Assembly: GCA_016841265.1 (NCBI GenBank)
Contig: JAENZL010000018.1
Coordinates: 1 to 64,000, forward strand
Direction of reading: 5' to 3'
Source of the DNA: Methanobacteriota archaeon
GTDB lineage: Archaea; Halobacteriota; Methanosarcinia; Methanosarcinales; Methanosarcinaceae
DNA length: 64,000 nt
This document shows positions 1 through 64,000 of this stretch, in pieces. The position numbers and the translations under genes were made by a program. Numbering within the stretch: the stretch's first letter is position 1; each line of letters opens with the position of its first letter. The notes below the pieces were generated by a model. It ran no database searches and was not told where the DNA came from. It saw only the letters and a list, made by a program, of their open reading frames with translations.

Positions 1-102
1 CCCGTGGGACACGGGGAAGAGCCTGTGGATTCGTGGAGATTGCTCCGGAATATGATGCAGGAAGCCCCTTCCTCGCTTTCATCAGAAAGCAGGTGGGGGT
101 AG
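1..102 (+). CDS. TnpB (IS200/IS605 family), C-terminal end only
   Basis: The reading frame open from base 1 ends in TAG at 100-102 and gives a tail starting PVGHGEEPVDSWRLLRNMMQ. This is the usual C-terminal extension of IS605/IS1341-type TnpB, the RNA-guided nuclease of IS200/IS605 transposons. The catalytic RuvC part lies outside the window, so intactness cannot be judged. The last codons lie in the hairpin that ends the element. Family assignment rests on the tail only. Confidence 0.7.
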   Translation, partial: PVGHGEEPVDSWRLLRNMMQEAPSSLSSESRWG

Positions 103-107
103 TTCAC
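65..107 (+). ncRNA. 3' end hairpin of IS200/IS605 element (omega-RNA/reRNA end)
   Basis: GCTTTC (75-80) pairs with GAAAGC (85-90) around ATCA, and an outer stem pairs CCCC (65-68) with GGGG (95-98). The element appears to end in GTAGTTCAC near 107. In this family the right end is a subterminal hairpin read by the transposase, and the overlapping transcript serves as guide scaffold for TnpB. The fold is visible; the RNA function is inferred from the family. Confidence 0.5.
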
Positions 108-354
108 TATATTCTGCCTATTGTTAACTGGAAAGTAAAAATACTATGGTATACTTATTGAACTGCAATTTCAGAATGCTGGGGTGCAATCCTGAAATTA
201 TTTGCCGGGTTTGCCAGGGTTCTGAGCAAAAATATATGTAATATGTATAATGAATTGATGTTCTGCATCATAAGGCTCATAATTATAATCCAATTTATAT
301 ATTTAAATGTCCTATGTTTGCATAACAAGTCTATGGATACAAAACCAAAACTGA
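108..354. other. AT-rich intergenic region upstream of leuA
   Basis: No gene seen. The stretch is AT-rich with several TATA-like runs (for example around 236-262 and 294-306), so the leuA promoter is probably here. ATG codons at 307 and 333 precede the leuA frame but neither reads into it uninterrupted. Confidence 0.4.
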
Positions 355-1848
355 GGGATTATATTATTCGAAAATATCCGCTTTCTGGACACAACGTTAA
401 GAGATGGTGAACAAACACCTGGTGTAGCCCTTACAAGAGAGAAAAAGCTCTTGATTGCCCGGGCTCTGGATGAAATGGGGGTTTCCGTAATTGAGGCAGG
501 CTCCGCGATCACTTCCAGCGGGGAGAGAGAGTCTATCAAAGCTGTCGCAAACGATGGTCTGGATGCCGAAATCTGCAGTTACTGCAGGATTGTAAAGGCA
601 GACGTTGACCATGCTCTGGAATGCGACGTGGACTCCATCCACCTGGTAGCTCCCGTTTCCGACTTGCACATTAAGACCAAGATCAAAAAAGACCGGGATG
701 CTGTGCGGCAGATCGCAGTCGAGGTTACGGAGTATGCCAAGGACCACGGCTTAATCGTGGAATTAAGCGGGGAGGACTCCTCAAGGGCAGACCTGGAATT
801 CTTAAAAGCCCTGTATGCTGACGGAATTGATGCCGGAGCTGACCGCTTATGCTACTGTGATACTGTTGGGCTTTTGGTACCTGAGAAAGCCACAGAGATT
901 TTCAGGGATTTATCTTCTTCCCTGAAGGCCCCGATCAGCATTCACTGCCACAACGATTTCGGCTTTGCAACGGCAAACACCATAGCTGCCCTTGTCGGGG
1001 GTGCAAAGCAGGCCCACGTAACTGTAAACGGTTTAGGGGAAAGAGCCGGAAACGCCGCCCTTGAAGAAGTGGTCATGAGCCTGGAATGGCTCTACAAATA
1101 TGACACCGGGATCAACCATGAGCAGATCTACCGGATTTCCAGGCTGGTGAGCCGTCTGACCGGGGTTCCCGTTAGCCCGAACAAGGCCCTGGTGGGAGGC
1201 AATGCCTTTACCCATGAGGCCGGGATTCACGTCCACGGGCTTCTGGCCGACAAGGCTACCTACGAACCCATGGGCCCCGAACAAATCGGCAGGAAACGGC
1301 AGATCGTACTCGGGAAACATGCCGGTCGGAGTTCCATTGCCCTGGCCTTACAGGAAATGGGACTTGAAGCCGACGAGACCCAGGCCGGGGAAATCTTCAA
1401 CAGGGTCAAGCAGATGGGCGACCAGGGGAAGCACGTAACCGATGCCGACCTGCAAACAATTGCAGAGAACGTGCTTGATATTTACAAGGAATCCCTGGTA
1501 AAGTTGGAAGAGTTTACCATAGTATCCGGAAACCGTGTGACTCCTACTGCTTCCATTAAACTCAACGTAAAGGATAAGGAGATCATACAGGCCGCGATCG
1601 GGAACGGGCCTGTGGACGCAGTTATCAATGCCATACGGCGGGCGGCACGCTCCTGTGCGGAAGACATTGTCCTTGAAGAGTACCACGTAGATGCCATCAG
1701 TGGCGGAACCAATGCCCTTGTAGAAGTAAGGGTAAAGCTTTCCAAGGAAGGAAAGACGGTCACCGCTAGCGGAGCCCGGACGGACATCATCATGGCTTCA
1801 GTAGAGGCTGTGATTAATGGGATGAACCGCCTGATCACGGCAGAGTGA
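355..1848 (+). CDS. leuA: 2-isopropylmalate synthase family (LeuA/CimA), 5' end irregular
   Basis: Condenses acetyl-CoA with 2-oxoisovalerate in leucine synthesis, or with pyruvate if it is a citramalate synthase. The frame carries [15 protein letters not shown] at 382-426, the metal-binding HCHND near 945, NGLGERAGN near 1027, and a C-terminal LeuA regulatory dimer domain over about the last 130 residues. The family motif begins well before the first standard start in frame (TTG 451), so that start is too late. A TGA closes the frame at 352-354 and no ATG, GTG or TTG lies between it and the motif. ATG 333 starts MDTKPKLR in another frame; losing one G from the GGG at 355-357 would join it to this frame. 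So the gene has either a 5' frameshift or sequence error, or an unusual start. The next genes are ilvB, ilvN and ilvC. Confidence 0.85.
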
Positions 1849-1885
1849 GCTCAAAAGAAGGATGCTTTCCTTACATGGGTTTTCC

Positions 1886-1917
1886 AGGGGACTTTTTTTG
1901 TCCCCTCTTATTTTTTC
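1886..1917 (+). terminator. Terminator after leuA
   Basis: AGGGGAC (1886-1892) and GTCCCCT (1900-1906) form a perfect 7-bp stem around a T7 loop, followed by a T-rich run to about 1917. It lies 37 bp after the leuA stop, so leuA and ilvB are probably separate transcripts. Confidence 0.65.
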
Positions 1918-2257
1918 GTTTTGAGCGAGGATTTAGTTGAAAATGAAAGAATTGGAAATAAAATGCCTTTTTGGGCTCGGGTGCCTTAGGGGACCTGTAC
2001 TCATATATAACATGATTGATAATGATGTATCGATTGAATTCAAACACATAATTTCTAATGAAACGAATTCAATGAAATTTATTTGAGTTCGTAATGAAAT
2101 TGAAAAAAATCCGGAAAAAAATTCAGAATGAAAATTGCGAGCGTGGTTGGCAAAAAGCATTTCTGATTAACATATACTTTCAGGATTGTATTCAACTGAT
2201 AAAATAGAGTCTATAAGTTGAATCAGTCGCCAAAATACAAGAAGGAGATTTAATACA
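1918..2257 (+). promoter_or_regulatory. ilvB upstream region with TATA-like box and long leader
   Basis: No gene seen. ATATATAA at 2003-2010 is a candidate TATA box, which would give a leader of over 200 nt. The region 2030-2090 has several near-palindromic GAATTC/AATT-containing runs that might bind a regulator. A strong ribosome site (AAGGAG, about 2242-2247) precedes the ilvB ATG. Confidence 0.35.
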
Positions 2258-3946
2258 ATGACAACCGGGTCAACAGAAAAAGTTAATGGCGCCAGGGCAT
2301 TGATAAAGTGCCTTGAAATGGAGGGTGTTGACACTCTCTTTGGGTATCCGGGGGGGCAGATCATCCCCTTTTACGACGAACTCTATGATTCAGATCTGCG
2401 CCACATACTCGTACGCCACGAACAGGCAGCAGCCCATGCTGCAGACGGATATGCCCGCGCAACGGGAAAGACCGGGGTCTGTGTTTCCACCTCAGGTCCC
2501 GGAGCAACTAACCTGGTAACAGGCATTGCTACCGCATACATGGACTCAGTGCCCATGGTAGCTTTAACCGGTCAGGTCCCCAGTTCCATGATCGGAAACG
2601 ACGCCTTCCAGGAAGCTGACATAAAGGGCATTACCCAGCCTATTACCAAGCACAACTACCTTGTACAGGATGCGAACGAGCTTCCCAGAGTCATGAAAGA
2701 AGCCTTTCACATCGCTTCTACCGGAAGGCCCGGCCCGGTATTAGTAGACCTTCCAAAAGACATCCAGATCTCCGAAATTGACTTCTCTTACCCCGATAAA
2801 GTGGAACTCAGAGGGTACAAACCCACCTACAAAGGCAACCTCCAGCAGGTTAAAAGGGCTGCCGAGGAAATTGCAAAAGCCTCCCGTCCTATCATTTACG
2901 CCGGGGGCGGGGTGATCACTTCGAATGCAGCCGCAGAACTGGTGAGATTTGCCGAAACAATCATGGCTCCTGTGACCACGACCCTTACGGGGATCGGGGC
3001 CATTCCGACCGAGCACCCTCTGAACCTGGGGATGCTGGGGATGCACGGGACCAAATATGCAAACTATGCAATCCAGGAATCCGACCTGCTTATTGCGGTC
3101 GGTGCAAGGTTTGACGACCGGGTGACCGGAAAGCTGGAATCCTTTGCTCCGAATGCCAGGGTCATCCACATTGACATCGATCCCGCGGAGATTTCCAAGA
3201 ATGTGCCCGTGAACATCCCGATTGTGGGGGATGCAAAACATATCCTCAAGGCCCTTACCAAATACGTCAAATGCTGCAACTCTGAATTATGGCTTGCAAA
3301 GATAATCGAATGGAAGACGGAATATCCACTCCGCTACAGGAAGGAATCGGACGTTATCAAGCCTCAGTTCGTCGTGGAACAGATTTCGGAAGTCTGTAAG
3401 GACGCGATTGTTGTCACCGAAGTCGGGCAGCACCAGATGTGGGCAGCTCAGTACTTCAAGTTCAGCGAGCCCAGGACTTTCCTCACTTCAGGAGGCCTGG
3501 GAACTATGGGCTACGGCTACCCGGCAGCCATCGGAGCCAAGGTCGGGAGGCCTGACAAACTGGTCGTTGACATTTCAGGAGACGGCTCTTTCCAGATGAA
3601 CTCCCAGGAACTTGCCACAGCAGTGCAAAACGACATCCCGGTCATTGCCGTGATCCTGAACAACGGTTATCTGGGAATGGTCCGGCAGTGGCAGGAGCTC
3701 TTCTTTGACCGGAGATATTCCTGTACCGATATCTCGGGCAGTGTTGACTTCGTGAAACTTGCCGAAGCATACGGGGCTCTCGGGCTCAGGGCTGAAAAAC
3801 CATCCGAAGTCAGGCCGGCAATCGAGGAAGCCGTCAAATCCGGCAGGCCCGCAGTTGTTGATGTGATCATCGAGTGCGAGGCAAACGTTTCCCCTATGGT
3901 ACCTGCAGGGGCTGCAATCAATGAAATCCTTGACCTGGAGGACTGA
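2258..3946 (+). CDS. ilvB: Acetolactate synthase large subunit
   Basis: Thiamine-diphosphate enzyme making acetolactate or acetohydroxybutyrate, the first common step of valine, leucine and isoleucine synthesis. The 562 residues match the family length. The N-terminal Pyr domain has the catalytic Glu in [18 protein letters not shown] (about residue 55). The C-terminal PP domain has the ThDP/Mg motif GDGSFQMN (about residue 441) and ends in the expected [12 protein letters not shown]-type tail. The ATG has a good AAGGAG site. ilvN follows after 2 bp, so the two subunits are co-translated. Confidence 0.96.
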
Positions 3947-3948
3947 AT

Positions 3949-4434
3949 ATGAAACACACACTTGCGGTTCTGGTTGAGAACAGGTCAGGGGTCCTGTCCA
4001 GGGTGGCAGGGCTCTTTTCGAGGCGTGGGTACAACATCGATAGCCTGGCTGTCGGTGTCACGGAAGACCCGGACGTTTCCCGTATGACCATCGTTGTCCA
4101 CGGGGACGACAGCGTACTCGAACAGGTCAAGAAGCAGCTGAACAAGCTGGTGGAAGTCATCAAGGTTTCGGACCTTGCAAGCGAAGACACCGTGGGACGG
4201 GAACTGGCGCTTTTCAAGGTCGCAGCCGATGAGAATTCCAGGGCGGAAATCATGCAGATCACCGATATCTTCAGGGCTCGTATAGTGGATGTGGGCCCGA
4301 AATCCGTTGTTGTTGAAGTCACGGGGGATGAAGATAAGATCCTGGCAATCGAAACCCTGCTCCAGAAGTTCGGGATTAAGGAGATGGTCCGGACCGGAAA
4401 GATCGCCATATCCCGCGGTTCAAAGAAGGTTTAA
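3949..4434 (+). CDS. ilvN: Acetolactate synthase small (regulatory) subunit
   Basis: 161 residues, the usual length. The N-terminal ACT domain begins [20 protein letters not shown] and senses branched-chain amino acids; the second half ([20 protein letters not shown] onward) is the C-terminal domain of the small subunit. It activates IlvB and gives feedback inhibition by valine in characterised relatives. It starts 2 bp after the ilvB stop. Confidence 0.95.
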
Positions 4435-4620
4435 ATATTAAAGGGCAGTTAAAAAGAGGTAACTGCTCAATTATTTTTCCTGAAAAGGGTTTCCCTGATC
4501 CGGATATTCCAGTGGTACCGGGCAGGGGGCAAACTCTTCAAAAAGCAGAAATTTTCCTGAAAAGCGAAGAAAATTTTTATAAATACAGGTAATTTTTCAT
4601 TGAAGAATTAAATTATTTAT

Positions 4621-4700
4621 ATCGAAATTCCAATAAGCATAAAGAGATTCCAATAAGTATAAAGAAATTCTATCAACAATTAAGAAATTCTAACAAACAT
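4621..4700 (+). repeat. Four 20-nt degenerate tandem repeats upstream of ilvC
   Basis: Four exact-period 20-nt units (4621, 4641, 4661, 4681) share the pattern AAAGAAATTCYAAYAASYAT with a few mismatches each. They end 26 bp before the ilvC start inside the 283-bp ilvN-ilvC gap. They could be iterated protein-binding sites in the leader or simple slippage products. Confidence 0.75.
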
Positions 4701-4726
4701 AATGTATTTGTGAGGAGATGCAAGCA

Positions 4727-5734
4727 ATGGCAAATATAATCTATGACGATGACACCACTTTTGATGCGCTTAAGGACAAGACTATTGCAATAATGGGCTA
4801 CGGCAGCCAGGGGCACGCTCATGCTCTTAACCTCCACGAGTCCGGGCTCAATGTGGTCGTGGGGCTCAGGGAAAACAGTTCCAGCCGCGCAAAAGCCGAA
4901 GCTGAAGGCCTGAAAGTCATGACCGTGGAAGACGCTGCAAAAGCCGCAGACGTTATCATGATCCTCCTGCCCGATGAGAAGCAGGCCGGGGTCTACTACT
5001 CTGAAATCGAGCCCAACCTCGAAGCCGGAAACGCTCTCGCTTTTGCCCACGGCTTTAACATCCACTACAGCCAGATCGTACCCCCCAAGAACGTGGACGT
5101 CTTTATGGCAGCTCCTAAGGGCCCCGGACACATTGTCAGGAGGACCTACACCGAAGGCATCGGAGTCCCCGGCCTTATCGCCGTCTACCAGGACGCAAGC
5201 GGAAACGCAAGGGATATTGCCCTGGCTTACGCCAAGGGAATCGGGGCTACCCGGGCAGGCGTCTACGAGACGACCTTCAGGGAAGAAACCGAAACCGACC
5301 TCTTCGGAGAACAGGTGGACCTCTGCGGAGGAGTCGCATCCCTTATCAAGACAGCTTTTGAAGTCCTGGTGGAAGCCGGGTACCAGCCCGAGATGGCCTA
5401 CTTCGAAACCTGCCACGAAGTTAAGCTCATCGTTGACCTTATCTACGAAGGCGGCCTCGAGAGGATGTGGCACTCTGTCTCCAACACCGCAGAATACGGC
5501 GGCATGACTGTCGGCCCCCAGGTCATCAACGACGAGTCCCGGGAAGCCATGTACCTGGCCCTTGAGAGGATCCAGAACGGGGAATTCGCCAAGGAATTCA
5601 TCCTTGAAGGTATGACCAACCACCCCGTGCTCAAAGCCATGGAACGCCAGGACCAGGAGCACCCACTCGAAATCGTCGGCAAGGAAATCAGGGCAAACAT
5701 CCCCTGGCTCAACAAGAAGATCGACGACGACTGA
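4727..5734 (+). CDS. ilvC: Ketol-acid reductoisomerase
   Basis: NADPH- and Mg-dependent isomeroreduction of acetolactate to dihydroxyisovalerate, acting after IlvBN. The Rossmann motif [13 protein letters not shown] lies near residues 24-36, and the all-helical KARI domain carries ETDLFGEQ and the EEGGL-like YEGGLERM region. At 335 residues it is a short class I enzyme. ATG 4727 is preferred over ATG 4718 because the GAGGAG ribosome site (4712-4717) directly touches 4718 but is well spaced for 4727. Confidence 0.95.
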
Positions 5735-5817
5735 TCCCGAAAGATTATACATAACCTTAATTTACTTTTTTACCTTTCCTGCCCGGGGTCGGGTTTCCGG
5801 TCCCGCCGGGATTTATT

Positions 5818-5850
5818 TGGCAGGTTTGCCTGCCAGACAGTTGATTTTTT
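5818..5850 (+). terminator. Terminator after ilvC
   Basis: TGGCAGG (5818-5824) and CCTGCCA (5829-5835) form a 7-bp stem with a TTTG loop, and a T-run follows at about 5844-5850. It lies about 85 bp after the ilvC stop. Confidence 0.5.
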
Positions 5851-5921
5851 TGTGTTTGATTTCAGCCGTTGAACAAAAAGTTCATAAGCCTGAACTTTAA
5901 AATTCAATCCGGAGGGAAATT

Positions 5922-6464
5922 ATGCCAGTAATAGGAGATAGCAAGGTAATTGACACCATTCTCAAGAGGCGGAGTGTCCGGGAGTTTACGGACAGCCCTG
6001 TCAGTACGAAAGATCTCAACAGTATCCTCAACGCCGGGCGCTGGGCTCCTTCGGGTTTGAACAACCAGCCCTGGCGCTTTATTGTTGTCCGGGAAAAGGA
6101 TACCATTATGCAGCTCTCGGAATGCACGCACTATACAAAAGTAGTTGCCGGTGCCCCGCTTTTGATTGCTGTCTATCTGGATACGGAAAATTCCTATTCC
6201 CACACTAAAGACGTCCAGGCAGTCGGAGCCGCCATCCAGAACATGCTCCTTTCCGTCTGCGAACTGGGCCTGGGAGCCGTGTGGCTGGGGGAAATCCTGA
6301 AACAGGGCGACAGGGTGAACTCGATTCTTGAGTGCCCGGAAAGCTTTGAGCTCATGGCAGTGCTCGCAATCGGGACCCCGGTCCCGAAGGAGAGGACATC
6401 CCCAAGAAAAGAGCTGAAAGAGCTTGTTTTTGAGGAAAAGTACGGGAAGGTCTGGGAAGGTTAA
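5922..6464 (+). CDS. Nitroreductase family flavoprotein
   Basis: 180-residue FMN-dependent oxidoreductase of the nitroreductase fold. The N-terminus has the FMN-binding RRSVREFTD (residues about 16-24) and the APSGLNNQPW segment; the C-terminal half has the usual GLGAVWLGE and a final KYGKVWEG. The natural substrate is unknown. GGAGGG at 5911-5916 sets the ATG. It is monocistronic, converging on the cobN-like gene. Confidence 0.9.
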   Translation: MPVIGDSKVIDTILKRRSVREFTDSPVSTKDLNSILNAGRWAPSGLNNQPWRFIVVREKDTIMQLSECTHYTKVVAGAPLLIAVYLDTENSYSHTKDVQAVGAAIQNMLLSVCELGLGAVWLGEILKQGDRVNSILECPESFELMAVLAIGTPVPKERTSPRKELKELVFEEKYGKVWEG

Positions 6465-6522
6465 AGCCCTGGAATGTCTGGGAAGGTTAAAGCCCGGGAA
6501 AATGACCTGAATAAAAAAAGCT

Positions 6523-6575
6523 GACGTATGTTTAATCCATGCATTAGGACACACATACGAGGACTCACATACGTC
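6523..6575. terminator. Inverted repeat between convergent genes
   Basis: GACGTATGT (6523-6531) and ACATACGTC (6567-6575) form a 9-bp inverted repeat with an A-run before and TCTCTTTT after it. It sits between the nitroreductase and the convergent cobN-like gene, which suits a two-way terminator. A small inverted-repeat element is an alternative. Confidence 0.4.
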
Positions 6576-6620
6576 GCTGAATCTCTTTTCCCACACTTTC
6601 TTATTAAATTTTCCAACTCA

Positions 6621-9600
6621 TCATTTTTTCCTCTGGTATCCTACAAAAATTGCCCCTGACAGCAGCATTACGGATGCAATCGCGATGATATCCGAAGGTG
6701 AGATGGGCATGTTGCCAGAATTCCCTGATTTTTCAGGTGATTCCTTTTTCATTTCATACCCTTCCACGTAGTTTGCATCGGCAGCGGATCTCGCTTGCAT
6801 ATCCGGCTGAGGGTTCTTTTCAAGTTCAGCTCCGTATCCTCCCTCTGCCATCAGGCTTTGGTTGGAAGTACTGCCCTCCGAGCTACGTGTCTCTTCGGCA
6901 GGTATGACTGTGGCGCTGCCTGTACCGCTTCCTCCACTGCTTTCCCTGGCTTTTTGTGAAGAATCGCTGTCCTTTTTGCTGCTCGAGCTTCCCGGAAGGT
7001 TCGGGTTCCCGCAGATATTCTGGCTACAGGCTTTCCCATGGGTCTCAACTGATTCCAGGTATGCACTTGTCAGAGTGTCTACTACTTCGTCCGAAGGTTC
7101 CCAGTACCCTTTGTTAATTGCTTCGAGCATGGTGGTAACCATGTCCTGGTAGGCGTACGGGTTTTTTGCATCAAATACCTCTTTTAATCCCATTTCATAT
7201 TTGTCAAGGATAATGGTTTCGTAAATATCGTTCCACATGTACTCCTTGATAACGTCGGGAGTTGTTACCTGGAAACCGTACAGGTTATCCACCATTTCGG
7301 CTATTTCCTTCAATCCGGAGTAATCGGACCCGACCATTCCTTCCAGGTAGAAGGGGTTTTCTATCCTGCTGCGGAGTTCTTTGGCAATGAAGGCACCAAG
7401 CCCTTCAATTTTCGGTTCTCCTCTGAGGTTTGCAACCATTACTTCCGGAGCCTCTCCGGAAACTGCCTGGACTGCTGCCGAAAGCCCCCCTACGTACTGG
7501 AAGAAGTCGTCATTGTCAAGCACTCCGTAGAGGTTTGAGGAACGGCTGTTGATTACGACGTCGGTGCCGTTCAGGTTCTCCCTGAAGATAGACTCGTAGT
7601 TCCCGAGGTAGTGCATGAAGCCTTCACTGTCGACCGTGTACAGGTTTGCCATCCGGAAGATGTAGAGGTTACCGATAGTTTCGGTTCCGTTTCCAGAGTT
7701 CCAGTCGGTGCCTCCTGCTCCTATTTCCTTTTCGATGCCTACCCCGTAGCCGCCGGGAGGCGGGGCAAAGACCCTGACAGCGGCAAGTTCTCCGGCAAGT
7801 TCTTCAAAAGTTCCGGTAAATTCCGGGATTTCTGCCATGTAGGTGTCAAGGATCTTTTGCTGTTCCTCGGGGTCCATTGCAAGGAGAGCTTCTTCAATTT
7901 TCAGGGTGTGTTTTTTAACGTAGTTATCTTCAGGGGCTTCTTCAAGTCCTGAGATAGTGTGGGTTGCCGTATCAAGCAGCCTTATCTGGTACTGGAGGGT
8001 ATCCCGGTAGAGCCCGGAGATCGTGATCACAACGTCTACGCGGGGGCGGTTTACGGTTGTCTCGTCGGGGAGCGTAATTTTCAGGTCTTCTAGAGAGGTG
8101 ACTCCCACCTTGTCGTTGTAAACCTTGCTGAAAGCCCCGGAGGAGTAGTAAAATTCGGGCTCTGCCCCCATAAGCCTCAGGGTCATTGCTTCCATTACCC
8201 CGTTGTGGCGCAGGGTTTCCACGGACCAGAGGCAGACGCTTATCTTTTCCGGAAACTCCCCGTGCTCGACATAATATTCAAGCAGCAGCTCGTCTGCGAG
8301 TTTTTTTCCTGTTTCCCAGGTCTCGGGGTTTGGGATCTTCTTTGACTCAAAGCCGTAGTAGTTTCTGCCTGTTGGAAGCACGTTCGGGTTGTTTACCGGG
8401 TCTCCCTGTTCGCTCGGGAGGATATACCCGCCGTCCAAAGCGTGGGTAAAAGACGTAAGTTCCCCCGAGGTGTTCAGCAGGAAAAGGGTCTCGTTTGCCG
8501 TTTCGAAGGTCTCGTTGAGGATGTCGAGTTCTCCAGGGCTCAGGTTGCGGTTCAGGTGTGCTTCCACCGCTTCTGCAAACAAGCGGCTTTCAGGGCTGCA
8601 GTTCTCGATTGAAAGTGCAAGCCAGTTGCTAAGGTTTTCAGTGTTTGAGCTCTCCTCCAGGACCTCGATTCCTCCGGCACTTACAGCGTCCGCGTCATAT
8701 CCGAGCAGGGTACAGGAAGTGTTCAGAAGCAGGTCCGCATGCATGGTTTCAAGGAACATTGCGGCTTTTTCTCCCGCCGGGCTCTGTCCGAAGGTATGGG
8801 TCCCGTAGGGAATAGTCTCTGCGCTTATCTCTTCCAGGTATTCTACAATCTCGTCAAGGGTTTCTTCGAAGTTCTCATCCGTTACCGTAAGTCCCAGGTC
8901 CTCGTCAACTGTACTGTTATTGAGTAGTTCGATGACCGCATTTTTCGTTTCGTTCATTCCGGTCTCATACCCGCTCTGCCTGTACTCCTGGTAGTCCATC
9001 AGGTAGTTTTTCAGCTCGGTAAGGTCCCCGTAGACTCCGCTTTTTGCAATCGGGGGGGTCAGGTGGCTGATCAGGGTCGCGTACCCCCGGCGTTTTGCCT
9101 GGATGCCTTCCCCTGCCCCGTCCACGATATAGGGGTAGATGTTAGGTATGTCCCCGAGGAGCAGGTCCGGGTAACTCGTAGCGTTCAGACAGACCATTTT
9201 TCCGGGCAGCCACTCATGGGTCCCGTGCCTGCCAACATGCACCATAGCGTCAGCTCCAAAACCTCCCTCTTCAGGTGGGTGCTGGAGCCAGAGGTAGAAG
9301 GCCATGTACTGATGAGGCGGTGCAATGTTCAGGTCGTGGTAAAGCCTGTCAATGTCCTCTTCCCAGCCCCTTGCCGGTTCCGGAGTAAGGATTATATTTC
9401 CGTTTTTGATTACAGGGATGACAATGTAATTTTTCCCGTCCCTGTTTACTACCATCATTTTCCCTGGGGGCTCTCCCCAGCTGTTGACCACGTCGTTCCT
9501 GATTCTTTCGGGCAGTTCGTTGAACCAGCTTTCGTATACACTGGCATCAAGCAGGACTATCGAATCGTCCTCGATTCCTGCTTCCACCAGGGCATCCAGT

Positions 9601-11507
9601 TCTTCCGGAGCCCAGGTCCCGACGTTCCTTCCTTTCTCAAGGATTTCGGCTTGCAGTTCTTCAGGGGTCATATTCTGTACCCCGTACCCTTCGGCCCTGA
9701 GCGAGTCAAGCATAAGGGAAAGGGATTCAAAGAGGTTCAGGTAACTTGCTCCAACATTCTGTTTTCCGGGAGGGTGGTTGAAGTAGATAATGGCTATTCT
9801 TTTCTCCTCTTCCGGACTGTGCCGGAGGTCTGCGTAGGCTTCTGCCTGCCCCAGCATGCGGTCTACCCTGTCCGGGATAGGGTAACGGAGGTAGTCGTCC
9901 TCGGTAAACTGGGCTTCTACGGGGATCGGGCAGATCACTCCGTCAATCTCGGGCTGGTCAAGTTTCCAGGTTATTGCAGCCCCACTCATCCCGTAGGGGT
10001 TTTTATCCCATTCTTCATAGGTCTGGTAAGAGAGGCTCACCGCTTTAAGCACGGGCACGTCGCTCTGGTAGAGCACTTTATCGTAATCAGTAGCTGCGAA
10101 AAAGAGGAAGCTGATAATAGAATCAACTTTCATTGTTTCGTTTGAGTCGTTGCAAATGGAATTGTCGTAGAAGCGGGTGATCGGGGCGTTCCAGGGCACG
10201 TAACTTGCGACCACGTTGTAACCGTCTGCTTCGAGCTGTCGGATCATGGCATCTTCGGTATGCAATTTTCCTTCCTGGTAGTCCCTGTAATACATGGCAA
10301 TCCCTATCCACTTATTTGAGGGGTTGTAGTGCCCGCTGGATAGGTACCATTCGTTATACGCTTCCCTGCTGAGAAATAGGTGTTCGAAACTGTCGTTGTT
10401 GTAGGTGCAGGCAGGGGCTTCAGGGTGGTAGATGCCAGCCGGAGGGACTGTCATGGTGGGTTTTACGAAAGGTGCCAGGTCCGGCCTGGAATCCGTTTCA
10501 TTTGCGATGTAGATGAACATCCTGACCAGGTTTTCCGGCAGCACCGTCCTCCAGTACCCGGGTGTGCTCGAGCTGGTGCTGAAGAGTTTTCCAATGACAG
10601 TTGTCCCATTGTCCACATTTTTGGAATACCAGTTGGTCGATGAAGAAAAACCTGCAACTCCGAGTAATTTTACGTTTCTTTCCCCGGCAGCTTCAATCTG
10701 TTCTTTATACAATCCATACTGTGCATCTGCAACGTATTCAAAAAGGATATCTCCTTCCCATGCCTCGATTTCCGCGTTTACGAACGCAGCCTGGGAAGGG
10801 TCCCTTGCGACTTTTTGCATTGCCGAGAGGTTTGCAAAACTGCAGTCTATCCCGTATTCGGAAAGTTCACCCCTGACACTTTCAATCGTATTGGAGTTCG
10901 GGAGCACCACCAGCAGGACGGACGTCCTCAGGGGGTCCTCTACGTTTCCGGCAAGGTCAGTCCTTCCATCAAGCTCCACTGATGCGTAAACCAGGAGGTT
11001 TTCGAGGTTTTCACCCGTCCAGGTCCAGTAGAGGTTTGCTTTTTCCTGCACTGCCACCGGGACGCTGGAGAGATGAAAAGATTCTTCAGTAAGGGCAATG
11101 CGCTGCCCTGCAATGTCGCCGCTGGCAATTGCATACTCAAGGGATGTCAGGTTTTCATTCCCGCTGACATCGATCAGTACAATGTCCGCACTGATGGGAC
11201 TTCCATCAAGAGGGAACTGGTAAGTGCTGACGTTTATCGAGTATGTAGAGTTGTTTATCAGGGTATGAGGAGCCTCTGCGTCCGTCAGGTAAGCAAAGGT
11301 GGTTTTTCCACCTTCCGGGACCGAAAATAAACTTTCTTCTGCTTCCGTGAAGGTCTCAGCTCCTGCGTTTGCCTCAGATGCAATAAACAATATCATCAGA
11401 ACTAAAGTCACTACTTTTATTGCCTGGGTTTTTTGAATCAGGCCTCTAAATTTTCCATCGGTTCTTCTATTTTTCCGGTGGGTGTGGTTCAGTATGTTAT
11501 CTTTCAT
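6621..11507 (-). CDS. CobN/magnesium-chelatase H-like protein, exported and membrane-anchored
   Basis: 1628 residues, longer than ordinary cytoplasmic CobN. The N-terminus is basic and then hydrophobic (AIKVVTLVLMILFIASEANA, about 29-48), a likely signal peptide. The middle carries the CobN hallmark HVGRHGTHEWLPGK (about 760-775). After about residue 1490 a Ser/Lys/Glu-rich linker precedes the usual CobN end EGYEM and a final transmembrane helix with a QRKK tail. Asn-X-Ser/Thr sites are plentiful. CobN binds the tetrapyrrole and inserts metal together with CobS/T or ChlI/D partners, none of which is in the window. Its topology suggests the chelatase domain faces outside, where ATPase partners would be absent, so a role in binding or exchange of corrinoid or metal is possible. 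The family call is sure; the function is not. Confidence 0.85.
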   Translation of the reverse strand: MKDNILNHTHRKNRRTDGKFRGLIQKTQAIKVVTLVLMILFIASEANAGAETFTEAEESLFSVPEGGKTTFAYLTDAEAPHTLINNSTYSINVSTYQFPLDGSPISADIVLIDVSGNENLTSLEYAIASGDIAGQRIALTEESFHLSSVPVAVQEKANLYWTWTGENLENLLVYASVELDGRTDLAGNVEDPLRTSVLLVVLPNSNTIESVRGELSEYGIDCSFANLSAMQKVARDPSQAAFVNAEIEAWEGDILFEYVADAQYGLYKEQIEAAGERNVKLLGVAGFSSSTNWYSKNVDNGTTVIGKLFSTSSSTPGYWRTVLPENLVRMFIYIANETDSRPDLAPFVKPTMTVPPAGIYHPEAPACTYNNDSFEHLFLSREAYNEWYLSSGHYNPSNKWIGIAMYYRDYQEGKLHTEDAMIRQLEADGYNVVASYVPWNAPITRFYDNSICNDSNETMKVDSIISFLFFAATDYDKVLYQSDVPVLKAVSLSYQTYEEWDKNPYGMSGAAITWKLDQPEIDGVICPIPVEAQFTEDDYLRYPIPDRVDRMLGQAEAYADLRHSPEEEKRIAIIYFNHPPGKQNVGASYLNLFESLSLMLDSLRAEGYGVQNMTPEELQAEILEKGRNVGTWAPEELDALVEAGIEDDSIVLLDASVYESWFNELPERIRNDVVNSWGEPPGKMMVVNRDGKNYIVIPVIKNGNIILTPEPARGWEEDIDRLYHDLNIAPPHQYMAFYLWLQHPPEEGGFGADAMVHVGRHGTHEWLPGKMVCLNATSYPDLLLGDIPNIYPYIVDGAGEGIQAKRRGYATLISHLTPPIAKSGVYGDLTELKNYLMDYQEYRQSGYETGMNETKNAVIELLNNSTVDEDLGLTVTDENFEETLDEIVEYLEEISAETIPYGTHTFGQSPAGEKAAMFLETMHADLLLNTSCTLLGYDADAVSAGGIEVLEESSNTENLSNWLALSIENCSPESRLFAEAVEAHLNRNLSPGELDILNETFETANETLFLLNTSGELTSFTHALDGGYILPSEQGDPVNNPNVLPTGRNYYGFESKKIPNPETWETGKKLADELLLEYYVEHGEFPEKISVCLWSVETLRHNGVMEAMTLRLMGAEPEFYYSSGAFSKVYNDKVGVTSLEDLKITLPDETTVNRPRVDVVITISGLYRDTLQYQIRLLDTATHTISGLEEAPEDNYVKKHTLKIEEALLAMDPEEQQKILDTYMAEIPEFTGTFEELAGELAAVRVFAPPPGGYGVGIEKEIGAGGTDWNSGNGTETIGNLYIFRMANLYTVDSEGFMHYLGNYESIFRENLNGTDVVINSRSSNLYGVLDNDDFFQYVGGLSAAVQAVSGEAPEVMVANLRGEPKIEGLGAFIAKELRSRIENPFYLEGMVGSDYSGLKEIAEMVDNLYGFQVTTPDVIKEYMWNDIYETIILDKYEMGLKEVFDAKNPYAYQDMVTTMLEAINKGYWEPSDEVVDTLTSAYLESVETHGKACSQNICGNPNLPGSSSSKKDSDSSQKARESSGGSGTGSATVIPAEETRSSEGSTSNQSLMAEGGYGAELEKNPQPDMQARSAADANYVEGYEMKKESPEKSGNSGNMPISPSDIIAIASVMLLSGAIFVGYQRKK

Positions 11508-11714
11508 AATGTAACTCCTTCTACTCCATGAATATCCTTTTTGAATTCATATTTGTTAATTGTTATTAAATATTATCAAAATATTATGTTTTAATCATAT
11601 TATCTAGTCTATTTATAACAATAATTATTATATTTATTAAAATTAGTATTCAAAATGATTTAAATTATCATAAAAGTACAGGATTTTCAAAAATGAGTTT
11701 ATTAGAATTCAAAA
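11508..11714. other. AT-rich intergenic region upstream of cobN-like gene
   Basis: Very AT-rich (11560-11690), with many TATA-like runs and no gene. The minus-strand promoter of the cobN-like gene should lie here. A GGAG-type ribosome site is read on the minus strand just before its ATG at 11507. Confidence 0.4.
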
Positions 11715-11766
11715 GTCAATTTCAGCCTTCAATTTCGACCTTCAATTTCGACCTTCAATTTCAACA
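11715..11766. repeat. Four 13-nt tandem repeats
   Basis: Units of TTCAATTTCGACC start at 11728 and 11741 (identical) with diverged units at 11715 and 11754. They lie about 50 bp upstream of the tRNA promoter and about 210 bp upstream of the cobN-like gene. Confidence 0.7.
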
Positions 11767-11813
11767 TCCAATATCTGAAAATCAGGAATCGTTTTGGCAG
11801 GACGAGGATTAAA

Positions 11814-11821
11814 TTTATAAG
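11814..11821 (+). promoter_or_regulatory. TATA box for tRNA-Arg
   Basis: TTTATAAG fits the archaeal box A. Initiation about 25 bp downstream would fall near 11845, leaving a short 5' leader before the tRNA at 11873. Confidence 0.55.
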
Positions 11822-11872
11822 CTACTTAGCACTATAGACAGCCAGTTAGCCCTTCAGGGGTTTACATGATAA

Positions 11873-11944
11873 AGGCCTGTGGTGTAGTGGATATCACTGG
11901 GGCCTCCGGAGCCCCGAACCTGGGTTCGATTCCCAGCAGGCCTG
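11873..11944 (+). tRNA. tRNA-Arg (anticodon CCG)
   Basis: All stems can be read: acceptor AGGCCTG with CAGGCCT, T8, D-stem GTG/CAC, anticodon stem GGGGC/GCCCC with loop CTCCGGA (anticodon CCG), four-base variable loop, T-stem CTGGG/CCCAG with TTCGATT loop, and discriminator G. No intron; CCA is not encoded. 72 nt. Confidence 0.95.
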
Positions 11945-12027
11945 TCCTGGTTTCTTTAAAAAAGTATCCGGGTTTACATTCTCGGATTTTTTAAGTTTTC
12001 GGTCTTATTTTTATGGTTCTGGTTTTT

Positions 12028-12258
12028 ATGGCAAGAGGAAGAGGAAGGAGTAGAAAATCCGGCACTTTTGATAATTTTTCCCGGAATATGCAGCGCCCTG
12101 TTATGAAAGCCGGAGGAAATGATATTTCCCTTCTTCAGGTGTTGCTCATATCAATTATCCTGTACTTCCTGCTCAGGTTCTTGCTGCCTCTGATCTGGGT
12201 ACTCGCTTTAATCGTTGCCCTGGTTGTGCTTATTAAGGTAGTGCTGAAAATGCTTTGA
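12028..12258 (+). CDS. Small membrane protein of unknown function
   Basis: 76 residues from ATG 12028 (an in-frame ATG at 12013 would add five). The N-terminus is strongly basic (MARGRGRSRKS), then comes one long hydrophobic stretch from about residue 36 to the end, probably two tight or one long membrane segment. The basic N-terminus should stay in the cytoplasm. I do not recognise the family. It stands alone 80 bp after the tRNA. Confidence 0.55.
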   Translation: MARGRGRSRKSGTFDNFSRNMQRPVMKAGGNDISLLQVLLISIILYFLLRFLLPLIWVLALIVALVVLIKVVLKML

Positions 12259-12734
12259 TCTTCCTGTCGCATGATTTTCCGAATAAATCCCTAAATTGTT
12301 TCCTGAATCCTGCATTTTAGCCATCCGTCCATTCCCTTCGGTCATCACGCTACCTTTAATAGTCATTTGTCTATCTTTTTTAGTCATCCTGGTGTATATT
12401 ACAGTCGTCAGTATGACCTTTTTATCCATTCAAATGACCATTTTGTCCATTCTGATGCCCTTTCTGTTATTATAGTCAAAGACCCAAATTCCTTCACCAA
12501 TCGCAAATGAAAGTTTAACCACAGAAAGCAATGGCATGGAGCATGAACTGGTGTACAGGGAACTGGTGTACAGGGAACTAATGTACAAAATCTGACGATA
12601 TGTGCAGGGCAACGAAAATTAAAGATTCAGGAATTAAAAATAGTCCGGAACTGGAATAATTTCTGAAATTCAAATAAGGTTTGAGAAATGAGGGGCTGAA
12701 AAAGTTTTTTCAGCTCTCTGTTCCTGTTTTTATA
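12259..12734. other. Intergenic region with short repeats
   Basis: No convincing gene. Recurrent TAGTCAT, CCATTC and TGACC words occur between 12320 and 12450. A 15-bp unit GAACTGGTGTACAGG is tandemly repeated at 12545 and 12560 with a decayed third copy at 12575. It separates the small membrane gene from the convergent oxidoreductase operon. Confidence 0.5.
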
Positions 12735-14147
12735 TCACTTTTCCTTAAGATACTCGTCAATAGCCTTTGCAGCCTTCTTTCCTGCACCCATTGCGCTGAT
12801 CACGGTTGCAGCTCCTGTAACGACGTCTCCGCCGGCAAAGACTCCACACTTGGAGGTTGCGCCGGTTTCGTCTTCGGCAACGACGGTCCCTCTCCTGTTC
12901 TGCTCCAGGCCTTCGGAACCTTTGAATATTATCGGGTTCGGGGAGGTGCCGATGGCTATGATGACCACGTCGGCATCGATGATGAATTCCGAGCCTTCCA
13001 TCGGGACAGGGCTTCTCCTGCCTGAGGCATCGGGTTCTCCGAGTTCCATTTTGATGCATTCGATGCCTTTTACGTTGAATTTGTCATCGCCAAGGATACG
13101 GGTCGGGTTTGCAAGGAGCTTGAGACTAACGCCTTCTTCTTTTGCGTGCTTGATTTCCTCCCTGCGGGCGGGCATTTCTTCTTCCCCGCGGCGGTAGACG
13201 ACACTGACTTCTTCGGCACCCAGGCGGAGAGCCGAGCGGGCGGAGTCCATTGCAACGTTTCCTCCCCCGACGACCACCACATGCTTCCCACGCCTGACTA
13301 CTGTATCGTAGTTCGGGTCGTAGGCTTTCATGAGGTTTACCCTTGTCAGGAATTCGTTTGCGGAATACACGCCGTTTAAGTTTTCGCCTTCAATGCCCAT
13401 GAACCTGGGAAGACCTGCGCCCGTGCCCAGGAAGACTGCGTCGAATTCCTTGCAGAGCTGGTCCAGGGTCTTGATCCGGCCGATGATGTAGTTGGGCTTG
13501 ATCTCAACGCCGAGCTGTTTGATGTACTCGACTTCCTGCTTAACAATCTCCTTGGGAAGCCTGAACTCGGGGATGCCGTAACTCAGGACTCCTCCGGTTT
13601 TGTGCAGGGACTCAAAGATTGTTACTTTGTGCCCCAGTTTTGCCAGGTCGGCTGCGGCGGTGAGGCCAGCGGGCCCCGAGCCCACAACTGCCACTGTCCT
13701 GCCTGTGGGTTCCACGATGTCAGAACCTGGGACACCGGGGGCACTAACACCTTTTTCGCGCTCGTAATCGGCACAGAAACGTTCAAGCCTTCCGATGGCA
13801 ACGGGTTCACTCTTCTTCCCGAGCACGCAGAGGGCTTCGCACTGGGACTCCTGGGGGCAGACTCTGCCGCAGATTGCGGGGAGGGCATTTGTAGCCTTGA
13901 TCTTTTCAATTGCCCCTTCAAAGTCTTCTTCACAGATCAGCTTGATAAAGCCGGGGATGTCCACGTTTACGGGGCAGCCTTCCACACATTTCGGCTCCTT
14001 ACAGTTAAGGCAGCGGGAGGCTTCTGCAATTGCATCTTCTTTCGAATAGCCCAGGGCTACCTCATCGAAATTTCCTGCCCTGACCTCAGGGGGCTGCTCA
14101 GGCATTGGAGTCCTGGTTTTCTTTTTCTCACTTGTTTTCTCGCTCAT
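12735..14147 (-). CDS. NfnB/GltD/SudA-type oxidoreductase subunit (FAD, Fe-S)
   Basis: 470 residues. The N-terminal cysteine sets CLNCKEPKCVEGCP and CGRVCPQESQCEALC hold two [4Fe-4S] clusters as in glutamate synthase small subunit. Two dinucleotide folds follow: FAD-binding VAVVGSGPAGLTAAADLAK and NAD(P)-binding VVVVGGGNVAMDSARSALR. With the next gene it should form an NADH-dependent ferredoxin:NADP oxidoreductase (Nfn) or sulfide-dehydrogenase-type flavoprotein. The ATG at 14147 has GGAGG just upstream; a longer in-frame reading to 14228 would overlap the partner gene and lacks this site. Glutamate synthase itself is less likely because no large subunit is near and the partner is present. 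Confidence 0.9.
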   Translation of the reverse strand: MSEKTSEKKKTRTPMPEQPPEVRAGNFDEVALGYSKEDAIAEASRCLNCKEPKCVEGCPVNVDIPGFIKLICEEDFEGAIEKIKATNALPAICGRVCPQESQCEALCVLGKKSEPVAIGRLERFCADYEREKGVSAPGVPGSDIVEPTGRTVAVVGSGPAGLTAAADLAKLGHKVTIFESLHKTGGVLSYGIPEFRLPKEIVKQEVEYIKQLGVEIKPNYIIGRIKTLDQLCKEFDAVFLGTGAGLPRFMGIEGENLNGVYSANEFLTRVNLMKAYDPNYDTVVRRGKHVVVVGGGNVAMDSARSALRLGAEEVSVVYRRGEEEMPARREEIKHAKEEGVSLKLLANPTRILGDDKFNVKGIECIKMELGEPDASGRRSPVPMEGSEFIIDADVVIIAIGTSPNPIIFKGSEGLEQNRRGTVVAEDETGATSKCGVFAGGDVVTGAATVISAMGAGKKAAKAIDEYLKEK

Positions 14148-14172
14148 TTTGAGTCCTCCTTCACTCCCACTT

Positions 14173-15018
14173 TCAGTGCAGGCCGCACCTGCATTTGTGT
14201 TCGTATTCTTCCGTGGCTTTTGCCTCATCGTCCCGGTACATGGAAAGCCGGTTCATGAGTTCGCCGAAGTCCACCTGCCGGGCGTCGAACTCGGGCCCGT
14301 CAACGCAGGTAAACTTTGTCTCCCCACCTACAGTCACCCTGCAGCCGCCGCACATGCCCGTGCCGTCTACCATGATAGAGTTAAGGCTGACCAGGATTTC
14401 CACATCATAAGGGGCTGCCATTCCTGCGCCTACCTTCATCATGATGGGGGGACCTATAATCACTACCCTTGCCACCGGTTCGTCGCTGTCCAGGATATTC
14501 TTCATGATCTCGGTCACGAAACCGTGGTGCCCTTTGGACCCGTCATCGGTTGCAATGAACAGTTCGGAGCTGGCTTCCTGCATCTCAGCTTCAAGGATGA
14601 GGAGGTCTTTGTTGCGGGCGCCAATAATGGTGAGTACCCTGTTTCCCGCTTCTTTGTATGCCTTTGCCTGGGGATAGATCGGAGCAACTCCTACTCCGCC
14701 TCCAACAAGGATAACCGTTCCCAGTTTCCTGATATCAGAGGGAGTTCCGAGGGGTCCGACAAAGTCTTCCAGGGAGTCGCCTGCGGAAAGCTTTCCAAGC
14801 TGCTTTGTAGTCTTGCCCATTTCCTGGAAAATTACGGTGACTGTACCTTTCTCAGGGTCGAAGTCCGCAATCGTGAGGGGAATCCTTTCCCCCTCTTCAT
14901 CGATTTTCAGGATTATGAACTGTCCGGCTTTTGCAGCCTTTGCCACGTCCGGGGCATCGATGACCGTCCGGTGCACCGACGGGGCGATTTCTTCCTTCTC
15001 AAGTATTTTATATGCCAT
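14173..15018 (-). CDS. NfnA/SudB-type ferredoxin-NADP reductase subunit
   Basis: 281 residues. An N-terminal FAD-binding barrel is followed by the NAD-binding fold (VILVGGGVGVAPIYPQAKAY) and a C-terminal [2Fe-2S] site with GTGMCGGCRVTVGG, a following TCVDGPEFDA, and a CRCGLH end. This is the small subunit partner of the gene 25 bp downstream. It passes electrons between NAD(P)H, FAD and Fe-S centres in the cytoplasm. It is first in a two-gene operon. Confidence 0.9.
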   Translation of the reverse strand: MAYKILEKEEIAPSVHRTVIDAPDVAKAAKAGQFIILKIDEEGERIPLTIADFDPEKGTVTVIFQEMGKTTKQLGKLSAGDSLEDFVGPLGTPSDIRKLGTVILVGGGVGVAPIYPQAKAYKEAGNRVLTIIGARNKDLLILEAEMQEASSELFIATDDGSKGHHGFVTEIMKNILDSDEPVARVVIIGPPIMMKVGAGMAAPYDVEILVSLNSIMVDGTGMCGGCRVTVGGETKFTCVDGPEFDARQVDFGELMNRLSMYRDDEAKATEEYEHKCRCGLH

Positions 15019-15042
15019 GTGATCACATTTTCCTTATAAAAC

Positions 15043-15080
15043 GTATCTGGTGAACAAAGTGGTATCTGGTGAACAAAGTG
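15043..15080 (-). repeat. Perfect 19-bp tandem repeat in the Nfn-like operon upstream region
   Basis: GTATCTGGTGAACAAAGTG occurs twice without a gap (15043-15061 and 15062-15080), starting 25 bp upstream of the first gene's ATG. The position in the leader or promoter suggests a paired operator, but slippage duplication is possible. Confidence 0.7.
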
Positions 15081-15396
15081 AATAGATAAACTTAAATCTG
15101 GAGGATTTTAAGGCGTGAATCTTTTCCCGGGAGCTTTCCCGCCCGGACTTTCAACTTATAATGGCTAATGGGATATATATTCTCCCAAATAATTTTTATT
15201 TATTTTACATGTTTTGCTTCTTTTTTACTTACTTTCTGCTTAATTTTTGGCAGCCTGCTTTTCCCGTATGAAATTGAATGAGTCTTCACCAACTGTTTCT
15301 CTTTTTTCAGACCAGCCCCAAAAATTTAATAAATCTCATTGGTATATTTAACTAGGGGATAAATCCCAGTCTAAGTTTGTTTAAGGGGGTGATAGA
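15081..15396. other. Divergent intergenic region
   Basis: No gene seen. The middle (15170-15240) is AT-rich and should hold minus-strand promoter elements for the oxidoreductase operon and plus-strand ones for the small-protein genes. Confidence 0.4.
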
Positions 15397-15525
15397 ATGG
15401 CTGAAGAGAAAAAGGAAAAGAAAGAACAAGCAGAACCTGAAGTTGCAAAAGTTAGTCCTATACATTTAGAAGATGAGCGTGGGGGCAAAAAGAAGCACCT
15501 TTTGAGCTGTGAGAAGACTCAATAA
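15397..15525 (+). CDS. Tiny protein, RGGKK-LL-C family, copy 1
   Basis: 42 residues with a very charged Glu/Lys N-terminus (MAEEKKEKKEQAEPE), then SPIHLEDERGGKKKHLLSCEKTQ-type end. It shares the C-terminal pattern ERGGKKxxLLxxCxK with the next two ORFs, including a single Cys. The N-terminal half is probably disordered. The ribosome site AAGGGGGTGA stands before the ATG. I do not recognise the family. Conservation of the C-terminal half among three tandem copies argues that they are real genes. Confidence 0.7.
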   Translation: MAEEKKEKKEQAEPEVAKVSPIHLEDERGGKKKHLLSCEKTQ

Positions 15526-15603
15526 ATTGCCAGAGCGGTTTAGAGGTCGAGTAAAGCAGCATCAATAAGGAATCATGAGTAGCTGGAGATTTAATAATCC
15601 GGA

Positions 15604-15649
15604 AATTTAGTGCTATAAGTTAGCTTAATTTAGTGCTATAAGTTAGCTT
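15604..15649. repeat. Perfect 23-bp tandem duplication
   Basis: AATTTAGTGCTATAAGTTAGCTT (split here: AATTTAGTGCTA, TAAGTTAGCTT) occurs twice head to tail at 15604-15626 and 15627-15649, between the first and second tiny genes, about 40 bp before the second ATG. It may double a promoter element (each copy has CTATAAGTT). Confidence 0.75.
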
Positions 15650-15686
15650 AATACTTTATCTTTTATTGATTAAGGGGGTTTTTAAG

Positions 15687-15815
15687 ATGGTAGTGGAAAA
15701 GAAAGCAGAGGAAAAAGCGGAAGAGAAAGAGGAGGAAGCGCATGTTGAACCCATTCACCCTAGTGAAAAGGAGCGTGGGGGCAAAAAGAGGAGTCTCCTC
15801 GATACCTGCAAATAA
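15687..15815 (+). CDS. Tiny protein, RGGKK-LL-C family, copy 2
   Basis: 42 residues, same length as copy 1. A Lys/Glu-rich head (MVVEKKAEEKAEEKEEE) is followed by EPIHPSEKERGGKKRSLLDT and a CK end. The P-I-H core, ERGGKK, LL and Cys positions match copy 1 exactly. A TTAAGGGGG ribosome site precedes the ATG. Function unknown. Confidence 0.7.
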   Translation: MVVEKKAEEKAEEKEEEAHVEPIHPSEKERGGKKRSLLDTCK

Positions 15816-15873
15816 AAAATCTCTTAATTTTTCATTTTTTCAATTTCAAGTATGAATTAAAAGGAGGTAAATT

Positions 15874-16011
15874 ATGTCACAAGAACCTAAAGTTGATCCG
15901 ACCGAACCAATGGGAGAGGGGCATGGGAATAGGAAAAAGCCTCTTCTGAGCTGCGAAAAATACGATGAAGAAGAGAGGAAGGAAATCTGGGATGAAGAGA
16001 AAAAATCCTGA
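15874..16011 (+). CDS. Tiny protein, RGGKK-LL-C family, copy 3
   Basis: 45 residues. The core DPTEPMGEGHGNRKKPLLSC and the following EK match copies 1 and 2, but the acidic head is short and an extra charged tail (YDEEERKEIWDEEKKS) follows. AAGGAGGT precedes the ATG. The acidic part has moved from the N- to the C-terminal side, while the Lys-Lys, Leu-Leu and Cys core is kept. Function unknown. Confidence 0.7.
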   Translation: MSQEPKVDPTEPMGEGHGNRKKPLLSCEKYDEEERKEIWDEEKKS

Positions 16012-16088
16012 ATCTTTTCTCAGCGCAGAGGGTTAAAAAGTAATATTATATAAAGGTTTTTTAACCTTTTCAACCTTTTTTACTTCTG

Positions 16089-16205
16089 TAGGACTTACGC
16101 ACTTGATGAATGAAATAAAGTACATGCGGCCTTATCAATTATATTGTGATTTATACAATTAAGTGTTTTCCGCTTTTGTTTTCCAGTTCAACTGCGTAAG
16201 TCCTA
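16089..16205. mobile_element. 117-bp miniature inverted-repeat element, copy 1
   Basis: Terminal repeats TAGGACTTACGCA and TGCGTAAGTCCTA are perfect over 13 bp and the similarity continues with TTGA. Direct repeats TTCTG flank it (16084-16088 and 16206-16210), a 5-bp target duplication. It has no coding capacity. A second element of the same length lies at 37529-37645. It is presumably moved by a full-size insertion sequence elsewhere in the genome. Confidence 0.85.
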
Positions 16206-16266
16206 TTCTGATTTTTTTTCTTCAGTTTATTCTTGATGAGTTTTTGAAAGTAATTTTTCCAGAAAT

Positions 16267-16290
16267 TTTATATACATATATGCGCATATG
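16267..16290 (+). promoter_or_regulatory. arsR promoter with palindromic operator
   Basis: A TATA-like TTTATATAC (from about 16267) runs into the perfect 12-bp palindrome ATATGCGCATAT (16278-16289), with a near-repeat CATATG/CCATAT following. Transcription would start only a few bases before ATG 16302, so the message may be nearly leaderless. A palindrome at this place is what an autoregulated ArsR-type gene would have. Confidence 0.55.
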
Positions 16291-16301
16291 CCCATATAAG
16301 C

Positions 16302-16625
16302 ATGCTTAATTATAAAGTGAAACTTTTCAAAGCCCTCGGGGACGAAACAAGGCTCACTATTCTTTCCTACCTGCTGAAACACAGCTACTGCGCCTGCGAT
16401 TTCACGCCTTTTACCGGGAAAACCCAGACCACGGTTTCAAAACACCTCAAAGTGCTGGTTGAAGCCGGGGTCCTGAAGTATGAAAAGCAGGGGCGCAATA
16501 TCATTTACAATATCAGGGATGAGGAGACAAGGGAATTGCTGCTGGTCCTCGGAATCGGAGAGCTGGAACCCTGCTGTGAAAGGCAGGAAGGTCCCCCCGG
16601 ATGTTGTAAGGGTCTGAATGATTGA
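16302..16625 (+). CDS. ArsR/SmtB family metalloregulator
   Basis: 107 residues. A winged helix-turn-helix covers about residues 5-80, with the helix after CACDFTP carrying TQTTVSKHLKVLVEAGVL. The CAC pair (about 30-32) near helix 3 and the cysteine-rich tail (CCERQEGPPGCC, 90-101) are candidate As(III) or metal ligands. In this family metal binding releases the repressor from a palindrome like the one upstream. The arsenite methyltransferase gene follows after 74 bp. Confidence 0.9.
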   Translation: MLNYKVKLFKALGDETRLTILSYLLKHSYCACDFTPFTGKTQTTVSKHLKVLVEAGVLKYEKQGRNIIYNIRDEETRELLLVLGIGELEPCCERQEGPPGCCKGLND

Positions 16626-16699
16626 CAGGAAACAGGGATTAAAAATAGCTGGCGAGAAATGGATATTAAAAATATACTGTGGAAAATGGAGATTAAAAT

Positions 16700-17449
16700 A
16701 TGGATTCCAGTGAAAAAAAGCAGATTATCAAGCTGAAATACGGTGAAATTGCAATGTCAGGCGGCTCCTGCTGCTGCAGCAGTGAGTGCTGTGGAAATAC
16801 TAGCAAGGAAGATATCTCGAAAAGCCTCGGTTATTCCGGAAAAGATGTCGGTTCAGTCCCCGAGGCCAACCTGGGCCTGGGTTGCGGGAACCCTACGGCT
16901 TTTGCAGAACTCAAAGAAGGAGACCTGGTCCTGGACCTGGGTTCCGGGGCAGGCTTTGACTGCTTCCTGGCTGCGCAGAAGGTCGGGAATACCGGAAAGG
17001 TCATCGGCGTTGATATGACCGAAAAGATGGTGGAAAAAGCCAGGGCAAATGCCCTGAAATACGGATATCCGAACGTTGAGTTCCGCCTGGGGGACATCGA
17101 AGCCCTTCCTCTTGAAGCCGGTTCGGTGGATGTTATCATCAGCAATTGCGTAATCAACCTCGCCCCTGACAAAGAAAAGGTTTTCAAGGGAGCTTACCGT
17201 GTCCTGAAGCCCGGGGGAAGGATGTACATCTCGGATATGGTCCTTCTGGCTGAACTTCCTAAAGAGGTGCAGGAAAATGAAGAATTTCTGGTAGGCTGCG
17301 TGGCAGGAGCGGTCCTTAAAGAGGAGTATCTCAGGCTTTTGAAAGAAGCCGGTTTTGCCGTTGAAATCCTGGCAGAAGATTCCGATATAAGTAACAGGCA
17401 GTATGGTGGGCTTCCGGTTGAGAGCCTCAAGTTAAAGGCCTTGAAGTAA
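16700..17449 (+). CDS. arsM: Arsenite S-adenosylmethyltransferase
   Basis: 249 residues. The Rossmann methyltransferase motif I is [16 protein letters not shown] (about 77-92) and GVDMTEKM follows. Three cysteines at 62, 150 and 200 correspond in order and spacing to the catalytic cysteines of AS3MT/ArsM, and an extra cluster CCCSSECC (24-31) lies at the N-terminus. It methylates As(III) with SAM to volatile or less toxic products. The arsR-like gene just upstream suggests arsenic-induced expression. Confidence 0.9.
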
Positions 17450-17590
17450 ACTATATAGGATTTGAAGTCGTTTATATTAAAATTCAATTATTATTTTTCG
17501 TGGTCCGCGTATTCAAGGTTTGCTCCTCTGAATTCCCGGGCCTTTCCGAATTTGGGGAATAGGAGTCCGGAGACCTGGGTCTTCTTGAGG

Positions 17591-18661
17591 GTGATACTAC
17601 TGATAAGTTTACAAACAGCAAAAATCTGTTTTATCGTAGCTTCCGTATTTTTGATGCTGAGCGCAGGTTCTGCGGCTGCAAGGAGGATCACTGTCGGGGA
17701 TGACGATTACAGGGACTATTCTTCTATTCAGGAGGCTGTGGATGCCGCGAAGGCCGGGGACATTGTATATGTTTATAGCGGACTGTACAGGGAAAACGTG
17801 GACCTTGAAAAGGAAATCTCCATTCGTTCGATCTCGGGCACTCCGGAGAATTTCATTGTAAAGGCGAAAGACCCCGGTGACCATGTTTTTCACGTTAAGG
17901 CCAATAATGTAACGATCAGCGGCTTTTCCATAAAAGGAGCCTCTGACCCTGAAAAAGCCGGGATTTATCTCGAAAGCACCCACGGGACCATGATAAGCAA
18001 CAACAGGCTTTCGGACAACCGCCTCGGGATCTTCCTAAGTGAATCAAACACCAACATGCTGAACGTTAACGATATTTCGGGAAACTATGTCGGGATCTAT
18101 CTGCAGGCTTCACGGGATAACTGGGTCATTAACAACAAGGCAAAGGAAAACTTCCGGAAAGGAATCTTTCTGCAGGCATCCGATGAAAACCGGCTTACCG
18201 GAAATATTCTGCTTTTAAATGAAGAATTCGGCCTCATGCTCTCGGACAGCAGCAAGAACCTGATCTACAACAATTTCTTCCAGAACGCCGCAAACGTCGG
18301 CTACGACGGAATAAACCTCGAAAACGTCTGGAACACAGAAAAGAAACGGGGGGCCAGTATCTCAGGCGGTCCCTACACAGGTGGTAATTACTGGACAGAT
18401 GCCAAAAGCATGGCCCTCTGCATCGGAGACGACGAAAACGATGACGGCCTCTGTGACATCTCATATGACCTTGGAGAAGGCAACATCGACCACATGCCCC
18501 TCATCCTCAGCAGTACCCGGGTCCAGGCTTCCCCTTTCATCATCACCCTCCCGCTTCTCGCATTTGCCATATTCAGTCTCTGGCTTGCTGCATTCGTAAC
18601 AAAAAAAGTTATGGGTTGGGGAGATGACCTGGATCACGATTTCGATGACGACGATGAATGA
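17591..18661 (+). CDS. NosD-like exported beta-helix protein
   Basis: From GTG 17591 the product has 356 residues: a signal peptide (hydrophobic to about 30, ending SAGSAAA), a right-handed parallel beta-helix built of NosD/PbH1 repeats (recurring N-N-x-x-x-N-x-x-G-I turns), a Trp/Asp-rich end (GGNYWTD, DDENDDGLCDISYD) and a final transmembrane helix with an acidic DDLDHDFDDDDE tail. The frame is open up to 17462, but that start (TTG) would put 43 residues before the signal peptide. Such proteins are surface proteins or carbohydrate-binding or -cleaving proteins. No specific substrate is evident. Confidence 0.8.
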   Translation: MILLISLQTAKICFIVASVFLMLSAGSAAARRITVGDDDYRDYSSIQEAVDAAKAGDIVYVYSGLYRENVDLEKEISIRSISGTPENFIVKAKDPGDHVFHVKANNVTISGFSIKGASDPEKAGIYLESTHGTMISNNRLSDNRLGIFLSESNTNMLNVNDISGNYVGIYLQASRDNWVINNKAKENFRKGIFLQASDENRLTGNILLLNEEFGLMLSDSSKNLIYNNFFQNAANVGYDGINLENVWNTEKKRGASISGGPYTGGNYWTDAKSMALCIGDDENDDGLCDISYDLGEGNIDHMPLILSSTRVQASPFIITLPLLAFAIFSLWLAAFVTKKVMGWGDDLDHDFDDDDE

Positions 18662-18745
18662 GTTTTGCAGAAAACGGGCGCCCGATTTTTCTTTGTATTT
18701 TTCCACCCCATGAATCCGTTTTTGAATTTGATTTTCAGGTACCGA

Positions 18746-18791
18746 CGTGCTCAACGGCCGCAGAGCGGAGCGAAGCGGACGGCTTTTCCCG
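18746..18791. repeat. GC-rich hairpin repeat (CTCAACGGCCG ... CGGCTTTTC type)
   Basis: The stretch GTGCTCAACGGCCGCAGAGC followed by GGAGCGAAGCGGACGGCTTTTCCC resembles two sequences at about 37412-37440 (inverted) and 37662-37700. Each has a GGCC-containing hairpin ending in CTTTTC. It stands after a gene end and may act as terminator or be a dispersed repeat. Confidence 0.5.
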
Positions 18792-18938
18792 AAAGTTAAT
18801 ATCTGGAAATTATAATTGAACGCTGTAGCTGTTTTGAATTTAGATATCTATGCCGTGGACAGGAAATGTGATACTGTATATATCCGGAGCTTGCTTTCGA
18901 TAGCGCTGTTTCACTTGGTGCGATCTCAAAATCAAATA

Positions 18939-18947
18939 TTATATAAG
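18939..18947 (+). promoter_or_regulatory. TATA box of second NosD-like gene
   Basis: TTATATAAG lies 66 bp before the ATG at 19013, within an AT-rich stretch that has no gene. The spacing predicts a leader of about 40 nt. Confidence 0.5.
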
Positions 18948-19012
18948 TTAATAAAAATTTCATTATGCATTTCTTCATAATTTTTATAAGTATACTCGAT
19001 GTTTTATGATAC

Positions 19013-20266
19013 ATGGCAATAAAATCTTCAATGTTGCGAATTAAAGTCCTCTGTTTAGCCACTTTGGTAATAGCAATATCCTTAGGCATACAGGTTGCGT
19101 GTGCGGAAGATGTAGTTGTTGATATAAACGGTGTTGGGAATTATACATCCATACAAGCTGCAATTGATGGATCTTCAAATGGTGATACCATTATTGTTCT
19201 ATCTGGAGTATATAATGAAAATCTGTTAATCAACAAAACTTTGACTATAGTTTCTAAAACAGGAGACCCAATAGATGTGACAATAAAAGCTCCTCGGCCA
19301 GATGTTGTCGCAGTGGAAATTGATGCCAATAATGCTGTATTTGGTGGGTTTACCGTCACTTCTTATTATAGTCTTGGTCAGGATTATGGAATATTCATCA
19401 AAGATAGTGAAAATGTTACTGTCAAAAGTAATATACTTCTTGGATGCGATGAAGGAATTTTAGTCGTAAGATCTAATAGTTGTACTATTGAAGATAATTA
19501 TCTAGAAGGTCAAAAGGGTGGAAAAGGAATCGATCTATATCTTGCAGGAAACAATTTAATTCGAAGAAACACGATCATAAAGTCTGGTGGCGCAATTTGG
19601 GAAGATTATTGCAATATTGGTAATGTATACTATGAAAATAATTTATCCTATAACTGGAACGGGATTACCTTGAGTCATGATTCGGATAATAGCTTGATAT
19701 ACAACAACTTGATACAAGGAAATAAAAATGATGGCATTTCCATAAGTTGGGCAGACAATAACGTAATCACCAATAATTTGTTTCTTGAAAATGGACAGGG
19801 AATCAACATCTATGATTCAAAGCATAACAACATCAGTAGCAATGTAGTTATGGATAATGGATGCGGGATAGAGTTTGCAAGTGCTTATAACAATCTAATC
19901 TATAATAATTATTTCCGAAATCCAAAAAATATTGCGTGGGGCGATGGATTAAACATCTGGAACGTTAGCAAAAAATCTGGAAAAAACATAATTGGTGGGT
20001 CCTATATTGCAGGAAATTGCTGGTTAGATGATAATGGGAATGGAATAAGTCATGAACTTCCAGATTTTAATAATGATGGAATTTGCGATGAAGAATATGA
20101 TATCGAATATGATGGATGGGACTTCCTCCCATTAAAAGACAATGGAAAGATACCTCTAAAAAATCAGATAGATACTAAACAAGCACCCATGAAATTTATT
20201 TTAATAATCAGCACTCTTTTATTAACAGCAATTATTGTAAATAATATGAAACAGAAAAAGACTTAA
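19013..20266 (+). CDS. NosD-like exported beta-helix protein, AT-rich paralog
   Basis: 417 residues: signal peptide (hydrophobic 9-30, ending VACAED), beta-helix of about 12 NosD/PbH1 turns (for example NNLIYNNYFRN), a conserved GGSYIAGNCWLDDNGNGISH and DGICDEEYDIEYDGWDFLPL segment, and a C-terminal transmembrane helix with a KQKKT tail. The layout equals that of the preceding gene. Its base composition is clearly more AT-rich than the neighbours upstream, which suggests separate acquisition. Probably a surface protein; substrate unknown. Confidence 0.85.
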   Translation: MAIKSSMLRIKVLCLATLVIAISLGIQVACAEDVVVDINGVGNYTSIQAAIDGSSNGDTIIVLSGVYNENLLINKTLTIVSKTGDPIDVTIKAPRPDVVAVEIDANNAVFGGFTVTSYYSLGQDYGIFIKDSENVTVKSNILLGCDEGILVVRSNSCTIEDNYLEGQKGGKGIDLYLAGNNLIRRNTIIKSGGAIWEDYCNIGNVYYENNLSYNWNGITLSHDSDNSLIYNNLIQGNKNDGISISWADNNVITNNLFLENGQGINIYDSKHNNISSNVVMDNGCGIEFASAYNNLIYNNYFRNPKNIAWGDGLNIWNVSKKSGKNIIGGSYIAGNCWLDDNGNGISHELPDFNNDGICDEEYDIEYDGWDFLPLKDNGKIPLKNQIDTKQAPMKFILIISTLLLTAIIVNNMKQKKT

Positions 20267-20598
20267 AAATGAGCGAATTGCATCTCAATAAGGATCCGTA
20301 TCCAAATAATATACACAACCCAATATGTATTTGTTCGGCACCTTATATTCCACATTTCGACCCCCTGTCAATAGGGGCAAATAATTGCTGTACATTGGCC
20401 ATTTAATTAATGGAATCTCTACAACGTAGCACATTTGTACTATGATTTTGTACAAAAATGCCATAATTTGAAATGTGGGTTATATATTGACACATATCAT
20501 TTTTTGAGCCATTTTCAGATAATATTTGGATCTCCATGTCTGCTAGCGCGGCAGAAGAGCAAAGAGATTCATTGATGACCTCCAAGTTTTGGGGAGTG
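20267..20598. other. Intergenic region between convergent genes
   Basis: No gene seen over about 330 bp; AT-rich without a strong hairpin. Confidence 0.4.
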
Positions 20599-21183
20599 TC
20601 AGCGGCGAAATGCTACAAGGGCCAGTGCCAGGAAGGTTCCGAAGGTTGTGAATGCTGGTGCTGATTCCGATGTAGGTTCAGTATCTGATGATATTGAGAT
20701 GGGGTTTTTATCTTCGTAGTATTCGGTGGAGATGTAAGGATAGGCGACTGTGAATCCACTGTTTACTAGAGGTTCCGGGTTTCCATGTTCTAATATTGTA
20801 TAATGGAAATTTAATGGCAAAGAACCGTCTGCCCAGTTTTCAGTTGCTGAAACCGTCCATTCGTATTTATGGGTTGAATTTGTTTCACACACATCACCAT
20901 CTGAATATCTTCCCATTTGAGAAGTTGGACCATCAATTATTTTGAAATTGTTTTCACCAAGTTCTGCCAAATTGACATATACATCACTTTTCTGGTATAC
21001 TGTAACATCTACACGAACGGTAAAAGGTTCCCCAATTTTTAGTGTCGGTTCCGCAACTTCTGTGCCTGGCAAAAGATTATCATTAAAGTAAACTTCATAA
21101 GTATATATATCTCCATATGATCCATATGCACATGTCACATTTGTCATTAAAAATAATAACAATCCTATCGTAACAATTTTCAT
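20599..21183 (-). CDS. Small exported protein, sarcinarray-like, copy 2
   Basis: 194 residues: signal peptide (hydrophobic to about 20), an immunoglobulin-like beta domain starting YGDIYTYEVYFND, Thr/Ser-rich stretch, and a C-terminal sorting-type segment APAFTTFGTFLALALVAFRR (hydrophobic helix then Arg-Arg). It resembles what I remember as the sarcinarray family, seen in Methanosarcina as tandem copies. It starts 2 bp after the end of the orphan tail ORF and is the paralog of the gene at 22683. Partner role is inferred from this repeated pairing. Confidence 0.7.
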   Translation of the reverse strand: MKIVTIGLLLFLMTNVTCAYGSYGDIYTYEVYFNDNLLPGTEVAEPTLKIGEPFTVRVDVTVYQKSDVYVNLAELGENNFKIIDGPTSQMGRYSDGDVCETNSTHKYEWTVSATENWADGSLPLNFHYTILEHGNPEPLVNSGFTVAYPYISTEYYEDKNPISISSDTEPTSESAPAFTTFGTFLALALVAFRR

Positions 21184-21185
21184 TT

Positions 21186-22523
21186 TTATTCACCTATCTG
21201 TTCCGCAAATTCATTGAATGCAATTGATTCTTCAGTGTTTTCCCCATTTTTGTCTCCAACACCTTTTGGCCCAGGACTAACAATTGTGGTTGCATAACCA
21301 TTTAATTTGAAGGATATTGGCTCATTTTGTCCCAATTTGATTGGTTTGTTGTCAATCGTTTTCTTAGTTGGATGATATACAGGTGTAAGTGTCCTCACAT
21401 ACTTCTGTCCCTTGTGCCCAAAATAGGGTTCAGGAATTACTTCATTATCATTATCAGTAATTGTAAATTCTTCATATTGACCAACCACTTCATAAGTCCA
21501 CACATTAATCGTAAACACCCAGTGCGGCGGCAGTACTGGCAGCCCGCAGGGCACTGCCTTCATAGCTGTCTGGAACCTTTTTGAGACCAGTTCCGCAGTT
21601 TCCCCGCTGAGTTCATCTAAATGTTCATTTGCCATTTCTTTCAGTTCGTCATCAATCTGCTCGAAGCACTCATCGATCAAGACGCCTTTGTTGACTGTTA
21701 TGTCGCAGATTCCGTTGGCAACCCCGATTCGGACGTCGGTGTCTACCCTGTTAAGGGCGGCGTCAAGCTCTTCATCTTCGATTAGGGAATTTGAGTTTTT
21801 GATTTCTGTTTTTATGAGGGTGGAGATTTCGGCTGAGAGATTGCCATTTGAGGATTTTTCTATTATTTCGTCTGTGGAGAGGCTTTCGAGGTATTGGGAT
21901 GTGATGAGTTTGACTTTGTCTTCTTCGATCTGGTCGGAGATAACAGGGTTTGCGCTCACTTCGGCTGCAATTTCTTCGATTACGTTGCTTTTCAGATCCG
22001 TTGTGTAGGTGCGCTTCAGGTTGTAAATTTCAATATCAAGGGCTGTGCTGTCCAGGGCTACCCCCTGTTCGCTGAGGTTCTCTTCAAGGAGGAGGATCTC
22101 TTCGTTCAGGACGGCAATACTCTGGCTGATCTGCTGGGCGGTTTCGGTTTTTACGTATTCCGTGCTCGAACCTATGGCGTCGGCTATTTCTTCGGAGATT
22201 CCGGTGGTGAAGATGCAGGTGTTCCGGACACCCAGAGGGTAGATTGTTCTTCCTCTTGGGTCTGTAACTTCGTAATCCCCCTTCAAATCAAAGTCCGGGT
22301 CGTGGTAGAGGTAGTTGGGTTTCTGGTCCACGATAAGGGTCATGTTTTCGGTCCAGTTGTATTTGCTCTCGGGTTGGCCGGTGACTTCCATTGTGCTGAT
22401 GATTCCCATCTCTTTCCCGAGGGCTGAGGCAGCCCTTTCCGTTGCGGGGTTATCGAAAAGAGTCAGTGGGCCGGAACTAACACTTTCCAGCATGCTGGTG
22501 TCCAGGCCTTTTTTCTCTAGCAT
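21186..22523 (-). pseudogene. Orphan C-terminal module of the 1402-aa surface protein
   Basis: 445 residues from the first ATG. Residues about 1-348 repeat residues about 957-1305 of the big protein at 23297-27505 almost perfectly at DNA level, and the last 97 residues are a diverged version of that protein's tail (same layout ending YVR...PGPKGVGDK...). Homology continues a little upstream of the ATG (LDTKLDSYVID) until a TGA, so the 5' part of the gene is missing. There is no signal or membrane segment. It could be a dead duplicate, a separate short protein, or a silent cassette that can replace the big gene's tail by recombination. Confidence 0.75.
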
Positions 22524-22546
22524 GTCAATGACATAGGAATCGAGTT
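21480..22546. repeat. 1067-bp near-identical direct repeat, copy A
   Basis: Matches 23591-24657 at constant offset 2111 with one mismatch noticed (CTCTAG against CTCGAG near 22516). Identity stops abruptly at both ends: at the tail side the codons diverge, and on the other side the orphan loses the gene body. Such identity against a diverged tail implies a recent duplication or ongoing gene conversion. Confidence 0.9.
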
Positions 22547-22637
22547 TGGTGTCAAGCTTTAATTTTCTTTGATTTGTGGATGAGTCTCTCTGAAATCAGG
22601 CTGGCATGGGAAAAAATTAGCGGCGAGATGCCGCTAG

Positions 22638-22717
22638 TGTCGCGTCAGCAGTAAAATGTCGTATAAGATCGATTACAACTAATCAGAATAATTTAATCTT
22701 TGAGGATTTACACGACA
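22638..22717. mobile_element. 80-bp inverted-repeat element inserted in a sarcinarray-like gene
   Basis: Ends TGTCGCGT and ACACGACA are inverted repeats (one mismatch), flanked on both sides by CTAG (22634-22637 and 22718-22721). Removing the element and one CTAG restores the minus-strand reading GCACTAGCGGCATCTCGCCG then CTAA, that is ALAASRR followed by a stop, matching the paralog's ALALVAFRR end. A CTAG duplication is typical of IS5-group transposition as I remember it. The element has no gene. Confidence 0.85.
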
Positions 22718-23297
22718 CTAGTGCTACTGCCAGGAAGGTTCCGAAGGTTGTGAAAGCTGGTGTTGATTCCGGGGATGTTTTGGTTTCTGTGGATGATGAT
22801 TCTTGGGCAGGGGTTTCGCCTTCGTAGTATTCAGTGGAGATGTACGGATAAGCAATGGTGAATGTGCCATGAACAAGTGATTTTTTTGTTTCAAAGTCAT
22901 CGATTTGATAAACAATGTCTATTGGTATGGATCCCCCTGCCCATTTTTCTGTAGGAATGACGGTCCATTCATACGTTTTGGTAGAATTTCTTTCCATTAC
23001 ATCAGCTCTGTATACATCCATTTTCGGAGTAGAACCATCCAATATTACAAAATAACCGTTTTCTATTTCACTTAATTTTATAGACATTTCACATTTTTTG
23101 TATGCTATAAAATCAATTTTAACATCAAAAGGTTCACCAATTTTTAAAATTGGTTTTGGAACTTCTGTAGTGTTTAATAATTTTCCATTAAAATATAGGT
23201 CATACTCATAAATATCTCCATAAGGATTATATGCAGATGCTATATTTGTAAATAATATTAAAATTATCCCCATTATTGCTACTTTTGTTCTCATCAT
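22683..23297 (-). CDS. Small exported protein, sarcinarray-like, copy 1 (C-terminus altered by insertion)
   Basis: 204 residues. Signal peptide, beta domain starting YGDIYEYDLYFNG, Ser/Thr/Pro stretch, and TPAFTTFGTFLAVALV as in the paralog. The expected ending (AASRR) is replaced by SCKSSKIKLF, read into an 80-bp inserted element, so the positive Arg-Arg after the hydrophobic helix is lost and replaced by Lys residues. The ATG overlaps the stop of the big gene (TAATG), and its GGAGG ribosome site is the final Gly-Gly codons of that gene, so the two are translationally coupled. Confidence 0.75.
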   Translation of the reverse strand: MMRTKVAIMGIILILFTNIASAYNPYGDIYEYDLYFNGKLLNTTEVPKPILKIGEPFDVKIDFIAYKKCEMSIKLSEIENGYFVILDGSTPKMDVYRADVMERNSTKTYEWTVIPTEKWAGGSIPIDIVYQIDDFETKKSLVHGTFTIAYPYISTEYYEGETPAQESSSTETKTSPESTPAFTTFGTFLAVALVSCKSSKIKLF

Positions 23298-26200
23298 TAT
23301 CCTCCTAACTCTGAAAAAAGATCATCATATCTTATAGATTTTTCAATTTCATCTCCTTCTTTGTCTCCAACTCCTTTTGGTCCCGGTCCAACGATTGTAG
23401 CAGAATACCCAGTTAGATGAAATGCAATTCGTTTATTCTCCCCTAACCATAAGCTGCTTCCATCAGTATCTATTCTACAAGGATGCTGTATGTGGTCTTC
23501 TTTCCTCACATACTTCTGCCCTTTATGGCCAAAGTAAGGTTCAGGAATTACCTCATTATCGTTATCAGTAACAGTAAATTCTTCATATCTACCAACCACT
23601 TCATAAGTCCACACATTAATCGTAAACACCCAGTGCGGCGGCAGTACTGGCAGCCCGCAGGGCACTGCCTTCATAGCTGTCTGGAACCTTTTTGAGACCA
23701 GTTCCGCAGTTTCCCCGCTGAGTTCATCTAAATGTTCATTTGCCATTTCTTTCAGTTCGTCATCAATCTGCTCGAAGCACTCATCGATCAAGACGCCTTT
23801 GTTGACTGTTATGTCGCAGATTCCGTTGGCAACCCCGATTCGGACGTCGGTGTCTACCCTGTTAAGGGCGGCGTCAAGCTCTTCATCTTCGATTAGGGAA
23901 TTTGAGTTTTTGATTTCTGTTTTTATGAGGGTGGAGATTTCGGCTGAGAGATTGCCATTTGAGGATTTTTCTATTATTTCGTCTGTGGAGAGGCTTTCGA
24001 GGTATTGGGATGTGATGAGTTTGACTTTGTCTTCTTCGATCTGGTCGGAGATAACAGGGTTTGCGCTCACTTCGGCTGCAATTTCTTCGATTACGTTGCT
24101 TTTCAGATCCGTTGTGTAGGTGCGCTTCAGGTTGTAAATTTCAATATCAAGGGCTGTGCTGTCCAGGGCTACCCCCTGTTCGCTGAGGTTCTCTTCAAGG
24201 AGGAGGATCTCTTCGTTCAGGACGGCAATACTCTGGCTGATCTGCTGGGCGGTTTCGGTTTTTACGTATTCCGTGCTCGAACCTATGGCGTCGGCTATTT
24301 CTTCGGAGATTCCGGTGGTGAAGATGCAGGTGTTCCGGACACCCAGAGGGTAGATTGTTCTTCCTCTTGGGTCTGTAACTTCGTAATCCCCCTTCAAATC
24401 AAAGTCCGGGTCGTGGTAGAGGTAGTTGGGTTTCTGGTCCACGATAAGGGTCATGTTTTCGGTCCAGTTGTATTTGCTCTCGGGTTGGCCGGTGACTTCC
24501 ATTGTGCTGATGATTCCCATCTCTTTCCCGAGGGCTGAGGCAGCCCTTTCCGTTGCGGGGTTATCGAAAAGAGTCAGTGGGCCGGAACTAACACTTTCCA
24601 GCATGCTGGTGTCCAGGCCTTTTTTCTCGAGCATGTCAATGACATAGGAATCGAGTTCAGCGTCGAGTTTTTCGTTTTTCTGCTTGATATCCAGGATGAG
24701 TTTGTTGTAGGCTTCGTTTCTTGCAATGTAGCGGGCAGAGTCACTGGAAGTGTAGATCTGCCCGGAAGCTGTGAGGTGCTGGCTTTTGTCTACGTAGGTT
24801 TCCCGCTTCGATTCCAGGTCTAAAATGAGCTTTTCGGCGGTTTCGACCTGCAGGTCGGTGGGGTCCTGGCCCGGGTTGTCGAGGAGGGAATAGCTGAAGG
24901 TGGGATTGTCCTGTTCGATTGAGTCAAGCATCTCGAGGACTTCTTCTGCCATCAGCTTGTGGAGCCAGGGGGGAATGTCACAGGAAACTGCGTGTGGTGG
25001 CAAGGGTTTCTCGTTGGTGTAAATCCAGAAATCACGCTCTATTGCCAGGAGGTCCACATGCTCTGCCCGGTATTTGTCGGCGGCATCCGAGCAGCAGGGG
25101 TCAAACCTTTCAGCGCCTTCTATGGCAACGTTTGTTTCCCTGTATTCCCTTTCTGTCGGGTCTGCGTAGGTGGAAAGGCCGGTGTAGCCGCCGGTTGGCG
25201 GGAGTTTGTGGAAGATGATCGTCAGGTTCTCTGATTCCGTTTCGGTGTGGTAGAGGGTTTCGGAATCTGTTTTGCTCGTGGTCTCCGAGTCCGAACCGCT
25301 TGACGTGTCAGAGTGATATTCGTAGATCTTGCCAGTTTTATTTACCGGGTCCTTGTATCCTTCAAAGGTTCTCCACTCGTACTCGTACTTGTAATTGTAA
25401 TCTATCTCCCAGTGGGTGTTTATTTTGTAGTAAATATCATAGCGGACGTTCCAGTCAAAAACGTGGTCTTCACTGTTCAGGTATCCGTCTTCCCGGTTCT
25501 CTGCAATAATCCGGTCTTCCCCGCCGTAGTCGTAGTTTGGCTCGACTCTAACGTCGGTAATTTCTACAGACTTTAAACTTACCGAAGCGCTCGTGATCCA
25601 CCAGCTATCTACATGTCCTTTAGGGGGGTCAATTGAGGGACTAACGGATTCGGAATAGGAATTCGTGGTCGAATCGCTCCAGGCATAGGTGGGCACCAGT
25701 GCCCCTACATGCGTTCCGGATGCAAAATAGTCCGAATCCCAGCTGACCGTGTGTGAGCTGTATGAAACCGAACTCCGGTCGAAATCCGCATTGATCATGG
25801 AGACCAGAGGGTCAGGGGAATCAAAGCCGTCTCTTAGCACCTCCCCCTGAACAGGGGCTGTGTAGACACTGTCAGTAACGTCATGGATAAGGTCCGGGTT
25901 TTCCGTGGTCCATTCCCGGTCATTGAAGACCCAGCCGTCTATAACCCCTTCCGTGTAGTCCGAGGCTGCAACTTTTATTTCCGAATATTCGGTAAGTTCT
26001 TCGTAGGACGTGTTTGAATCTGTGAAGGATTCCTCGATCCCTTCTTCGATATCAATGTTAAAGGACTTATTTTCTGAAAGGGAATCGTAAGTTGTTGATA
26101 GGTTCACCTCTTTATCTTTCTCATAGAGGTCTGTGAAAGAGGTCGAGGTATTGGAATTTAAGTTTGAGTCCGAGCTTGAATCTGAGCTTGAATCCGAATC

Positions 26201-27505
26201 CGAATTCAAATCCGAATCGACTTCCTTTCCTATCTCCCTGGCTGAGTTCACGTCTTCGTACAGTACCTTCCCGTTGTAGTAGGTGGTGTAGGTCAGAGCC
26301 AGCGGGTCTACCGAATCAAAGACCCTTTTCTGGGTATAGATCGTACCTGCGTTGACAGCGCTTGCAAGGGCAGGATTGGTGAGGATGTTCAGGGGACCGT
26401 TTGCGTAATATTGCCAGGGGCCGTAGGCAAAGGTCCTGAGGTTCATTGCCCCGAGCACGATGTTGGGTGCAGAGTCCAGGTTCGCTGAGTTTTCAAGTTC
26501 TTTTTCGTATTCCCGGACAAGTTCTTCCAGAAGAGGTTCCCGGGAGGGAATCAGGGTGGAGATATTCATACTTCTGTTGAAAGTTTCTCCCGATTCCAGG
26601 TTCATAAGAGTGTAGTTAAGGTCCGGGATTTCAAAGACGTAATAGATCGTGTAGGTCTGGTCGGTAGGGTTGATTTCCCGCTTAAGGGTCCCGTTTACTT
26701 TGCGGATTTCGAGCTTTTCGGGCGTCAGGTCGGGCTGTACATTTATTGCATACTCCCTGAAGGTATGCATGTTGCCCTGGTAGTTCTGGGCAAGCAGGCG
26801 GTTCATACTGTCGATTGCGATATCTTTTACAGGGCTGAGCTCTATCCGGAACCAGTCAGAGGCTTTTGTTTCATTCCCGTAATAGAGTTCGACGGAGGCA
26901 TAGCCGGATTCTGCTGTTTCGGGTACCTCGACGTATTCGTCAAAGTATACATTCTGAAGAACCCCCGTGGCCTGCCCGTAGTTCACTTTTTTAATCTCGT
27001 CTCCGTCCGAGTCTTTTACAATCAAAACGACGTCTTTGTTTTTCCAGAGGGATTCGATTTTTCCCCAGACGTCCGAGGGTAGGGTTATGGAAATCTTAAG
27101 TATGTCTCCCCTTTCCAGGTTCTGGTTTTGCGGGACTACCATAAAGCCGTCTTCCATTTTTCTTTCAACCTGGGTCCCCTCGGGCTGGATTACCGGGTGT
27201 TCCCCCTGCCATTCCAGGGCTTCCATCCCCGCATAGTTCAGGCAGCGGGCAAGGTCTGCTGCGGCAAGGTTGACTGAAGTCTGTCTGGGGTCGTTTTTTT
27301 CGGTGGTATAGATGGTCTCGGCAATTTCAGAGTCCATTTTCACGAGGTAGACGGAAGTGAAGGTTGCGGCAAGGACGATAAAGATTCCGATCACAGCAAA
27401 CGGGATGTAGGCATCGGTATTGTGTAATATGGATGGGTTTTTCCCATCTGATACTCTCTTTTTCGATGCGCCATTTTTAGATCCCCTGCTCATTTTCCCT
27501 GTCAT
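23297..27505 (-). CDS. Giant membrane-anchored surface protein
   Basis: 1402 residues. A basic N-terminus (1-31) is followed by one transmembrane helix (AYIPFAVIGIFIVLAATFTS, 32-51) and a very large ectodomain with many Asn-X-Ser/Thr sites. A Ser/Asp/Asn low-complexity stretch lies near 420-455, and a coiled-coil-like Glu/Leu-rich segment near 900-1250. The final 97 residues are the part that differs from the orphan module. It resembles large proteins encoded near archaeal pilus-type secretion genes (DUF7286-like) but I cannot confirm that, and no secretion ATPase is in the window. The small exported gene follows with a 1-bp overlap. Confidence 0.75.
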   Translation of the reverse strand: MTGKMSRGSKNGASKKRVSDGKNPSILHNTDAYIPFAVIGIFIVLAATFTSVYLVKMDSEIAETIYTTEKNDPRQTSVNLAAADLARCLNYAGMEALEWQGEHPVIQPEGTQVERKMEDGFMVVPQNQNLERGDILKISITLPSDVWGKIESLWKNKDVVLIVKDSDGDEIKKVNYGQATGVLQNVYFDEYVEVPETAESGYASVELYYGNETKASDWFRIELSPVKDIAIDSMNRLLAQNYQGNMHTFREYAINVQPDLTPEKLEIRKVNGTLKREINPTDQTYTIYYVFEIPDLNYTLMNLESGETFNRSMNISTLIPSREPLLEELVREYEKELENSANLDSAPNIVLGAMNLRTFAYGPWQYYANGPLNILTNPALASAVNAGTIYTQKRVFDSVDPLALTYTTYYNGKVLYEDVNSAREIGKEVDSDLNSDSDSSSDSSSDSNLNSNTSTSFTDLYEKDKEVNLSTTYDSLSENKSFNIDIEEGIEESFTDSNTSYEELTEYSEIKVAASDYTEGVIDGWVFNDREWTTENPDLIHDVTDSVYTAPVQGEVLRDGFDSPDPLVSMINADFDRSSVSYSSHTVSWDSDYFASGTHVGALVPTYAWSDSTTNSYSESVSPSIDPPKGHVDSWWITSASVSLKSVEITDVRVEPNYDYGGEDRIIAENREDGYLNSEDHVFDWNVRYDIYYKINTHWEIDYNYKYEYEWRTFEGYKDPVNKTGKIYEYHSDTSSGSDSETTSKTDSETLYHTETESENLTIIFHKLPPTGGYTGLSTYADPTEREYRETNVAIEGAERFDPCCSDAADKYRAEHVDLLAIERDFWIYTNEKPLPPHAVSCDIPPWLHKLMAEEVLEMLDSIEQDNPTFSYSLLDNPGQDPTDLQVETAEKLILDLESKRETYVDKSQHLTASGQIYTSSDSARYIARNEAYNKLILDIKQKNEKLDAELDSYVIDMLEKKGLDTSMLESVSSGPLTLFDNPATERAASALGKEMGIISTMEVTGQPESKYNWTENMTLIVDQKPNYLYHDPDFDLKGDYEVTDPRGRTIYPLGVRNTCIFTTGISEEIADAIGSSTEYVKTETAQQISQSIAVLNEEILLLEENLSEQGVALDSTALDIEIYNLKRTYTTDLKSNVIEEIAAEVSANPVISDQIEEDKVKLITSQYLESLSTDEIIEKSSNGNLSAEISTLIKTEIKNSNSLIEDEELDAALNRVDTDVRIGVANGICDITVNKGVLIDECFEQIDDELKEMANEHLDELSGETAELVSKRFQTAMKAVPCGLPVLPPHWVFTINVWTYEVVGRYEEFTVTDNDNEVIPEPYFGHKGQKYVRKEDHIQHPCRIDTDGSSLWLGENKRIAFHLTGYSATIVGPGPKGVGDKEGDEIEKSIRYDDLFSELGG
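23591..24657. repeat. 1067-bp near-identical direct repeat, copy B
   Basis: Codes for residues about 950-1305 of the 1402-aa protein. Partner of the repeat at 21480-22546, same orientation, 2111 bp apart. Recombination between the two would delete the intervening tail and the copy-1 small gene, and join the big gene to the alternative tail and copy 2. Confidence 0.9.
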
Positions 27506-27915
27506 TTCCCCCTCACCAACAGAATGAATTAATTTCTAGTCGGTGTAAAAATATTTAAGACTTTTCTGCCTAATTATTTTATTAAGTTTGTAAATTACAG
27601 GTCGCATACAAAACAAGTACTAAACAAGTTTATATTGTTTCTGATGTATCCATTTGAGTGGATATCTTTGAAAAGGTGGATGCCCATCCAAAGGTTTTTA
27701 ATAATTTTCTATCATATATCGCCCAAAAATACGGATATTGTCAGGACATATCTATAATTCTAATATTTGCTGGGATATCTATATACTCAAGATTTCAACA
27801 ACTTTCTTAAGTTAATCCGAATCCCTCAAAATGACTCTAATTTACCTTTATACCTTTATTTACCTTGATTCGATGCTGAAATTTATCTATTTGTAAATCA
27901 CTTATCATAGAGGAG
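27506..27915. promoter_or_regulatory. Divergent promoter region with two small inverted repeats
   Basis: No gene seen. TATCCATTTGAGTGGATA (27647-27664) and TGGATGCCCATCCA (27677-27690) are two adjacent palindromes sharing the word TGGAT. They lie between the divergent starts of the giant surface gene and manC and could be operators or a hairpin terminator. AT-rich runs on both sides can serve as TATA boxes. Confidence 0.4.
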
Positions 27916-29292
27916 ATGAAAAGCATTAAGTCAATCATCCTTGCAGGCGGGTCGGGAACTCGGCTCTGGCCCCTGAGCCGGGAAATGTACCCGAAACAGT
28001 TCCTCAAATTCGGCGAGAGGTCTCTTTTCCAGGACACGGTGCTCCGCTGCCTCGAAATTTCCAAAATTGACGAAATTTTCGTGGTAACCAATGAAGCCCA
28101 GAAGTTTTTTGTGATGGGGCAAATCAAAGAAATTGGGCATGAAATCCCTTCCGAAAACATCCTGATCGAACCCGAAGGAAAGAACACCCTTCCTGCTATC
28201 CTTTACGGAATGAAGGAGATTGAAAGGATTTTCGGAAAATCCACAGTCGGGATTTTCTCCTCCGACCACGTCCTCGATAAGGCTGCCATGCAAACAATCT
28301 CCTCAGCAGAAGAACTTGTATCTGCTTCTCTTGTAACCTTCGGAGTCGTGCCAACCTCCCCGAATACCGGTTATGGTTACGTAAAACCTGCCGAACCTCT
28401 GGGTCCCGGCTACCGTGTTTCCGGGTTCCGGGAAAAACCGGACGAAGAAACCGCAAAAAAGTATATCGAAGAAGGCTGTCTCTGGAACAGCGGGATGTTT
28501 TTGTTCGATACCGATCTCTTTTTTGAAGAAGTTAAGACCCATGCTCCTGAAGTCCTTGCCTGTTTTGAGCAATTCGAGGACATTGCCGGGGTCTATGAGA
28601 ACGTGGAAAAAATCTCCGTTGACTACGGCATTATGGAAAAATCCGATAGAGTTGCGGTTGTCAGGCTGGACCATAAGTGGAGTGATCTCGGGAATTTCTC
28701 TGCGATTTATGATGAGTTTGAAAAGGACAGGGATGAAAATGTGGTCCATAGATGTGACCCCTTCCTTTTGAATTCTACCGGGAACCTCGTTCACTCAAAG
28801 ACAGGAAAGATTGTTTCCCTTATAGATGTAAATGACTTTGTTGTAGTTGATACCCCGGATGCCCTGCTGGTCTGTCCCAAAGAGAGCAGCCAGAAAGTAA
28901 AAGAAATCGTTACCGAGCTCAAAAACAGGGATGATGAAAGGGCGTACATCGGGCAGAAAGTATACCGGCCCTGGGGTTCATATTCTCTGCTTGAAAACTC
29001 GCCAGGGCACAAGATCAAGAATATTGCTGTACTTCCTGAGCATAAGTTGAGTCTCCAGATGCACTATCATAGAAGTGAGCACTGGGTTGTTGTAAAAGGG
29101 ATGGCCTGCGTCGAGGTTAATGGGGATAAGTTCTTTTTAAGGCCCGGAGAGAGTACGTTTATTCGTGCGGGAGAAAAGCACAGGCTTTCGAATCCGGGAA
29201 AGGTTCCGCTGGAGATTATTGAGGTGCAGCTGGGAGAGCTTGTGGATGAAGGGGATATTGTGAGGTTTGATGATGTATATGGGAGGGAGTGA
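27916..29292 (+). CDS. manC: Mannose-1-phosphate guanylyltransferase / mannose-6-phosphate isomerase
   Basis: 458 residues, type II PMI-GMP length. The nucleotidyltransferase domain (1-340) has GGSGTRLWPLSREMYPKQF near the start. The C-terminal cupin (about 350-455) has the isomerase metal site in LSLQMHYHRSEHWVV. It makes GDP-mannose, the donor for the glycan genes downstream. AGGAG touches the start region. First gene of the surface glycan locus. Confidence 0.93.
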   Translation: MKSIKSIILAGGSGTRLWPLSREMYPKQFLKFGERSLFQDTVLRCLEISKIDEIFVVTNEAQKFFVMGQIKEIGHEIPSENILIEPEGKNTLPAILYGMKEIERIFGKSTVGIFSSDHVLDKAAMQTISSAEELVSASLVTFGVVPTSPNTGYGYVKPAEPLGPGYRVSGFREKPDEETAKKYIEEGCLWNSGMFLFDTDLFFEEVKTHAPEVLACFEQFEDIAGVYENVEKISVDYGIMEKSDRVAVVRLDHKWSDLGNFSAIYDEFEKDRDENVVHRCDPFLLNSTGNLVHSKTGKIVSLIDVNDFVVVDTPDALLVCPKESSQKVKEIVTELKNRDDERAYIGQKVYRPWGSYSLLENSPGHKIKNIAVLPEHKLSLQMHYHRSEHWVVVKGMACVEVNGDKFFLRPGESTFIRAGEKHRLSNPGKVPLEIIEVQLGELVDEGDIVRFDDVYGRE

Positions 29293-29305
29293 GAAGGGAG
29301 AAGTA

Positions 29306-29547
29306 ATGGGTGTGAATGTTTACGAAATCAGGAAAGGTGTATACAGTCTGAAAGGTGGGGGAATTTGCTTGCGAAACACAGCGCGTACTTTGAGGTCAAG
29401 GCGGAGTGATTGAAGTCGGTTTGTGGAAGCGAGCATCTGGTTATTGTGGACGAGATAAATGTTATTGGGCCTGATGAGTTTATTGAGGAAGGCTTTGTGT
29501 ATAAGGGGATTGGGAGGGGAGATAAAAATGGGCATGAGATGAAATAA
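29306..29547 (+). pseudogene. Remnant of a UDP/GDP-sugar 6-dehydrogenase
   Basis: Two pieces of a nucleotide-sugar dehydrogenase can be read in different frames. The first (29306 on) has VYSLKGGGICLRNTARTL, a decayed form of the LKPGxGFGGSCLPKD active-site region. The second (29431-29547) reads HLVIVDEINVIGPDEFIEEG then FVYKGIGRG, the characteristic C-terminus of the family. Frame changes, lost middle and lost N-terminus show it is dead. It sits between manC and the flippase. Confidence 0.7.
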
Positions 29548-29562
29548 TTCGGATCTGGAAAA

Positions 29563-31008
29563 ATGGCTGATTATAAACTTATAATCCAGAGAATTGGTCT
29601 GGTAGGTTTAACAAACATTTTGTTGAGTTTGAGTGGGATAATCCTTTTGCCCATTTTAACCAAAAATATGCCTGTTGAAGATTATGGTATATGGGCACAG
29701 GTAAGTGTAACCGTGGGGATAGTTCCTGCAGTGGCGATGCTTGGGTTTCCCTATGCAATGGCCCGCTTTTTACCATCTTCTAAAAGTAAGGAAGAAAACC
29801 GGGAGATTTTCTACTCTGTTTTTTTTATAGTATGTGCAACGAGTCTTTTTGCATCTTCAATTCTTTATATAGTTTCGGAAAAACTTGCTTTTTTGCTTTT
29901 TGATAGTAATATTACTGTTGTAAGAATCCTCTCAATAACCGTCTTTTTTGAAAGTATGAACGGTCTTTTTTTAGGTTACTTTAGGGCAAGCCAGCAGATC
30001 AAAAAACATTCTGTGGCGATGTTTGGCCAGACCGTGCTTAATTTTTTGCTTGTGGCTTTTTTTGTATTGCTTGGAAAAGGAATTGTAGGAGCCATATATG
30101 GAGTTCTGTTAAAAAGTTTTATTGTATCTCTTGCTTCTTTTTTAGTAATAGCTTCACAGTTAGGTTTTCAAGTCCCCTCTTTTGGTCATTTGAAGGAATA
30201 TCTTGCTTTCGGCTTTCCAACTATTCCCGGAAATCTTTCCAGTTGGGTTGTTAATTCGAGTGACAGGTATGTTATAGGTATACTTTTAGGAACAGCAGCG
30301 GTTGGGTATTATTCTCCAGGCTATTCATTGGGAAATTTAATAAGGATGTTTGTTGCTCCTGTATCTTTTATGCTTCCTGTAGTGCTTGCAAAATACTATG
30401 ATGAACAGGATATTGATACTGTAAAAACCATTCTCAGTTATTCTCTGAAATATTTCCTTGCAGTTGCTATTCCCTCTGTTTTTGGACTTTCTCTACTCTC
30501 AAAACCACTCCTGTCTGTTCTGTCAACCCCCGAAATAGCTTTACAGGGTTATCTGATAACCCCATTCGTAGCTTTGAGTGCTCTTTTTTCAGGCACCTAT
30601 TCAATAATAACTCAGGTTATAATAATGGAAAAAAAGACAAAAGTAACTGGTACAATGTGGATTTTATCGGCAGCTTTAAACCTGGGACTAAATTTCCTTT
30701 TCGTTCCTTTTATGGGTATTTTGGGTGCAGCCTTTACGACTCTGATTGCTTTTATACTCAATCTTATCTTTACTTCTTCTTATTCTTTCAAGAAATTTAG
30801 ATTCGATCTAAATATTGGTTTTATATTCAAAAGCATATTTGCCTCGGTTTTGATGTCATCAATTATTTTATTTACAGACCCAGTAAACATTTTGGAAATT
30901 TTAGTTACAGTTGTTCTCTGCGCTATAACCTACTTTGGGATTTTGGGATTTTTGAAGGGTTTTGGCAGACAGGAAATTCAATTTTGCAAGGAGATTATTA
31001 ATTATTAA
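29563..31008 (+). CDS. Polysaccharide flippase (Wzx/MATE-like)
   Basis: 481 residues with about 12-14 hydrophobic segments and the N-terminal pattern of oligosaccharide flippases (LSGIILLPILTKNMPVEDYG). It should move lipid-linked glycan units to the outer membrane face, where AglB or a polymerase can use them. Coding sequence is more AT-rich than manC. The IS1634-type insertion follows 140 bp later. Confidence 0.9.
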   Translation: MADYKLIIQRIGLVGLTNILLSLSGIILLPILTKNMPVEDYGIWAQVSVTVGIVPAVAMLGFPYAMARFLPSSKSKEENREIFYSVFFIVCATSLFASSILYIVSEKLAFLLFDSNITVVRILSITVFFESMNGLFLGYFRASQQIKKHSVAMFGQTVLNFLLVAFFVLLGKGIVGAIYGVLLKSFIVSLASFLVIASQLGFQVPSFGHLKEYLAFGFPTIPGNLSSWVVNSSDRYVIGILLGTAAVGYYSPGYSLGNLIRMFVAPVSFMLPVVLAKYYDEQDIDTVKTILSYSLKYFLAVAIPSVFGLSLLSKPLLSVLSTPEIALQGYLITPFVALSALFSGTYSIITQVIIMEKKTKVTGTMWILSAALNLGLNFLFVPFMGILGAAFTTLIAFILNLIFTSSYSFKKFRFDLNIGFIFKSIFASVLMSSIILFTDPVNILEILVTVVLCAITYFGILGFLKGFGRQEIQFCKEIINY

Positions 31009-31150
31009 AACAGATACTTGCACAGTTCAGATTGATGACTCATTAAATAAATTAAATGGTGGTCTGTTGCCAGAAATGAGCCGAATAGGGATGCAATCAT
31101 GAATCCTGCTTTCGGTAGGTATATTTTTACATAAATAATTTTTACTGATA

Positions 31151-32895
31151 CTGTTTTTGTCACATAATCCCTTGAATTCTTTGGGTTAACAAATAATTTT
31201 ATATATTACACATTATATTTGATTTTGTGGCATCCGAATTCCTAAAAAACAGTATCAATGAGCCACATTCTACTAATAAATCTACTAATTTTATATGCCA
31301 TCTTGGTATCGTAGTCGGTTTGTTTCGTGAACTCGAACTTGACAAACTGATTGATGAGAAATTTCCGAAATCAAGAGATCACAAAGTTTCTCATTCTACC
31401 TGCATCCTCGCAATGATACTCAATGGTCTTGGCTTCGTAGGGCAACGCATGTACCTCTTCCCTGAATATTTCAAACATATTCCTGTTAAAAGATTCTTTG
31501 GGATGGGTATAAAAAAAGAAGATCTGAATCAATATGCAATTGGAGAAACTCTCGACAAAATCGCAGAATATGGTCCAACTAAACTCTTTACAGAGATCGT
31601 AGTTCACGTCATGCATCGTTTGAAGATTCCAGTTCAGTTATGTCATGCTGATACCACAACTCTCAGTTTACATGGGAACTACGATTATGAAGAAGACGAA
31701 GACGAAGATTCCAGGTTAATCACATTCGTTCGCCCTAAAAATGGAAGATGGGATCTCAAACAATTTGTGTTGAATATGATCGTTAACCAGCATGGAATCC
31801 CCCTATTTATGAGTACTCATGCAGGCAACGCTTCCGATAAAAAAATAATTGTCGAAGCGATGGAATCTTTGAAATCTTCTCTAACAGTTGATACAAAAAT
31901 ACATTATATTGGAGACAGTGGGTTCTACAGTGAGGATAATATAAAAAAGTTCAGTACAGCCAATTGGATTTCTCATGTCCCTAAAACAATTAACGAAGCA
32001 GAGGATCTAATTGCTTCAAATCAAGAGATGAAGCCAGTAGGAGACGGTAAACGCTATTCCATTTCCCAATCCGTTGCTAAATATGGGGGAATCATACAAA
32101 ACTGGGCTTTAGTTCTTTCTCACGATATGAAAAAGAAAAAAGTGAAAACTTTCAAGAAGAGTATATGCAAAAAAGTTACGGAAGCGAAGGTTGATTTAAA
32201 AAAGCTTCAAAAGCGTGAATTTTTTTGTGAAAACGATGCATTAGAAGAAGCAAAAAAATTGATTGAAGCTTACCCCTTTCTATTGTTTGAGAAAATAGAT
32301 TTAAAAGCAATTAATAAGCGTAAATTTGGAAAAAGAGGTAGACCATCGAAAAATGAAGAATTAGATACATTTTATCAGATTAATGCAGAAATAAAGGTAA
32401 ATGATGTATATATTGCTCAAAAAACGGAGAAAATGGGCTTTTTTGTTCTGGCAAGTAATGATATGACTCTCTCCCCTGAAGAAATATTAGATATGTATAA
32501 AGGCCAGGACAGAGTGGAAAAAGGATTTAGGTTCCTGAAAAGTGACACATTTCGTGTATCAAAAATATATCTCAAGAGTAAGAAAAGGATTCGAGCTCTT
32601 TCGATGATTATGGTTCTATGCTTGCTGATTTATTCTATTGCTGAATGGAGATTGAGAGAAAGACTTAATGATGAAAATGAATCAGTTCCAGATCAAAAAG
32701 GGAAACCTACTAAAAAACCAACTATGAAGTGGGTCTTTTTTATATTCCGAGGTATTACAGAACTTGTTACTGAAAGTAATGGAGTAATTGAATATGAAGT
32801 GTTAAATATGGAAGAAGTTCATTGGAATATATTGAATCTCCTGAGGGCGGAATATGAAAATATTTACCTTTGATTTAAGGAGGTTACAAAAGCAG
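31151..32895 (+). mobile_element. IS1634-type insertion sequence
   Basis: Candidate ends are CTGTTTTTGTCAC (31151-31163) and GTTACAAAAGCAG (32883-32895), inverted repeats with two mismatches in 13. They frame the transposase gene with 63 bp before and 22 bp after it. I find no clear target duplication, so the exact ends are uncertain. It stands between the plus-strand flippase and the minus-strand glycan genes. Confidence 0.6.
31227..32873 (+). CDS. Transposase, IS1634 family (IS4-like DDE)
   Basis: 548 residues, intact. An N-terminal DUF4277-like part (LGIVVGLFRELELDKLIDE) leads to the DDE core: first Asp in CHADTTTLSLHGNY, second in YIGDSGFYSEDN, and the Glu in YKGQDRVEKGFRFLK (the Y-R-E signature of the IS4 superfamily). 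Start is GTG at 31227. It is full length and may be active. Confidence 0.93.
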   Translation: MASEFLKNSINEPHSTNKSTNFICHLGIVVGLFRELELDKLIDEKFPKSRDHKVSHSTCILAMILNGLGFVGQRMYLFPEYFKHIPVKRFFGMGIKKEDLNQYAIGETLDKIAEYGPTKLFTEIVVHVMHRLKIPVQLCHADTTTLSLHGNYDYEEDEDEDSRLITFVRPKNGRWDLKQFVLNMIVNQHGIPLFMSTHAGNASDKKIIVEAMESLKSSLTVDTKIHYIGDSGFYSEDNIKKFSTANWISHVPKTINEAEDLIASNQEMKPVGDGKRYSISQSVAKYGGIIQNWALVLSHDMKKKKVKTFKKSICKKVTEAKVDLKKLQKREFFCENDALEEAKKLIEAYPFLLFEKIDLKAINKRKFGKRGRPSKNEELDTFYQINAEIKVNDVYIAQKTEKMGFFVLASNDMTLSPEEILDMYKGQDRVEKGFRFLKSDTFRVSKIYLKSKKRIRALSMIMVLCLLIYSIAEWRLRERLNDENESVPDQKGKPTKKPTMKWVFFIFRGITELVTESNGVIEYEVLNMEEVHWNILNLLRAEYENIYL

Positions 32896-33227
32896 GCCAT
32901 ATAATTTTCAACCTTAATATTCAATTAGATAGCGGTAGCTATCAAAAAAATATGAAAAAAATGCAAATCACTTTTTAAAATATGAATAAAGTTTAGAACT
33001 GAGAAGTAAACTCCATTGTAACTGATGAATGAATTTGTCTAATTTTAATCAGGCTTTTTGATTTTTTTCAAATTTGATGGTAAAGATGATAATTTAATGT
33101 TAACCTGCCGAATATAGGATGAATAATTTAAACATGTTTCCAATTATTTGCTGAATAATTATTTTTAAAATTAATAGGAGACATTGTAACTTTTATATGG
33201 CATTTCCTAAAATATTTACAAGTTTGT
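32896..33227. other. AT-rich intergenic region after the IS
   Basis: No gene seen over 330 bp. Confidence 0.4.
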
Positions 33228-34295
33228 TCATATTTTTCTTATTAACTCATTTACCTTATACATAAAATCAACCATTACAGTATAGTAAGATGAAATTTGA
33301 TTAGAAATTTTAAAAATTCTTTTGTCAAAGACTTCTGTATTTTTTGATTCTTCAAAATAAAGGTCTACTAACTTTTTTATTCCTTTAATTGTAAATTTCT
33401 CTGATGGAGTAGTTATCGTTGACAAAAATCCTTTTGTTCTGTTGTCAACACTTAGGAGATATGAAGGTTTATCAGTTGATAGAAAATAGATGTTTGAATG
33501 TAGGCGTGTTCCTATGTGAAGATTCCCTTCTCTGATGGTTTCGTTTTCATCCAGTCCTTTACCAGAAGCATCTAGTACTTTGAAACCAAGTGCTTGTGCA
33601 TACATTGCGCAAGTTTTGTTTGCAACTGAGGAAATCTTATGCTGGAAAACTAAAGTTATGTTTTTGTTTGATCCTTCAACTCTAGTTTTCAAACGTAAAT
33701 AGGAAATAAAGTAAAGTGTTCGGAAAAAATTAAGTAAATCTTTAAGATTTCCATTAGGAATTGTTACAATTATTTTATTTATATAATTTTTTGTATCTTC
33801 TTTTTTGTTTTCATGTAGATTTTTCTTTTTTATAGTTTCCAAATCAAAAAAAGCAGGACATCCGGTCAAGTATGCATCTATACCATACTCTTTCAAAACA
33901 AGTTGGGTATTTTTGTCTCTTACAGAAAAAAGTCGAGAGCTTTCGTATACTTTTTTCCAGAAAAAAACTGATTTTTCGTCTTTAAAAAAATTATCGTATT
34001 CATTTAGGTCATTACCCCCAAGACCAAGTCCTATACAAATAACCGGGACTTCATTCTTATTGATATATTCGTATATGTTTTCAGCATGAGGATGAAGAGT
34101 GCTCCTGATTAGTGGTCCGCCAAGAATAATTAGTGCATCACATTCTTTTTCAATGGATTTCCATCTCTCAACAGGGATAAACTCTATATCTTGATCTAAA
34201 AAGTTTGAAATTAAATCAAATCCTCTGTTTTTTATGAGAAAATCCCCGGCGTTGTTTATTGCCCCATGAAGAACACAAATTTTTTTTTTATTCAT
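33228..34295 (-). CDS. Polysaccharide pyruvyl transferase family protein
   Basis: 355 residues. The N-terminus (ICVLHGAINNAGDFLI) and central LGGPLIRSTLHPHAENIYEY, VICIGLGLGGND and RDKNTQLVLKEYG elements fit the pyruvyltransferase/CsaB-like GT-B fold. These enzymes add ketal pyruvate to sugars, though distant members may do other transfers. Its start overlaps the neuB stop by 4 bp (ATGA), so it is co-translated with the nonulosonate synthase and may act on the same glycan. Confidence 0.8.
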   Translation of the reverse strand: MNKKKICVLHGAINNAGDFLIKNRGFDLISNFLDQDIEFIPVERWKSIEKECDALIILGGPLIRSTLHPHAENIYEYINKNEVPVICIGLGLGGNDLNEYDNFFKDEKSVFFWKKVYESSRLFSVRDKNTQLVLKEYGIDAYLTGCPAFFDLETIKKKNLHENKKEDTKNYINKIIVTIPNGNLKDLLNFFRTLYFISYLRLKTRVEGSNKNITLVFQHKISSVANKTCAMYAQALGFKVLDASGKGLDENETIREGNLHIGTRLHSNIYFLSTDKPSYLLSVDNRTKGFLSTITTPSEKFTIKGIKKLVDLYFEESKNTEVFDKRIFKISNQISSYYTVMVDFMYKVNELIRKI

Positions 34296-35389
34296 AAATT
34301 ATCCCCATTCAAAGATATTTTATCCAGTGTAAGTATCTCATCCTCTTTAATATCCTCAAGAACAGCTTTTCCAAGAACGTTTTTAAGTAAGCCTGGAGAT
34401 ATTCCTGTTCCGGGTCTTTTCCAGGTAAGATCCTCTTCTTCTATTACTTTACCTTTCGGGATATTTCTTTTAGCTACCAGGCTCCTTCTTGCATATTTTA
34501 TTGAATCTTTTTCACTTTCAAGAGGAGCTTTCTTGAAACTACCTGTTATTTGTTTTAACATTTCTATGTTTTCAACAAACGTTGTAAGGTCTTTTGGGTC
34601 CATTGCATGGTAGTGGTCATTCCCGGGTAAATTTTTATCCAAAGTAAAATGTTTTTCTATTATCTGAGCTCCAAAAAGTACCGAAGCGGTAAGTACAAGC
34701 ATTTTGGGGTCTGGGAGTGTGTGGTCTGAATATCCCACCAGATAATCTGGATACAATTTTTCTATATGCTTTATCATACCAAGGTTTGCATCTTCGTATT
34801 TTGTGGGATAATTCAAAATACAATGCATGGGTACGATCTGTTTGTTGCCTTCTTTTTCTATTGTCGACACGGCCTCCCGGATTTCTTTTACTGTCGAAGC
34901 TCCTGTGGAAAGAAATATGGGTTTTTTCATGTTTGCAATGTATTCAATGAAAGGTATATTTGTGATGTCTGATGATGATATTTTAAAAACATCCATTAGC
35001 CCGTTCAAATAATCGGCAGATTCGATGTCAAAAGGAGTCGACATGAAAACAGTATTCTCCTGATCTGTATACTTTGCCAGTTCTTTGTATTCGTCTTCTC
35101 CAAATTTGTCGTATTTTTTGAATAGTTCGTATTGAGACCTAGTAGTTTCTTTTTTTGTGTCCCAGTAAGCTGGAGAATTTTTTGAAGCTAATTTTTCTGC
35201 TTTATAACTTTGGAATTTTATGGCATCAGCACCTGCAATTGCAGCTTCTTTCACCATAAGTTTAGCAGCTTCCATAGGGTTTATATTTTCTTTTTTTGCA
35301 ATATCGTAGTAGTTAACCCCTATTTCAGCTATAATAAAAGGCTTTGAAGTTTCAGATATAGTTTTATCGGCAATGGTTAAGGTTTTCAT
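34292..35389 (-). CDS. neuB: Nonulosonic acid (sialic/legionaminic/pseudaminic) synthase
   Basis: 365 residues. A TIM barrel with FIIAEIGVNYYDIAKKE, then FMSTPFD, LSTGAS and GYSDHT motifs, and a C-terminal SAF/antifreeze-like domain (ARRSLVAKRNIPKGKVI, about the last 65 residues). It condenses phosphoenolpyruvate with a 6-carbon amino sugar to give the 9-carbon acid. Which acid is made cannot be told. The frame is open to 35416, but the start MKTLTIADKT at 35389 is the better fit; it overlaps the upstream fusion gene by 26 bp. Confidence 0.93.
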   Translation of the reverse strand: MKTLTIADKTISETSKPFIIAEIGVNYYDIAKKENINPMEAAKLMVKEAAIAGADAIKFQSYKAEKLASKNSPAYWDTKKETTRSQYELFKKYDKFGEDEYKELAKYTDQENTVFMSTPFDIESADYLNGLMDVFKISSSDITNIPFIEYIANMKKPIFLSTGASTVKEIREAVSTIEKEGNKQIVPMHCILNYPTKYEDANLGMIKHIEKLYPDYLVGYSDHTLPDPKMLVLTASVLFGAQIIEKHFTLDKNLPGNDHYHAMDPKDLTTFVENIEMLKQITGSFKKAPLESEKDSIKYARRSLVAKRNIPKGKVIEEEDLTWKRPGTGISPGLLKNVLGKAVLEDIKEDEILTLDKISLNGDNL

Positions 35390-37088
35390 ATTTTTTCCAC
35401 TCTTCATATTTGTCAAAAATTAGACGCAGCACTCGATTTATACCTTCTTTTATATCAACTTTAAGCAGGTTTTCATTTATTTGTTTTCTTGTTTTATAAT
35501 CATCTATCAACTCATTCATTGCGGTTGCTATATCTTCCTCTGATACATCATAGGCCATTCCGAGGTACATTATTCCTTTAAGATAGTGAACAAATAGGTG
35601 TCTGGATTCTCTTTCATTCTGGGAGACCGAAATAAAAGGGGTTCCTATACTGGTTATTTCGTAAATGGTTCTTCCATTTGAGGTAATCACAAGGTCAGCA
35701 TTGTAAATCTCATGTGCCATCATCTGGACATTTTCTTTTACCTCAATACAATATCCTTCCATCAAAAGATTGTCAACATAAGCATAAAGTTCCTTTTTTG
35801 GGAAATAACCAAATCCCAATACGATATTTACCTGAATACTTTTACGATCCATTTTTCTTACAGCTTTGAGAGCTTTCAAAGTTAGGTTATTGGGATCTGT
35901 GCCTCCAAAAGTGATCAATATTTTCTTTATAGGTTCTTCGACTTTTTTTGAGGGGATAATATAAAATTCATCTCTAAGGCATACGTAATTATGACCATAA
36001 TAATGATTTGAAGCTGGATGACTATATTCATAAAGAGAATTTATAACCAGATCTGCTGATTCTGTTCCCTCTCCCAGATCTTCAAAATTAACGACGAAGC
36101 ATCCCATTTTTTTTAATTGTTCAATGTAATTTAATTCTGTATCAAGAATATCATTAATTACAATATCAGGATTTATTTGTTCAAGTTTAGAAAATAAATC
36201 TTCTTTGCCGTCGAAAGTAACTACTTGCAAATGATGTGAAAGTACTTTTTTTACCCCTATTTCTTTATTTGAATCCATCAAAAAGGTTACATCGTTGTAG
36301 AATATCAATCGATTTGCCAGTGTTATTGCTCTGTATACATGCCCCAATCCTATTTCGGGATATCCATCTACTCTAAATACAAATGACTTTTTACTCAATC
36401 GGTATTCTGCAAGCATCCAGTCCTGGTATGTGTCGATATCAATTGCTTCTTCAGGTGGGATTTCAAACAAGTTTATTTTTTCTCCAATGCGGGTATTTTC
36501 AGAAACTGAATTTCTTTTTGAAATGAGAATTGACCCTGTTTCTTTGTATATCGGATCCAAATATTGTCTATTTATCCTTTCTTTATACAGAGGTTTGTAT
36601 TCTCCTCTTACTTTTGTCCAGTAAAGGTGAGGTTCTGGTTTCACACATATAAGAGTGTCATATTCAGTTTTATATGTGTTTTTTTCTTGATTTCCAATAT
36701 TTCCCAGCATAATTTCTATTGCGGAATCAATGGTTTCTGTCTTTAGAAGAGGTGAAGTAGGTTGTATTGTCATTACCAAATCATATTCTATTTTTTCTTC
36801 ATTTTCAACAAACTTCAATGCATGATATATCACTGGATCAAGAGGTATCGAATCTTCTGATAGTTCTTCTGGTCTTTTTACAACTTGAGCCCCATATAAT
36901 TTTGAGATCTCTTCGATTTCTCCATCTTCAGTAGAAACTATTACTTTATCAACATACTTTGAACCATTAGCAACTTTGATTGCGTAGCTGATCAGAGGTT
37001 TCCCTGCCAGCAATCTTATATTTTTCCTGGGTATCCCTTTACTTCCGCCTCTCGCCGGAATAATCGTTATTATTTTTACTTTCTCCAT
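35364..37088 (-). CDS. CMP-nonulosonate cytidylyltransferase fused to PseG-like domain
   Basis: 574 residues. The N-terminal 220 residues are a NeuA/PseF-type cytidylyltransferase (IITIIPARGGSKGIPRKN, VMTIQPTSPLLKTETI). From about 230 a PseG-like GT-B domain begins with FRVDGYPEIGLGHVYRAITL and has ITFGGTDPNNLTL and ITSNGRTIYE. PseG hydrolyses UDP-2,4-diacetamido-trideoxyaltrose in pseudaminate synthesis; NeuA/PseF activates the finished acid with CTP. One chain thus holds the steps before and after the neighbouring synthase, neuB. ATG 37088 is preferred; ten more residues are possible upstream. Confidence 0.9.
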   Translation of the reverse strand: MEKVKIITIIPARGGSKGIPRKNIRLLAGKPLISYAIKVANGSKYVDKVIVSTEDGEIEEISKLYGAQVVKRPEELSEDSIPLDPVIYHALKFVENEEKIEYDLVMTIQPTSPLLKTETIDSAIEIMLGNIGNQEKNTYKTEYDTLICVKPEPHLYWTKVRGEYKPLYKERINRQYLDPIYKETGSILISKRNSVSENTRIGEKINLFEIPPEEAIDIDTYQDWMLAEYRLSKKSFVFRVDGYPEIGLGHVYRAITLANRLIFYNDVTFLMDSNKEIGVKKVLSHHLQVVTFDGKEDLFSKLEQINPDIVINDILDTELNYIEQLKKMGCFVVNFEDLGEGTESADLVINSLYEYSHPASNHYYGHNYVCLRDEFYIIPSKKVEEPIKKILITFGGTDPNNLTLKALKAVRKMDRKSIQVNIVLGFGYFPKKELYAYVDNLLMEGYCIEVKENVQMMAHEIYNADLVITSNGRTIYEITSIGTPFISVSQNERESRHLFVHYLKGIMYLGMAYDVSEEDIATAMNELIDDYKTRKQINENLLKVDIKEGINRVLRLIFDKYEEWKKYENLNHCR

Positions 37089-37186
37089 TATCTCGCAACC
37101 AAAAAATATAGTAATCACATAATATATCTGTACTTAATAATTGTAATTCTTGATAAGGTCTCATGTGTTTAGGAATGAAAGAAGGT

Positions 37187-37332
37187 AGCGTCGGAAAAGT
37201 CCATAATTTCCTAAAATTTGCCCAATTCGATCATTGTGCATAAATTAAATAATTCCGCATGATATCGATTTACCAATTTAAATTTCAATGACTGTGTGCG
37301 ATTAGTTATAGATTTCAGACTTTTCCGACGCT
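37187..37332. mobile_element. 146-bp inverted-repeat element
   Basis: AGCGTCGGAAAAGTC (37187-37201) and GACTTTTCCGACGCT (37318-37332) are perfect 15-bp terminal inverted repeats around an AT-rich, non-coding middle. I see no target duplication. Probably a miniature element derived from an IS. Confidence 0.6.
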
Positions 37333-37411
37333 CTCAAGAAATAGAACTTCAAATTTTCAGTTTGGGAATTGTTCTATAATTTCATTTTCTCAAATTTTTC
37401 CACCTCAGTCA

Positions 37412-37700
37412 TGAAAAGGCCTGCCTGCGGCCGGTGAGTACGTCGGAACGTTATATAAGAGGATTCAGAATCCCTTCTCAATTTCTGAAAGCAAATTCAA
37501 TATTATGTGGCTTTTTTTCGAATAGATTTATGAGTTACGCACTTGAGAAGTAAAACCAAGCACATGAGGGCTTGCCAAGAAGATTCTGCTTTAGACAGTT
37601 TGGTGCTTCATGCTACTGGTTTTTTGTTCAATTGCATAAGTCCTAAGATTTTTGAGTCCGGCACTCTCAACGGCCGACGAAGGAGGCCGGCCTTTTCAAG
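37412..37700. repeat. GC-rich hairpin repeats facing each other
   Basis: GAAAAGGCCTGCCTGCGGCC (from 37414) and the right-hand ACGGCCGACGAAGGAGGCCG then GCCTTTTC (to about 37697) are inverted relatives of each other and of the repeat at 18746-18791. The 117-bp element copy 2 lies between them. Otherwise the 710-bp gap holds no gene. Confidence 0.5.
37529..37645. mobile_element. 117-bp miniature inverted-repeat element, copy 2
   Basis: Same length and ends as the element at 16089: left TATGAGTTACGCACTTGA, right TTCAATTGCATAAGTCCTA. The ends are slightly decayed (TAGGAC has become TATGAG). AGATT flanks both sides (37524-37528 and 37646-37650), a perfect 5-bp target duplication. The interior has diverged from copy 1 more than the ends. 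Confidence 0.85.
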
Positions 37701-37830
37701 ATGGTAAATAAGACAAAACCCTAACTAAAAAATCCTTGGAATTATATTTTTCCCATTCCTTATTATAATATTCTTAAATATGCAACCCTTATGACAAAGA
37801 GCCACGATGATAGATCTCCAAATTTTCAAA

Positions 37831-39006
37831 TTATTTTAATATGTTTATTAAATCTCCTACATAGTTCTTGTTTATGTCGATTATATTTTTATCTACATCG
37901 AAAGGTAAAAAGTATATCATGGATCTTAACTTGGATAGGTCATCGCATGAGATTGTGTAACATACACCATAACTTTCATAATCGGGAGAATCTAACAACT
38001 TAGGATTTTGAATTTGAATTGCAAGTTTATCATGTAGTGTAGCTTCTAGTAAACCAGTTGAACTTATTGATAGAAAAATATTGTATTTATTTAAACATTC
38101 TGACATATTTCCTTCAAAAATTGGTAATTGCAAATTATTAAATTGAGATTTTTCATCCCCTGGATGAGGTTTGATGATTAATTGTTTACTGTGTTTATTC
38201 AATTCATCTGCAATTTCTTTAATAAAAGATAATTTTTTGTCAAGAAATTCACACTCACTTGTTCTGAATTCAACTTTGTCTTTACCATTTGGATTAAAAT
38301 AATTTTCAAAATTTTGGTTTAAAAAAATAATATTGTCATCACAAGAATTGGAACGCTTCTTAGATATTTCATAAGGGTATCCTATCACTTTAAGTTTAGA
38401 TTCTGGGATATACTTTGAATAATGTTCATTCCAAACGTTTCCCCAGGTCAACACTATGTCTGCAAACTCGCCATCATAATAATTAGATTTTAAATCATAT
38501 ATCCCATGCTGGATAATTACCGTTTGTACCCCTAAATTATTAGATACAAGTGTTAAAATTAGCTGAAGGGGGGGATAATCTTTGTACATAATAATGTTTT
38601 GTATATTCATGGTATTTAATTCATGACCGACTTTCCCATATAATTTACCAATAGATATCTTTTTCTGATAGTATTCTAAAATCCAATTCCACAGGTAAAA
38701 AGATGGATAGATTTCTAATTTTTTCTCTAATGCATATTTTATATCGTCAGTTGAAGAAGGGATTACAATAACTCTAAATCCTTTTTGTTTCAAGGATTCA
38801 ATTACGTATTTATATCTAAGTTCAGTAAAAAGGATTCCCGGTTTTTTGCAATCCATTTTTAATTTATTAAGAAAGGATATGCTTGTTGAATACAAAATGT
38901 TTTTTTTTGCATAAACACTTTTATTTAATTGAGTCATTTGAGTTTCTCTGCCCCTTAGTTCTTTATCGACTATTTTCTTTATGTCTTCAAGAGACCGATT
39001 ATTCAT
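37831..39006 (-). CDS. Putative GT-B glycosyltransferase (capsule/polysialyltransferase-like)
   Basis: 391 residues, not assigned to a named family with certainty. Features seen are VIIQHGIYDLKSN (a UDP- or CMP-binding-type QHG), LIIKPHPGDEK (the K-P-H-P seen in capsule synthesis and polysialyl/glycerophosphotransferase enzymes) and SISSTGLLEATLHDKLA, where the Ser-Thr-Glu pattern often binds the nucleotide phosphate. No membrane segment. It could use the CMP-nonulosonate made by the adjacent genes. Follows the PHP gene by 4 bp on the minus strand. Confidence 0.6.
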   Translation of the reverse strand: MNNRSLEDIKKIVDKELRGRETQMTQLNKSVYAKKNILYSTSISFLNKLKMDCKKPGILFTELRYKYVIESLKQKGFRVIVIPSSTDDIKYALEKKLEIYPSFYLWNWILEYYQKKISIGKLYGKVGHELNTMNIQNIIMYKDYPPLQLILTLVSNNLGVQTVIIQHGIYDLKSNYYDGEFADIVLTWGNVWNEHYSKYIPESKLKVIGYPYEISKKRSNSCDDNIIFLNQNFENYFNPNGKDKVEFRTSECEFLDKKLSFIKEIADELNKHSKQLIIKPHPGDEKSQFNNLQLPIFEGNMSECLNKYNIFLSISSTGLLEATLHDKLAIQIQNPKLLDSPDYESYGVCYTISCDDLSKLRSMIYFLPFDVDKNIIDINKNYVGDLINILK

Positions 39007-39010
39007 TTTT

Positions 39011-39688
39011 TCACACCTTTAACATATGAGTGGCTAATGAATAGAGATTATAGGGTATTGAGCTATATTTTTTTAATTTAATTGATTTAATTACTTGACT
39101 TAATGGTTGGAGATATGATGCGCTATAATCCATTTTTAATATTTGAGCTTTTAATATATCATTAATATCTGATATCAAATCATTTTCAACAAAAGTTGTA
39201 CTATTTCCTATTTCTGAAGCAAAATGAGCATCACTCCCTGCAAGTATTGGTTTCTTGTACCTTTCAGCTAATTTTGATGCCTTTATGTTTTCATTATCAT
39301 TATTTCTAGAGTTAAATACTTCAATAGCGTCTACATTCTCTATTAGTTGGGGATTCAGTTTGTGGCTTCTATAGGGATGTGGTAATACAACTATCCCACT
39401 TTGATCTCTTATTTCTCTAATTACTCCCATATAATCCCTTGATTTAATTTCCTTCTCCAAAAAAAGACCTATGATGTCCCCAATATCAGTATGGATTTCA
39501 CATCCAACGATTACTACAAAATTTTGGTCCTTATTGATATTTCTGGCTTCAAGACCACCTTGAATTGTATTATGGTCGGTTATTGCAATTCCGTCTAATC
39601 CTCTTTTTTTTGCAATTTTAATTATATTACGGGGTTTTAATATTGAGTCATATGAATAATTGGAATGGATATGTAAATCGAAAATCAT
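39011..39688 (-). CDS. PHP domain phosphoesterase
   Basis: 225 residues. The metal site begins DLHIHSNYSYDS (H-x-H) and continues with ITDHNT, GCEIHTD, VLPHPYRSH and GSDAHF, the complete PHP set, so it should be an active metal-dependent phosphatase or phosphodiesterase. The substrate is unknown. It overlaps the ATP-grasp gene start region by 4 bp, and this pair recurs in surface glycan clusters as far as I remember. Confidence 0.85.
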   Translation of the reverse strand: MIFDLHIHSNYSYDSILKPRNIIKIAKKRGLDGIAITDHNTIQGGLEARNINKDQNFVVIVGCEIHTDIGDIIGLFLEKEIKSRDYMGVIREIRDQSGIVVLPHPYRSHKLNPQLIENVDAIEVFNSRNNDNENIKASKLAERYKKPILAGSDAHFASEIGNSTTFVENDLISDINDILKAQILKMDYSASYLQPLSQVIKSIKLKKYSSIPYNLYSLATHMLKV

Positions 39689-40857
39689 TTCAAGTCCGCC
39701 GGTTTCCCATGTGGATACCTTAATTGTCTGATGTTTGAAGATATGTCGTAGATAAGCTTAAAAAATTGAAACATGTTTGGTTTTATGTCATAAATATCCA
39801 GATCGTCTTTGATTTTACGATTTAAAAAATTCATCAAGAATTCTTTTAATGAATTACTTGTAATTGCATGCATAAAATCCGGGAATATCCATCTAAATAT
39901 TAGATTTTCTCTATATTTTAAAACAGGTTCAATATCTCCTTCCATGCACATTTTGCATGTAAGGTAGGGGAAATCAACACCTGAAGCGATTGAAAGGTCC
40001 AGAGAACCCCAAAATTTGGGATTTATTTCTATTAATTTTAAGTTTCCATTTCTTTCATCCTTTTTGAACTCTACCATTGCAACTCCATGCCAGTTTAAGG
40101 CTTTCAACAATTTTAGCCCGGTCTCTTTTAATTCCTGGTCGCAAACACTCTTTGCCATAGTGCTTGGTCCTCCCGTTTTTGGGTATTCATGAAGTCGTTT
40201 ATGTGCAAAAATCGCTTTAGGTTCTCCATTGTTGAAAAGAGCAAAAAATCCGTATCCTTCACCAGGTATATATTCTTGCACCTGTGGATATTTTCCTTCT
40301 ATTATCTGTTTTTCATTTTCTTGACATACTTTTTTATATAATTTCTTCAATTCATACTCATTATTTGCATACTTAACAGAACCTGATTCTTCTGGAGCTT
40401 TGATAACAACCGGATACCGGAGTTCTTTTGAAACTTTTTCTAAATCATCTGTTGATTTAGAGTATATTGTTTTCGGGATTTGAATTCCATTTTTTTCCGC
40501 AAATTCATTTGTTTTATTTTTGTCCATTGCTATTTGCATATACTCATAATCTGCAACTGCAATTTTTACATGTCCTACCAACTCTCGTTTATATTTTGAT
40601 GCTAGTTTGCAAGATTTGAAACCGATTGGTAGAAACACATCACATTTTTCTTTTTCGATTATTTTCAATATATCATTTATAAACGCAAGCTCGTTGGAAT
40701 AAGCTGAGTATATATAATGTTTTTTGCAATATCTTGAAAAAAAAGACATATTATGTTTTCTTTCTGATGCAGCTATTACCTCAATTCCTTTTTTGCCAAG
40801 AGATCTAATGGCTGCAAGGCTGTGTTTAGATCCAGCATCAGTAACCAAAACTTTCAT
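39685..40857 (-). CDS. ATP-grasp domain ligase
   Basis: 390 residues: an N-terminal Rossmann-like part (VLVTDAGSKHSLAAIRSLGK), then ATP-grasp with YPVVIKAPEESGSVKY and the metal-binding LKLIEINPKFWGSLDLSIAS. These carboxylate-amine or peptide ligases join an amino acid or similar group to a carboxylate. In a glycan locus an aminoacyl or amide decoration of a sugar acid is likely, and nonulosonic acids have such a carboxylate; this is inference. First of three overlapping minus-strand genes. Confidence 0.85.
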   Translation of the reverse strand: MKVLVTDAGSKHSLAAIRSLGKKGIEVIAASERKHNMSFFSRYCKKHYIYSAYSNELAFINDILKIIEKEKCDVFLPIGFKSCKLASKYKRELVGHVKIAVADYEYMQIAMDKNKTNEFAEKNGIQIPKTIYSKSTDDLEKVSKELRYPVVIKAPEESGSVKYANNEYELKKLYKKVCQENEKQIIEGKYPQVQEYIPGEGYGFFALFNNGEPKAIFAHKRLHEYPKTGGPSTMAKSVCDQELKETGLKLLKALNWHGVAMVEFKKDERNGNLKLIEINPKFWGSLDLSIASGVDFPYLTCKMCMEGDIEPVLKYRENLIFRWIFPDFMHAITSNSLKEFLMNFLNRKIKDDLDIYDIKPNMFQFFKLIYDISSNIRQLRYPHGKPADLK

Positions 40858-41117
40858 TATCTTGCTCCGCAGTTTCTGATTGATTAAACGCTATTCTCTA
40901 AGCTTTCAATGTGTTTATATTTTTAAATTTTGACTCTTCGCTGTTTCAAGTGGGTAACTTATACTGAATCTCAAGGTTTCAAAGAAACATTTGTTATATT
41001 TGAGTCAATATATCATGAAAATCACAATCATTTTCCATCTTATCTTCGCCCCAAGAAGTTCCATGTTAAACGATAGTGTATTAGATTACCAACACAATTT
41101 AGCGAAGAGCCATTATT
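40858..41117. other. AT-rich intergenic region
   Basis: No gene seen. Probably the promoter of the ATP-grasp operon. Confidence 0.4.
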
Positions 41118-42179
41118 TTAGTCAAACCTGTTATCTTTATTGTGGAGATACCAATCACAGATCTCTTCTCCACTTGTCATCCAGGCACCTTTTTCATGGC
41201 AATATATCAAAATTTTTTCATACAACTCCAGACCATTTCCCTGCATGGAAGTATTATGCCACAGTATGGTGATCACTCCTCTATATCTTTCCACAGTATC
41301 GATGAGATTCTTTGTGAGATTCCATGCATCTTCAAGATCCAAACTCATACTGTTTCCATTTATGAAACTGCTGAATATTGACCCATCCATAATATTCAAT
41401 GGAAATTCTAAAATGTCAATTTCTTTATCTGTTTTTAGATTAAAGGGTTTAAATGGGTGACACATCCCGTTTCGAAACCCAGCGCAGTTTGAATATCCCA
41501 ATGTTGTATCATATTTAAAACCGGCTTCGCTTAGTAACTGCCAGGTATCAGGAACCTTGAACCTTAAGTAATGGTTTCTATATCCAATTACTTTTTCACC
41601 CAGTACTTTCTCTAATTTCTTTTTTCTGTATTTAATATCTTCAAGATTATTATAGGAGGTATGACATCCATGAAGCCCGACTTCCCAACCACTATCTTTT
41701 ATGTAATGCAATTCTTCCTTTAGATCTTCTATATTGTATCTGTAGTCCTGATCTACAAGATCCTGTGCCAGAAAATAAAAACTTGATTTTGCATTGTATT
41801 TTTTTTCCAATTCTATAATCTCTTTGAAATTATAAAATGGATTTATGTTTTTACTTAATCTGGAAAAAAAGGTTCTGTAAGCTTCTTTCTTTTGCCCACT
41901 TGCCAATAATTTAGCCGTGAAATACAAAGTATCAGCAACTGAAGGAAAAACCGTATCTATGTCATGTGTAAGACATACTGCAAATTTACTTCTACCGGGA
42001 TATTTGGGTTTAAATCCATTTTCTGAAAGAAACTTTGAAACTTTTGGTTCGAAGATGTCCTTATATTTGCTTAGATAATATGGAAAACGATTGAATTGAT
42101 CGGTAAAAATAGAATTATACTCTTCTTCTCTGGTAAATATTTTCCAAACATCTCTATTTTGTTTTAATTTATCTATCAT
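41118..42179 (-). CDS. Polysaccharide deacetylase family protein
   Basis: 353 residues. The NodB-fold pieces are FAVCLTHDIDTVFP (catalytic Asp pair near 70-75), GLHGCHTSYNN (metal His), and ILWHNTSMQGNG near the C-terminus. Such enzymes remove N-acetyl groups from a glycan or amino sugar. No signal peptide, so it likely acts on cytoplasmic intermediates. It is 13 bp downstream of the glycosyltransferase gene in a minus-strand operon. Confidence 0.88.
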   Translation of the reverse strand: MIDKLKQNRDVWKIFTREEEYNSIFTDQFNRFPYYLSKYKDIFEPKVSKFLSENGFKPKYPGRSKFAVCLTHDIDTVFPSVADTLYFTAKLLASGQKKEAYRTFFSRLSKNINPFYNFKEIIELEKKYNAKSSFYFLAQDLVDQDYRYNIEDLKEELHYIKDSGWEVGLHGCHTSYNNLEDIKYRKKKLEKVLGEKVIGYRNHYLRFKVPDTWQLLSEAGFKYDTTLGYSNCAGFRNGMCHPFKPFNLKTDKEIDILEFPLNIMDGSIFSSFINGNSMSLDLEDAWNLTKNLIDTVERYRGVITILWHNTSMQGNGLELYEKILIYCHEKGAWMTSGEEICDWYLHNKDNRFD

Positions 42180-42192
42180 CTATATCACAATT

Positions 42193-43323
42193 TTATGACA
42201 GGTTATCATATAAACTAAGAAGGCGTTTTTCCATGTTTTCCCAGTTGTATTCTGCTTCAACTGCCCGTCTGCCATTTTTGCCCATATTTTTTGCGTCTTC
42301 CGGGTGTTCTAAAAGCCAGATAATCGTATCGGCAATTTCCTGAATATTGTTTGGATCTACTGACAAACCACACTTTATTTCAGATATCAGTTTCGAATTA
42401 TACTTAAAATTGCTCATTACAACTGCTTTTCCAGAGGCCATATACTCAAATAATTTTACGGGTATGGCCAGTTCATACCTTGGGTTTGGTTGAAGTAACC
42501 CGATGGCAACGGAAGCGTTTTTCATGTATTCTCCAACTTTGCCGTGAGAAACATGGCCTGTAAAGGTTACATTTTCTTCCAGATTATGACTGTGGTAATA
42601 ATCCATCACCTTTTTTTCATATTCAGGATGGATAAAACCACCTACAAAGGTCATTTTAGCACCTGGTATTTTTTCCAGTACTTTTTCAAAAGCCATTATT
42701 GTTTCAAGTGTGCCCCTTATTTTTGTCAGGCCGCCAACATAGATCACATCATTAGAGGAAGCTTCAACTGTGGAGGAGTGTATTTCAAAAAGTTCAATTT
42801 TTGGATAATTTGAAATAACACAAACATTTCGATTGATTTTTTTAAATTTTTCTTTGAGAACTTCATCAACGGTTATAACATAATCAGTAAGAATATTAGC
42901 AAGTACTTTTTCCCCTCGATCACATATCAAAAAAACCAGTGGCCTCAGGAAATCAGGAAATACTGAATTTTCCGCAATCAAACTCGGATAGTGTTCATGG
43001 GCATCATAGATCAATTTTTTTCGTCTGATTACTTTTAACAAAGAACATATAAACAGAGATCCGGGTTCATGGCAGTGATATACATCACAGTCTTGATTCA
43101 GCCCCTCGATAAAAATACGCAGCATAGTTAACGGGTGCAGAACTTTTGATTCCGGCTGTTTTACAGTGACGATATTTATCCCATCAACCTTTTGATTACT
43201 TTTTGAACCAAAAGGGGCAACCACTGTCACGGTGTGGCCTGCTTTAGCGAGAGATTTTGATTCCTTGTGAAAGATCCGGGAATCAAAGGGTGGGTGCACC
43301 GTAGTAAGCATGCAGATTTTCAT
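42193..43323 (-). CDS. Glycosyltransferase family 4
   Basis: 376 residues. The GT-B acceptor domain begins MKICMLTTVHPPFDSRIFHK; the GT4 donor motif is in AIPVKLFEYMASGKAVVMSN, with the E-x7-E pair approximated by KLFEYMASGK. DVYHCHEPGS is the usual HAHE-like acceptor motif. It transfers a nucleotide sugar to the growing glycan in the cytoplasm. First gene of its operon. Confidence 0.9.
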   Translation of the reverse strand: MKICMLTTVHPPFDSRIFHKESKSLAKAGHTVTVVAPFGSKSNQKVDGINIVTVKQPESKVLHPLTMLRIFIEGLNQDCDVYHCHEPGSLFICSLLKVIRRKKLIYDAHEHYPSLIAENSVFPDFLRPLVFLICDRGEKVLANILTDYVITVDEVLKEKFKKINRNVCVISNYPKIELFEIHSSTVEASSNDVIYVGGLTKIRGTLETIMAFEKVLEKIPGAKMTFVGGFIHPEYEKKVMDYYHSHNLEENVTFTGHVSHGKVGEYMKNASVAIGLLQPNPRYELAIPVKLFEYMASGKAVVMSNFKYNSKLISEIKCGLSVDPNNIQEIADTIIWLLEHPEDAKNMGKNGRRAVEAEYNWENMEKRLLSLYDNLS

Positions 43324-43526
43324 GAAAATCTCCAGATTTTATTCACAAGCATTTCTATCCGAAACAATTTCCGTGAAGGTATTGTATTCAAAAGTTTTAT
43401 TTATTTGTTGGTGTTTTTCTATTTAGATTTGCTGCTTATAGTGTTATGTATAAAATTAATATTTATTACTGATTTGATTGTTGATTAGACTGCTAATGAA
43501 CTTTTAAAGTCTAGAGGATAACCAAT
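43324..43526. other. Divergent intergenic region
   Basis: AT-rich, no gene, between two divergent glycosyltransferase genes; should contain both promoters. Confidence 0.4.
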
Positions 43527-44648
43527 ATGAATTATTTGCTTGTTATAACCCTCCTCATAACTGCAATTCCGCTAGCTGTTTATTTTATCTACGTAGTTGC
43601 GGCATTTTCCCAGAAACCTGAAAAAATACGGAATATTGAATCCCTCCCCAATGTTTCCATAGTAATCCCCGCCTACAACGAAGAACTCGTCCTTCCCGAC
43701 CACATCGACAACCTTGCAGAAATTTACCCCAAAGATAAACTGGAAATCATCATCTCCAACGACGGCTCCTCAGATAACACTGAAAAATTCACTACAGATG
43801 CCCTTAAACGAAACTCCATAAACGGAAAAGTAATCACTCATTCTCGTAGCGGTGCAAATAAAGCTATCAACCGTGGGATCGAAGAGGCTTCCTCTGACAT
43901 AATCGTCATTACCGGGGCAGACGGCAGGTTTGACAAAGACACAATCCCGGATCTCGTAAGCGTACTCTTAAGCGACGATAAAATCGGAGCGGTCTGCGGC
44001 GACATCGTTCCCCTCTCAAAAGGAGACACCCTTTTTTCTAAATCCGAATCTGCATATCGCTCAATTTACGGAAAAATCGGTGTATGGGAAAGTAACATCC
44101 ATTCCACTTACTGCCTGAATGGAGCCGTGGTGGCTTTCAAAAGAGATGCCTCCCCTTCACTACATGTTCGTAAAGGGGCTGATGATGCAAGCAGGGGGCT
44201 TTCAATTATCCGGAATGGTTACATGTGCAAGTATGTCCCCTCTGCCAAATTCTATGAGTATGTGCCTTTTGAATTTTCAGAGCAAAAAAAGCAGAAGATC
44301 CGGCGGGCTACAAGGCTCATGGAAGCAACATTCATGAACCTTGACCTCATGTCCCCCAAATATGGTAAATTTGGAATGATAGTCTTTCCTCTGCGCTTCC
44401 TGATGTTTTTTGTAGCTCCTGAAGCATTCTTTTTGTCAATCATACTCTGGACGGTATTTCTCTCTTCAATTAACATCCTCTATGGTATCGGGCTTCTCGG
44501 ACTCATAATTGCCGCAGTACTTGCAGGAAATTTCAAATCAAACATGCTTTCTTCATTTATCATATACCAGTGGTACCTTTTCCGTGGTCTCCTGAATATG
44601 AGGAAAGACGTCCACATCTGGGAACCAAATAAAAGAGAGAATCGCTAA
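43527..44648 (+). CDS. Glycosyltransferase family 2, membrane-bound
   Basis: 373 residues. One N-terminal membrane helix (about 3-25), GT-A domain with VSIVIPAYNEE, IIISNDGSSDNT and the ITGADGRFDKDT metal region, then C-terminal hydrophobic helices (about 290-355). This is the layout of processive or dolichol-phosphate-linked GT2 enzymes. It stands alone upstream of aglB. Confidence 0.9.
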   Translation: MNYLLVITLLITAIPLAVYFIYVVAAFSQKPEKIRNIESLPNVSIVIPAYNEELVLPDHIDNLAEIYPKDKLEIIISNDGSSDNTEKFTTDALKRNSINGKVITHSRSGANKAINRGIEEASSDIIVITGADGRFDKDTIPDLVSVLLSDDKIGAVCGDIVPLSKGDTLFSKSESAYRSIYGKIGVWESNIHSTYCLNGAVVAFKRDASPSLHVRKGADDASRGLSIIRNGYMCKYVPSAKFYEYVPFEFSEQKKQKIRRATRLMEATFMNLDLMSPKYGKFGMIVFPLRFLMFFVAPEAFFLSIILWTVFLSSINILYGIGLLGLIIAAVLAGNFKSNMLSSFIIYQWYLFRGLLNMRKDVHIWEPNKRENR

Positions 44649-44924
44649 AAATAAAGAAAGTGGTTAAAGGAAAGGGTTAAATGATTTTAGGTTCTGAAGA
44701 AAGCCTGCAAATCATTTCAACAAATGTTATATGATAGGATTGCAATTTATTTCTGTCAACTAAACTTTTATTTATTTTGTTAAAGTTTTAAAATAACCAC
44801 ACGATTCTTATGGTAAAACACAATGAAACCAAATTAAACTCTTTTAACCACTTAACACTTTAACAACATTTATTACTGATATTAGCAAGCAAATTTAGTT
44901 ATCAAATTTCAATGAGTGTGCCTT
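44649..44924. other. Intergenic region upstream of aglB
   Basis: No gene seen; AT-rich with several TATA-like runs near 44750-44880. GGTTAAA-like words recur at 44665-44680 and 44850. Confidence 0.35.
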
Positions 44925-47441
44925 ATGACTGCTGAGAATGAAAGATCAAAGGAGCTTTTAAGAAGCCTTCCATACTTTTTTGGAGTCATTATTTCTTTCC
45001 TCGTAGCTTTTTATATCAGAACTCTCCCAAAAGCAGGAGTCTTCCTCTCAAACGGATTCGTACGTTTTGGTGGAAATGACCCCTGGTACCATTTGAGAAA
45101 CGTAGAGTCCATCCTTCATAATTTTCCAAACATGCTCTGGTTTGATGCCCACACCCACTATCCTTTCGGGACCAACCAGGTTTTTGCGCCCCTCTTTGAT
45201 ATGTTTCTTGCCGCAATTATCTGGGTTCTGGGGGTGGGGAATCCGAGTCAGGATTTGATCAACAACGTCAGTGCATATTACCCTTCTTTCCTGGGAGCTC
45301 TCGTTCTTATCCCCACGTATTTTGTCGCAAAATGGATCTTTGATGACCGCAGGATTGGCTTGCTTGCTGTGTTTATTCTCGCAGTCCAGCCAGGGCAGTT
45401 TCTTTCAAGGTCTATGATTGGTTTTAACGACCACCACATTGCAGAAACTCTGCTCAGCACGGTTACTGCAATGTTTTTTGTAATGGCTTTGAATAAAGCA
45501 GGTAAATCCGAGATTTCATTTGAAAAGATCAGGGATAAGGAATTTGAATCCTTAAAGCCTGCAATTCCTTATCTTTTGCTTGCGGGTCTTTCTCTCGGAG
45601 CCTACGCTCTTGCCTGGAAAGGTGCACTCTTTTTCGCATTCATCCTTGGTGTGTACATTACAATTCAACATATTTTTGACCACATGAAAGGGAAACAGAC
45701 GGAATACCTGGCAATTTCAGGAATGCTTGTCTTTGCCGTTGCTCTCCTCCTGATAATGCCCACTCCTTTCCTGGGCGGCACAAAGTCCATGTACATAAAA
45801 GGGCTTTTTGCGGGGATTCTGGCATTTCCGATTCTTACCGGGATTTCTCTTTACATGACTGAAAGGAAACTTCCAAAGTTCTATTACCCCATCGCACTCA
45901 TCGTGCTTTTCGGAGCGGGCCTCCTTCTTGCAAAAGCTTTCATACCATCCGTTTACGGATTGATGATGAGCATCTTCAGTTACTTCATGCGCACCGGAGG
46001 CGCCCTTACTGTTGCCGAAGCCTCTCCATTCTTCAGCAGAGGCGGGTTAGAACAGCTCTACCTCCAGTTTGCATATGCAGGATACGTTGTGTTCCTGGGG
46101 CTTGCGCTGCTTGTCTATGAAATCTACAGAAAGAACGGGCAGGAGAAAACCTTCCTTCTTGTCTGGACCCTGATGATTTTATGGGCAATGCTCCAGCAGA
46201 ACCGTTTTGCGTACTACTTTTCGGTGAATGTCGCCATCCTTTCTTCCTATTTTGCGATCCGGATGGCTGACTCTGTAGGTTTGAAATCCCTTTCCGAGGA
46301 TTTCAAAGCAAAAGTAAAAACCGTTGCAGAAATCCCCGACTTCGCCCGGAAAAACCTGAGCGCTAAAAAAGCTTTTTCAATAGTTGTGCTTCTGATTTCT
46401 GCGCTTGTCCTCATCGTCCCAAGCTACGGTCTTGCCATGGAATACACTCAGGGAACAGGCGGTCCCAACGGGCCCTGGATCGAAGCAACCCTCTGGCTAA
46501 ACTCCAACACTCCTGACCCGGGGCTTGACTACTATGAAAACTATGAAATTCCCGCTGATGGGGAACTCTATTCCTACCCTGACTCTGCCTACGGTGTCAT
46601 GTCCTGGTGGGACTACGGCCACTGGATCGAAGTAATCGGGCACCGGATTCCAAATGCAAACCCCTTCCAGCAGGGGGTCGGAGGCCGCAGGAACAGCCTT
46701 GAAGAAGAGAATCAACCGGGGGCATCCACCTTCTTTACCGCCCAGTCCGAAGAAGAAGCAACAGCAGTTCTGGAAGCTGTCCATCCTGACCCCGACAAAG
46801 CAGGTGCTCGTTACGTTGTCTCAGACGTGGAGATGGCCACAGGCAAGTTCTATGCAATGACTGCCTGGACTCTGGACTCCGAGGGCTACTACGAATCAAC
46901 CTTTACAGGAAACGGGTACCAGACCCTGCCGGCAATGCGCTACTACAATTCCATGGAAGCCAGGCTCCACCTCTTTGACGGGACAGGGCTTGAGCAGTAC
47001 CGTCTGGTCCACGAGACCTGGGCAGGGCAGACAGCTGAATTAGGGTACAAGCAGGTGTTCAATTATCTCTATCTCACCCAGCTTGCTGCGGATGACCCCC
47101 GAGGCAAACTTGATGAGGAGGACACCGGCTACGTGAAGATTTTCGAATACGTAAAAGGTGCAAAAATAAGTGGAACTGCTTCCCCGAATGAGAAGGTCAC
47201 GATAAACACAATCATTATTACAGGGCAGGGCAGGGACTTTGAATATTCCCAGTCCACAACTGCGGACGCGGAAGGCAGGTACGAGTTCACAGTGCCTTAC
47301 TCAACCAAAGGTCCGATTTCCGGGGAGACCCAATTTGACACGGCTCCGGTCAGGCCTTATCTTGTCAGTTACGGAAGTACGACAAAAGAAGTAGGGGTCA
47401 GTGAAGAAGCTGTATTGAACGGGGAAGAGATCAAAGTTTGA
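44925..47441 (+). CDS. aglB: Oligosaccharyltransferase AglB (STT3)
   Basis: 838 residues from ATG 44925 (GTG 44916 would add three). An N-terminal membrane part of about 13 helices includes the DPWYHLR-type first loop (GNDPWYHLRNVE) and the NDHH motif in FNDHHIAET. The C-terminal globular domain carries the catalytic WWDYGHW (about residue 560) and an Ig-like end. It moves lipid-linked glycan onto Asn-X-Ser/Thr in surface proteins such as the S-layer. Its place at the end of the glycan locus ties the locus to N-glycosylation. Confidence 0.95.
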   Translation: MTAENERSKELLRSLPYFFGVIISFLVAFYIRTLPKAGVFLSNGFVRFGGNDPWYHLRNVESILHNFPNMLWFDAHTHYPFGTNQVFAPLFDMFLAAIIWVLGVGNPSQDLINNVSAYYPSFLGALVLIPTYFVAKWIFDDRRIGLLAVFILAVQPGQFLSRSMIGFNDHHIAETLLSTVTAMFFVMALNKAGKSEISFEKIRDKEFESLKPAIPYLLLAGLSLGAYALAWKGALFFAFILGVYITIQHIFDHMKGKQTEYLAISGMLVFAVALLLIMPTPFLGGTKSMYIKGLFAGILAFPILTGISLYMTERKLPKFYYPIALIVLFGAGLLLAKAFIPSVYGLMMSIFSYFMRTGGALTVAEASPFFSRGGLEQLYLQFAYAGYVVFLGLALLVYEIYRKNGQEKTFLLVWTLMILWAMLQQNRFAYYFSVNVAILSSYFAIRMADSVGLKSLSEDFKAKVKTVAEIPDFARKNLSAKKAFSIVVLLISALVLIVPSYGLAMEYTQGTGGPNGPWIEATLWLNSNTPDPGLDYYENYEIPADGELYSYPDSAYGVMSWWDYGHWIEVIGHRIPNANPFQQGVGGRRNSLEEENQPGASTFFTAQSEEEATAVLEAVHPDPDKAGARYVVSDVEMATGKFYAMTAWTLDSEGYYESTFTGNGYQTLPAMRYYNSMEARLHLFDGTGLEQYRLVHETWAGQTAELGYKQVFNYLYLTQLAADDPRGKLDEEDTGYVKIFEYVKGAKISGTASPNEKVTINTIIITGQGRDFEYSQSTTADAEGRYEFTVPYSTKGPISGETQFDTAPVRPYLVSYGSTTKEVGVSEEAVLNGEEIKV

Positions 47442-47477
47442 ACGCACTTTCTTGTGCGTTTGCTTTTCTTTCTTTTT
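47441..47477 (+). terminator. Terminator after aglB
   Basis: AACGCAC (47441-47447) and GTGCGTT (47454-47460) make a 7-bp stem starting inside the aglB stop codon, followed by TGCTTTTCTTTCTTTTT. Confidence 0.65.
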
Positions 47478-47620
47478 CCTGTTTTTTCTTTTTTCAGTAG
47501 TCTTTTCCGGATTTTACCTTTTGCTTTTTCCTGGTACTTCCCTCCTAAATTTCCAGTTAAGCCCTTATTTTCCGCTACTTACATATACCATTAAAAAAAC
47601 CTAGATGCCAGGTGAAAACT

Positions 47621-48127
47621 ATGGAAAACCCTATCAAAGGCCGAGTCTGGATTTTCGGGACCGACATCGATACCGATGTTATCATCCCCGGGAAATACCT
47701 GCGGACCAAGGACATGCAGGTCTTTGCGGCCCATGCCATGGAAGGCATTGCCCCGGAATTCGCTAAAAATGTGAAGTCTGGAGACATAATTGTTGCGGGA
47801 AACAACTTCGGGTGTGGCTCGTCACGGGAACAGGCCCCTCTTGCCCTGAAATACGCCGGTGTGGCCTGCATTGTTGCAAAGTCCTTTGCAAGGATCTTTT
47901 TCAGGAACGCCATCAATGTGGGGCTGCCCCTGATGGAAGCGGATGTCGTGTGCCAGGAAGGAGATGAGATCGAGGTTGACCTGCTCAAAGGCGAGGTCTC
48001 CGTTCCGGGCAAGGGCACATTCGAAGGGAACAAACTCCCTGATTTCCTGCTCGAGATCCTGACCGATGGGGGGCTTGTTGCGCACAGGAAGAAGCTCCAG
48101 AGCCAGGAAATGAAGACGGAAAACTGA
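47621..48127 (+). CDS. leuD: 3-isopropylmalate dehydratase small subunit
   Basis: 168 residues. [18 protein letters not shown] and [16 protein letters not shown] are the hallmark swivel-domain motifs; the IDTDVIIP and CGSSRE loop set substrate contacts. It works with a LeuC large subunit that is not in the window. The loop sequence and context favour isopropylmalate or citraconate, though homoaconitase small subunits look alike. ATG 47621 is placed 5 bp after AGGTGA; GTG 47612 is inside that site. Confidence 0.92.
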
Positions 48128-48211
48128 AGTGACATTGACTAAACTGAAGATAACCGACGGAAAAACGGGTTAAAAACCGGAATTTGAAGATTCTAATCTG
48201 GAGCAATTCAT

Positions 48212-49066
48212 ATGATCTTTCCTGACGAGTACAAGTGCGTGGGTGTATCAAAAGCCCTCCCCGAGGGCGCGGAAGAGCCCATTTATTTCCTGACCGAGTA
48301 CCTGATAGTTGAAATGGAGCACCCCGATTCAGGAAGTACTGAATACTCTGTCTACTACGTGAAGAAAAGTGGAAATGAGCTGCTCAGAAAGGTTGAATCC
48401 CTTGAGTTAATAGCCTCCGGGGAAGAGGTGGTCAGGTACGAAAAGGAACTGAACATAAAAGACCGTTCCCTCCTGATCGAAACCGCCGCGAAACTCTGCA
48501 CAGGAAAGGTAAACACCGTCATTTTTACCGGTGTGGACAGGCACGTAACAATAGTTCATGACCCTGACACCTCAGTCATCCTTGAGATTGAGATCCTGGA
48601 TGTTGCTCCCCCAACCCCTTCCTGGCTTTCCCAGGTTGTGCGGAGGCTTGAAGCCAGCGGGATTTTCGGGGACCTTCAGATCCGTTTCACGGAAAACACG
48701 GTCGATTTACGGCAGTTTGAAGGGGAAAATACGGTTTTTCCCTGCAGTTCCTCGGGGCTTGAAGGAAAATGCCTTGACTCGGACGTGCTCTGCGAAAACG
48801 GGCACCTGCTTGTGGGCTGCGAGATTTCGAAGTCTCTTTTTGAGATGCGCTTTCCGGAACTTGAGTATTCCTTCGTGAATATCTGTCCTTTCAAGTCCGA
48901 AATAGTAGTGCCCACAAAGCTCTTCATCACCCGCTGTTGCAGGTCCGAAAAATCGGGGCTTGTCAACATCAACGGCTTTGAGGGTGCGGTTGTGCACTGG
49001 GGAGCTTCGGAATATCAGGTTTCGGAAGCTATCAGGAAGCTCGTAAACAGGTACAGGGAAAAATGA
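48212..49066 (+). CDS. Conserved methanogen protein of unknown function in leu operon
   Basis: 284 residues, no signal peptide or membrane segment. It begins MIFPDEYKCVGVSKALPEGA and contains nine or so cysteines, several in the second half (FPCSSSG, GKCLDSDVLCENG, VGCEIS, NICPF, RCCRSEK). I do not recognise the domain. Its place between leuD and mntP-leuB suggests co-expression with leucine genes. A redox or metal-binding role is possible from the cysteines but not shown. Confidence 0.75.
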   Translation: MIFPDEYKCVGVSKALPEGAEEPIYFLTEYLIVEMEHPDSGSTEYSVYYVKKSGNELLRKVESLELIASGEEVVRYEKELNIKDRSLLIETAAKLCTGKVNTVIFTGVDRHVTIVHDPDTSVILEIEILDVAPPTPSWLSQVVRRLEASGIFGDLQIRFTENTVDLRQFEGENTVFPCSSSGLEGKCLDSDVLCENGHLLVGCEISKSLFEMRFPELEYSFVNICPFKSEIVVPTKLFITRCCRSEKSGLVNINGFEGAVVHWGASEYQVSEAIRKLVNRYREK

Positions 49067-49147
49067 ATTGCTGTTTTTTCCTTTTCAGGACAAGCTTCAA
49101 ATTTCTCCTTAATAACCCTCTTAAATAACGGAAGCGGAGTACATTCA

Positions 49148-49708
49148 ATGTCCTTTCTTACAAACTTCCTTCTAGCTCTCGGGCTTGCCATGGATGCATT
49201 TGCAGTATCCGTGTCCAGCGGCTCTACTGTGCGGCCTTTTCGGCTAAATGATGCCCTGAAAATGGCGGTTTTTTTCGGGGGCTTCCAGGCCTTAATGCCG
49301 GTTCTGGGCTGGTTGGGGGGAAGTGCGGTAAGTGGCTTTCTCTCGGAGTATGCTCCCTGGATCGCTTTTTCGCTTCTGGCTTTTATCGGAGGCAAAATGA
49401 TATACGAGGCCCTTTACGGGGACCCGGACGGGAAGGTAAGTTCCCTCAGTTATTCCGTGCTTTTCCTGCTTGCCGTGGCAACAAGCATTGATGCCCTTGC
49501 GGTCGGGATCAGCTTTGCGTTTTTGGACACTCCTATTCTCGAACCTGTAATCATCATAGGCTGTGTGACCTTTTTCATGTCTTTTTGGGGGGCTATCCTG
49601 GGGCACAGGATAGGGCATTTCTTTGAAAGTGAGGTTGAAATCCTGGGCGGGCTCATCCTGATAGCGCTCGGCGTGAAAATCCTTGCCGAACACCTGCTCT
49701 GGATCTGA
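49148..49708 (+). CDS. mntP: Manganese exporter MntP
   Basis: 186 residues with six membrane helices. Both half-repeats carry the acidic signature of the family: LGLAMDAFAVSVSSG in helix 1 and TSIDALAVGISFAFL in helix 4. It pumps Mn(II) out of the cell. No riboswitch-like yybP leader is seen in the 80-bp gap before it. It stands between the unknown gene and leuB. Confidence 0.93.
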   Translation: MSFLTNFLLALGLAMDAFAVSVSSGSTVRPFRLNDALKMAVFFGGFQALMPVLGWLGGSAVSGFLSEYAPWIAFSLLAFIGGKMIYEALYGDPDGKVSSLSYSVLFLLAVATSIDALAVGISFAFLDTPILEPVIIIGCVTFFMSFWGAILGHRIGHFFESEVEILGGLILIALGVKILAEHLLWI

Positions 49709-49762
49709 TGCGGGTTCGTCAGGTTCATATACTCTCTAGCAGTCACAATCTGTGAGGTGAGG

Positions 49763-50755
49763 ATGACGAAACTTGCGGTAATCGAAGGTGACGGAATAGG
49801 AAGGGAAGTGATCCCTGCAGCCCTGGAAGTCCTGGATGCTTTCGGGCTTGAAATTGAAAAAGTGCCCCTGGAACTCGGATATGCCCGTTGGGAGCGGACC
49901 GGGACTGCGATGTCGGAGGAGGACATCGAGATTATAAAGGAATGCGATGCGGTTCTTTTCGGGGCTATCACCACAGTTCCTGACCCTAACTATAAGAGCA
50001 TCCTGCTGACTATCCGGAAGGAACTGGACCTCTATGCCAATGTCCGGCCTATAAAGCCCCTGCCCGGAGTTACGGGTGTGACCGGCAGGAGTGATTTTGA
50101 TTTTGTGATTGTCCGGGAAAATACGGAAGGGCTCTATTCGGGAATTGAGGAGCTCCATGAGGATTTTTCTACCACCCAGAGGCTTGTCACCCGGAAAGGT
50201 TCCGAAAGGATTGCGGAATACGCCTGCAAACTTGCAAAAGAGAGGAAAAACCGGCTGACCATTGTCCACAAGTCAAACGTCCTTAAATCCGACAAACTTT
50301 TCCTGGACGTCTGCCGGGAGACTGCCAGTGCCCACGGCGTCGAGTCTAATGACATGCTCGTGGATGCCATGGCGTACAGCCTCATGATGCGCCCCGAGAA
50401 TTACGACGTCGTGGTCACAACCAACCTCTTCGGGGACATCCTGAGCGACATGTCCGGGGCTCTGGTGGGAAGCCTGGGGTTACTGCCAAGCGCAAACATT
50501 GGCTCAAAGTACGCCTTTTTCGAGCCCGTACACGGGAGCGCACCTGACATTGCAGGAAAGGGCATTGCAAATCCGCTTGCGGCAATTCTCTGTGTAAAGA
50601 TGCTGCTTGAATGGATGGGAGAAAAAAGGGCTTCACTCATTGACGAGGCTATCGGCTACGTGCTTCAAAAGAAAATTATACCTCCCGACCTGGGTGGCAA
50701 TTCCACCACGGCGGAGATCGGGCATGCGGTTGCAGAATACCTGAATAAGTTCTGA
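49763..50755 (+). CDS. leuB: 3-isopropylmalate dehydrogenase (isocitrate dehydrogenase fold)
   Basis: 330 residues from ATG 49763 (GTG 49757 gives two more). [19 protein letters not shown], the arginine-rich substrate region ([13 protein letters not shown]), REN(T)EGLYSG, and [15 protein letters not shown] with [19 protein letters not shown] are all present. It oxidises 3-isopropylmalate with NAD. Methanogen relatives also act on methylmalate or homoisocitrate (AksF), so specificity is by context with leuA and leuD. Confidence 0.9.
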
Positions 50756-50816
50756 TTGCCTGAAGAAGTTCTGATCAATGGTTCTTCGTTCCGATTGGTC
50801 CGTTTGCTCCGGTGAG

Positions 50817-50975
50817 TCAGATATTTTCTCCCGTCTGCAAAACTTCTTTTTTTCTTCCTCTTTCTTCAATTTCTGGCATCAGTTCTGCAAAGCAGACTTT
50901 CTGGCTGGTTCTGAAGCTTTCAAACTGTTCGTAGTAATGAGTTCTTTGAATAATTCCTTTAAAATATTCATCCAT
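50817..50975 (-). CDS. Tiny protein, YYEQFESFR family, copy 1
   Basis: 52 residues: MDEYFKGIIQRTHYYEQFES then FRTSQKVCFAELMPEIEERG and a basic tail. The first 22 residues align with the ORF at 52189-52323 (shared [DE]E-x-F-x-G-x-x-x-R-x-x-YYEQFESFR). A GGGGGA ribosome site lies just upstream of the ATG. The head is probably an amphipathic helix. Family unknown; the match of two copies with proper ribosome sites supports real genes. Confidence 0.7.
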   Translation of the reverse strand: MDEYFKGIIQRTHYYEQFESFRTSQKVCFAELMPEIEERGRKKEVLQTGENI

Positions 50976-51183
50976 AGGTTAATCCCCCTTTTATACCCAT
51001 AGAAATATAGTATCTTATACTTAATAAATATTTGGCCTCAGTAAGTATAAATCATATTCATGTTTTTAATGCATCAAGAGTGAAATTATTTAAGAAGAAA
51101 CCTCTTTCAATCTTCCAATATTCCACTCTGTCATATATCTCACTCTCTCATATCTACAATTTATTTTATCATGAGGCCTGTAC
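50976..51183. other. Intergenic region, divergent promoters
   Basis: AT-rich, no further gene. Lies between the tiny minus-strand ORF and the plus-strand acetolactate decarboxylase gene and should hold both promoters. Confidence 0.4.
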
Positions 51184-52035
51184 ATGAAAAAACACAGCTT
51201 TTTAATTCTGGTAATAGTTTTCGCATCTCTTCTCCTCTCCGGATGTGCGGAATTTGATGGCAATACCAGGGTTGTTGCGGGGGTCGGCCTTTCGGATGTT
51301 GATGAAGTCCCTCCGGAATCAGCTGGTTTGGGAAATGACGTCCTCTATCAGGTCTCCACTCTTGATGCCCTGCTCCAGAGCGTCTATGACGGCATTCTTC
51401 CTCTTGAAGAGCTTGAAACTCACGGAAATTTCGGAATCGGGACTTTCGACGGGCTTGAAGGGGAAATGCTTGCCCTTGACGGGGATTATTACCAGATAAA
51501 AACCGATGGGCTTGCATACCCTGTTTCCGGGGAAATGACCACTCCCTTTGCCACGGTAACCTTTTTTGAAACAGACAAGAGCTTCGGGCTGGAAGGGCCA
51601 ATGAACCTCACGGAACTCGAAACCTTCCTGGACTCAAAGCTCCCTTCGGAAAACCTCTTTTACGCAGTCCGGGTTGAGGGGAACTTTTCTTTCATGAAGG
51701 CGCGAAGTGTTCCAAAGCAGGAAAAACCGTACCCCAGGCTTGTGGACGTTGTCTCCACTCAGGCAGTCTTTGAATTTGAAAATATAAGTGGCACACTGGT
51801 AGGGTTCAGGGCTCCCGACTATGTGAAAGGAGTCAATGTGCCGGGCTACCATATTCACTTTATTACCACGGACAGGAGTGCAGGTGGGCATGTCCTGGAC
51901 TTTGAGCTTGAAGAAGGGAATGCCGTAGTTGACATCACAAGGGCTTTCTTCATGGAACTTCCTACCAGCGGCGACTTTTATGATGTGGAACTGGGACAGG
52001 ATCTTCAGTCTGATTTAGAAAGGGTTGAAAAGTAA
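51184..52035 (+). CDS. Acetolactate decarboxylase, predicted lipoprotein
   Basis: 283 residues. A signal peptide ends in the lipobox LLSGC (Cys21), so the enzyme should be outside, lipid-anchored. The catalytic domain has Zn-ligand histidines His223, His225 and His236 (GYHIHFITTDRSAGGH), whose spacing of +2 and +13 equals that of the characterised enzyme, and Glu94 in LEGEM in the matching place. It converts acetolactate to acetoin. The substrate is the product of IlvBN, which is cytoplasmic, so export of the enzyme is puzzling. Tiny paralogous ORFs flank it on both sides. Confidence 0.9.
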   Translation: MKKHSFLILVIVFASLLLSGCAEFDGNTRVVAGVGLSDVDEVPPESAGLGNDVLYQVSTLDALLQSVYDGILPLEELETHGNFGIGTFDGLEGEMLALDGDYYQIKTDGLAYPVSGEMTTPFATVTFFETDKSFGLEGPMNLTELETFLDSKLPSENLFYAVRVEGNFSFMKARSVPKQEKPYPRLVDVVSTQAVFEFENISGTLVGFRAPDYVKGVNVPGYHIHFITTDRSAGGHVLDFELEEGNAVVDITRAFFMELPTSGDFYDVELGQDLQSDLERVEK

Positions 52036-52188
52036 GGTTATGCTTTATTGAAGCTTTTAGGCTTTTTATCCCCTGAGCTTTTTCTTTTTATTTTCCCTTT
52101 TTTATTTTTTCCGTTTTCCTCTTTTTTCCTCAGAATGCTCTCTGATGCTTTTACCCCTGGTTTTCAATAATGTCTTGATTTTAGAAGC

Positions 52189-52323
52189 TCAGGCAGGATA
52201 TTTGAGTTCCGGCTCTGTTACCGGCATGTCCTGAAACTGCCCGGAAATGTGGGTGTTTCTGAAGCTTTCAAACTGTTCGTAGTACAGGGCGCGTTCGACC
52301 AATCCGTTGAATAACTCTTCCAT
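52189..52323 (-). CDS. Tiny protein, YYEQFESFR family, copy 2
   Basis: 44 residues: MEELFNGLVERALYYEQFES followed by FRNTHISGQF and an acidic end (DMPVTEPELKYPA). Shares the head of the ORF at 50817-50975, while the tails differ. A GAGGT ribosome site lies 8 bases before the ATG. Convergent to the acetolactate decarboxylase gene. Function unknown. Confidence 0.7.
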   Translation of the reverse strand: MEELFNGLVERALYYEQFESFRNTHISGQFQDMPVTEPELKYPA

Positions 52324-52582
52324 TGTTTTAACCTCAATACCTAAATTACTTCAGTACTTATTAAGCTCAGCCAAGCTGGGTGAAAGTATTATCCGGGGAT
52401 ATTTGAGGCTGGATTTAAGAGGGTATTGACGCTTGTTGATACATCTGTTGACATGTCTGCTGAATAGTCTATTGAGATGTCTACTGAATAGTCTATTGAG
52501 ATGTCTACTGAGTAGTCTAATGATGCTGAAAAATAGAATATGGGTAATTTTTTATTGTAAAGTTCTTGACTGTATTATTTTA
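52324..52582. other. Intergenic region with short repeats
   Basis: Between 52435 and 52520 a word TCTATTGAGATGTCTACTGA and near copies recur about every 27 bp (three units). No gene seen. Confidence 0.45.
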
Positions 52583-53785
52583 TTATTTTGCAATCTCCGC
52601 AAGTTGCCGTCCGAGGTCTCTGCACATCTCCAGTTCCGATTCATCCGGCCTGTACCTTACCTGGATGCCCGGTTCGAGGAGCTCCACTCCTGAGCTTTTC
52701 AGTTCCTGTTCTATGGTTTTTACGGCACCTCCTCCCCAGCCGTAGGAGCCGAAAGCTGCGGCTTTTTTCTTCGGGGGGCGCAGGCCTTTCAGATAGGCTA
52801 GAAAGTCCCCGACGGAAGGAAAGATCCCGTTGTTCAGGGTGGGGGAGCCGATAGCAAAGGCTGCCGAATCCAGCATCTCTTTCATGATGTGGTTCCGGGT
52901 GTTTTTCCGGAGGTGCAGGAGTTTTACCTCGACTCCGGCTTTCCGGGCGGTTTCTGCAATTTCCTTAGCCATTATTTCGGTGCTGCCCCACATGCTGTCA
53001 TAGATCACGAGGACTTTTTCCCTTCCTTTTCCGTTTGCCCAGGTGGTATAGGCTCTCAGGATTTCGTCGAGGTCCCGTTTCCAGACCACGCCGTGAGATG
53101 GGGCGATCTGTTTTGGGGAAACCCCATACTCTTTAAGCCTTCCCAGGTAGCGGAGAAGGGGCACCCCAAAGGGCATGAGGATGTTGGCGTAGTACTCGGC
53201 AGCGGCGGGGATCAGGTCTCCTACTTCATAATCATAACGTCTGGAAGTGGCAATGTGCTGCCCGAAGGCATCATTTGAAAAGAGGATACTATTTTCTATC
53301 AGAAAAGTCTCCATGCTGTCAGGCCAGTGGAGCATGGTTGCTTCCAGGAAGACCAGGGTTTTGCTGCCCAGAATCAGCTGGTCTCCGGTCCTGACAATTT
53401 GAAAGTCCCAATCGTCGCAGCCAAAGGGCTTGAAATAGCCGTCCAGGATGTCCCTGCCCCGCCTTGTTATGAAGATGCTTGCATCCGTGTGCTCCTTCAG
53501 TTCCGCAAGGGCTCCCGCATGGTCCATTTCCATGTGGTTTACCACGATATAATCGATTTTTGCAGGGTCAATGATCTCCCGGATGCGCTCCAGCATCTCC
53601 CCTGCAAAATCGGCCTTTACGGTGTCGATGAGGGCGGTTTTCTCCCCCACTACCAGATAAGCGTTGTAAGTTGTCCCTTCCGGTGTGTTAAAACCGTGAA
53701 AGTCCCTCCCGTTCCAGTCAATTGCCCCAACCCAATAAACTCCTTTGGCAAGCTCCACGGCTCCGCCTTTTTCTCCACTTTCCAT
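52583..53785 (-). CDS. fprA: Flavodiiron protein (F420H2 oxidase type)
   Basis: 400 residues, standard length. The metallo-beta-lactamase-like domain holds the diiron site HMEMDHAG (His84, Glu86, Asp88, His89) with later His ligands; the flavodoxin domain starts near 255 (VLVIYDSMWGSTEIMAKEIA) and binds FMN. It reduces O2 to water with F420H2 in methanogens. ATG 53785 follows a G-rich ribosome site; an open extension to 53980 runs through repeats and is not taken. First described neighbours downstream form the same redox island; M. acetivorans FpaA is, from memory, its counterpart. Confidence 0.93.
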   Translation of the reverse strand: MESGEKGGAVELAKGVYWVGAIDWNGRDFHGFNTPEGTTYNAYLVVGEKTALIDTVKADFAGEMLERIREIIDPAKIDYIVVNHMEMDHAGALAELKEHTDASIFITRRGRDILDGYFKPFGCDDWDFQIVRTGDQLILGSKTLVFLEATMLHWPDSMETFLIENSILFSNDAFGQHIATSRRYDYEVGDLIPAAAEYYANILMPFGVPLLRYLGRLKEYGVSPKQIAPSHGVVWKRDLDEILRAYTTWANGKGREKVLVIYDSMWGSTEIMAKEIAETARKAGVEVKLLHLRKNTRNHIMKEMLDSAAFAIGSPTLNNGIFPSVGDFLAYLKGLRPPKKKAAAFGSYGWGGGAVKTIEQELKSSGVELLEPGIQVRYRPDESELEMCRDLGRQLAEIAK

Positions 53786-53830
53786 GCCAACCCCCCGGAA
53801 AGACTCCAATTTTCCGATCCTGCCTTTTTT

Positions 53831-53890
53831 CTGATTCTGCTTGTTTTCTGATTCTGCTTGTTTTCTGATTCTGCTTGTTTTCTGATTCTG
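53831..53890. repeat. 17-bp tandem repeat
   Basis: CTGATTCTGCTTGTTTT repeats at 53831, 53848 and 53865 and half of a fourth at 53882. It lies between the ferritin-like gene and the flavodiiron gene. The period is not a multiple of three, so it is not coding. Confidence 0.8.
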
Positions 53891-53900
53891 CGTTATTTTT

Positions 53901-54407
53901 TCAGGTCTGCATCCTGAATTGCGTAATAGATTCCAGGTAATTGTCAAGCATATCATAATGGACGCGTTCGTACTCTGCAAGCATCTCGAAGAACTTTTTC
54001 TGAGCTTCTTCCTCTGACTTTTTTGCCAGTTCTATGTAGAAATACTCGCTTTTCCTCTCGTGCCTCATGGCTGCTATGAGGACCCCACTTGCTCCCAGTT
54101 CCATCTGGCCGTAACTGGTTTCACTTTCCGCAAACTCCGGGGTAAAGGACTGGCCACTCGGAATTTGGATCTCGATTTCAGGGAGCTTCTTTGTATTCCT
54201 GTATTCTTCCAGGTAATGCAGGTGTTTTGCTTCTTCATCTGCCAGATAGGTATAGAGGTCTTTTAACTGGATACTGTCCGTGGTGGTGGCTTTCTCCAGA
54301 TAAAAGGTTCTGGCTTCTTTTTCCCTTTCTGCTGCAAGGGCTATGGCTTCATCAAGGTCTTTGAGTTTGCTAACTTCATCAACGACTTCCTGGAATGCGT
54401 ATTTCAC
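53901..54407 (-). CDS. Ferritin-like/rubrerythrin-domain protein
   Basis: 168 residues, mostly helical. Two E-x-x-H-type pairs for a diiron site are seen: EREKEARTFY with DEEAKHLHYLEEY, and RHERKSEYFYIE with YERVHYDML. There is no C-terminal rubredoxin domain. It probably binds iron and reduces peroxide or stores iron. It sits upstream of the flavodiiron gene in the minus-strand island, separated by about 115 bp with the 17-bp repeats. Confidence 0.85.
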   Translation of the reverse strand: MKYAFQEVVDEVSKLKDLDEAIALAAEREKEARTFYLEKATTTDSIQLKDLYTYLADEEAKHLHYLEEYRNTKKLPEIEIQIPSGQSFTPEFAESETSYGQMELGASGVLIAAMRHERKSEYFYIELAKKSEEEAQKKFFEMLAEYERVHYDMLDNYLESITQFRMQT

Positions 54408-54473
54408 AGTTATTTTACCCCCTCATATGGTGTTTTTTGCTTCTACTTTTCTTCCGGTCCCCTGTCGGTTCTT

Positions 54474-55046
54474 TTAAACTTCCGGTTTTTCCATCCCCAG
54501 GAGGTCATAGATGTCATAAGGACTTTTGAGCAGGGTGATGTTTTCCATCTGGGCCAGTTTTTCCGAGTTGGTAACATCTATCTCTCTCATAGTGAGTTCA
54601 AAAGTCCGGCCGGTGGGTGCGGAAGTCTTTACAGTGCCTCTCTTCTGGTCAACGGGCAGAATATAAATGGGAGTCGAGCCCTTTGCTGTCTGAGACACTG
54701 CATTCGTTACCAGGGTATCAGCAATTCCATTGACGATCTTTGCAACAGTGTTGGCAGTTGCCGGGGCTACCAGGAGGAAGTCGTAATACCCCATCTGGAG
54801 CGGGCCTGCAATGAATGGTGAATTGGGTCCCGCATCCGTCTTGAAATTGGGAAAGTCCTTCTGGATCTTGTCCCAGAGGTGATACCATTTCATCACGGTC
54901 TCCCCTTCCTTGGAAAGGAACACCATTGTTTCGACTCCTGTCCGCTTTTTGAGATCTACCATTGTGTTGTAGGTCTCTATCATCTGGTCACCCGAGCCCG
55001 TGATACCCCATGCGATTCTCTTAATCTTTTTAGCTGACGCTTCCAC
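54474..55046 (-). CDS. Archaeoflavoprotein AfpA/DmrX family
   Basis: 190 residues of the UbiX/flavoprotein (Rossmann) fold. IAWGITGSGDQMIETYN opens the FMN site and LLVAPATANTVAKIVNGIADT is the second hallmark. Known relatives are AfpA, which takes electrons from ferredoxin and passes them to Isf, and the Methanosarcina dihydromethanopterin reductase DmrX. The Isf gene is next upstream, which suits an electron transfer pair. The frame opens at GTG 55058, but GTG 55046 is better spaced from GAGGAG. Confidence 0.85.
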   Translation of the reverse strand: MEASAKKIKRIAWGITGSGDQMIETYNTMVDLKKRTGVETMVFLSKEGETVMKWYHLWDKIQKDFPNFKTDAGPNSPFIAGPLQMGYYDFLLVAPATANTVAKIVNGIADTLVTNAVSQTAKGSTPIYILPVDQKRGTVKTSAPTGRTFELTMREIDVTNSEKLAQMENITLLKSPYDIYDLLGMEKPEV

Positions 55047-55058
55047 CAAACAAATCAC

Positions 55059-55337
55059 TCCTCAAATATAGTTTCATTAATTTCTGTTTTATTTTTGATC
55101 GGCTAATTACGTTATATTTTTTATTGGTTAATTCGTTAAATTTTGATCGGCTAATTTCATTATATTTTTGATCAGCTTGAATTTAATTTCAAAATGAAGT
55201 ATTTATTGTTAAAGGGATATCTGTTCTCCGGCATTTCCAGATCAGGATTTTTGGCTTTAATCCGGTATCCCATTTTCTTCTCCGTTTTGCCTCTTTTTCC
55301 ATTTATTTCTTCCATTTATTTTTTCTTTTTATTTCCT
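55059..55337. repeat. Intergenic region with imperfect repeats
   Basis: Three related units of TTTGATCGGCTAATT-x-CRTTATATTTT occur at about 55097, 55143 and 55165. They are AT-rich and upstream of the AfpA/DmrX gene, so they may hold promoter or operator copies. No gene seen. Confidence 0.5.
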
Positions 55338-55997
55338 TTATTTTTCAGGTAGTTTGGGCTTTTCGGAGGGTCCTGCCTTTTTCACTAGCTGTGCAGTTTG
55401 GATGAATTTTTTCATGGTTTTTCGAAGGCTCCGCATCCCCTCCGAATCTTCGGAAACTCCCTCTTCCCCTTTGTCCTGGGACCAGAACGTAGCCCCTAAG
55501 TTTGCTCCGAAAGAACCTCCACCTACCGGAATCATTTCATTTATTATGTAAAAATTGTGGATCGTCTGGAGTGCAGGCTCTTGCCCCCCTACCCTGTCCC
55601 CTCCGTCGGCAATCCCCATTCCTACTTTATTCAGGAATACTTTGGGATCTTTTGCAACCACGGCCCTTACCCGGTCCATGATTGTCTTTGTCTGGGCACT
55701 GATGGTCCCCTGGTAGACTGGGGTCCCGATGATCCAGGCATCCGCCCACATCATCTTCTCGTACAGTTCGGCTGAGATGTCATCCTTGTGGACACAGCCC
55801 TCTCTTTTCTTGACGCAATAATCGCAGTGAATGCAAAAATTCAGCTTTTTTCCTTTCGCAGAAAAGTAATCGGTTTCTGCGTTATATTTCTCCCTTGCAA
55901 TCCGCAAGGCTTCCTGGACCAGATAATCGGTTGCCATTTTTCTAGGGCTCCCGGATATCCCCAGAATTTTTATTCTTTCGGATTCAGGTTCGGCCAT
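55338..55997 (-). CDS. isf: Iron-sulfur flavoprotein (Isf)
   Basis: 219 residues. Flavodoxin-like NADPH-dependent-reductase fold with ISGSPRK for phosphate binding, and the compact motif Cys55-x2-Cys58-x2-Cys61-x6-Cys68 that holds a [4Fe-4S] cluster in Isf. It is a homodimer that takes electrons from ferredoxin and reduces O2 and H2O2 in Methanosarcina. Placement beside AfpA and the flavodiiron oxidase fits oxygen defence. Confidence 0.93.
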   Translation of the reverse strand: MAEPESERIKILGISGSPRKMATDYLVQEALRIAREKYNAETDYFSAKGKKLNFCIHCDYCVKKREGCVHKDDISAELYEKMMWADAWIIGTPVYQGTISAQTKTIMDRVRAVVAKDPKVFLNKVGMGIADGGDRVGGQEPALQTIHNFYIINEMIPVGGGSFGANLGATFWSQDKGEEGVSEDSEGMRSLRKTMKKFIQTAQLVKKAGPSEKPKLPEK

Positions 55998-56158
55998 GTC
56001 CTCTCACCATTATTTTCTATTAATCGTTGTATATCTTCTGGAATATATTGGAGTATACTCTATAAGTTTATGCATCCTGACTTATATTAGAATATTCTCT
56101 GAGTTTCTCTTTTCTACCTTTTCTTACTGGGTCTTCATATCCGGGATATCTTTTCCAT

Positions 56159-57556
56159 TCACCCTTTTAATTTTCTGTAAGCTACTGCCAGGAAAACGAT
56201 TGCCACCATTCCTGCTGCCCCGATCTCCGGAATGCCGGGAGTTGATTGCTCTGATTCTGGGTAAGTTGCCATATCTATTACCGGCACGGTATAGGTGCCT
56301 TCCCCGAAGAGCTCGTCGATATGTTCCTGGGGGGCCGAGCGGTAGTGCAGGACCGATTTTATGGTGATTGGGTTTGTGGCTCCTTCGGGCATCACAAAGG
56401 AATGGTTTTCCAGTACCGAGGCTTTCGGGGGAATCCTGTTATCGTAAAGGATGCTTTCTGCTTCCCATACTTTTAAGGTAGGTTGCCCTTCGGAATTCTC
56501 AAAGACCGTATGGTAGACTGTTGCTCCCGGGTCTATTTCTCCTGATTCGTCCAGGGTTCCGGAATGGTAAAGCTCTTTCCCGTTTGCGTCTATTGCGATA
56601 AGCTCCAGCCAGATTTCTCTTTCTTCAGTGACTCCACTTGGAATTTTATGTCCTGCCCCGGTGTTTTTTATTTCCGCTTCAATGTCCACGGTTTCCCCGG
56701 CTTCGGCTGATTCCGGGGCTTTTACGTCCAGGGCTGCGGCATGCTGCAGGTATTCTATTGCCCGTTTTTCATGCCTGCCTTCTCCCAGGGCATCTGTTAC
56801 GAAGGCGTTCCCCCCCACGAAGTAGTGGGTATAAACATGCTCCCTCTCCGGGCCGCTTGATGCAGCTTTTCCCGGATTTGCTTCATATTCGACAATCCCG
56901 GGGGTCATATGGCAGTCCTGGCACTGGACTCCTTCTTCAGCGTACGGGCTTTCTTTCCACTCCGTGTAGGTGGCGGCAAGGGTCAGGTTATTGGCAGGGT
57001 GGTAGATATTGTGGCACATCCCGCAGTATTGGGATTGCGTATAGAATTCGTGGGCTTCTACTTCATGGGCAGGGGACTGGGCGTCCGTCCTGCGGCCCCA
57101 CTTCACATTCCCGGGGTCGAGCACGTAGGGAGCGTTTCCTATCCCTTCGCTTTCAGCGACAGCGTGGCAGAAATCGCACTGGACCCCTTCTTTTGCGACC
57201 TCGCTCAGGCCCGAACCGTCTAGGGGCGGGATTTCTTCAGAGACAAGCCCGATGGGCGTGTGGCAGCGGGAACAAAATCCTGCAGGGAGCCCTTCTGCTT
57301 CTGCAGCAGCGCCGTATTCCTGCAGCATTGCCTGGTAAAAGAAATCCTCATCGGAGTTCGAGTGCATGGACCCGTCCCATTCCCCGAAAGAGTTACCATG
57401 ACAATTGGAACAGAGTCCTGACTTAGAAAACTGGCCCGCTGCAAAATCCCCTGGTTCGCTCTGCTCCGCAGCCGCGGGGAATGTACCTGCAAGTCCTGCA
57501 ATAAAAAAAAAGGTAAATAAAATGGTAATTAGAAGTCCCGGCTTTTCCACCGTCAT
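56159..57556 (-). CDS. Exported pentaheme cytochrome c
   Basis: 465 residues. Signal peptide (8-30, ending FPAAAE); five CxxCH sites (CSNCH 49-53, CSRCH 95-99, CDFCH about 127, CGMCH about 178, CQDCH about 213) in the first half; then an Ig-like domain, and a C-terminal segment TPGIPEIGAAGMVAIVFLAV with basic end, an anchor of PGF-CTERM type. It should carry electrons on the outer membrane face. ATG 57556 is chosen; the longer frame to 57724 overlaps the SOR gene and lacks signal-peptide sense. M. acetivorans has a pentaheme cytochrome in this place, as I recall. Confidence 0.92.
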   Translation of the reverse strand: MTVEKPGLLITILFTFFFIAGLAGTFPAAAEQSEPGDFAAGQFSKSGLCSNCHGNSFGEWDGSMHSNSDEDFFYQAMLQEYGAAAEAEGLPAGFCSRCHTPIGLVSEEIPPLDGSGLSEVAKEGVQCDFCHAVAESEGIGNAPYVLDPGNVKWGRRTDAQSPAHEVEAHEFYTQSQYCGMCHNIYHPANNLTLAATYTEWKESPYAEEGVQCQDCHMTPGIVEYEANPGKAASSGPEREHVYTHYFVGGNAFVTDALGEGRHEKRAIEYLQHAAALDVKAPESAEAGETVDIEAEIKNTGAGHKIPSGVTEEREIWLELIAIDANGKELYHSGTLDESGEIDPGATVYHTVFENSEGQPTLKVWEAESILYDNRIPPKASVLENHSFVMPEGATNPITIKSVLHYRSAPQEHIDELFGEGTYTVPVIDMATYPESEQSTPGIPEIGAAGMVAIVFLAVAYRKLKG

Positions 57557-57585
57557 TCCCCCCGCCTGGTTTCCTGTAAGGTTTT

Positions 57586-58071
57586 TCAGGCTTTCCAGGC
57601 ACACTTCCTGCCTTCGCCTTCCTCTCCGGACATGACCTCTATTTTCCTGCCCGCCTCCCAGAGCCCGTGGATGTTGCAGTGTTCCCGGGCGTACAGGTTC
57701 GTGATCACGGACTTTTCTCCGCACTCCCCGCAGATGTTCACTCCGTGTATAGTGCAGGTTTCAATTTCTTTGATGGCGATCAGGGCCTCATCAGCTTCTA
57801 CCCGGAAAGTAGCCTGGGCATTCTTATCGGAAGGCGACAGTTCTTTGCGCCCCACGAGTTTGTTGTGAAGATAGAGCTCAATCCATTCGATGTAGTGTTT
57901 TTCTTCCATCACATGGGGGATGCTGCCCACGGTAACAGTGACCTCAAAGGGCTCTCCTGCAATCACGTTTTCGGGAGCTTCGATAATAGGTACGTGTTTC
58001 TTTTCGCCCTCGGTCAGGTTTTCAGGGTCAACCGGTTTGTTTACTTTTTCTTCAGCTGCAATTTCGGCCAT
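57586..58071 (-). CDS. Superoxide reductase (1Fe-SOR, neelaredoxin type)
   Basis: 161 residues. The single catalytic domain keeps Glu23-Lys24 and His26 of EKKHVP, His53 and His59 in [12 protein letters not shown], and Cys132 and His135 in HCNIHGLW, the five ligands of the active iron. An unusual second cysteine set ([13 protein letters not shown], 106-118) is inserted before the last ligands and may bind another metal. It lacks the N-terminal desulforedoxin domain; a free-standing one is at 60276. ATG 58071 has GGAG upstream; ATG 58086 is also in frame. Confidence 0.9.
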
Positions 58072-58625
58072 GGTTTTTTTCTCCATTTTATTTTTTCTTT
58101 TTCATTTTTTCTTCTTCATTTTTTCTTTTTATCTTAAGAATTAGACTTTTCATACAAAAATTTCAGTTTTCAATCTCATACTCTATCATTTCCTGGAGTG
58201 TGACAGGGGGGAATCCATGGGTAGATATAAAAATCCTGAAGTTCCGGATGTTAAGCAAACCCGGGTTCGTAAACGTGGTGGAATCTATAGATGGATGCAA
58301 AGGCCTAAAGGTCAGGGTGGGTACAGTTTCCACTATCTCATAGTGTCTCCCATACCTCTGTTTTTCAGGGACTTTTTTATTTGCGCCCTGTAAACAAATG
58401 TCCCCTGAAGCAGGTCCCCACTGCAAAACTTGCCGTGACCAACAGTGGATGCGTTATAGGAACTGCTTGCTTCTTGCTTTTCCGGTCGGCTCTCGCAAAG
58501 AGCGCTACTTTTTAATTTCTGCGGACCAATTTCCCATTATTTCCCCATTTATATCCAAATTAATGTCCGCATTTGGATCCGTGTTTATTTTCCACGTTTC
58601 TTATTTTTTCAGTTTTCTTATTTTT
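58072..58625. other. Intergenic stretch without convincing gene
   Basis: An 87-codon minus-strand frame (58163-58426) has no recognisable domain and weak start context, so I do not call it. Composition at 58490-58620 is AT-rich with T-runs. Confidence 0.35.
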
Positions 58626-58892
58626 TCAGCTTACTTTTAAGGTGACATACTTCTTCCTAATCTTGTGGGTTTTGCAGCGTTCCAAAGCTCTCAATTCTGC
58701 TTCTTTGCCTGCAAGGGTGCTGTCGATATCCACTTAAAAGTTGGCTTCGGCTTTTTTCCGGGACGGGTCTGGTTCTGCTTTTTCTACTGGTTTGCCCTGG
58801 AGGTAGAGCCCGACTCGCTCGATATAGTGCCTTTCTTTCATAGGGTGTGGGATCTCTCCCATCACCACGTTCACTTCTATCGAGCTTTTCCC
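58626..58892 (-). pseudogene. Broken second superoxide reductase
   Basis: Read on the minus strand, the frame starts without a start codon at SSIEVNVVMGEIPHPMKERH (two His ligands present), reaches a TAA at 58734-58736 after AEANF, and continues in the same frame VDIDSTLAGKEAELRALERC to TGA 58626-58628. The C-x2-H pair survives as CKTH, but Gly-Leu-Trp after it has become Lys-Ile-Arg. The 5' third, with the first Glu-Lys-His, is lost where the carboxymuconolactone decarboxylase-like gene now ends. Confidence 0.8.
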
Positions 58893-58893
58893 T

Positions 58894-59244
58894 TTATTTT
58901 ATCAGCTTTAAAGCTTCCCTGCATGCTGAGATTGCCGGAGCTCCCGAAGTTATGAAGATGACGTCCATGGTTTCCATGATCTCTTCTTTGGTGGCTCCGT
59001 TATTGAGGGCATTTTTCATCTGAGCCATGGTACAGGCTTCGCACTGTTTGGAAGCCACAACCGCAAGGGCCATCAGGCTCTTCACCTTTGCCGGGAGGGC
59101 ACCGTCGGACAGGAGTTTCTTGTTACAAATCCCGTATTTGTGTACGAACTTTGGGTCAAGGTCTTTAAGTGTTTCCAGAATTCCCGGGGTAAACCCGAGC
59201 TTTTCCCCCATCTCTTTGACTAACTTATCTACTTCTTCTGGCAT
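58894..59244 (-). CDS. Carboxymuconolactone decarboxylase/AhpD-like protein
   Basis: 116 residues, all helical. The catalytic CxxC is Cys68-Glu-Ala-Cys71 within VASKQCEACTMAQMKNA, and the C-terminus GAPAISACREALKLIK is typical. AhpD-like members act as thiol-disulfide peroxidase partners; the gene context of SOR and Isf agrees. ATG 59244 has GGAGGT 8 bases upstream; the GTG at 59259 lies in that site. It ends only 2 bp from the superoxide reductase remnant. Confidence 0.88.
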   Translation of the reverse strand: MPEEVDKLVKEMGEKLGFTPGILETLKDLDPKFVHKYGICNKKLLSDGALPAKVKSLMALAVVASKQCEACTMAQMKNALNNGATKEEIMETMDVIFITSGAPAISACREALKLIK

Positions 59245-59390
59245 TATACTTACCTCCACTCGATTTTAAGTATTGAATGCAAAATTATTAATTACTATTT
59301 ATTTAATCAATATATAGTTTCTCCGGTGGCATGCCCCCCGGGCTTTTCATTCTTCCTCAGGTCCCCTCTCCGGGGTCCGTCTCCCCCCGG

Positions 59391-59615
59391 TTATACGCAG
59401 AACCCGGGTCCGAGAATCGTATCTACACATTCCTGGCAAAGCATTCTGGGAAGGTCTTTTTTAAGCATCTTGTGGGCCAGCGGGTATCCTCCCCCTTTCA
59501 TGGGCACATCCAGTTCCTTGACGTGGTCCATACATATGCCTTTCCCGCATACAATGCAGACACTTACAGCTTCGGTATCTTTCCCTTCTTCGGCACAGTC
59601 ATAGCACTTCAGCAT
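59391..59615 (-). CDS. DUF2180 cysteine-rich protein, copy 1
   Basis: 74 residues. MLKCYDCAEEGKDTEAVSVC with CxxC pairs, CIVCGKGICMDHV and a last CQECVDTILGPG pair: about nine Cys and a His fit a double zinc or iron site. This is the small archaeal DUF2180 family, function unknown. ATG 59615 has GAGGGTGA upstream. Paralog of the next ORF. Confidence 0.85.
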   Translation of the reverse strand: MLKCYDCAEEGKDTEAVSVCIVCGKGICMDHVKELDVPMKGGGYPLAHKMLKKDLPRMLCQECVDTILGPGFCV

Positions 59616-59655
59616 CGAATCACCCTCATTTACCAGGTACCTTCTCGATGGTACC

Positions 59656-59886
59656 TTAACAAACCTCGTCAAACATGCAGTTTTCTTTCAGCGCTTCATG
59701 GCAGGGAATGCAAACAATCCGCTTGATCTTTTCAAGGTCCGGTTTCAACTCGATCGGATAGTCCCCTTCCCACGCCGGGGTTTCCTCATGGATCAGGTGT
59801 TCTTTGCAAACCCCTCTCCCACATACGATACAGATCGCAACGGCGTCCGTGTACTTGCCTGCTTTGGCGCATTCATAGCATCTCAT
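59656..59886 (-). CDS. DUF2180 cysteine-rich protein, copy 2
   Basis: 76 residues starting MRCYECAKAGKYTDAVAICI, with CIVCGRGVCKEHLIHE, and CIPCHEALKENC. Same CxxC/CxxC-x-H layout as its neighbour 40 bp downstream. Tandem duplicates that have diverged to roughly half identity. Position in the redox island suggests they are expressed with the SOR and peroxide genes. Confidence 0.85.
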   Translation of the reverse strand: MRCYECAKAGKYTDAVAICIVCGRGVCKEHLIHEETPAWEGDYPIELKPDLEKIKRIVCIPCHEALKENCMFDEVC

Positions 59887-60275
59887 CGCTTTTCCCCTGA
59901 TTAATAAGTTCTTTCTAATTTCAGATACTTATGGATTTAAACTGTCTACTGGATCTGTTTTTCAATCCAACCCCTCTTTAGATGGATATGTTTTCAATCC
60001 GGCCAATATTTAGAAGGAGATGTTTTCAATCCGGCCAATCTTTAGATGTATCCGTTTTTCAATTAGACCCATATTTTAAAGGGAATTTATCGTTATGAAC
60101 GATTCAAGAACAATTCCCACATAATAGTGTCAACAGTGTCTCAAAATAATTTTTGCCTCAAAATAATTTTTACTTCAAGATACTTCTTTTAGCGAATGAT
60201 TCTTATGGAGACACTAATCTATGTGGGCGCTCATACCTCTAATTTCCCGGGCAGATTTAATTACTTACGGGAAGT
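59887..60275. other. Intergenic region with short tandem repeats
   Basis: A unit near TTTTCAATCCGGCCAATCTTTAG recurs about every 35 bp at 59955, 59993, 60023 and 60055 (words TTTTCAATC and TTTAGA shared). No gene seen. The repeats lie upstream of the DUF2180 pair and may be promoter-region duplications. Confidence 0.5.
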
Positions 60276-60404
60276 TCACTCTTCTTCCACACGGGTCATG
60301 TCCTGCCCGCAGCAGACGAGAGTCCCGCCTCCAGCTTTTGTTACGACCACTTCGTTACCGCAGATTTCACAGCGGTATTTTTCCCCTACAGCCGAAACAG
60401 CCAT
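60276..60404 (-). CDS. Free-standing desulforedoxin
   Basis: 42 residues. MAVSAVGEKYRCEICGNEVV with the following AGGGTLVCCGQDM is the rubredoxin-like FeS4 domain (Cys-x2-Cys and Cys-Cys) normally fused to superoxide reductase in desulfoferrodoxin. Here it is a separate gene, with AAGGGGGTGA upstream of the ATG. It may pass electrons to the superoxide reductase at 57586, which lacks this domain. Confidence 0.85.
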   Translation of the reverse strand: MAVSAVGEKYRCEICGNEVVVTKAGGGTLVCCGQDMTRVEEE

Positions 60405-62122
<1,718 letters not shown>

Positions 62123-62148
62123 AATATCAAGGCATTGGAGGTAACTAA

Positions 62149-63195
62149 TTGCCACCAAAAATTGCAGAAGTCATCGAAAATGACGTTTGCGCAGCCTGTG
62201 GGGCATGCGAAGCCGTATGCCCTATCGGGGCTGTTACCGTGAAGAAGGCGGCAGAAATTCGAGATCCGAACAACCTGTCCCTGTATGAAAACGGGGCTGG
62301 ATACCAGGTTTGTGAAGGCTGCTTTACCTGCGGCAGGGTCTGTCCCGTAGTTGACGGTTTCATCGATGATGAACTTGCAAACGTGCGTAGTTTCTTTGGC
62401 GCAAAGGCCAAAGATTCCGTAGGAAGCCAGGACGGTGGAGTATCCACTGCCTTGCTGAAGGCTCTCTTCAGGAAAGGTGAAATCGACTGTGCTGTTGGGA
62501 TTGCCAGAAATGAAAACTGGGAACCTGAAGTGGTCCTGATTACAAGTGCTGAAGAAGTGGACAAGACCAGAGGGACCAAGTATACCTCGGACCCCGTACT
62601 CACGGTTCTCAGGGAAGCTTTTGAGAAATACAACCGGATTGCAATAGTAGGTGTGCCCTGCCAGACCCACGCGGCAAGTTTGATCCGGGAAAATGTTAAC
62701 GAAAAGATCGTGCTCATCATCGGGCTGCTCTGTATGGAAAGTTTCCACCATGATGTGATGCTCGAAAAGATCGTTCCCGAGATTCTGCAGGTCAAAACCG
62801 AAGACGTCATGAAGATGGAGTTCACCAAAGGTAAGTTCTGGGTCTACACAAAGGACGGAGAAGTCCACAACGTGCCCATCAAGGATGTTGCAAAGTTTGC
62901 CAGGAATCCCTGTCACAACTGCTGTGACTACACCTCGGTCTTTGCTGATATTTCCGTAGGTTCGGTGGGTGCTCCTGACGGCTGGAACTCGGTCTTCATT
63001 CGGAGCGAAACAGGCGAGAAGTACTTCAACATGGTCCGCGATGAATTTGAAATCAACGAAGACCCGAAGCCTGGTCTCGAACTTGTTGAAAAGCTCATTG
63101 GTATGAAGCGCAAGGGCAATACCGAACATTTCCTGGAAGTCTGCGAAAAGTTCAGCTTTGAGACCGGGATCCGCAACGAAATGGTCCGACACTGA
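62149..63195 (+). CDS. fpoF: F420H2 dehydrogenase input subunit FpoF
   Basis: 348 residues of the FrhB/FpoF family. N-terminal ferredoxin motifs NDVCAACGACEAVCPIGA and CEGCFTCGRVCP bind two [4Fe-4S] clusters; the rest is the FAD-binding F420-oxidising domain, with cysteines in VGVPCQTHAA and RNPCHNCCDYT. It feeds electrons from F420H2 to Fpo on the membrane and can act free as F420:ferredoxin oxidoreductase. Start is TTG 62149, fixed by GGAGGT at 62137-62142. Confidence 0.95.
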   Translation: MPPKIAEVIENDVCAACGACEAVCPIGAVTVKKAAEIRDPNNLSLYENGAGYQVCEGCFTCGRVCPVVDGFIDDELANVRSFFGAKAKDSVGSQDGGVSTALLKALFRKGEIDCAVGIARNENWEPEVVLITSAEEVDKTRGTKYTSDPVLTVLREAFEKYNRIAIVGVPCQTHAASLIRENVNEKIVLIIGLLCMESFHHDVMLEKIVPEILQVKTEDVMKMEFTKGKFWVYTKDGEVHNVPIKDVAKFARNPCHNCCDYTSVFADISVGSVGAPDGWNSVFIRSETGEKYFNMVRDEFEINEDPKPGLELVEKLIGMKRKGNTEHFLEVCEKFSFETGIRNEMVRH

Positions 63196-63280
63196 AAGTT
63201 TTTACATTGAATGTAGAGACCGACAGGAAACAGGCTGACCAGAACAAAATATCCATACAAACTCGAAAAGGAGATCCGGG

Positions 63281-63802
63281 ATGATGCGAGCCTTTTACAT
63301 CGGACGATTTCAGCCGTATCATTTCGGGCACCATAAAGTGATCACACGGATAGCAGAGGAAGTGGACGAACTGGTCATAGGGATCGGAAGTGCCCAGAAA
63401 AGCCATGATCCCAATGATCCTTTCACAGCAGGGGAGCGGGTGCTTATGCTCCACAATGCCCTGGAAGACCTCAACATCCGGCATTACATTCTCCCCATCG
63501 AAGACGTAAGGTATAATTCAATCTGGGTCCACCACGTTGCGGCCAGAACCCCCCGCTTTGACGTGGTGTACTCGAATAATCCTCTTGTAATTCAGCTTTT
63601 CCGGGAAGCTGGTTTTTGCGTCAAGGAGTCCCCTCTTTACGTCCGGGAAAAATTCTCGGGTACCGAGATCCGGAAACTGATGATTGCCGGAGATGAGTGG
63701 AAACACCTGGTCCCGAAACCCGTTTCTGAAGTCATCGAGGAAATTGATGGGGTAGCCCGTCTTCGGAATGTGGCGAAAAGCGACGCTAACTCTTCTTTGT
63801 AA
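63281..63802 (+). CDS. nadM: Nicotinamide-nucleotide adenylyltransferase
   Basis: 173 residues, archaeal NadM length. The nucleotidyltransferase motif GRFQPYHFGHHKVI (HxGH) is near residue 9, and FSGTEIRKLMIAGDEW is the C-terminal signature. It makes NAD from NMN and ATP. ATG 63281 or the next in-frame ATG 63284 follow GGAGAT. Located 85 bp after fpoF. Confidence 0.95.
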   Translation: MMRAFYIGRFQPYHFGHHKVITRIAEEVDELVIGIGSAQKSHDPNDPFTAGERVLMLHNALEDLNIRHYILPIEDVRYNSIWVHHVAARTPRFDVVYSNNPLVIQLFREAGFCVKESPLYVREKFSGTEIRKLMIAGDEWKHLVPKPVSEVIEEIDGVARLRNVAKSDANSSL

Positions 63803-63874
63803 TTGTTTTTCTTCTCCAAAACTCCCTTTTTCAGTTTTATTGCCTAAGACAGTTTTTTGCTCGGAAATATCTTT

Positions 63875-64000
63875 TCAGGGAACCGAGTCTATCCAGTCAA
63901 GGGATCCGGGCCTGAATTCTTCCAGCTCTTCCTCTTTCCCGCTCACCAGGCAATCTATGATTTTTTCCACATCCCCTGCGGTTTCTTCCGCCGTCCTTCC
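63875..64000 (-). CDS. C-terminal end of an unidentified protein
   Basis: 41 residues of open frame on the minus strand, running off the window edge and ending at 63875 with TGA. It reads ETAGDVEKIIDCLVSGKEEE to LDWIDSVP. The mixed charged helix does not let me name a family. Codon use looks like coding sequence. Confidence 0.55.
   Translation of the reverse strand, partial: GRTAEETAGDVEKIIDCLVSGKEEELEEFRPGSLDWIDSVP

Follow-up and report, generated by a model that had tools for sequence, protein, structure and literature searches.

A Methanosarcinia family of small proteins with a conserved 21-residue C-terminal motif, represented by three tandem open reading frames

The 64,000-nucleotide stretch of a Methanosarcinaceae contig analyzed here (the window) carries three tandem open reading frames (ORFs), A, B, and C, of 42–45 aa, each with a ribosome site. 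A preliminary description took them for short proteins under selection, too short for usual gene calling, in which the core is constant and the charged ends vary. Are these ORFs genes, do they belong to one family, and what might such proteins do? Their coordinates and lengths are as first described, and the family libraries indeed hold no entry for them (described below).

Three tandem ORFs in the window

The features, with ribosome sites predicted from the sequence, are as follows.

15318..15333, + strand: likely BRE/TATA promoter element of A, matching the consensus used at 15/16 positions
15385..15393, + strand: predicted ribosome site of A, GGGGGTGAT
15397..15525, + strand: small protein A, 42 aa, variant ending LLSCEKTQ, ORF with ribosome site, MAEEKKEKKEQAEPEVAKVSPIHLEDERGGKKKHLLSCEKTQ
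15451..15510, + strand: conserved core of A, VSPIHLEDERGGKKKHLLSC
15674..15679, + strand: predicted ribosome site of B, GGGGGT
15687..15815, + strand: small protein B, 42 aa, main family type, end LLDTCK, MVVEKKAEEKAEEKEEEAHVEPIHPSEKERGGKKRSLLDTCK
15744..15809, + strand: conserved core of B, VEPIHPSEKERGGKKRSLLDTC
15863..15868, + strand: predicted ribosome site of C, GGAGGT
15874..16011, + strand: small protein C, 45 aa, paralog type with the core KKPLLSCEKYDEEER, MSQEPKVDPTEPMGEGHGNRKKPLLSCEKYDEEERKEIWDEEKKS
15931..15978, + strand: conserved core of C, RKKPLLSCEKYDEEER, dN/dS 0.15 on 76 pairs

The promoter match of A lies at −79 from the start, a distance that is identical in two sister species. 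B and C are spaced by 58 nt and probably share one transcript; no clear promoter precedes C, whose ribosome site is good. In two species of the genus, the core of the A ortholog shows synonymous changes and an unchanged amino acid sequence, and A-related copies are present elsewhere in Methanosarcina.

Inspection of the surrounding sequence revealed that (i) a perfect 23-bp tandem repeat (15604–15649; AATTTAGTGCTATAAGTTAGCTT twice) upstream of B has a TATA-like TATAAG in each copy and a shortened version in one sister species; (ii) the mobile element previously noted between the ORFs and the ArsR-ArsM pair is a 118-bp MITE (16088–16205) before arsR that has terminal inverted repeats (GTAGGACTTACGCA...) and occurs 11 times in the genome, a second window copy lying at 37529–37645; and (iii) a CobN-like protein of 1628 aa (6621–11507) has an apparent signal peptide and a C-terminal membrane anchor, and genes similar to it flank A-type copies in several Methanosarcina.

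Family range, conserved core, and selection

With B alone as the query, phmmer retrieved A from its own genome (E 0.0016) and, at E ≤ 1, relatives from 81 of the 112 Methanosarcinaceae genomes, the majority with E-values well under this limit. The alignment profile detected the family in 78 of these 112 genomes (E ≤ 1e-8) and in about 43 of some 50 Methanotrichaceae (Methanothrix/Methanosaeta) genomes. A check profile of relatives only, from which the window's own sequences were left out, scored B at 6.5e-18, A at 1e-17, and C at 0.029, and the C ortholog of a sister species reached 2.6e-6. Given these scores and the occurrence of C in frame with B in other species, their likeness is not due to chance. 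In ANME-2-like and other families of the same order (best E 0.0036) and in the wider phylum (best E 0.0015), the profile matched long unrelated frames at chance level, and no viral copies of the family were found. Searches of Pfam/Pfam-A and NCBIfam with 23 family members, and of PDB sequences with A, B, C, and the profile, gave no meaningful match. As judged from these comparisons, A, B, and C are real, related genes of a small-protein family absent from the libraries. The free proteins are mostly 37–80 aa long and have no winged helix-turn-helix domain.

The conserved part is the C-terminal 21-mer V-x-P-[IV]-[HKR]-P-x-[DE]-x-R-G-G-K-K-[KR]-x-L-L-D-T-C. Among 120 cores of this standard length, the R, the second L, and the D are present in all 120, followed by T (119/120), C and the first L (117/120 each), and P (116/120). 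The residue after P-[IV] is His in 81 cores, Lys in 31, and Arg in 8, with Lys replacing His in most Methanotrichaceae, and the basic stretch has the variants VRPKR, GHAKR, and VGKSR. Proteins of the A and B types have one Cys each. The Cys is replaced by Gly in 3 cores (loci L211, L212, and L213), all from genus g9, in which the rest of the core is kept; we take the genera g10, g6, and g9 to be Methanolobus, Methanococcoides, and Methanohalophilus, respectively.

For the core, Nei-Gojobori estimates (ratios of means, the pairs not being independent) give a dN/dS of 0.16 for Methanosarcinaceae and 0.09 for Methanotrichaceae; the N-terminus gives 0.42, on eight pairs only. The Glu/Lys N-terminus is relaxed, of low complexity, and predicted to be disordered. 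The homologs in two archaeal families and core values of about 0.09–0.16 speak against two objections foreseen in the preliminary description, a core without homologs elsewhere and a dN/dS near one, and bear out its view of selected short proteins. That the ORFs arose by chance or are non-coding, a reading to which their very short length and low-complexity N-termini lend themselves, has a probability next to nil: it is contradicted by the selection test, with dN/dS far below one, and by reading frames that stay open and carry ribosome sites in both families, and Rfam found no structured RNA above its cut-offs over the three-ORF region.

Paralog C, fusions, and gene neighborhoods

By sequence comparison, C is a separate paralog: the position of its charged part on the opposite side is explained by its conserved block, KKPLxSC[DE]KYDEEER. 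The shared core originally claimed for the three proteins stands, with the refinement that C has a block of its own. The C-type core, KKPL[IVL]SC[DE]KYDEEER, is represented by 21 distinct sequences, to which the dN/dS of 0.15 refers. Both the window genus and Methanosarcina have C orthologs, either stand-alone or joined to B. In Methanosarcina, the C module often stands in frame ahead of the B module, sometimes twice in succession; in the window, C is unfused and downstream of B. An apparent link between the C module and arsM was dropped, as the profile had missed stand-alone C copies in other Methanosarcina.

The motif also forms the N-terminus of a 207–218 aa GbsR/MarR-type regulator in about ten Methanolobus species (profile-profile comparison of the regulator tail with the family: probability 97%, E 4.6e-11). 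The Cys and the LL are kept in some, not all, of these tails, and the regulator body resembles MJ223, a GbsR-type MarR protein (1ku9, E 2.5e-7). One Methanolobus example of the GbsR/MJ223-type MarR regulators bears the family motif as an N-terminal tail, whereas the free small proteins lack a helix-turn-helix, which only the Methanolobus fusion has. In AlphaFold models, the regulator body folds, the tail has a pLDDT below 50, and the free B protein has a pLDDT of 68 and a pTM of 0.19, that is, low confidence and no fold alone; free B and the regulator tail both look disordered by themselves in these models. The motif-bearing regulator is missing from most genomes with the free peptide. By the logic of fusions, the GbsR-like regulator could be a universal partner, a candidate that we rejected, as it is missing from most Methanotrichaceae. 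Motif-bearing regulators (L112–L116 and L132–L143) adjoin an AhpD-like CMD protein and an ArsR-like regulator.

Gene neighborhoods differ by lineage: (i) in Methanosarcina and the window genus, SudBA (NfnI-like), with or without arsRM; (ii) in Methanolobus and others, a sugar-phosphate synthase/RraA protein and a prepilin peptidase; (iii) in g9, a ferritin-like and YjbQ pair; and (iv) in most Methanotrichaceae, a position downstream of hemL-hemC-cobA/hemD and an AhbC/NirJ-like radical SAM gene. Each set recurs within one set of lineages only, and the neighbor genes were rejected as a guide to function. Co-occurrence with AhbC (found in 14 of 14 Methanosarcinaceae genera) or with SudB does not explain the range of the family either, both being found also in genera without the small protein. 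Most family genes of Methanotrichaceae have a TATA-like element 47–52 nt before the start, despite the upstream heme operon. Methanococcoides and several Methanolobus lack the gene, with flanks otherwise unchanged in most cases checked; as far as gene content tells, these clean losses show that it is dispensable. Gene order and promoter positions show a stand-alone gene, independent of its neighbors.

Two further observations concern the neighboring genes. Extra Methanosarcina copies (L069, L096, and L180) precede two DUF2180-like zinc proteins and a CMD protein, and some also precede an EchC-like hydrogenase subunit, these names being our own reading of the sequences. The radical SAM protein encoded last in the Methanotrichaceae heme operon (for example, at L119, L121, and L130) scores 346–348 bits against the AhbC and NirJ1 models (cut-offs 650) and, by these scores, is a divergent subfamily.

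Candidate functions

We lean towards the reading that A, B, and C are translated, stand-alone members of a Methanosarcinia family of cytoplasmic small proteins whose 21-residue C-terminal motif docks onto a conserved protein partner. The E/K-rich disordered N-terminus, free to vary in length, would keep the linear motif soluble and exposed; the motif would dock onto the partner, probably fold on contact, and modulate it; and tandem copies and fusions (C-B, or the motif on the GbsR-type regulator) would change valency or target. We infer a linear docking motif because the peptide is disordered and soluble and its invariant short element survives fusion at either end. The near-C-terminal Cys would be a common but replaceable contact or thiol; as it is favored but replaceable, it may make a thiol contact or allow redox tuning, whereas a catalytic role or a stable metal site is improbable. 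The comparisons demonstrate that the genes are real, under selection, independent of their neighbors, and modular, with disorder predicted; translation, docking, and the role of the Cys we infer. Against docking, no partner is indicated by the neighbors, which differ by lineage, or by the motif-bearing regulator, which most genomes with the free peptide lack; the clean losses mark the gene as dispensable, and the basic RGGKKK stretch would suit nucleic-acid binding too.

Binding of RNA, DNA, or the ribosome by a basic peptide, through RGGKKK and with LLDTC as the anchor, is a reading to be weighed. The R-G-G-K-K-[KR] cluster is conserved, the peptide is disordered, and one fusion is to a DNA-binding regulator; yet the basic stretch varies while R, L, L, D, T, and C are the (nearly) invariant residues, and the N-terminus is Glu-rich, so that we consider such binding unlikely. 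The role in metal, arsenic, or thiol-redox chemistry through the single Cys is distinctly unlikely. It draws on the Cys in 117 of 120 cores and on arsR-arsM downstream in the window genus and at some of the Sud-adjacent Methanosarcina loci, but arsR-arsM is not adjacent in other lineages. A second conserved metal ligand was sought in the cores and none was found, the His being Lys or Arg in 39 of 120 and the single Cys being Gly in the three Methanohalophilus genomes with an otherwise intact core. Of the metal, redox, or binding partners first suggested for these proteins, the binding-partner role is the best remaining reading, and the metal or arsenic role loses ground to the restricted adjacency of ArsR-ArsM and to the His-to-Lys and Cys-to-Gly variants.

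An accessory of tetrapyrrole (heme) synthesis, or a heme binder, would match the position of the gene in most Methanotrichaceae loci and the A-type copies beside CobN-like genes in several Methanosarcina. We regard it as very unlikely, given the gene's own promoter in Methanotrichaceae, the lack of an adjoining heme operon outside that family, and the occurrence of AhbC in all Methanosarcinaceae genera, including those without the small protein. The radical SAM/SPASM gene next to the family gene in Methanotrichaceae could suggest that the small protein is a precursor, turned into a ribosomally made, modified peptide or peptide cofactor when a radical SAM enzyme acts on its conserved C-terminal Cys. 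MftA has such a constant C-terminus and variable leader, as does the present family. A dedicated maturase next door in all lineages, as expected of an MftA-like peptide, was not found: the candidate gene adjoins in Methanotrichaceae only, with no maturase neighbor in Methanosarcinaceae, and groups with AhbC and NirJ by score. Larger proteins also contain the motif, internally or as their N-terminus, and the precursor reading appears highly improbable.

Docking onto a partner has precedents in this order: the studied M. mazei small proteins MtrI, MtrR, and sP26 act via binding to partners, either enzymes or transporters (PMC12774963, PMC13370731, PMC11456600). MtrI (MM_2401) comprises 68 aa and four helices, and its N-terminus carries a zinc ribbon of four Cys (PMC12774963). 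Like the family, it is encoded by a small stand-alone Methanosarcinales gene that was previously unannotated; it touches its partner via Cys, which in the family is a proposal. However, its zinc ribbon contrasts with the one Cys of the A and B types, the PDB sequence search gave no likeness, and identity with MtrI was rejected on Cys count and length. MtrR (49 aa) forms membrane-localized oligomers, modulates an enzyme by binding, and is reported only in Methanosarcina (PMC13370731). Small size is common to both, and modulation of an enzyme by binding is MtrR's feature; unlike MtrR, the present family occurs in two archaeal families and lacks a hydrophobic stretch, and identity was rejected on range. 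sP26 and sP36 act by protein contact with glutamine synthetase and the ammonium transporter, respectively (PMC11456600); they are set apart from the family by their descriptions only, in which no tandem or fused motif appears. A literature search for the motif and for sP41/sP44 found no sequence for comparison. Ribo-seq of M. mazei yielded a list of 314 small ORFs without annotation (PMC11456600). The present family is unnamed and undescribed, and members may stand without name or family in the tables of that study.

Most of the roughly 300 unannotated small ORFs of M. mazei have no known function. To these, the family, itself an addition missing from annotation pipelines, offers a 21-residue sequence kept in two methanogen families, relatives in the genetically tractable Methanosarcina, natural knock-outs (Methanococcoides), and a regulator fusion hinting at the mode of action. 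We take this to be a new small-protein family with an unusual modular history. More speculatively, and in our view doubtfully, the 21-residue motif may be a class-wide portable docking or thiol-sensing element, with free copies acting in trans and a copy grafted onto a GbsR-type regulator in Methanolobus. If so, a peptide signal and a transcription factor would share one partner or ligand, and this would be a peptide-based control circuit special to Methanosarcinia.
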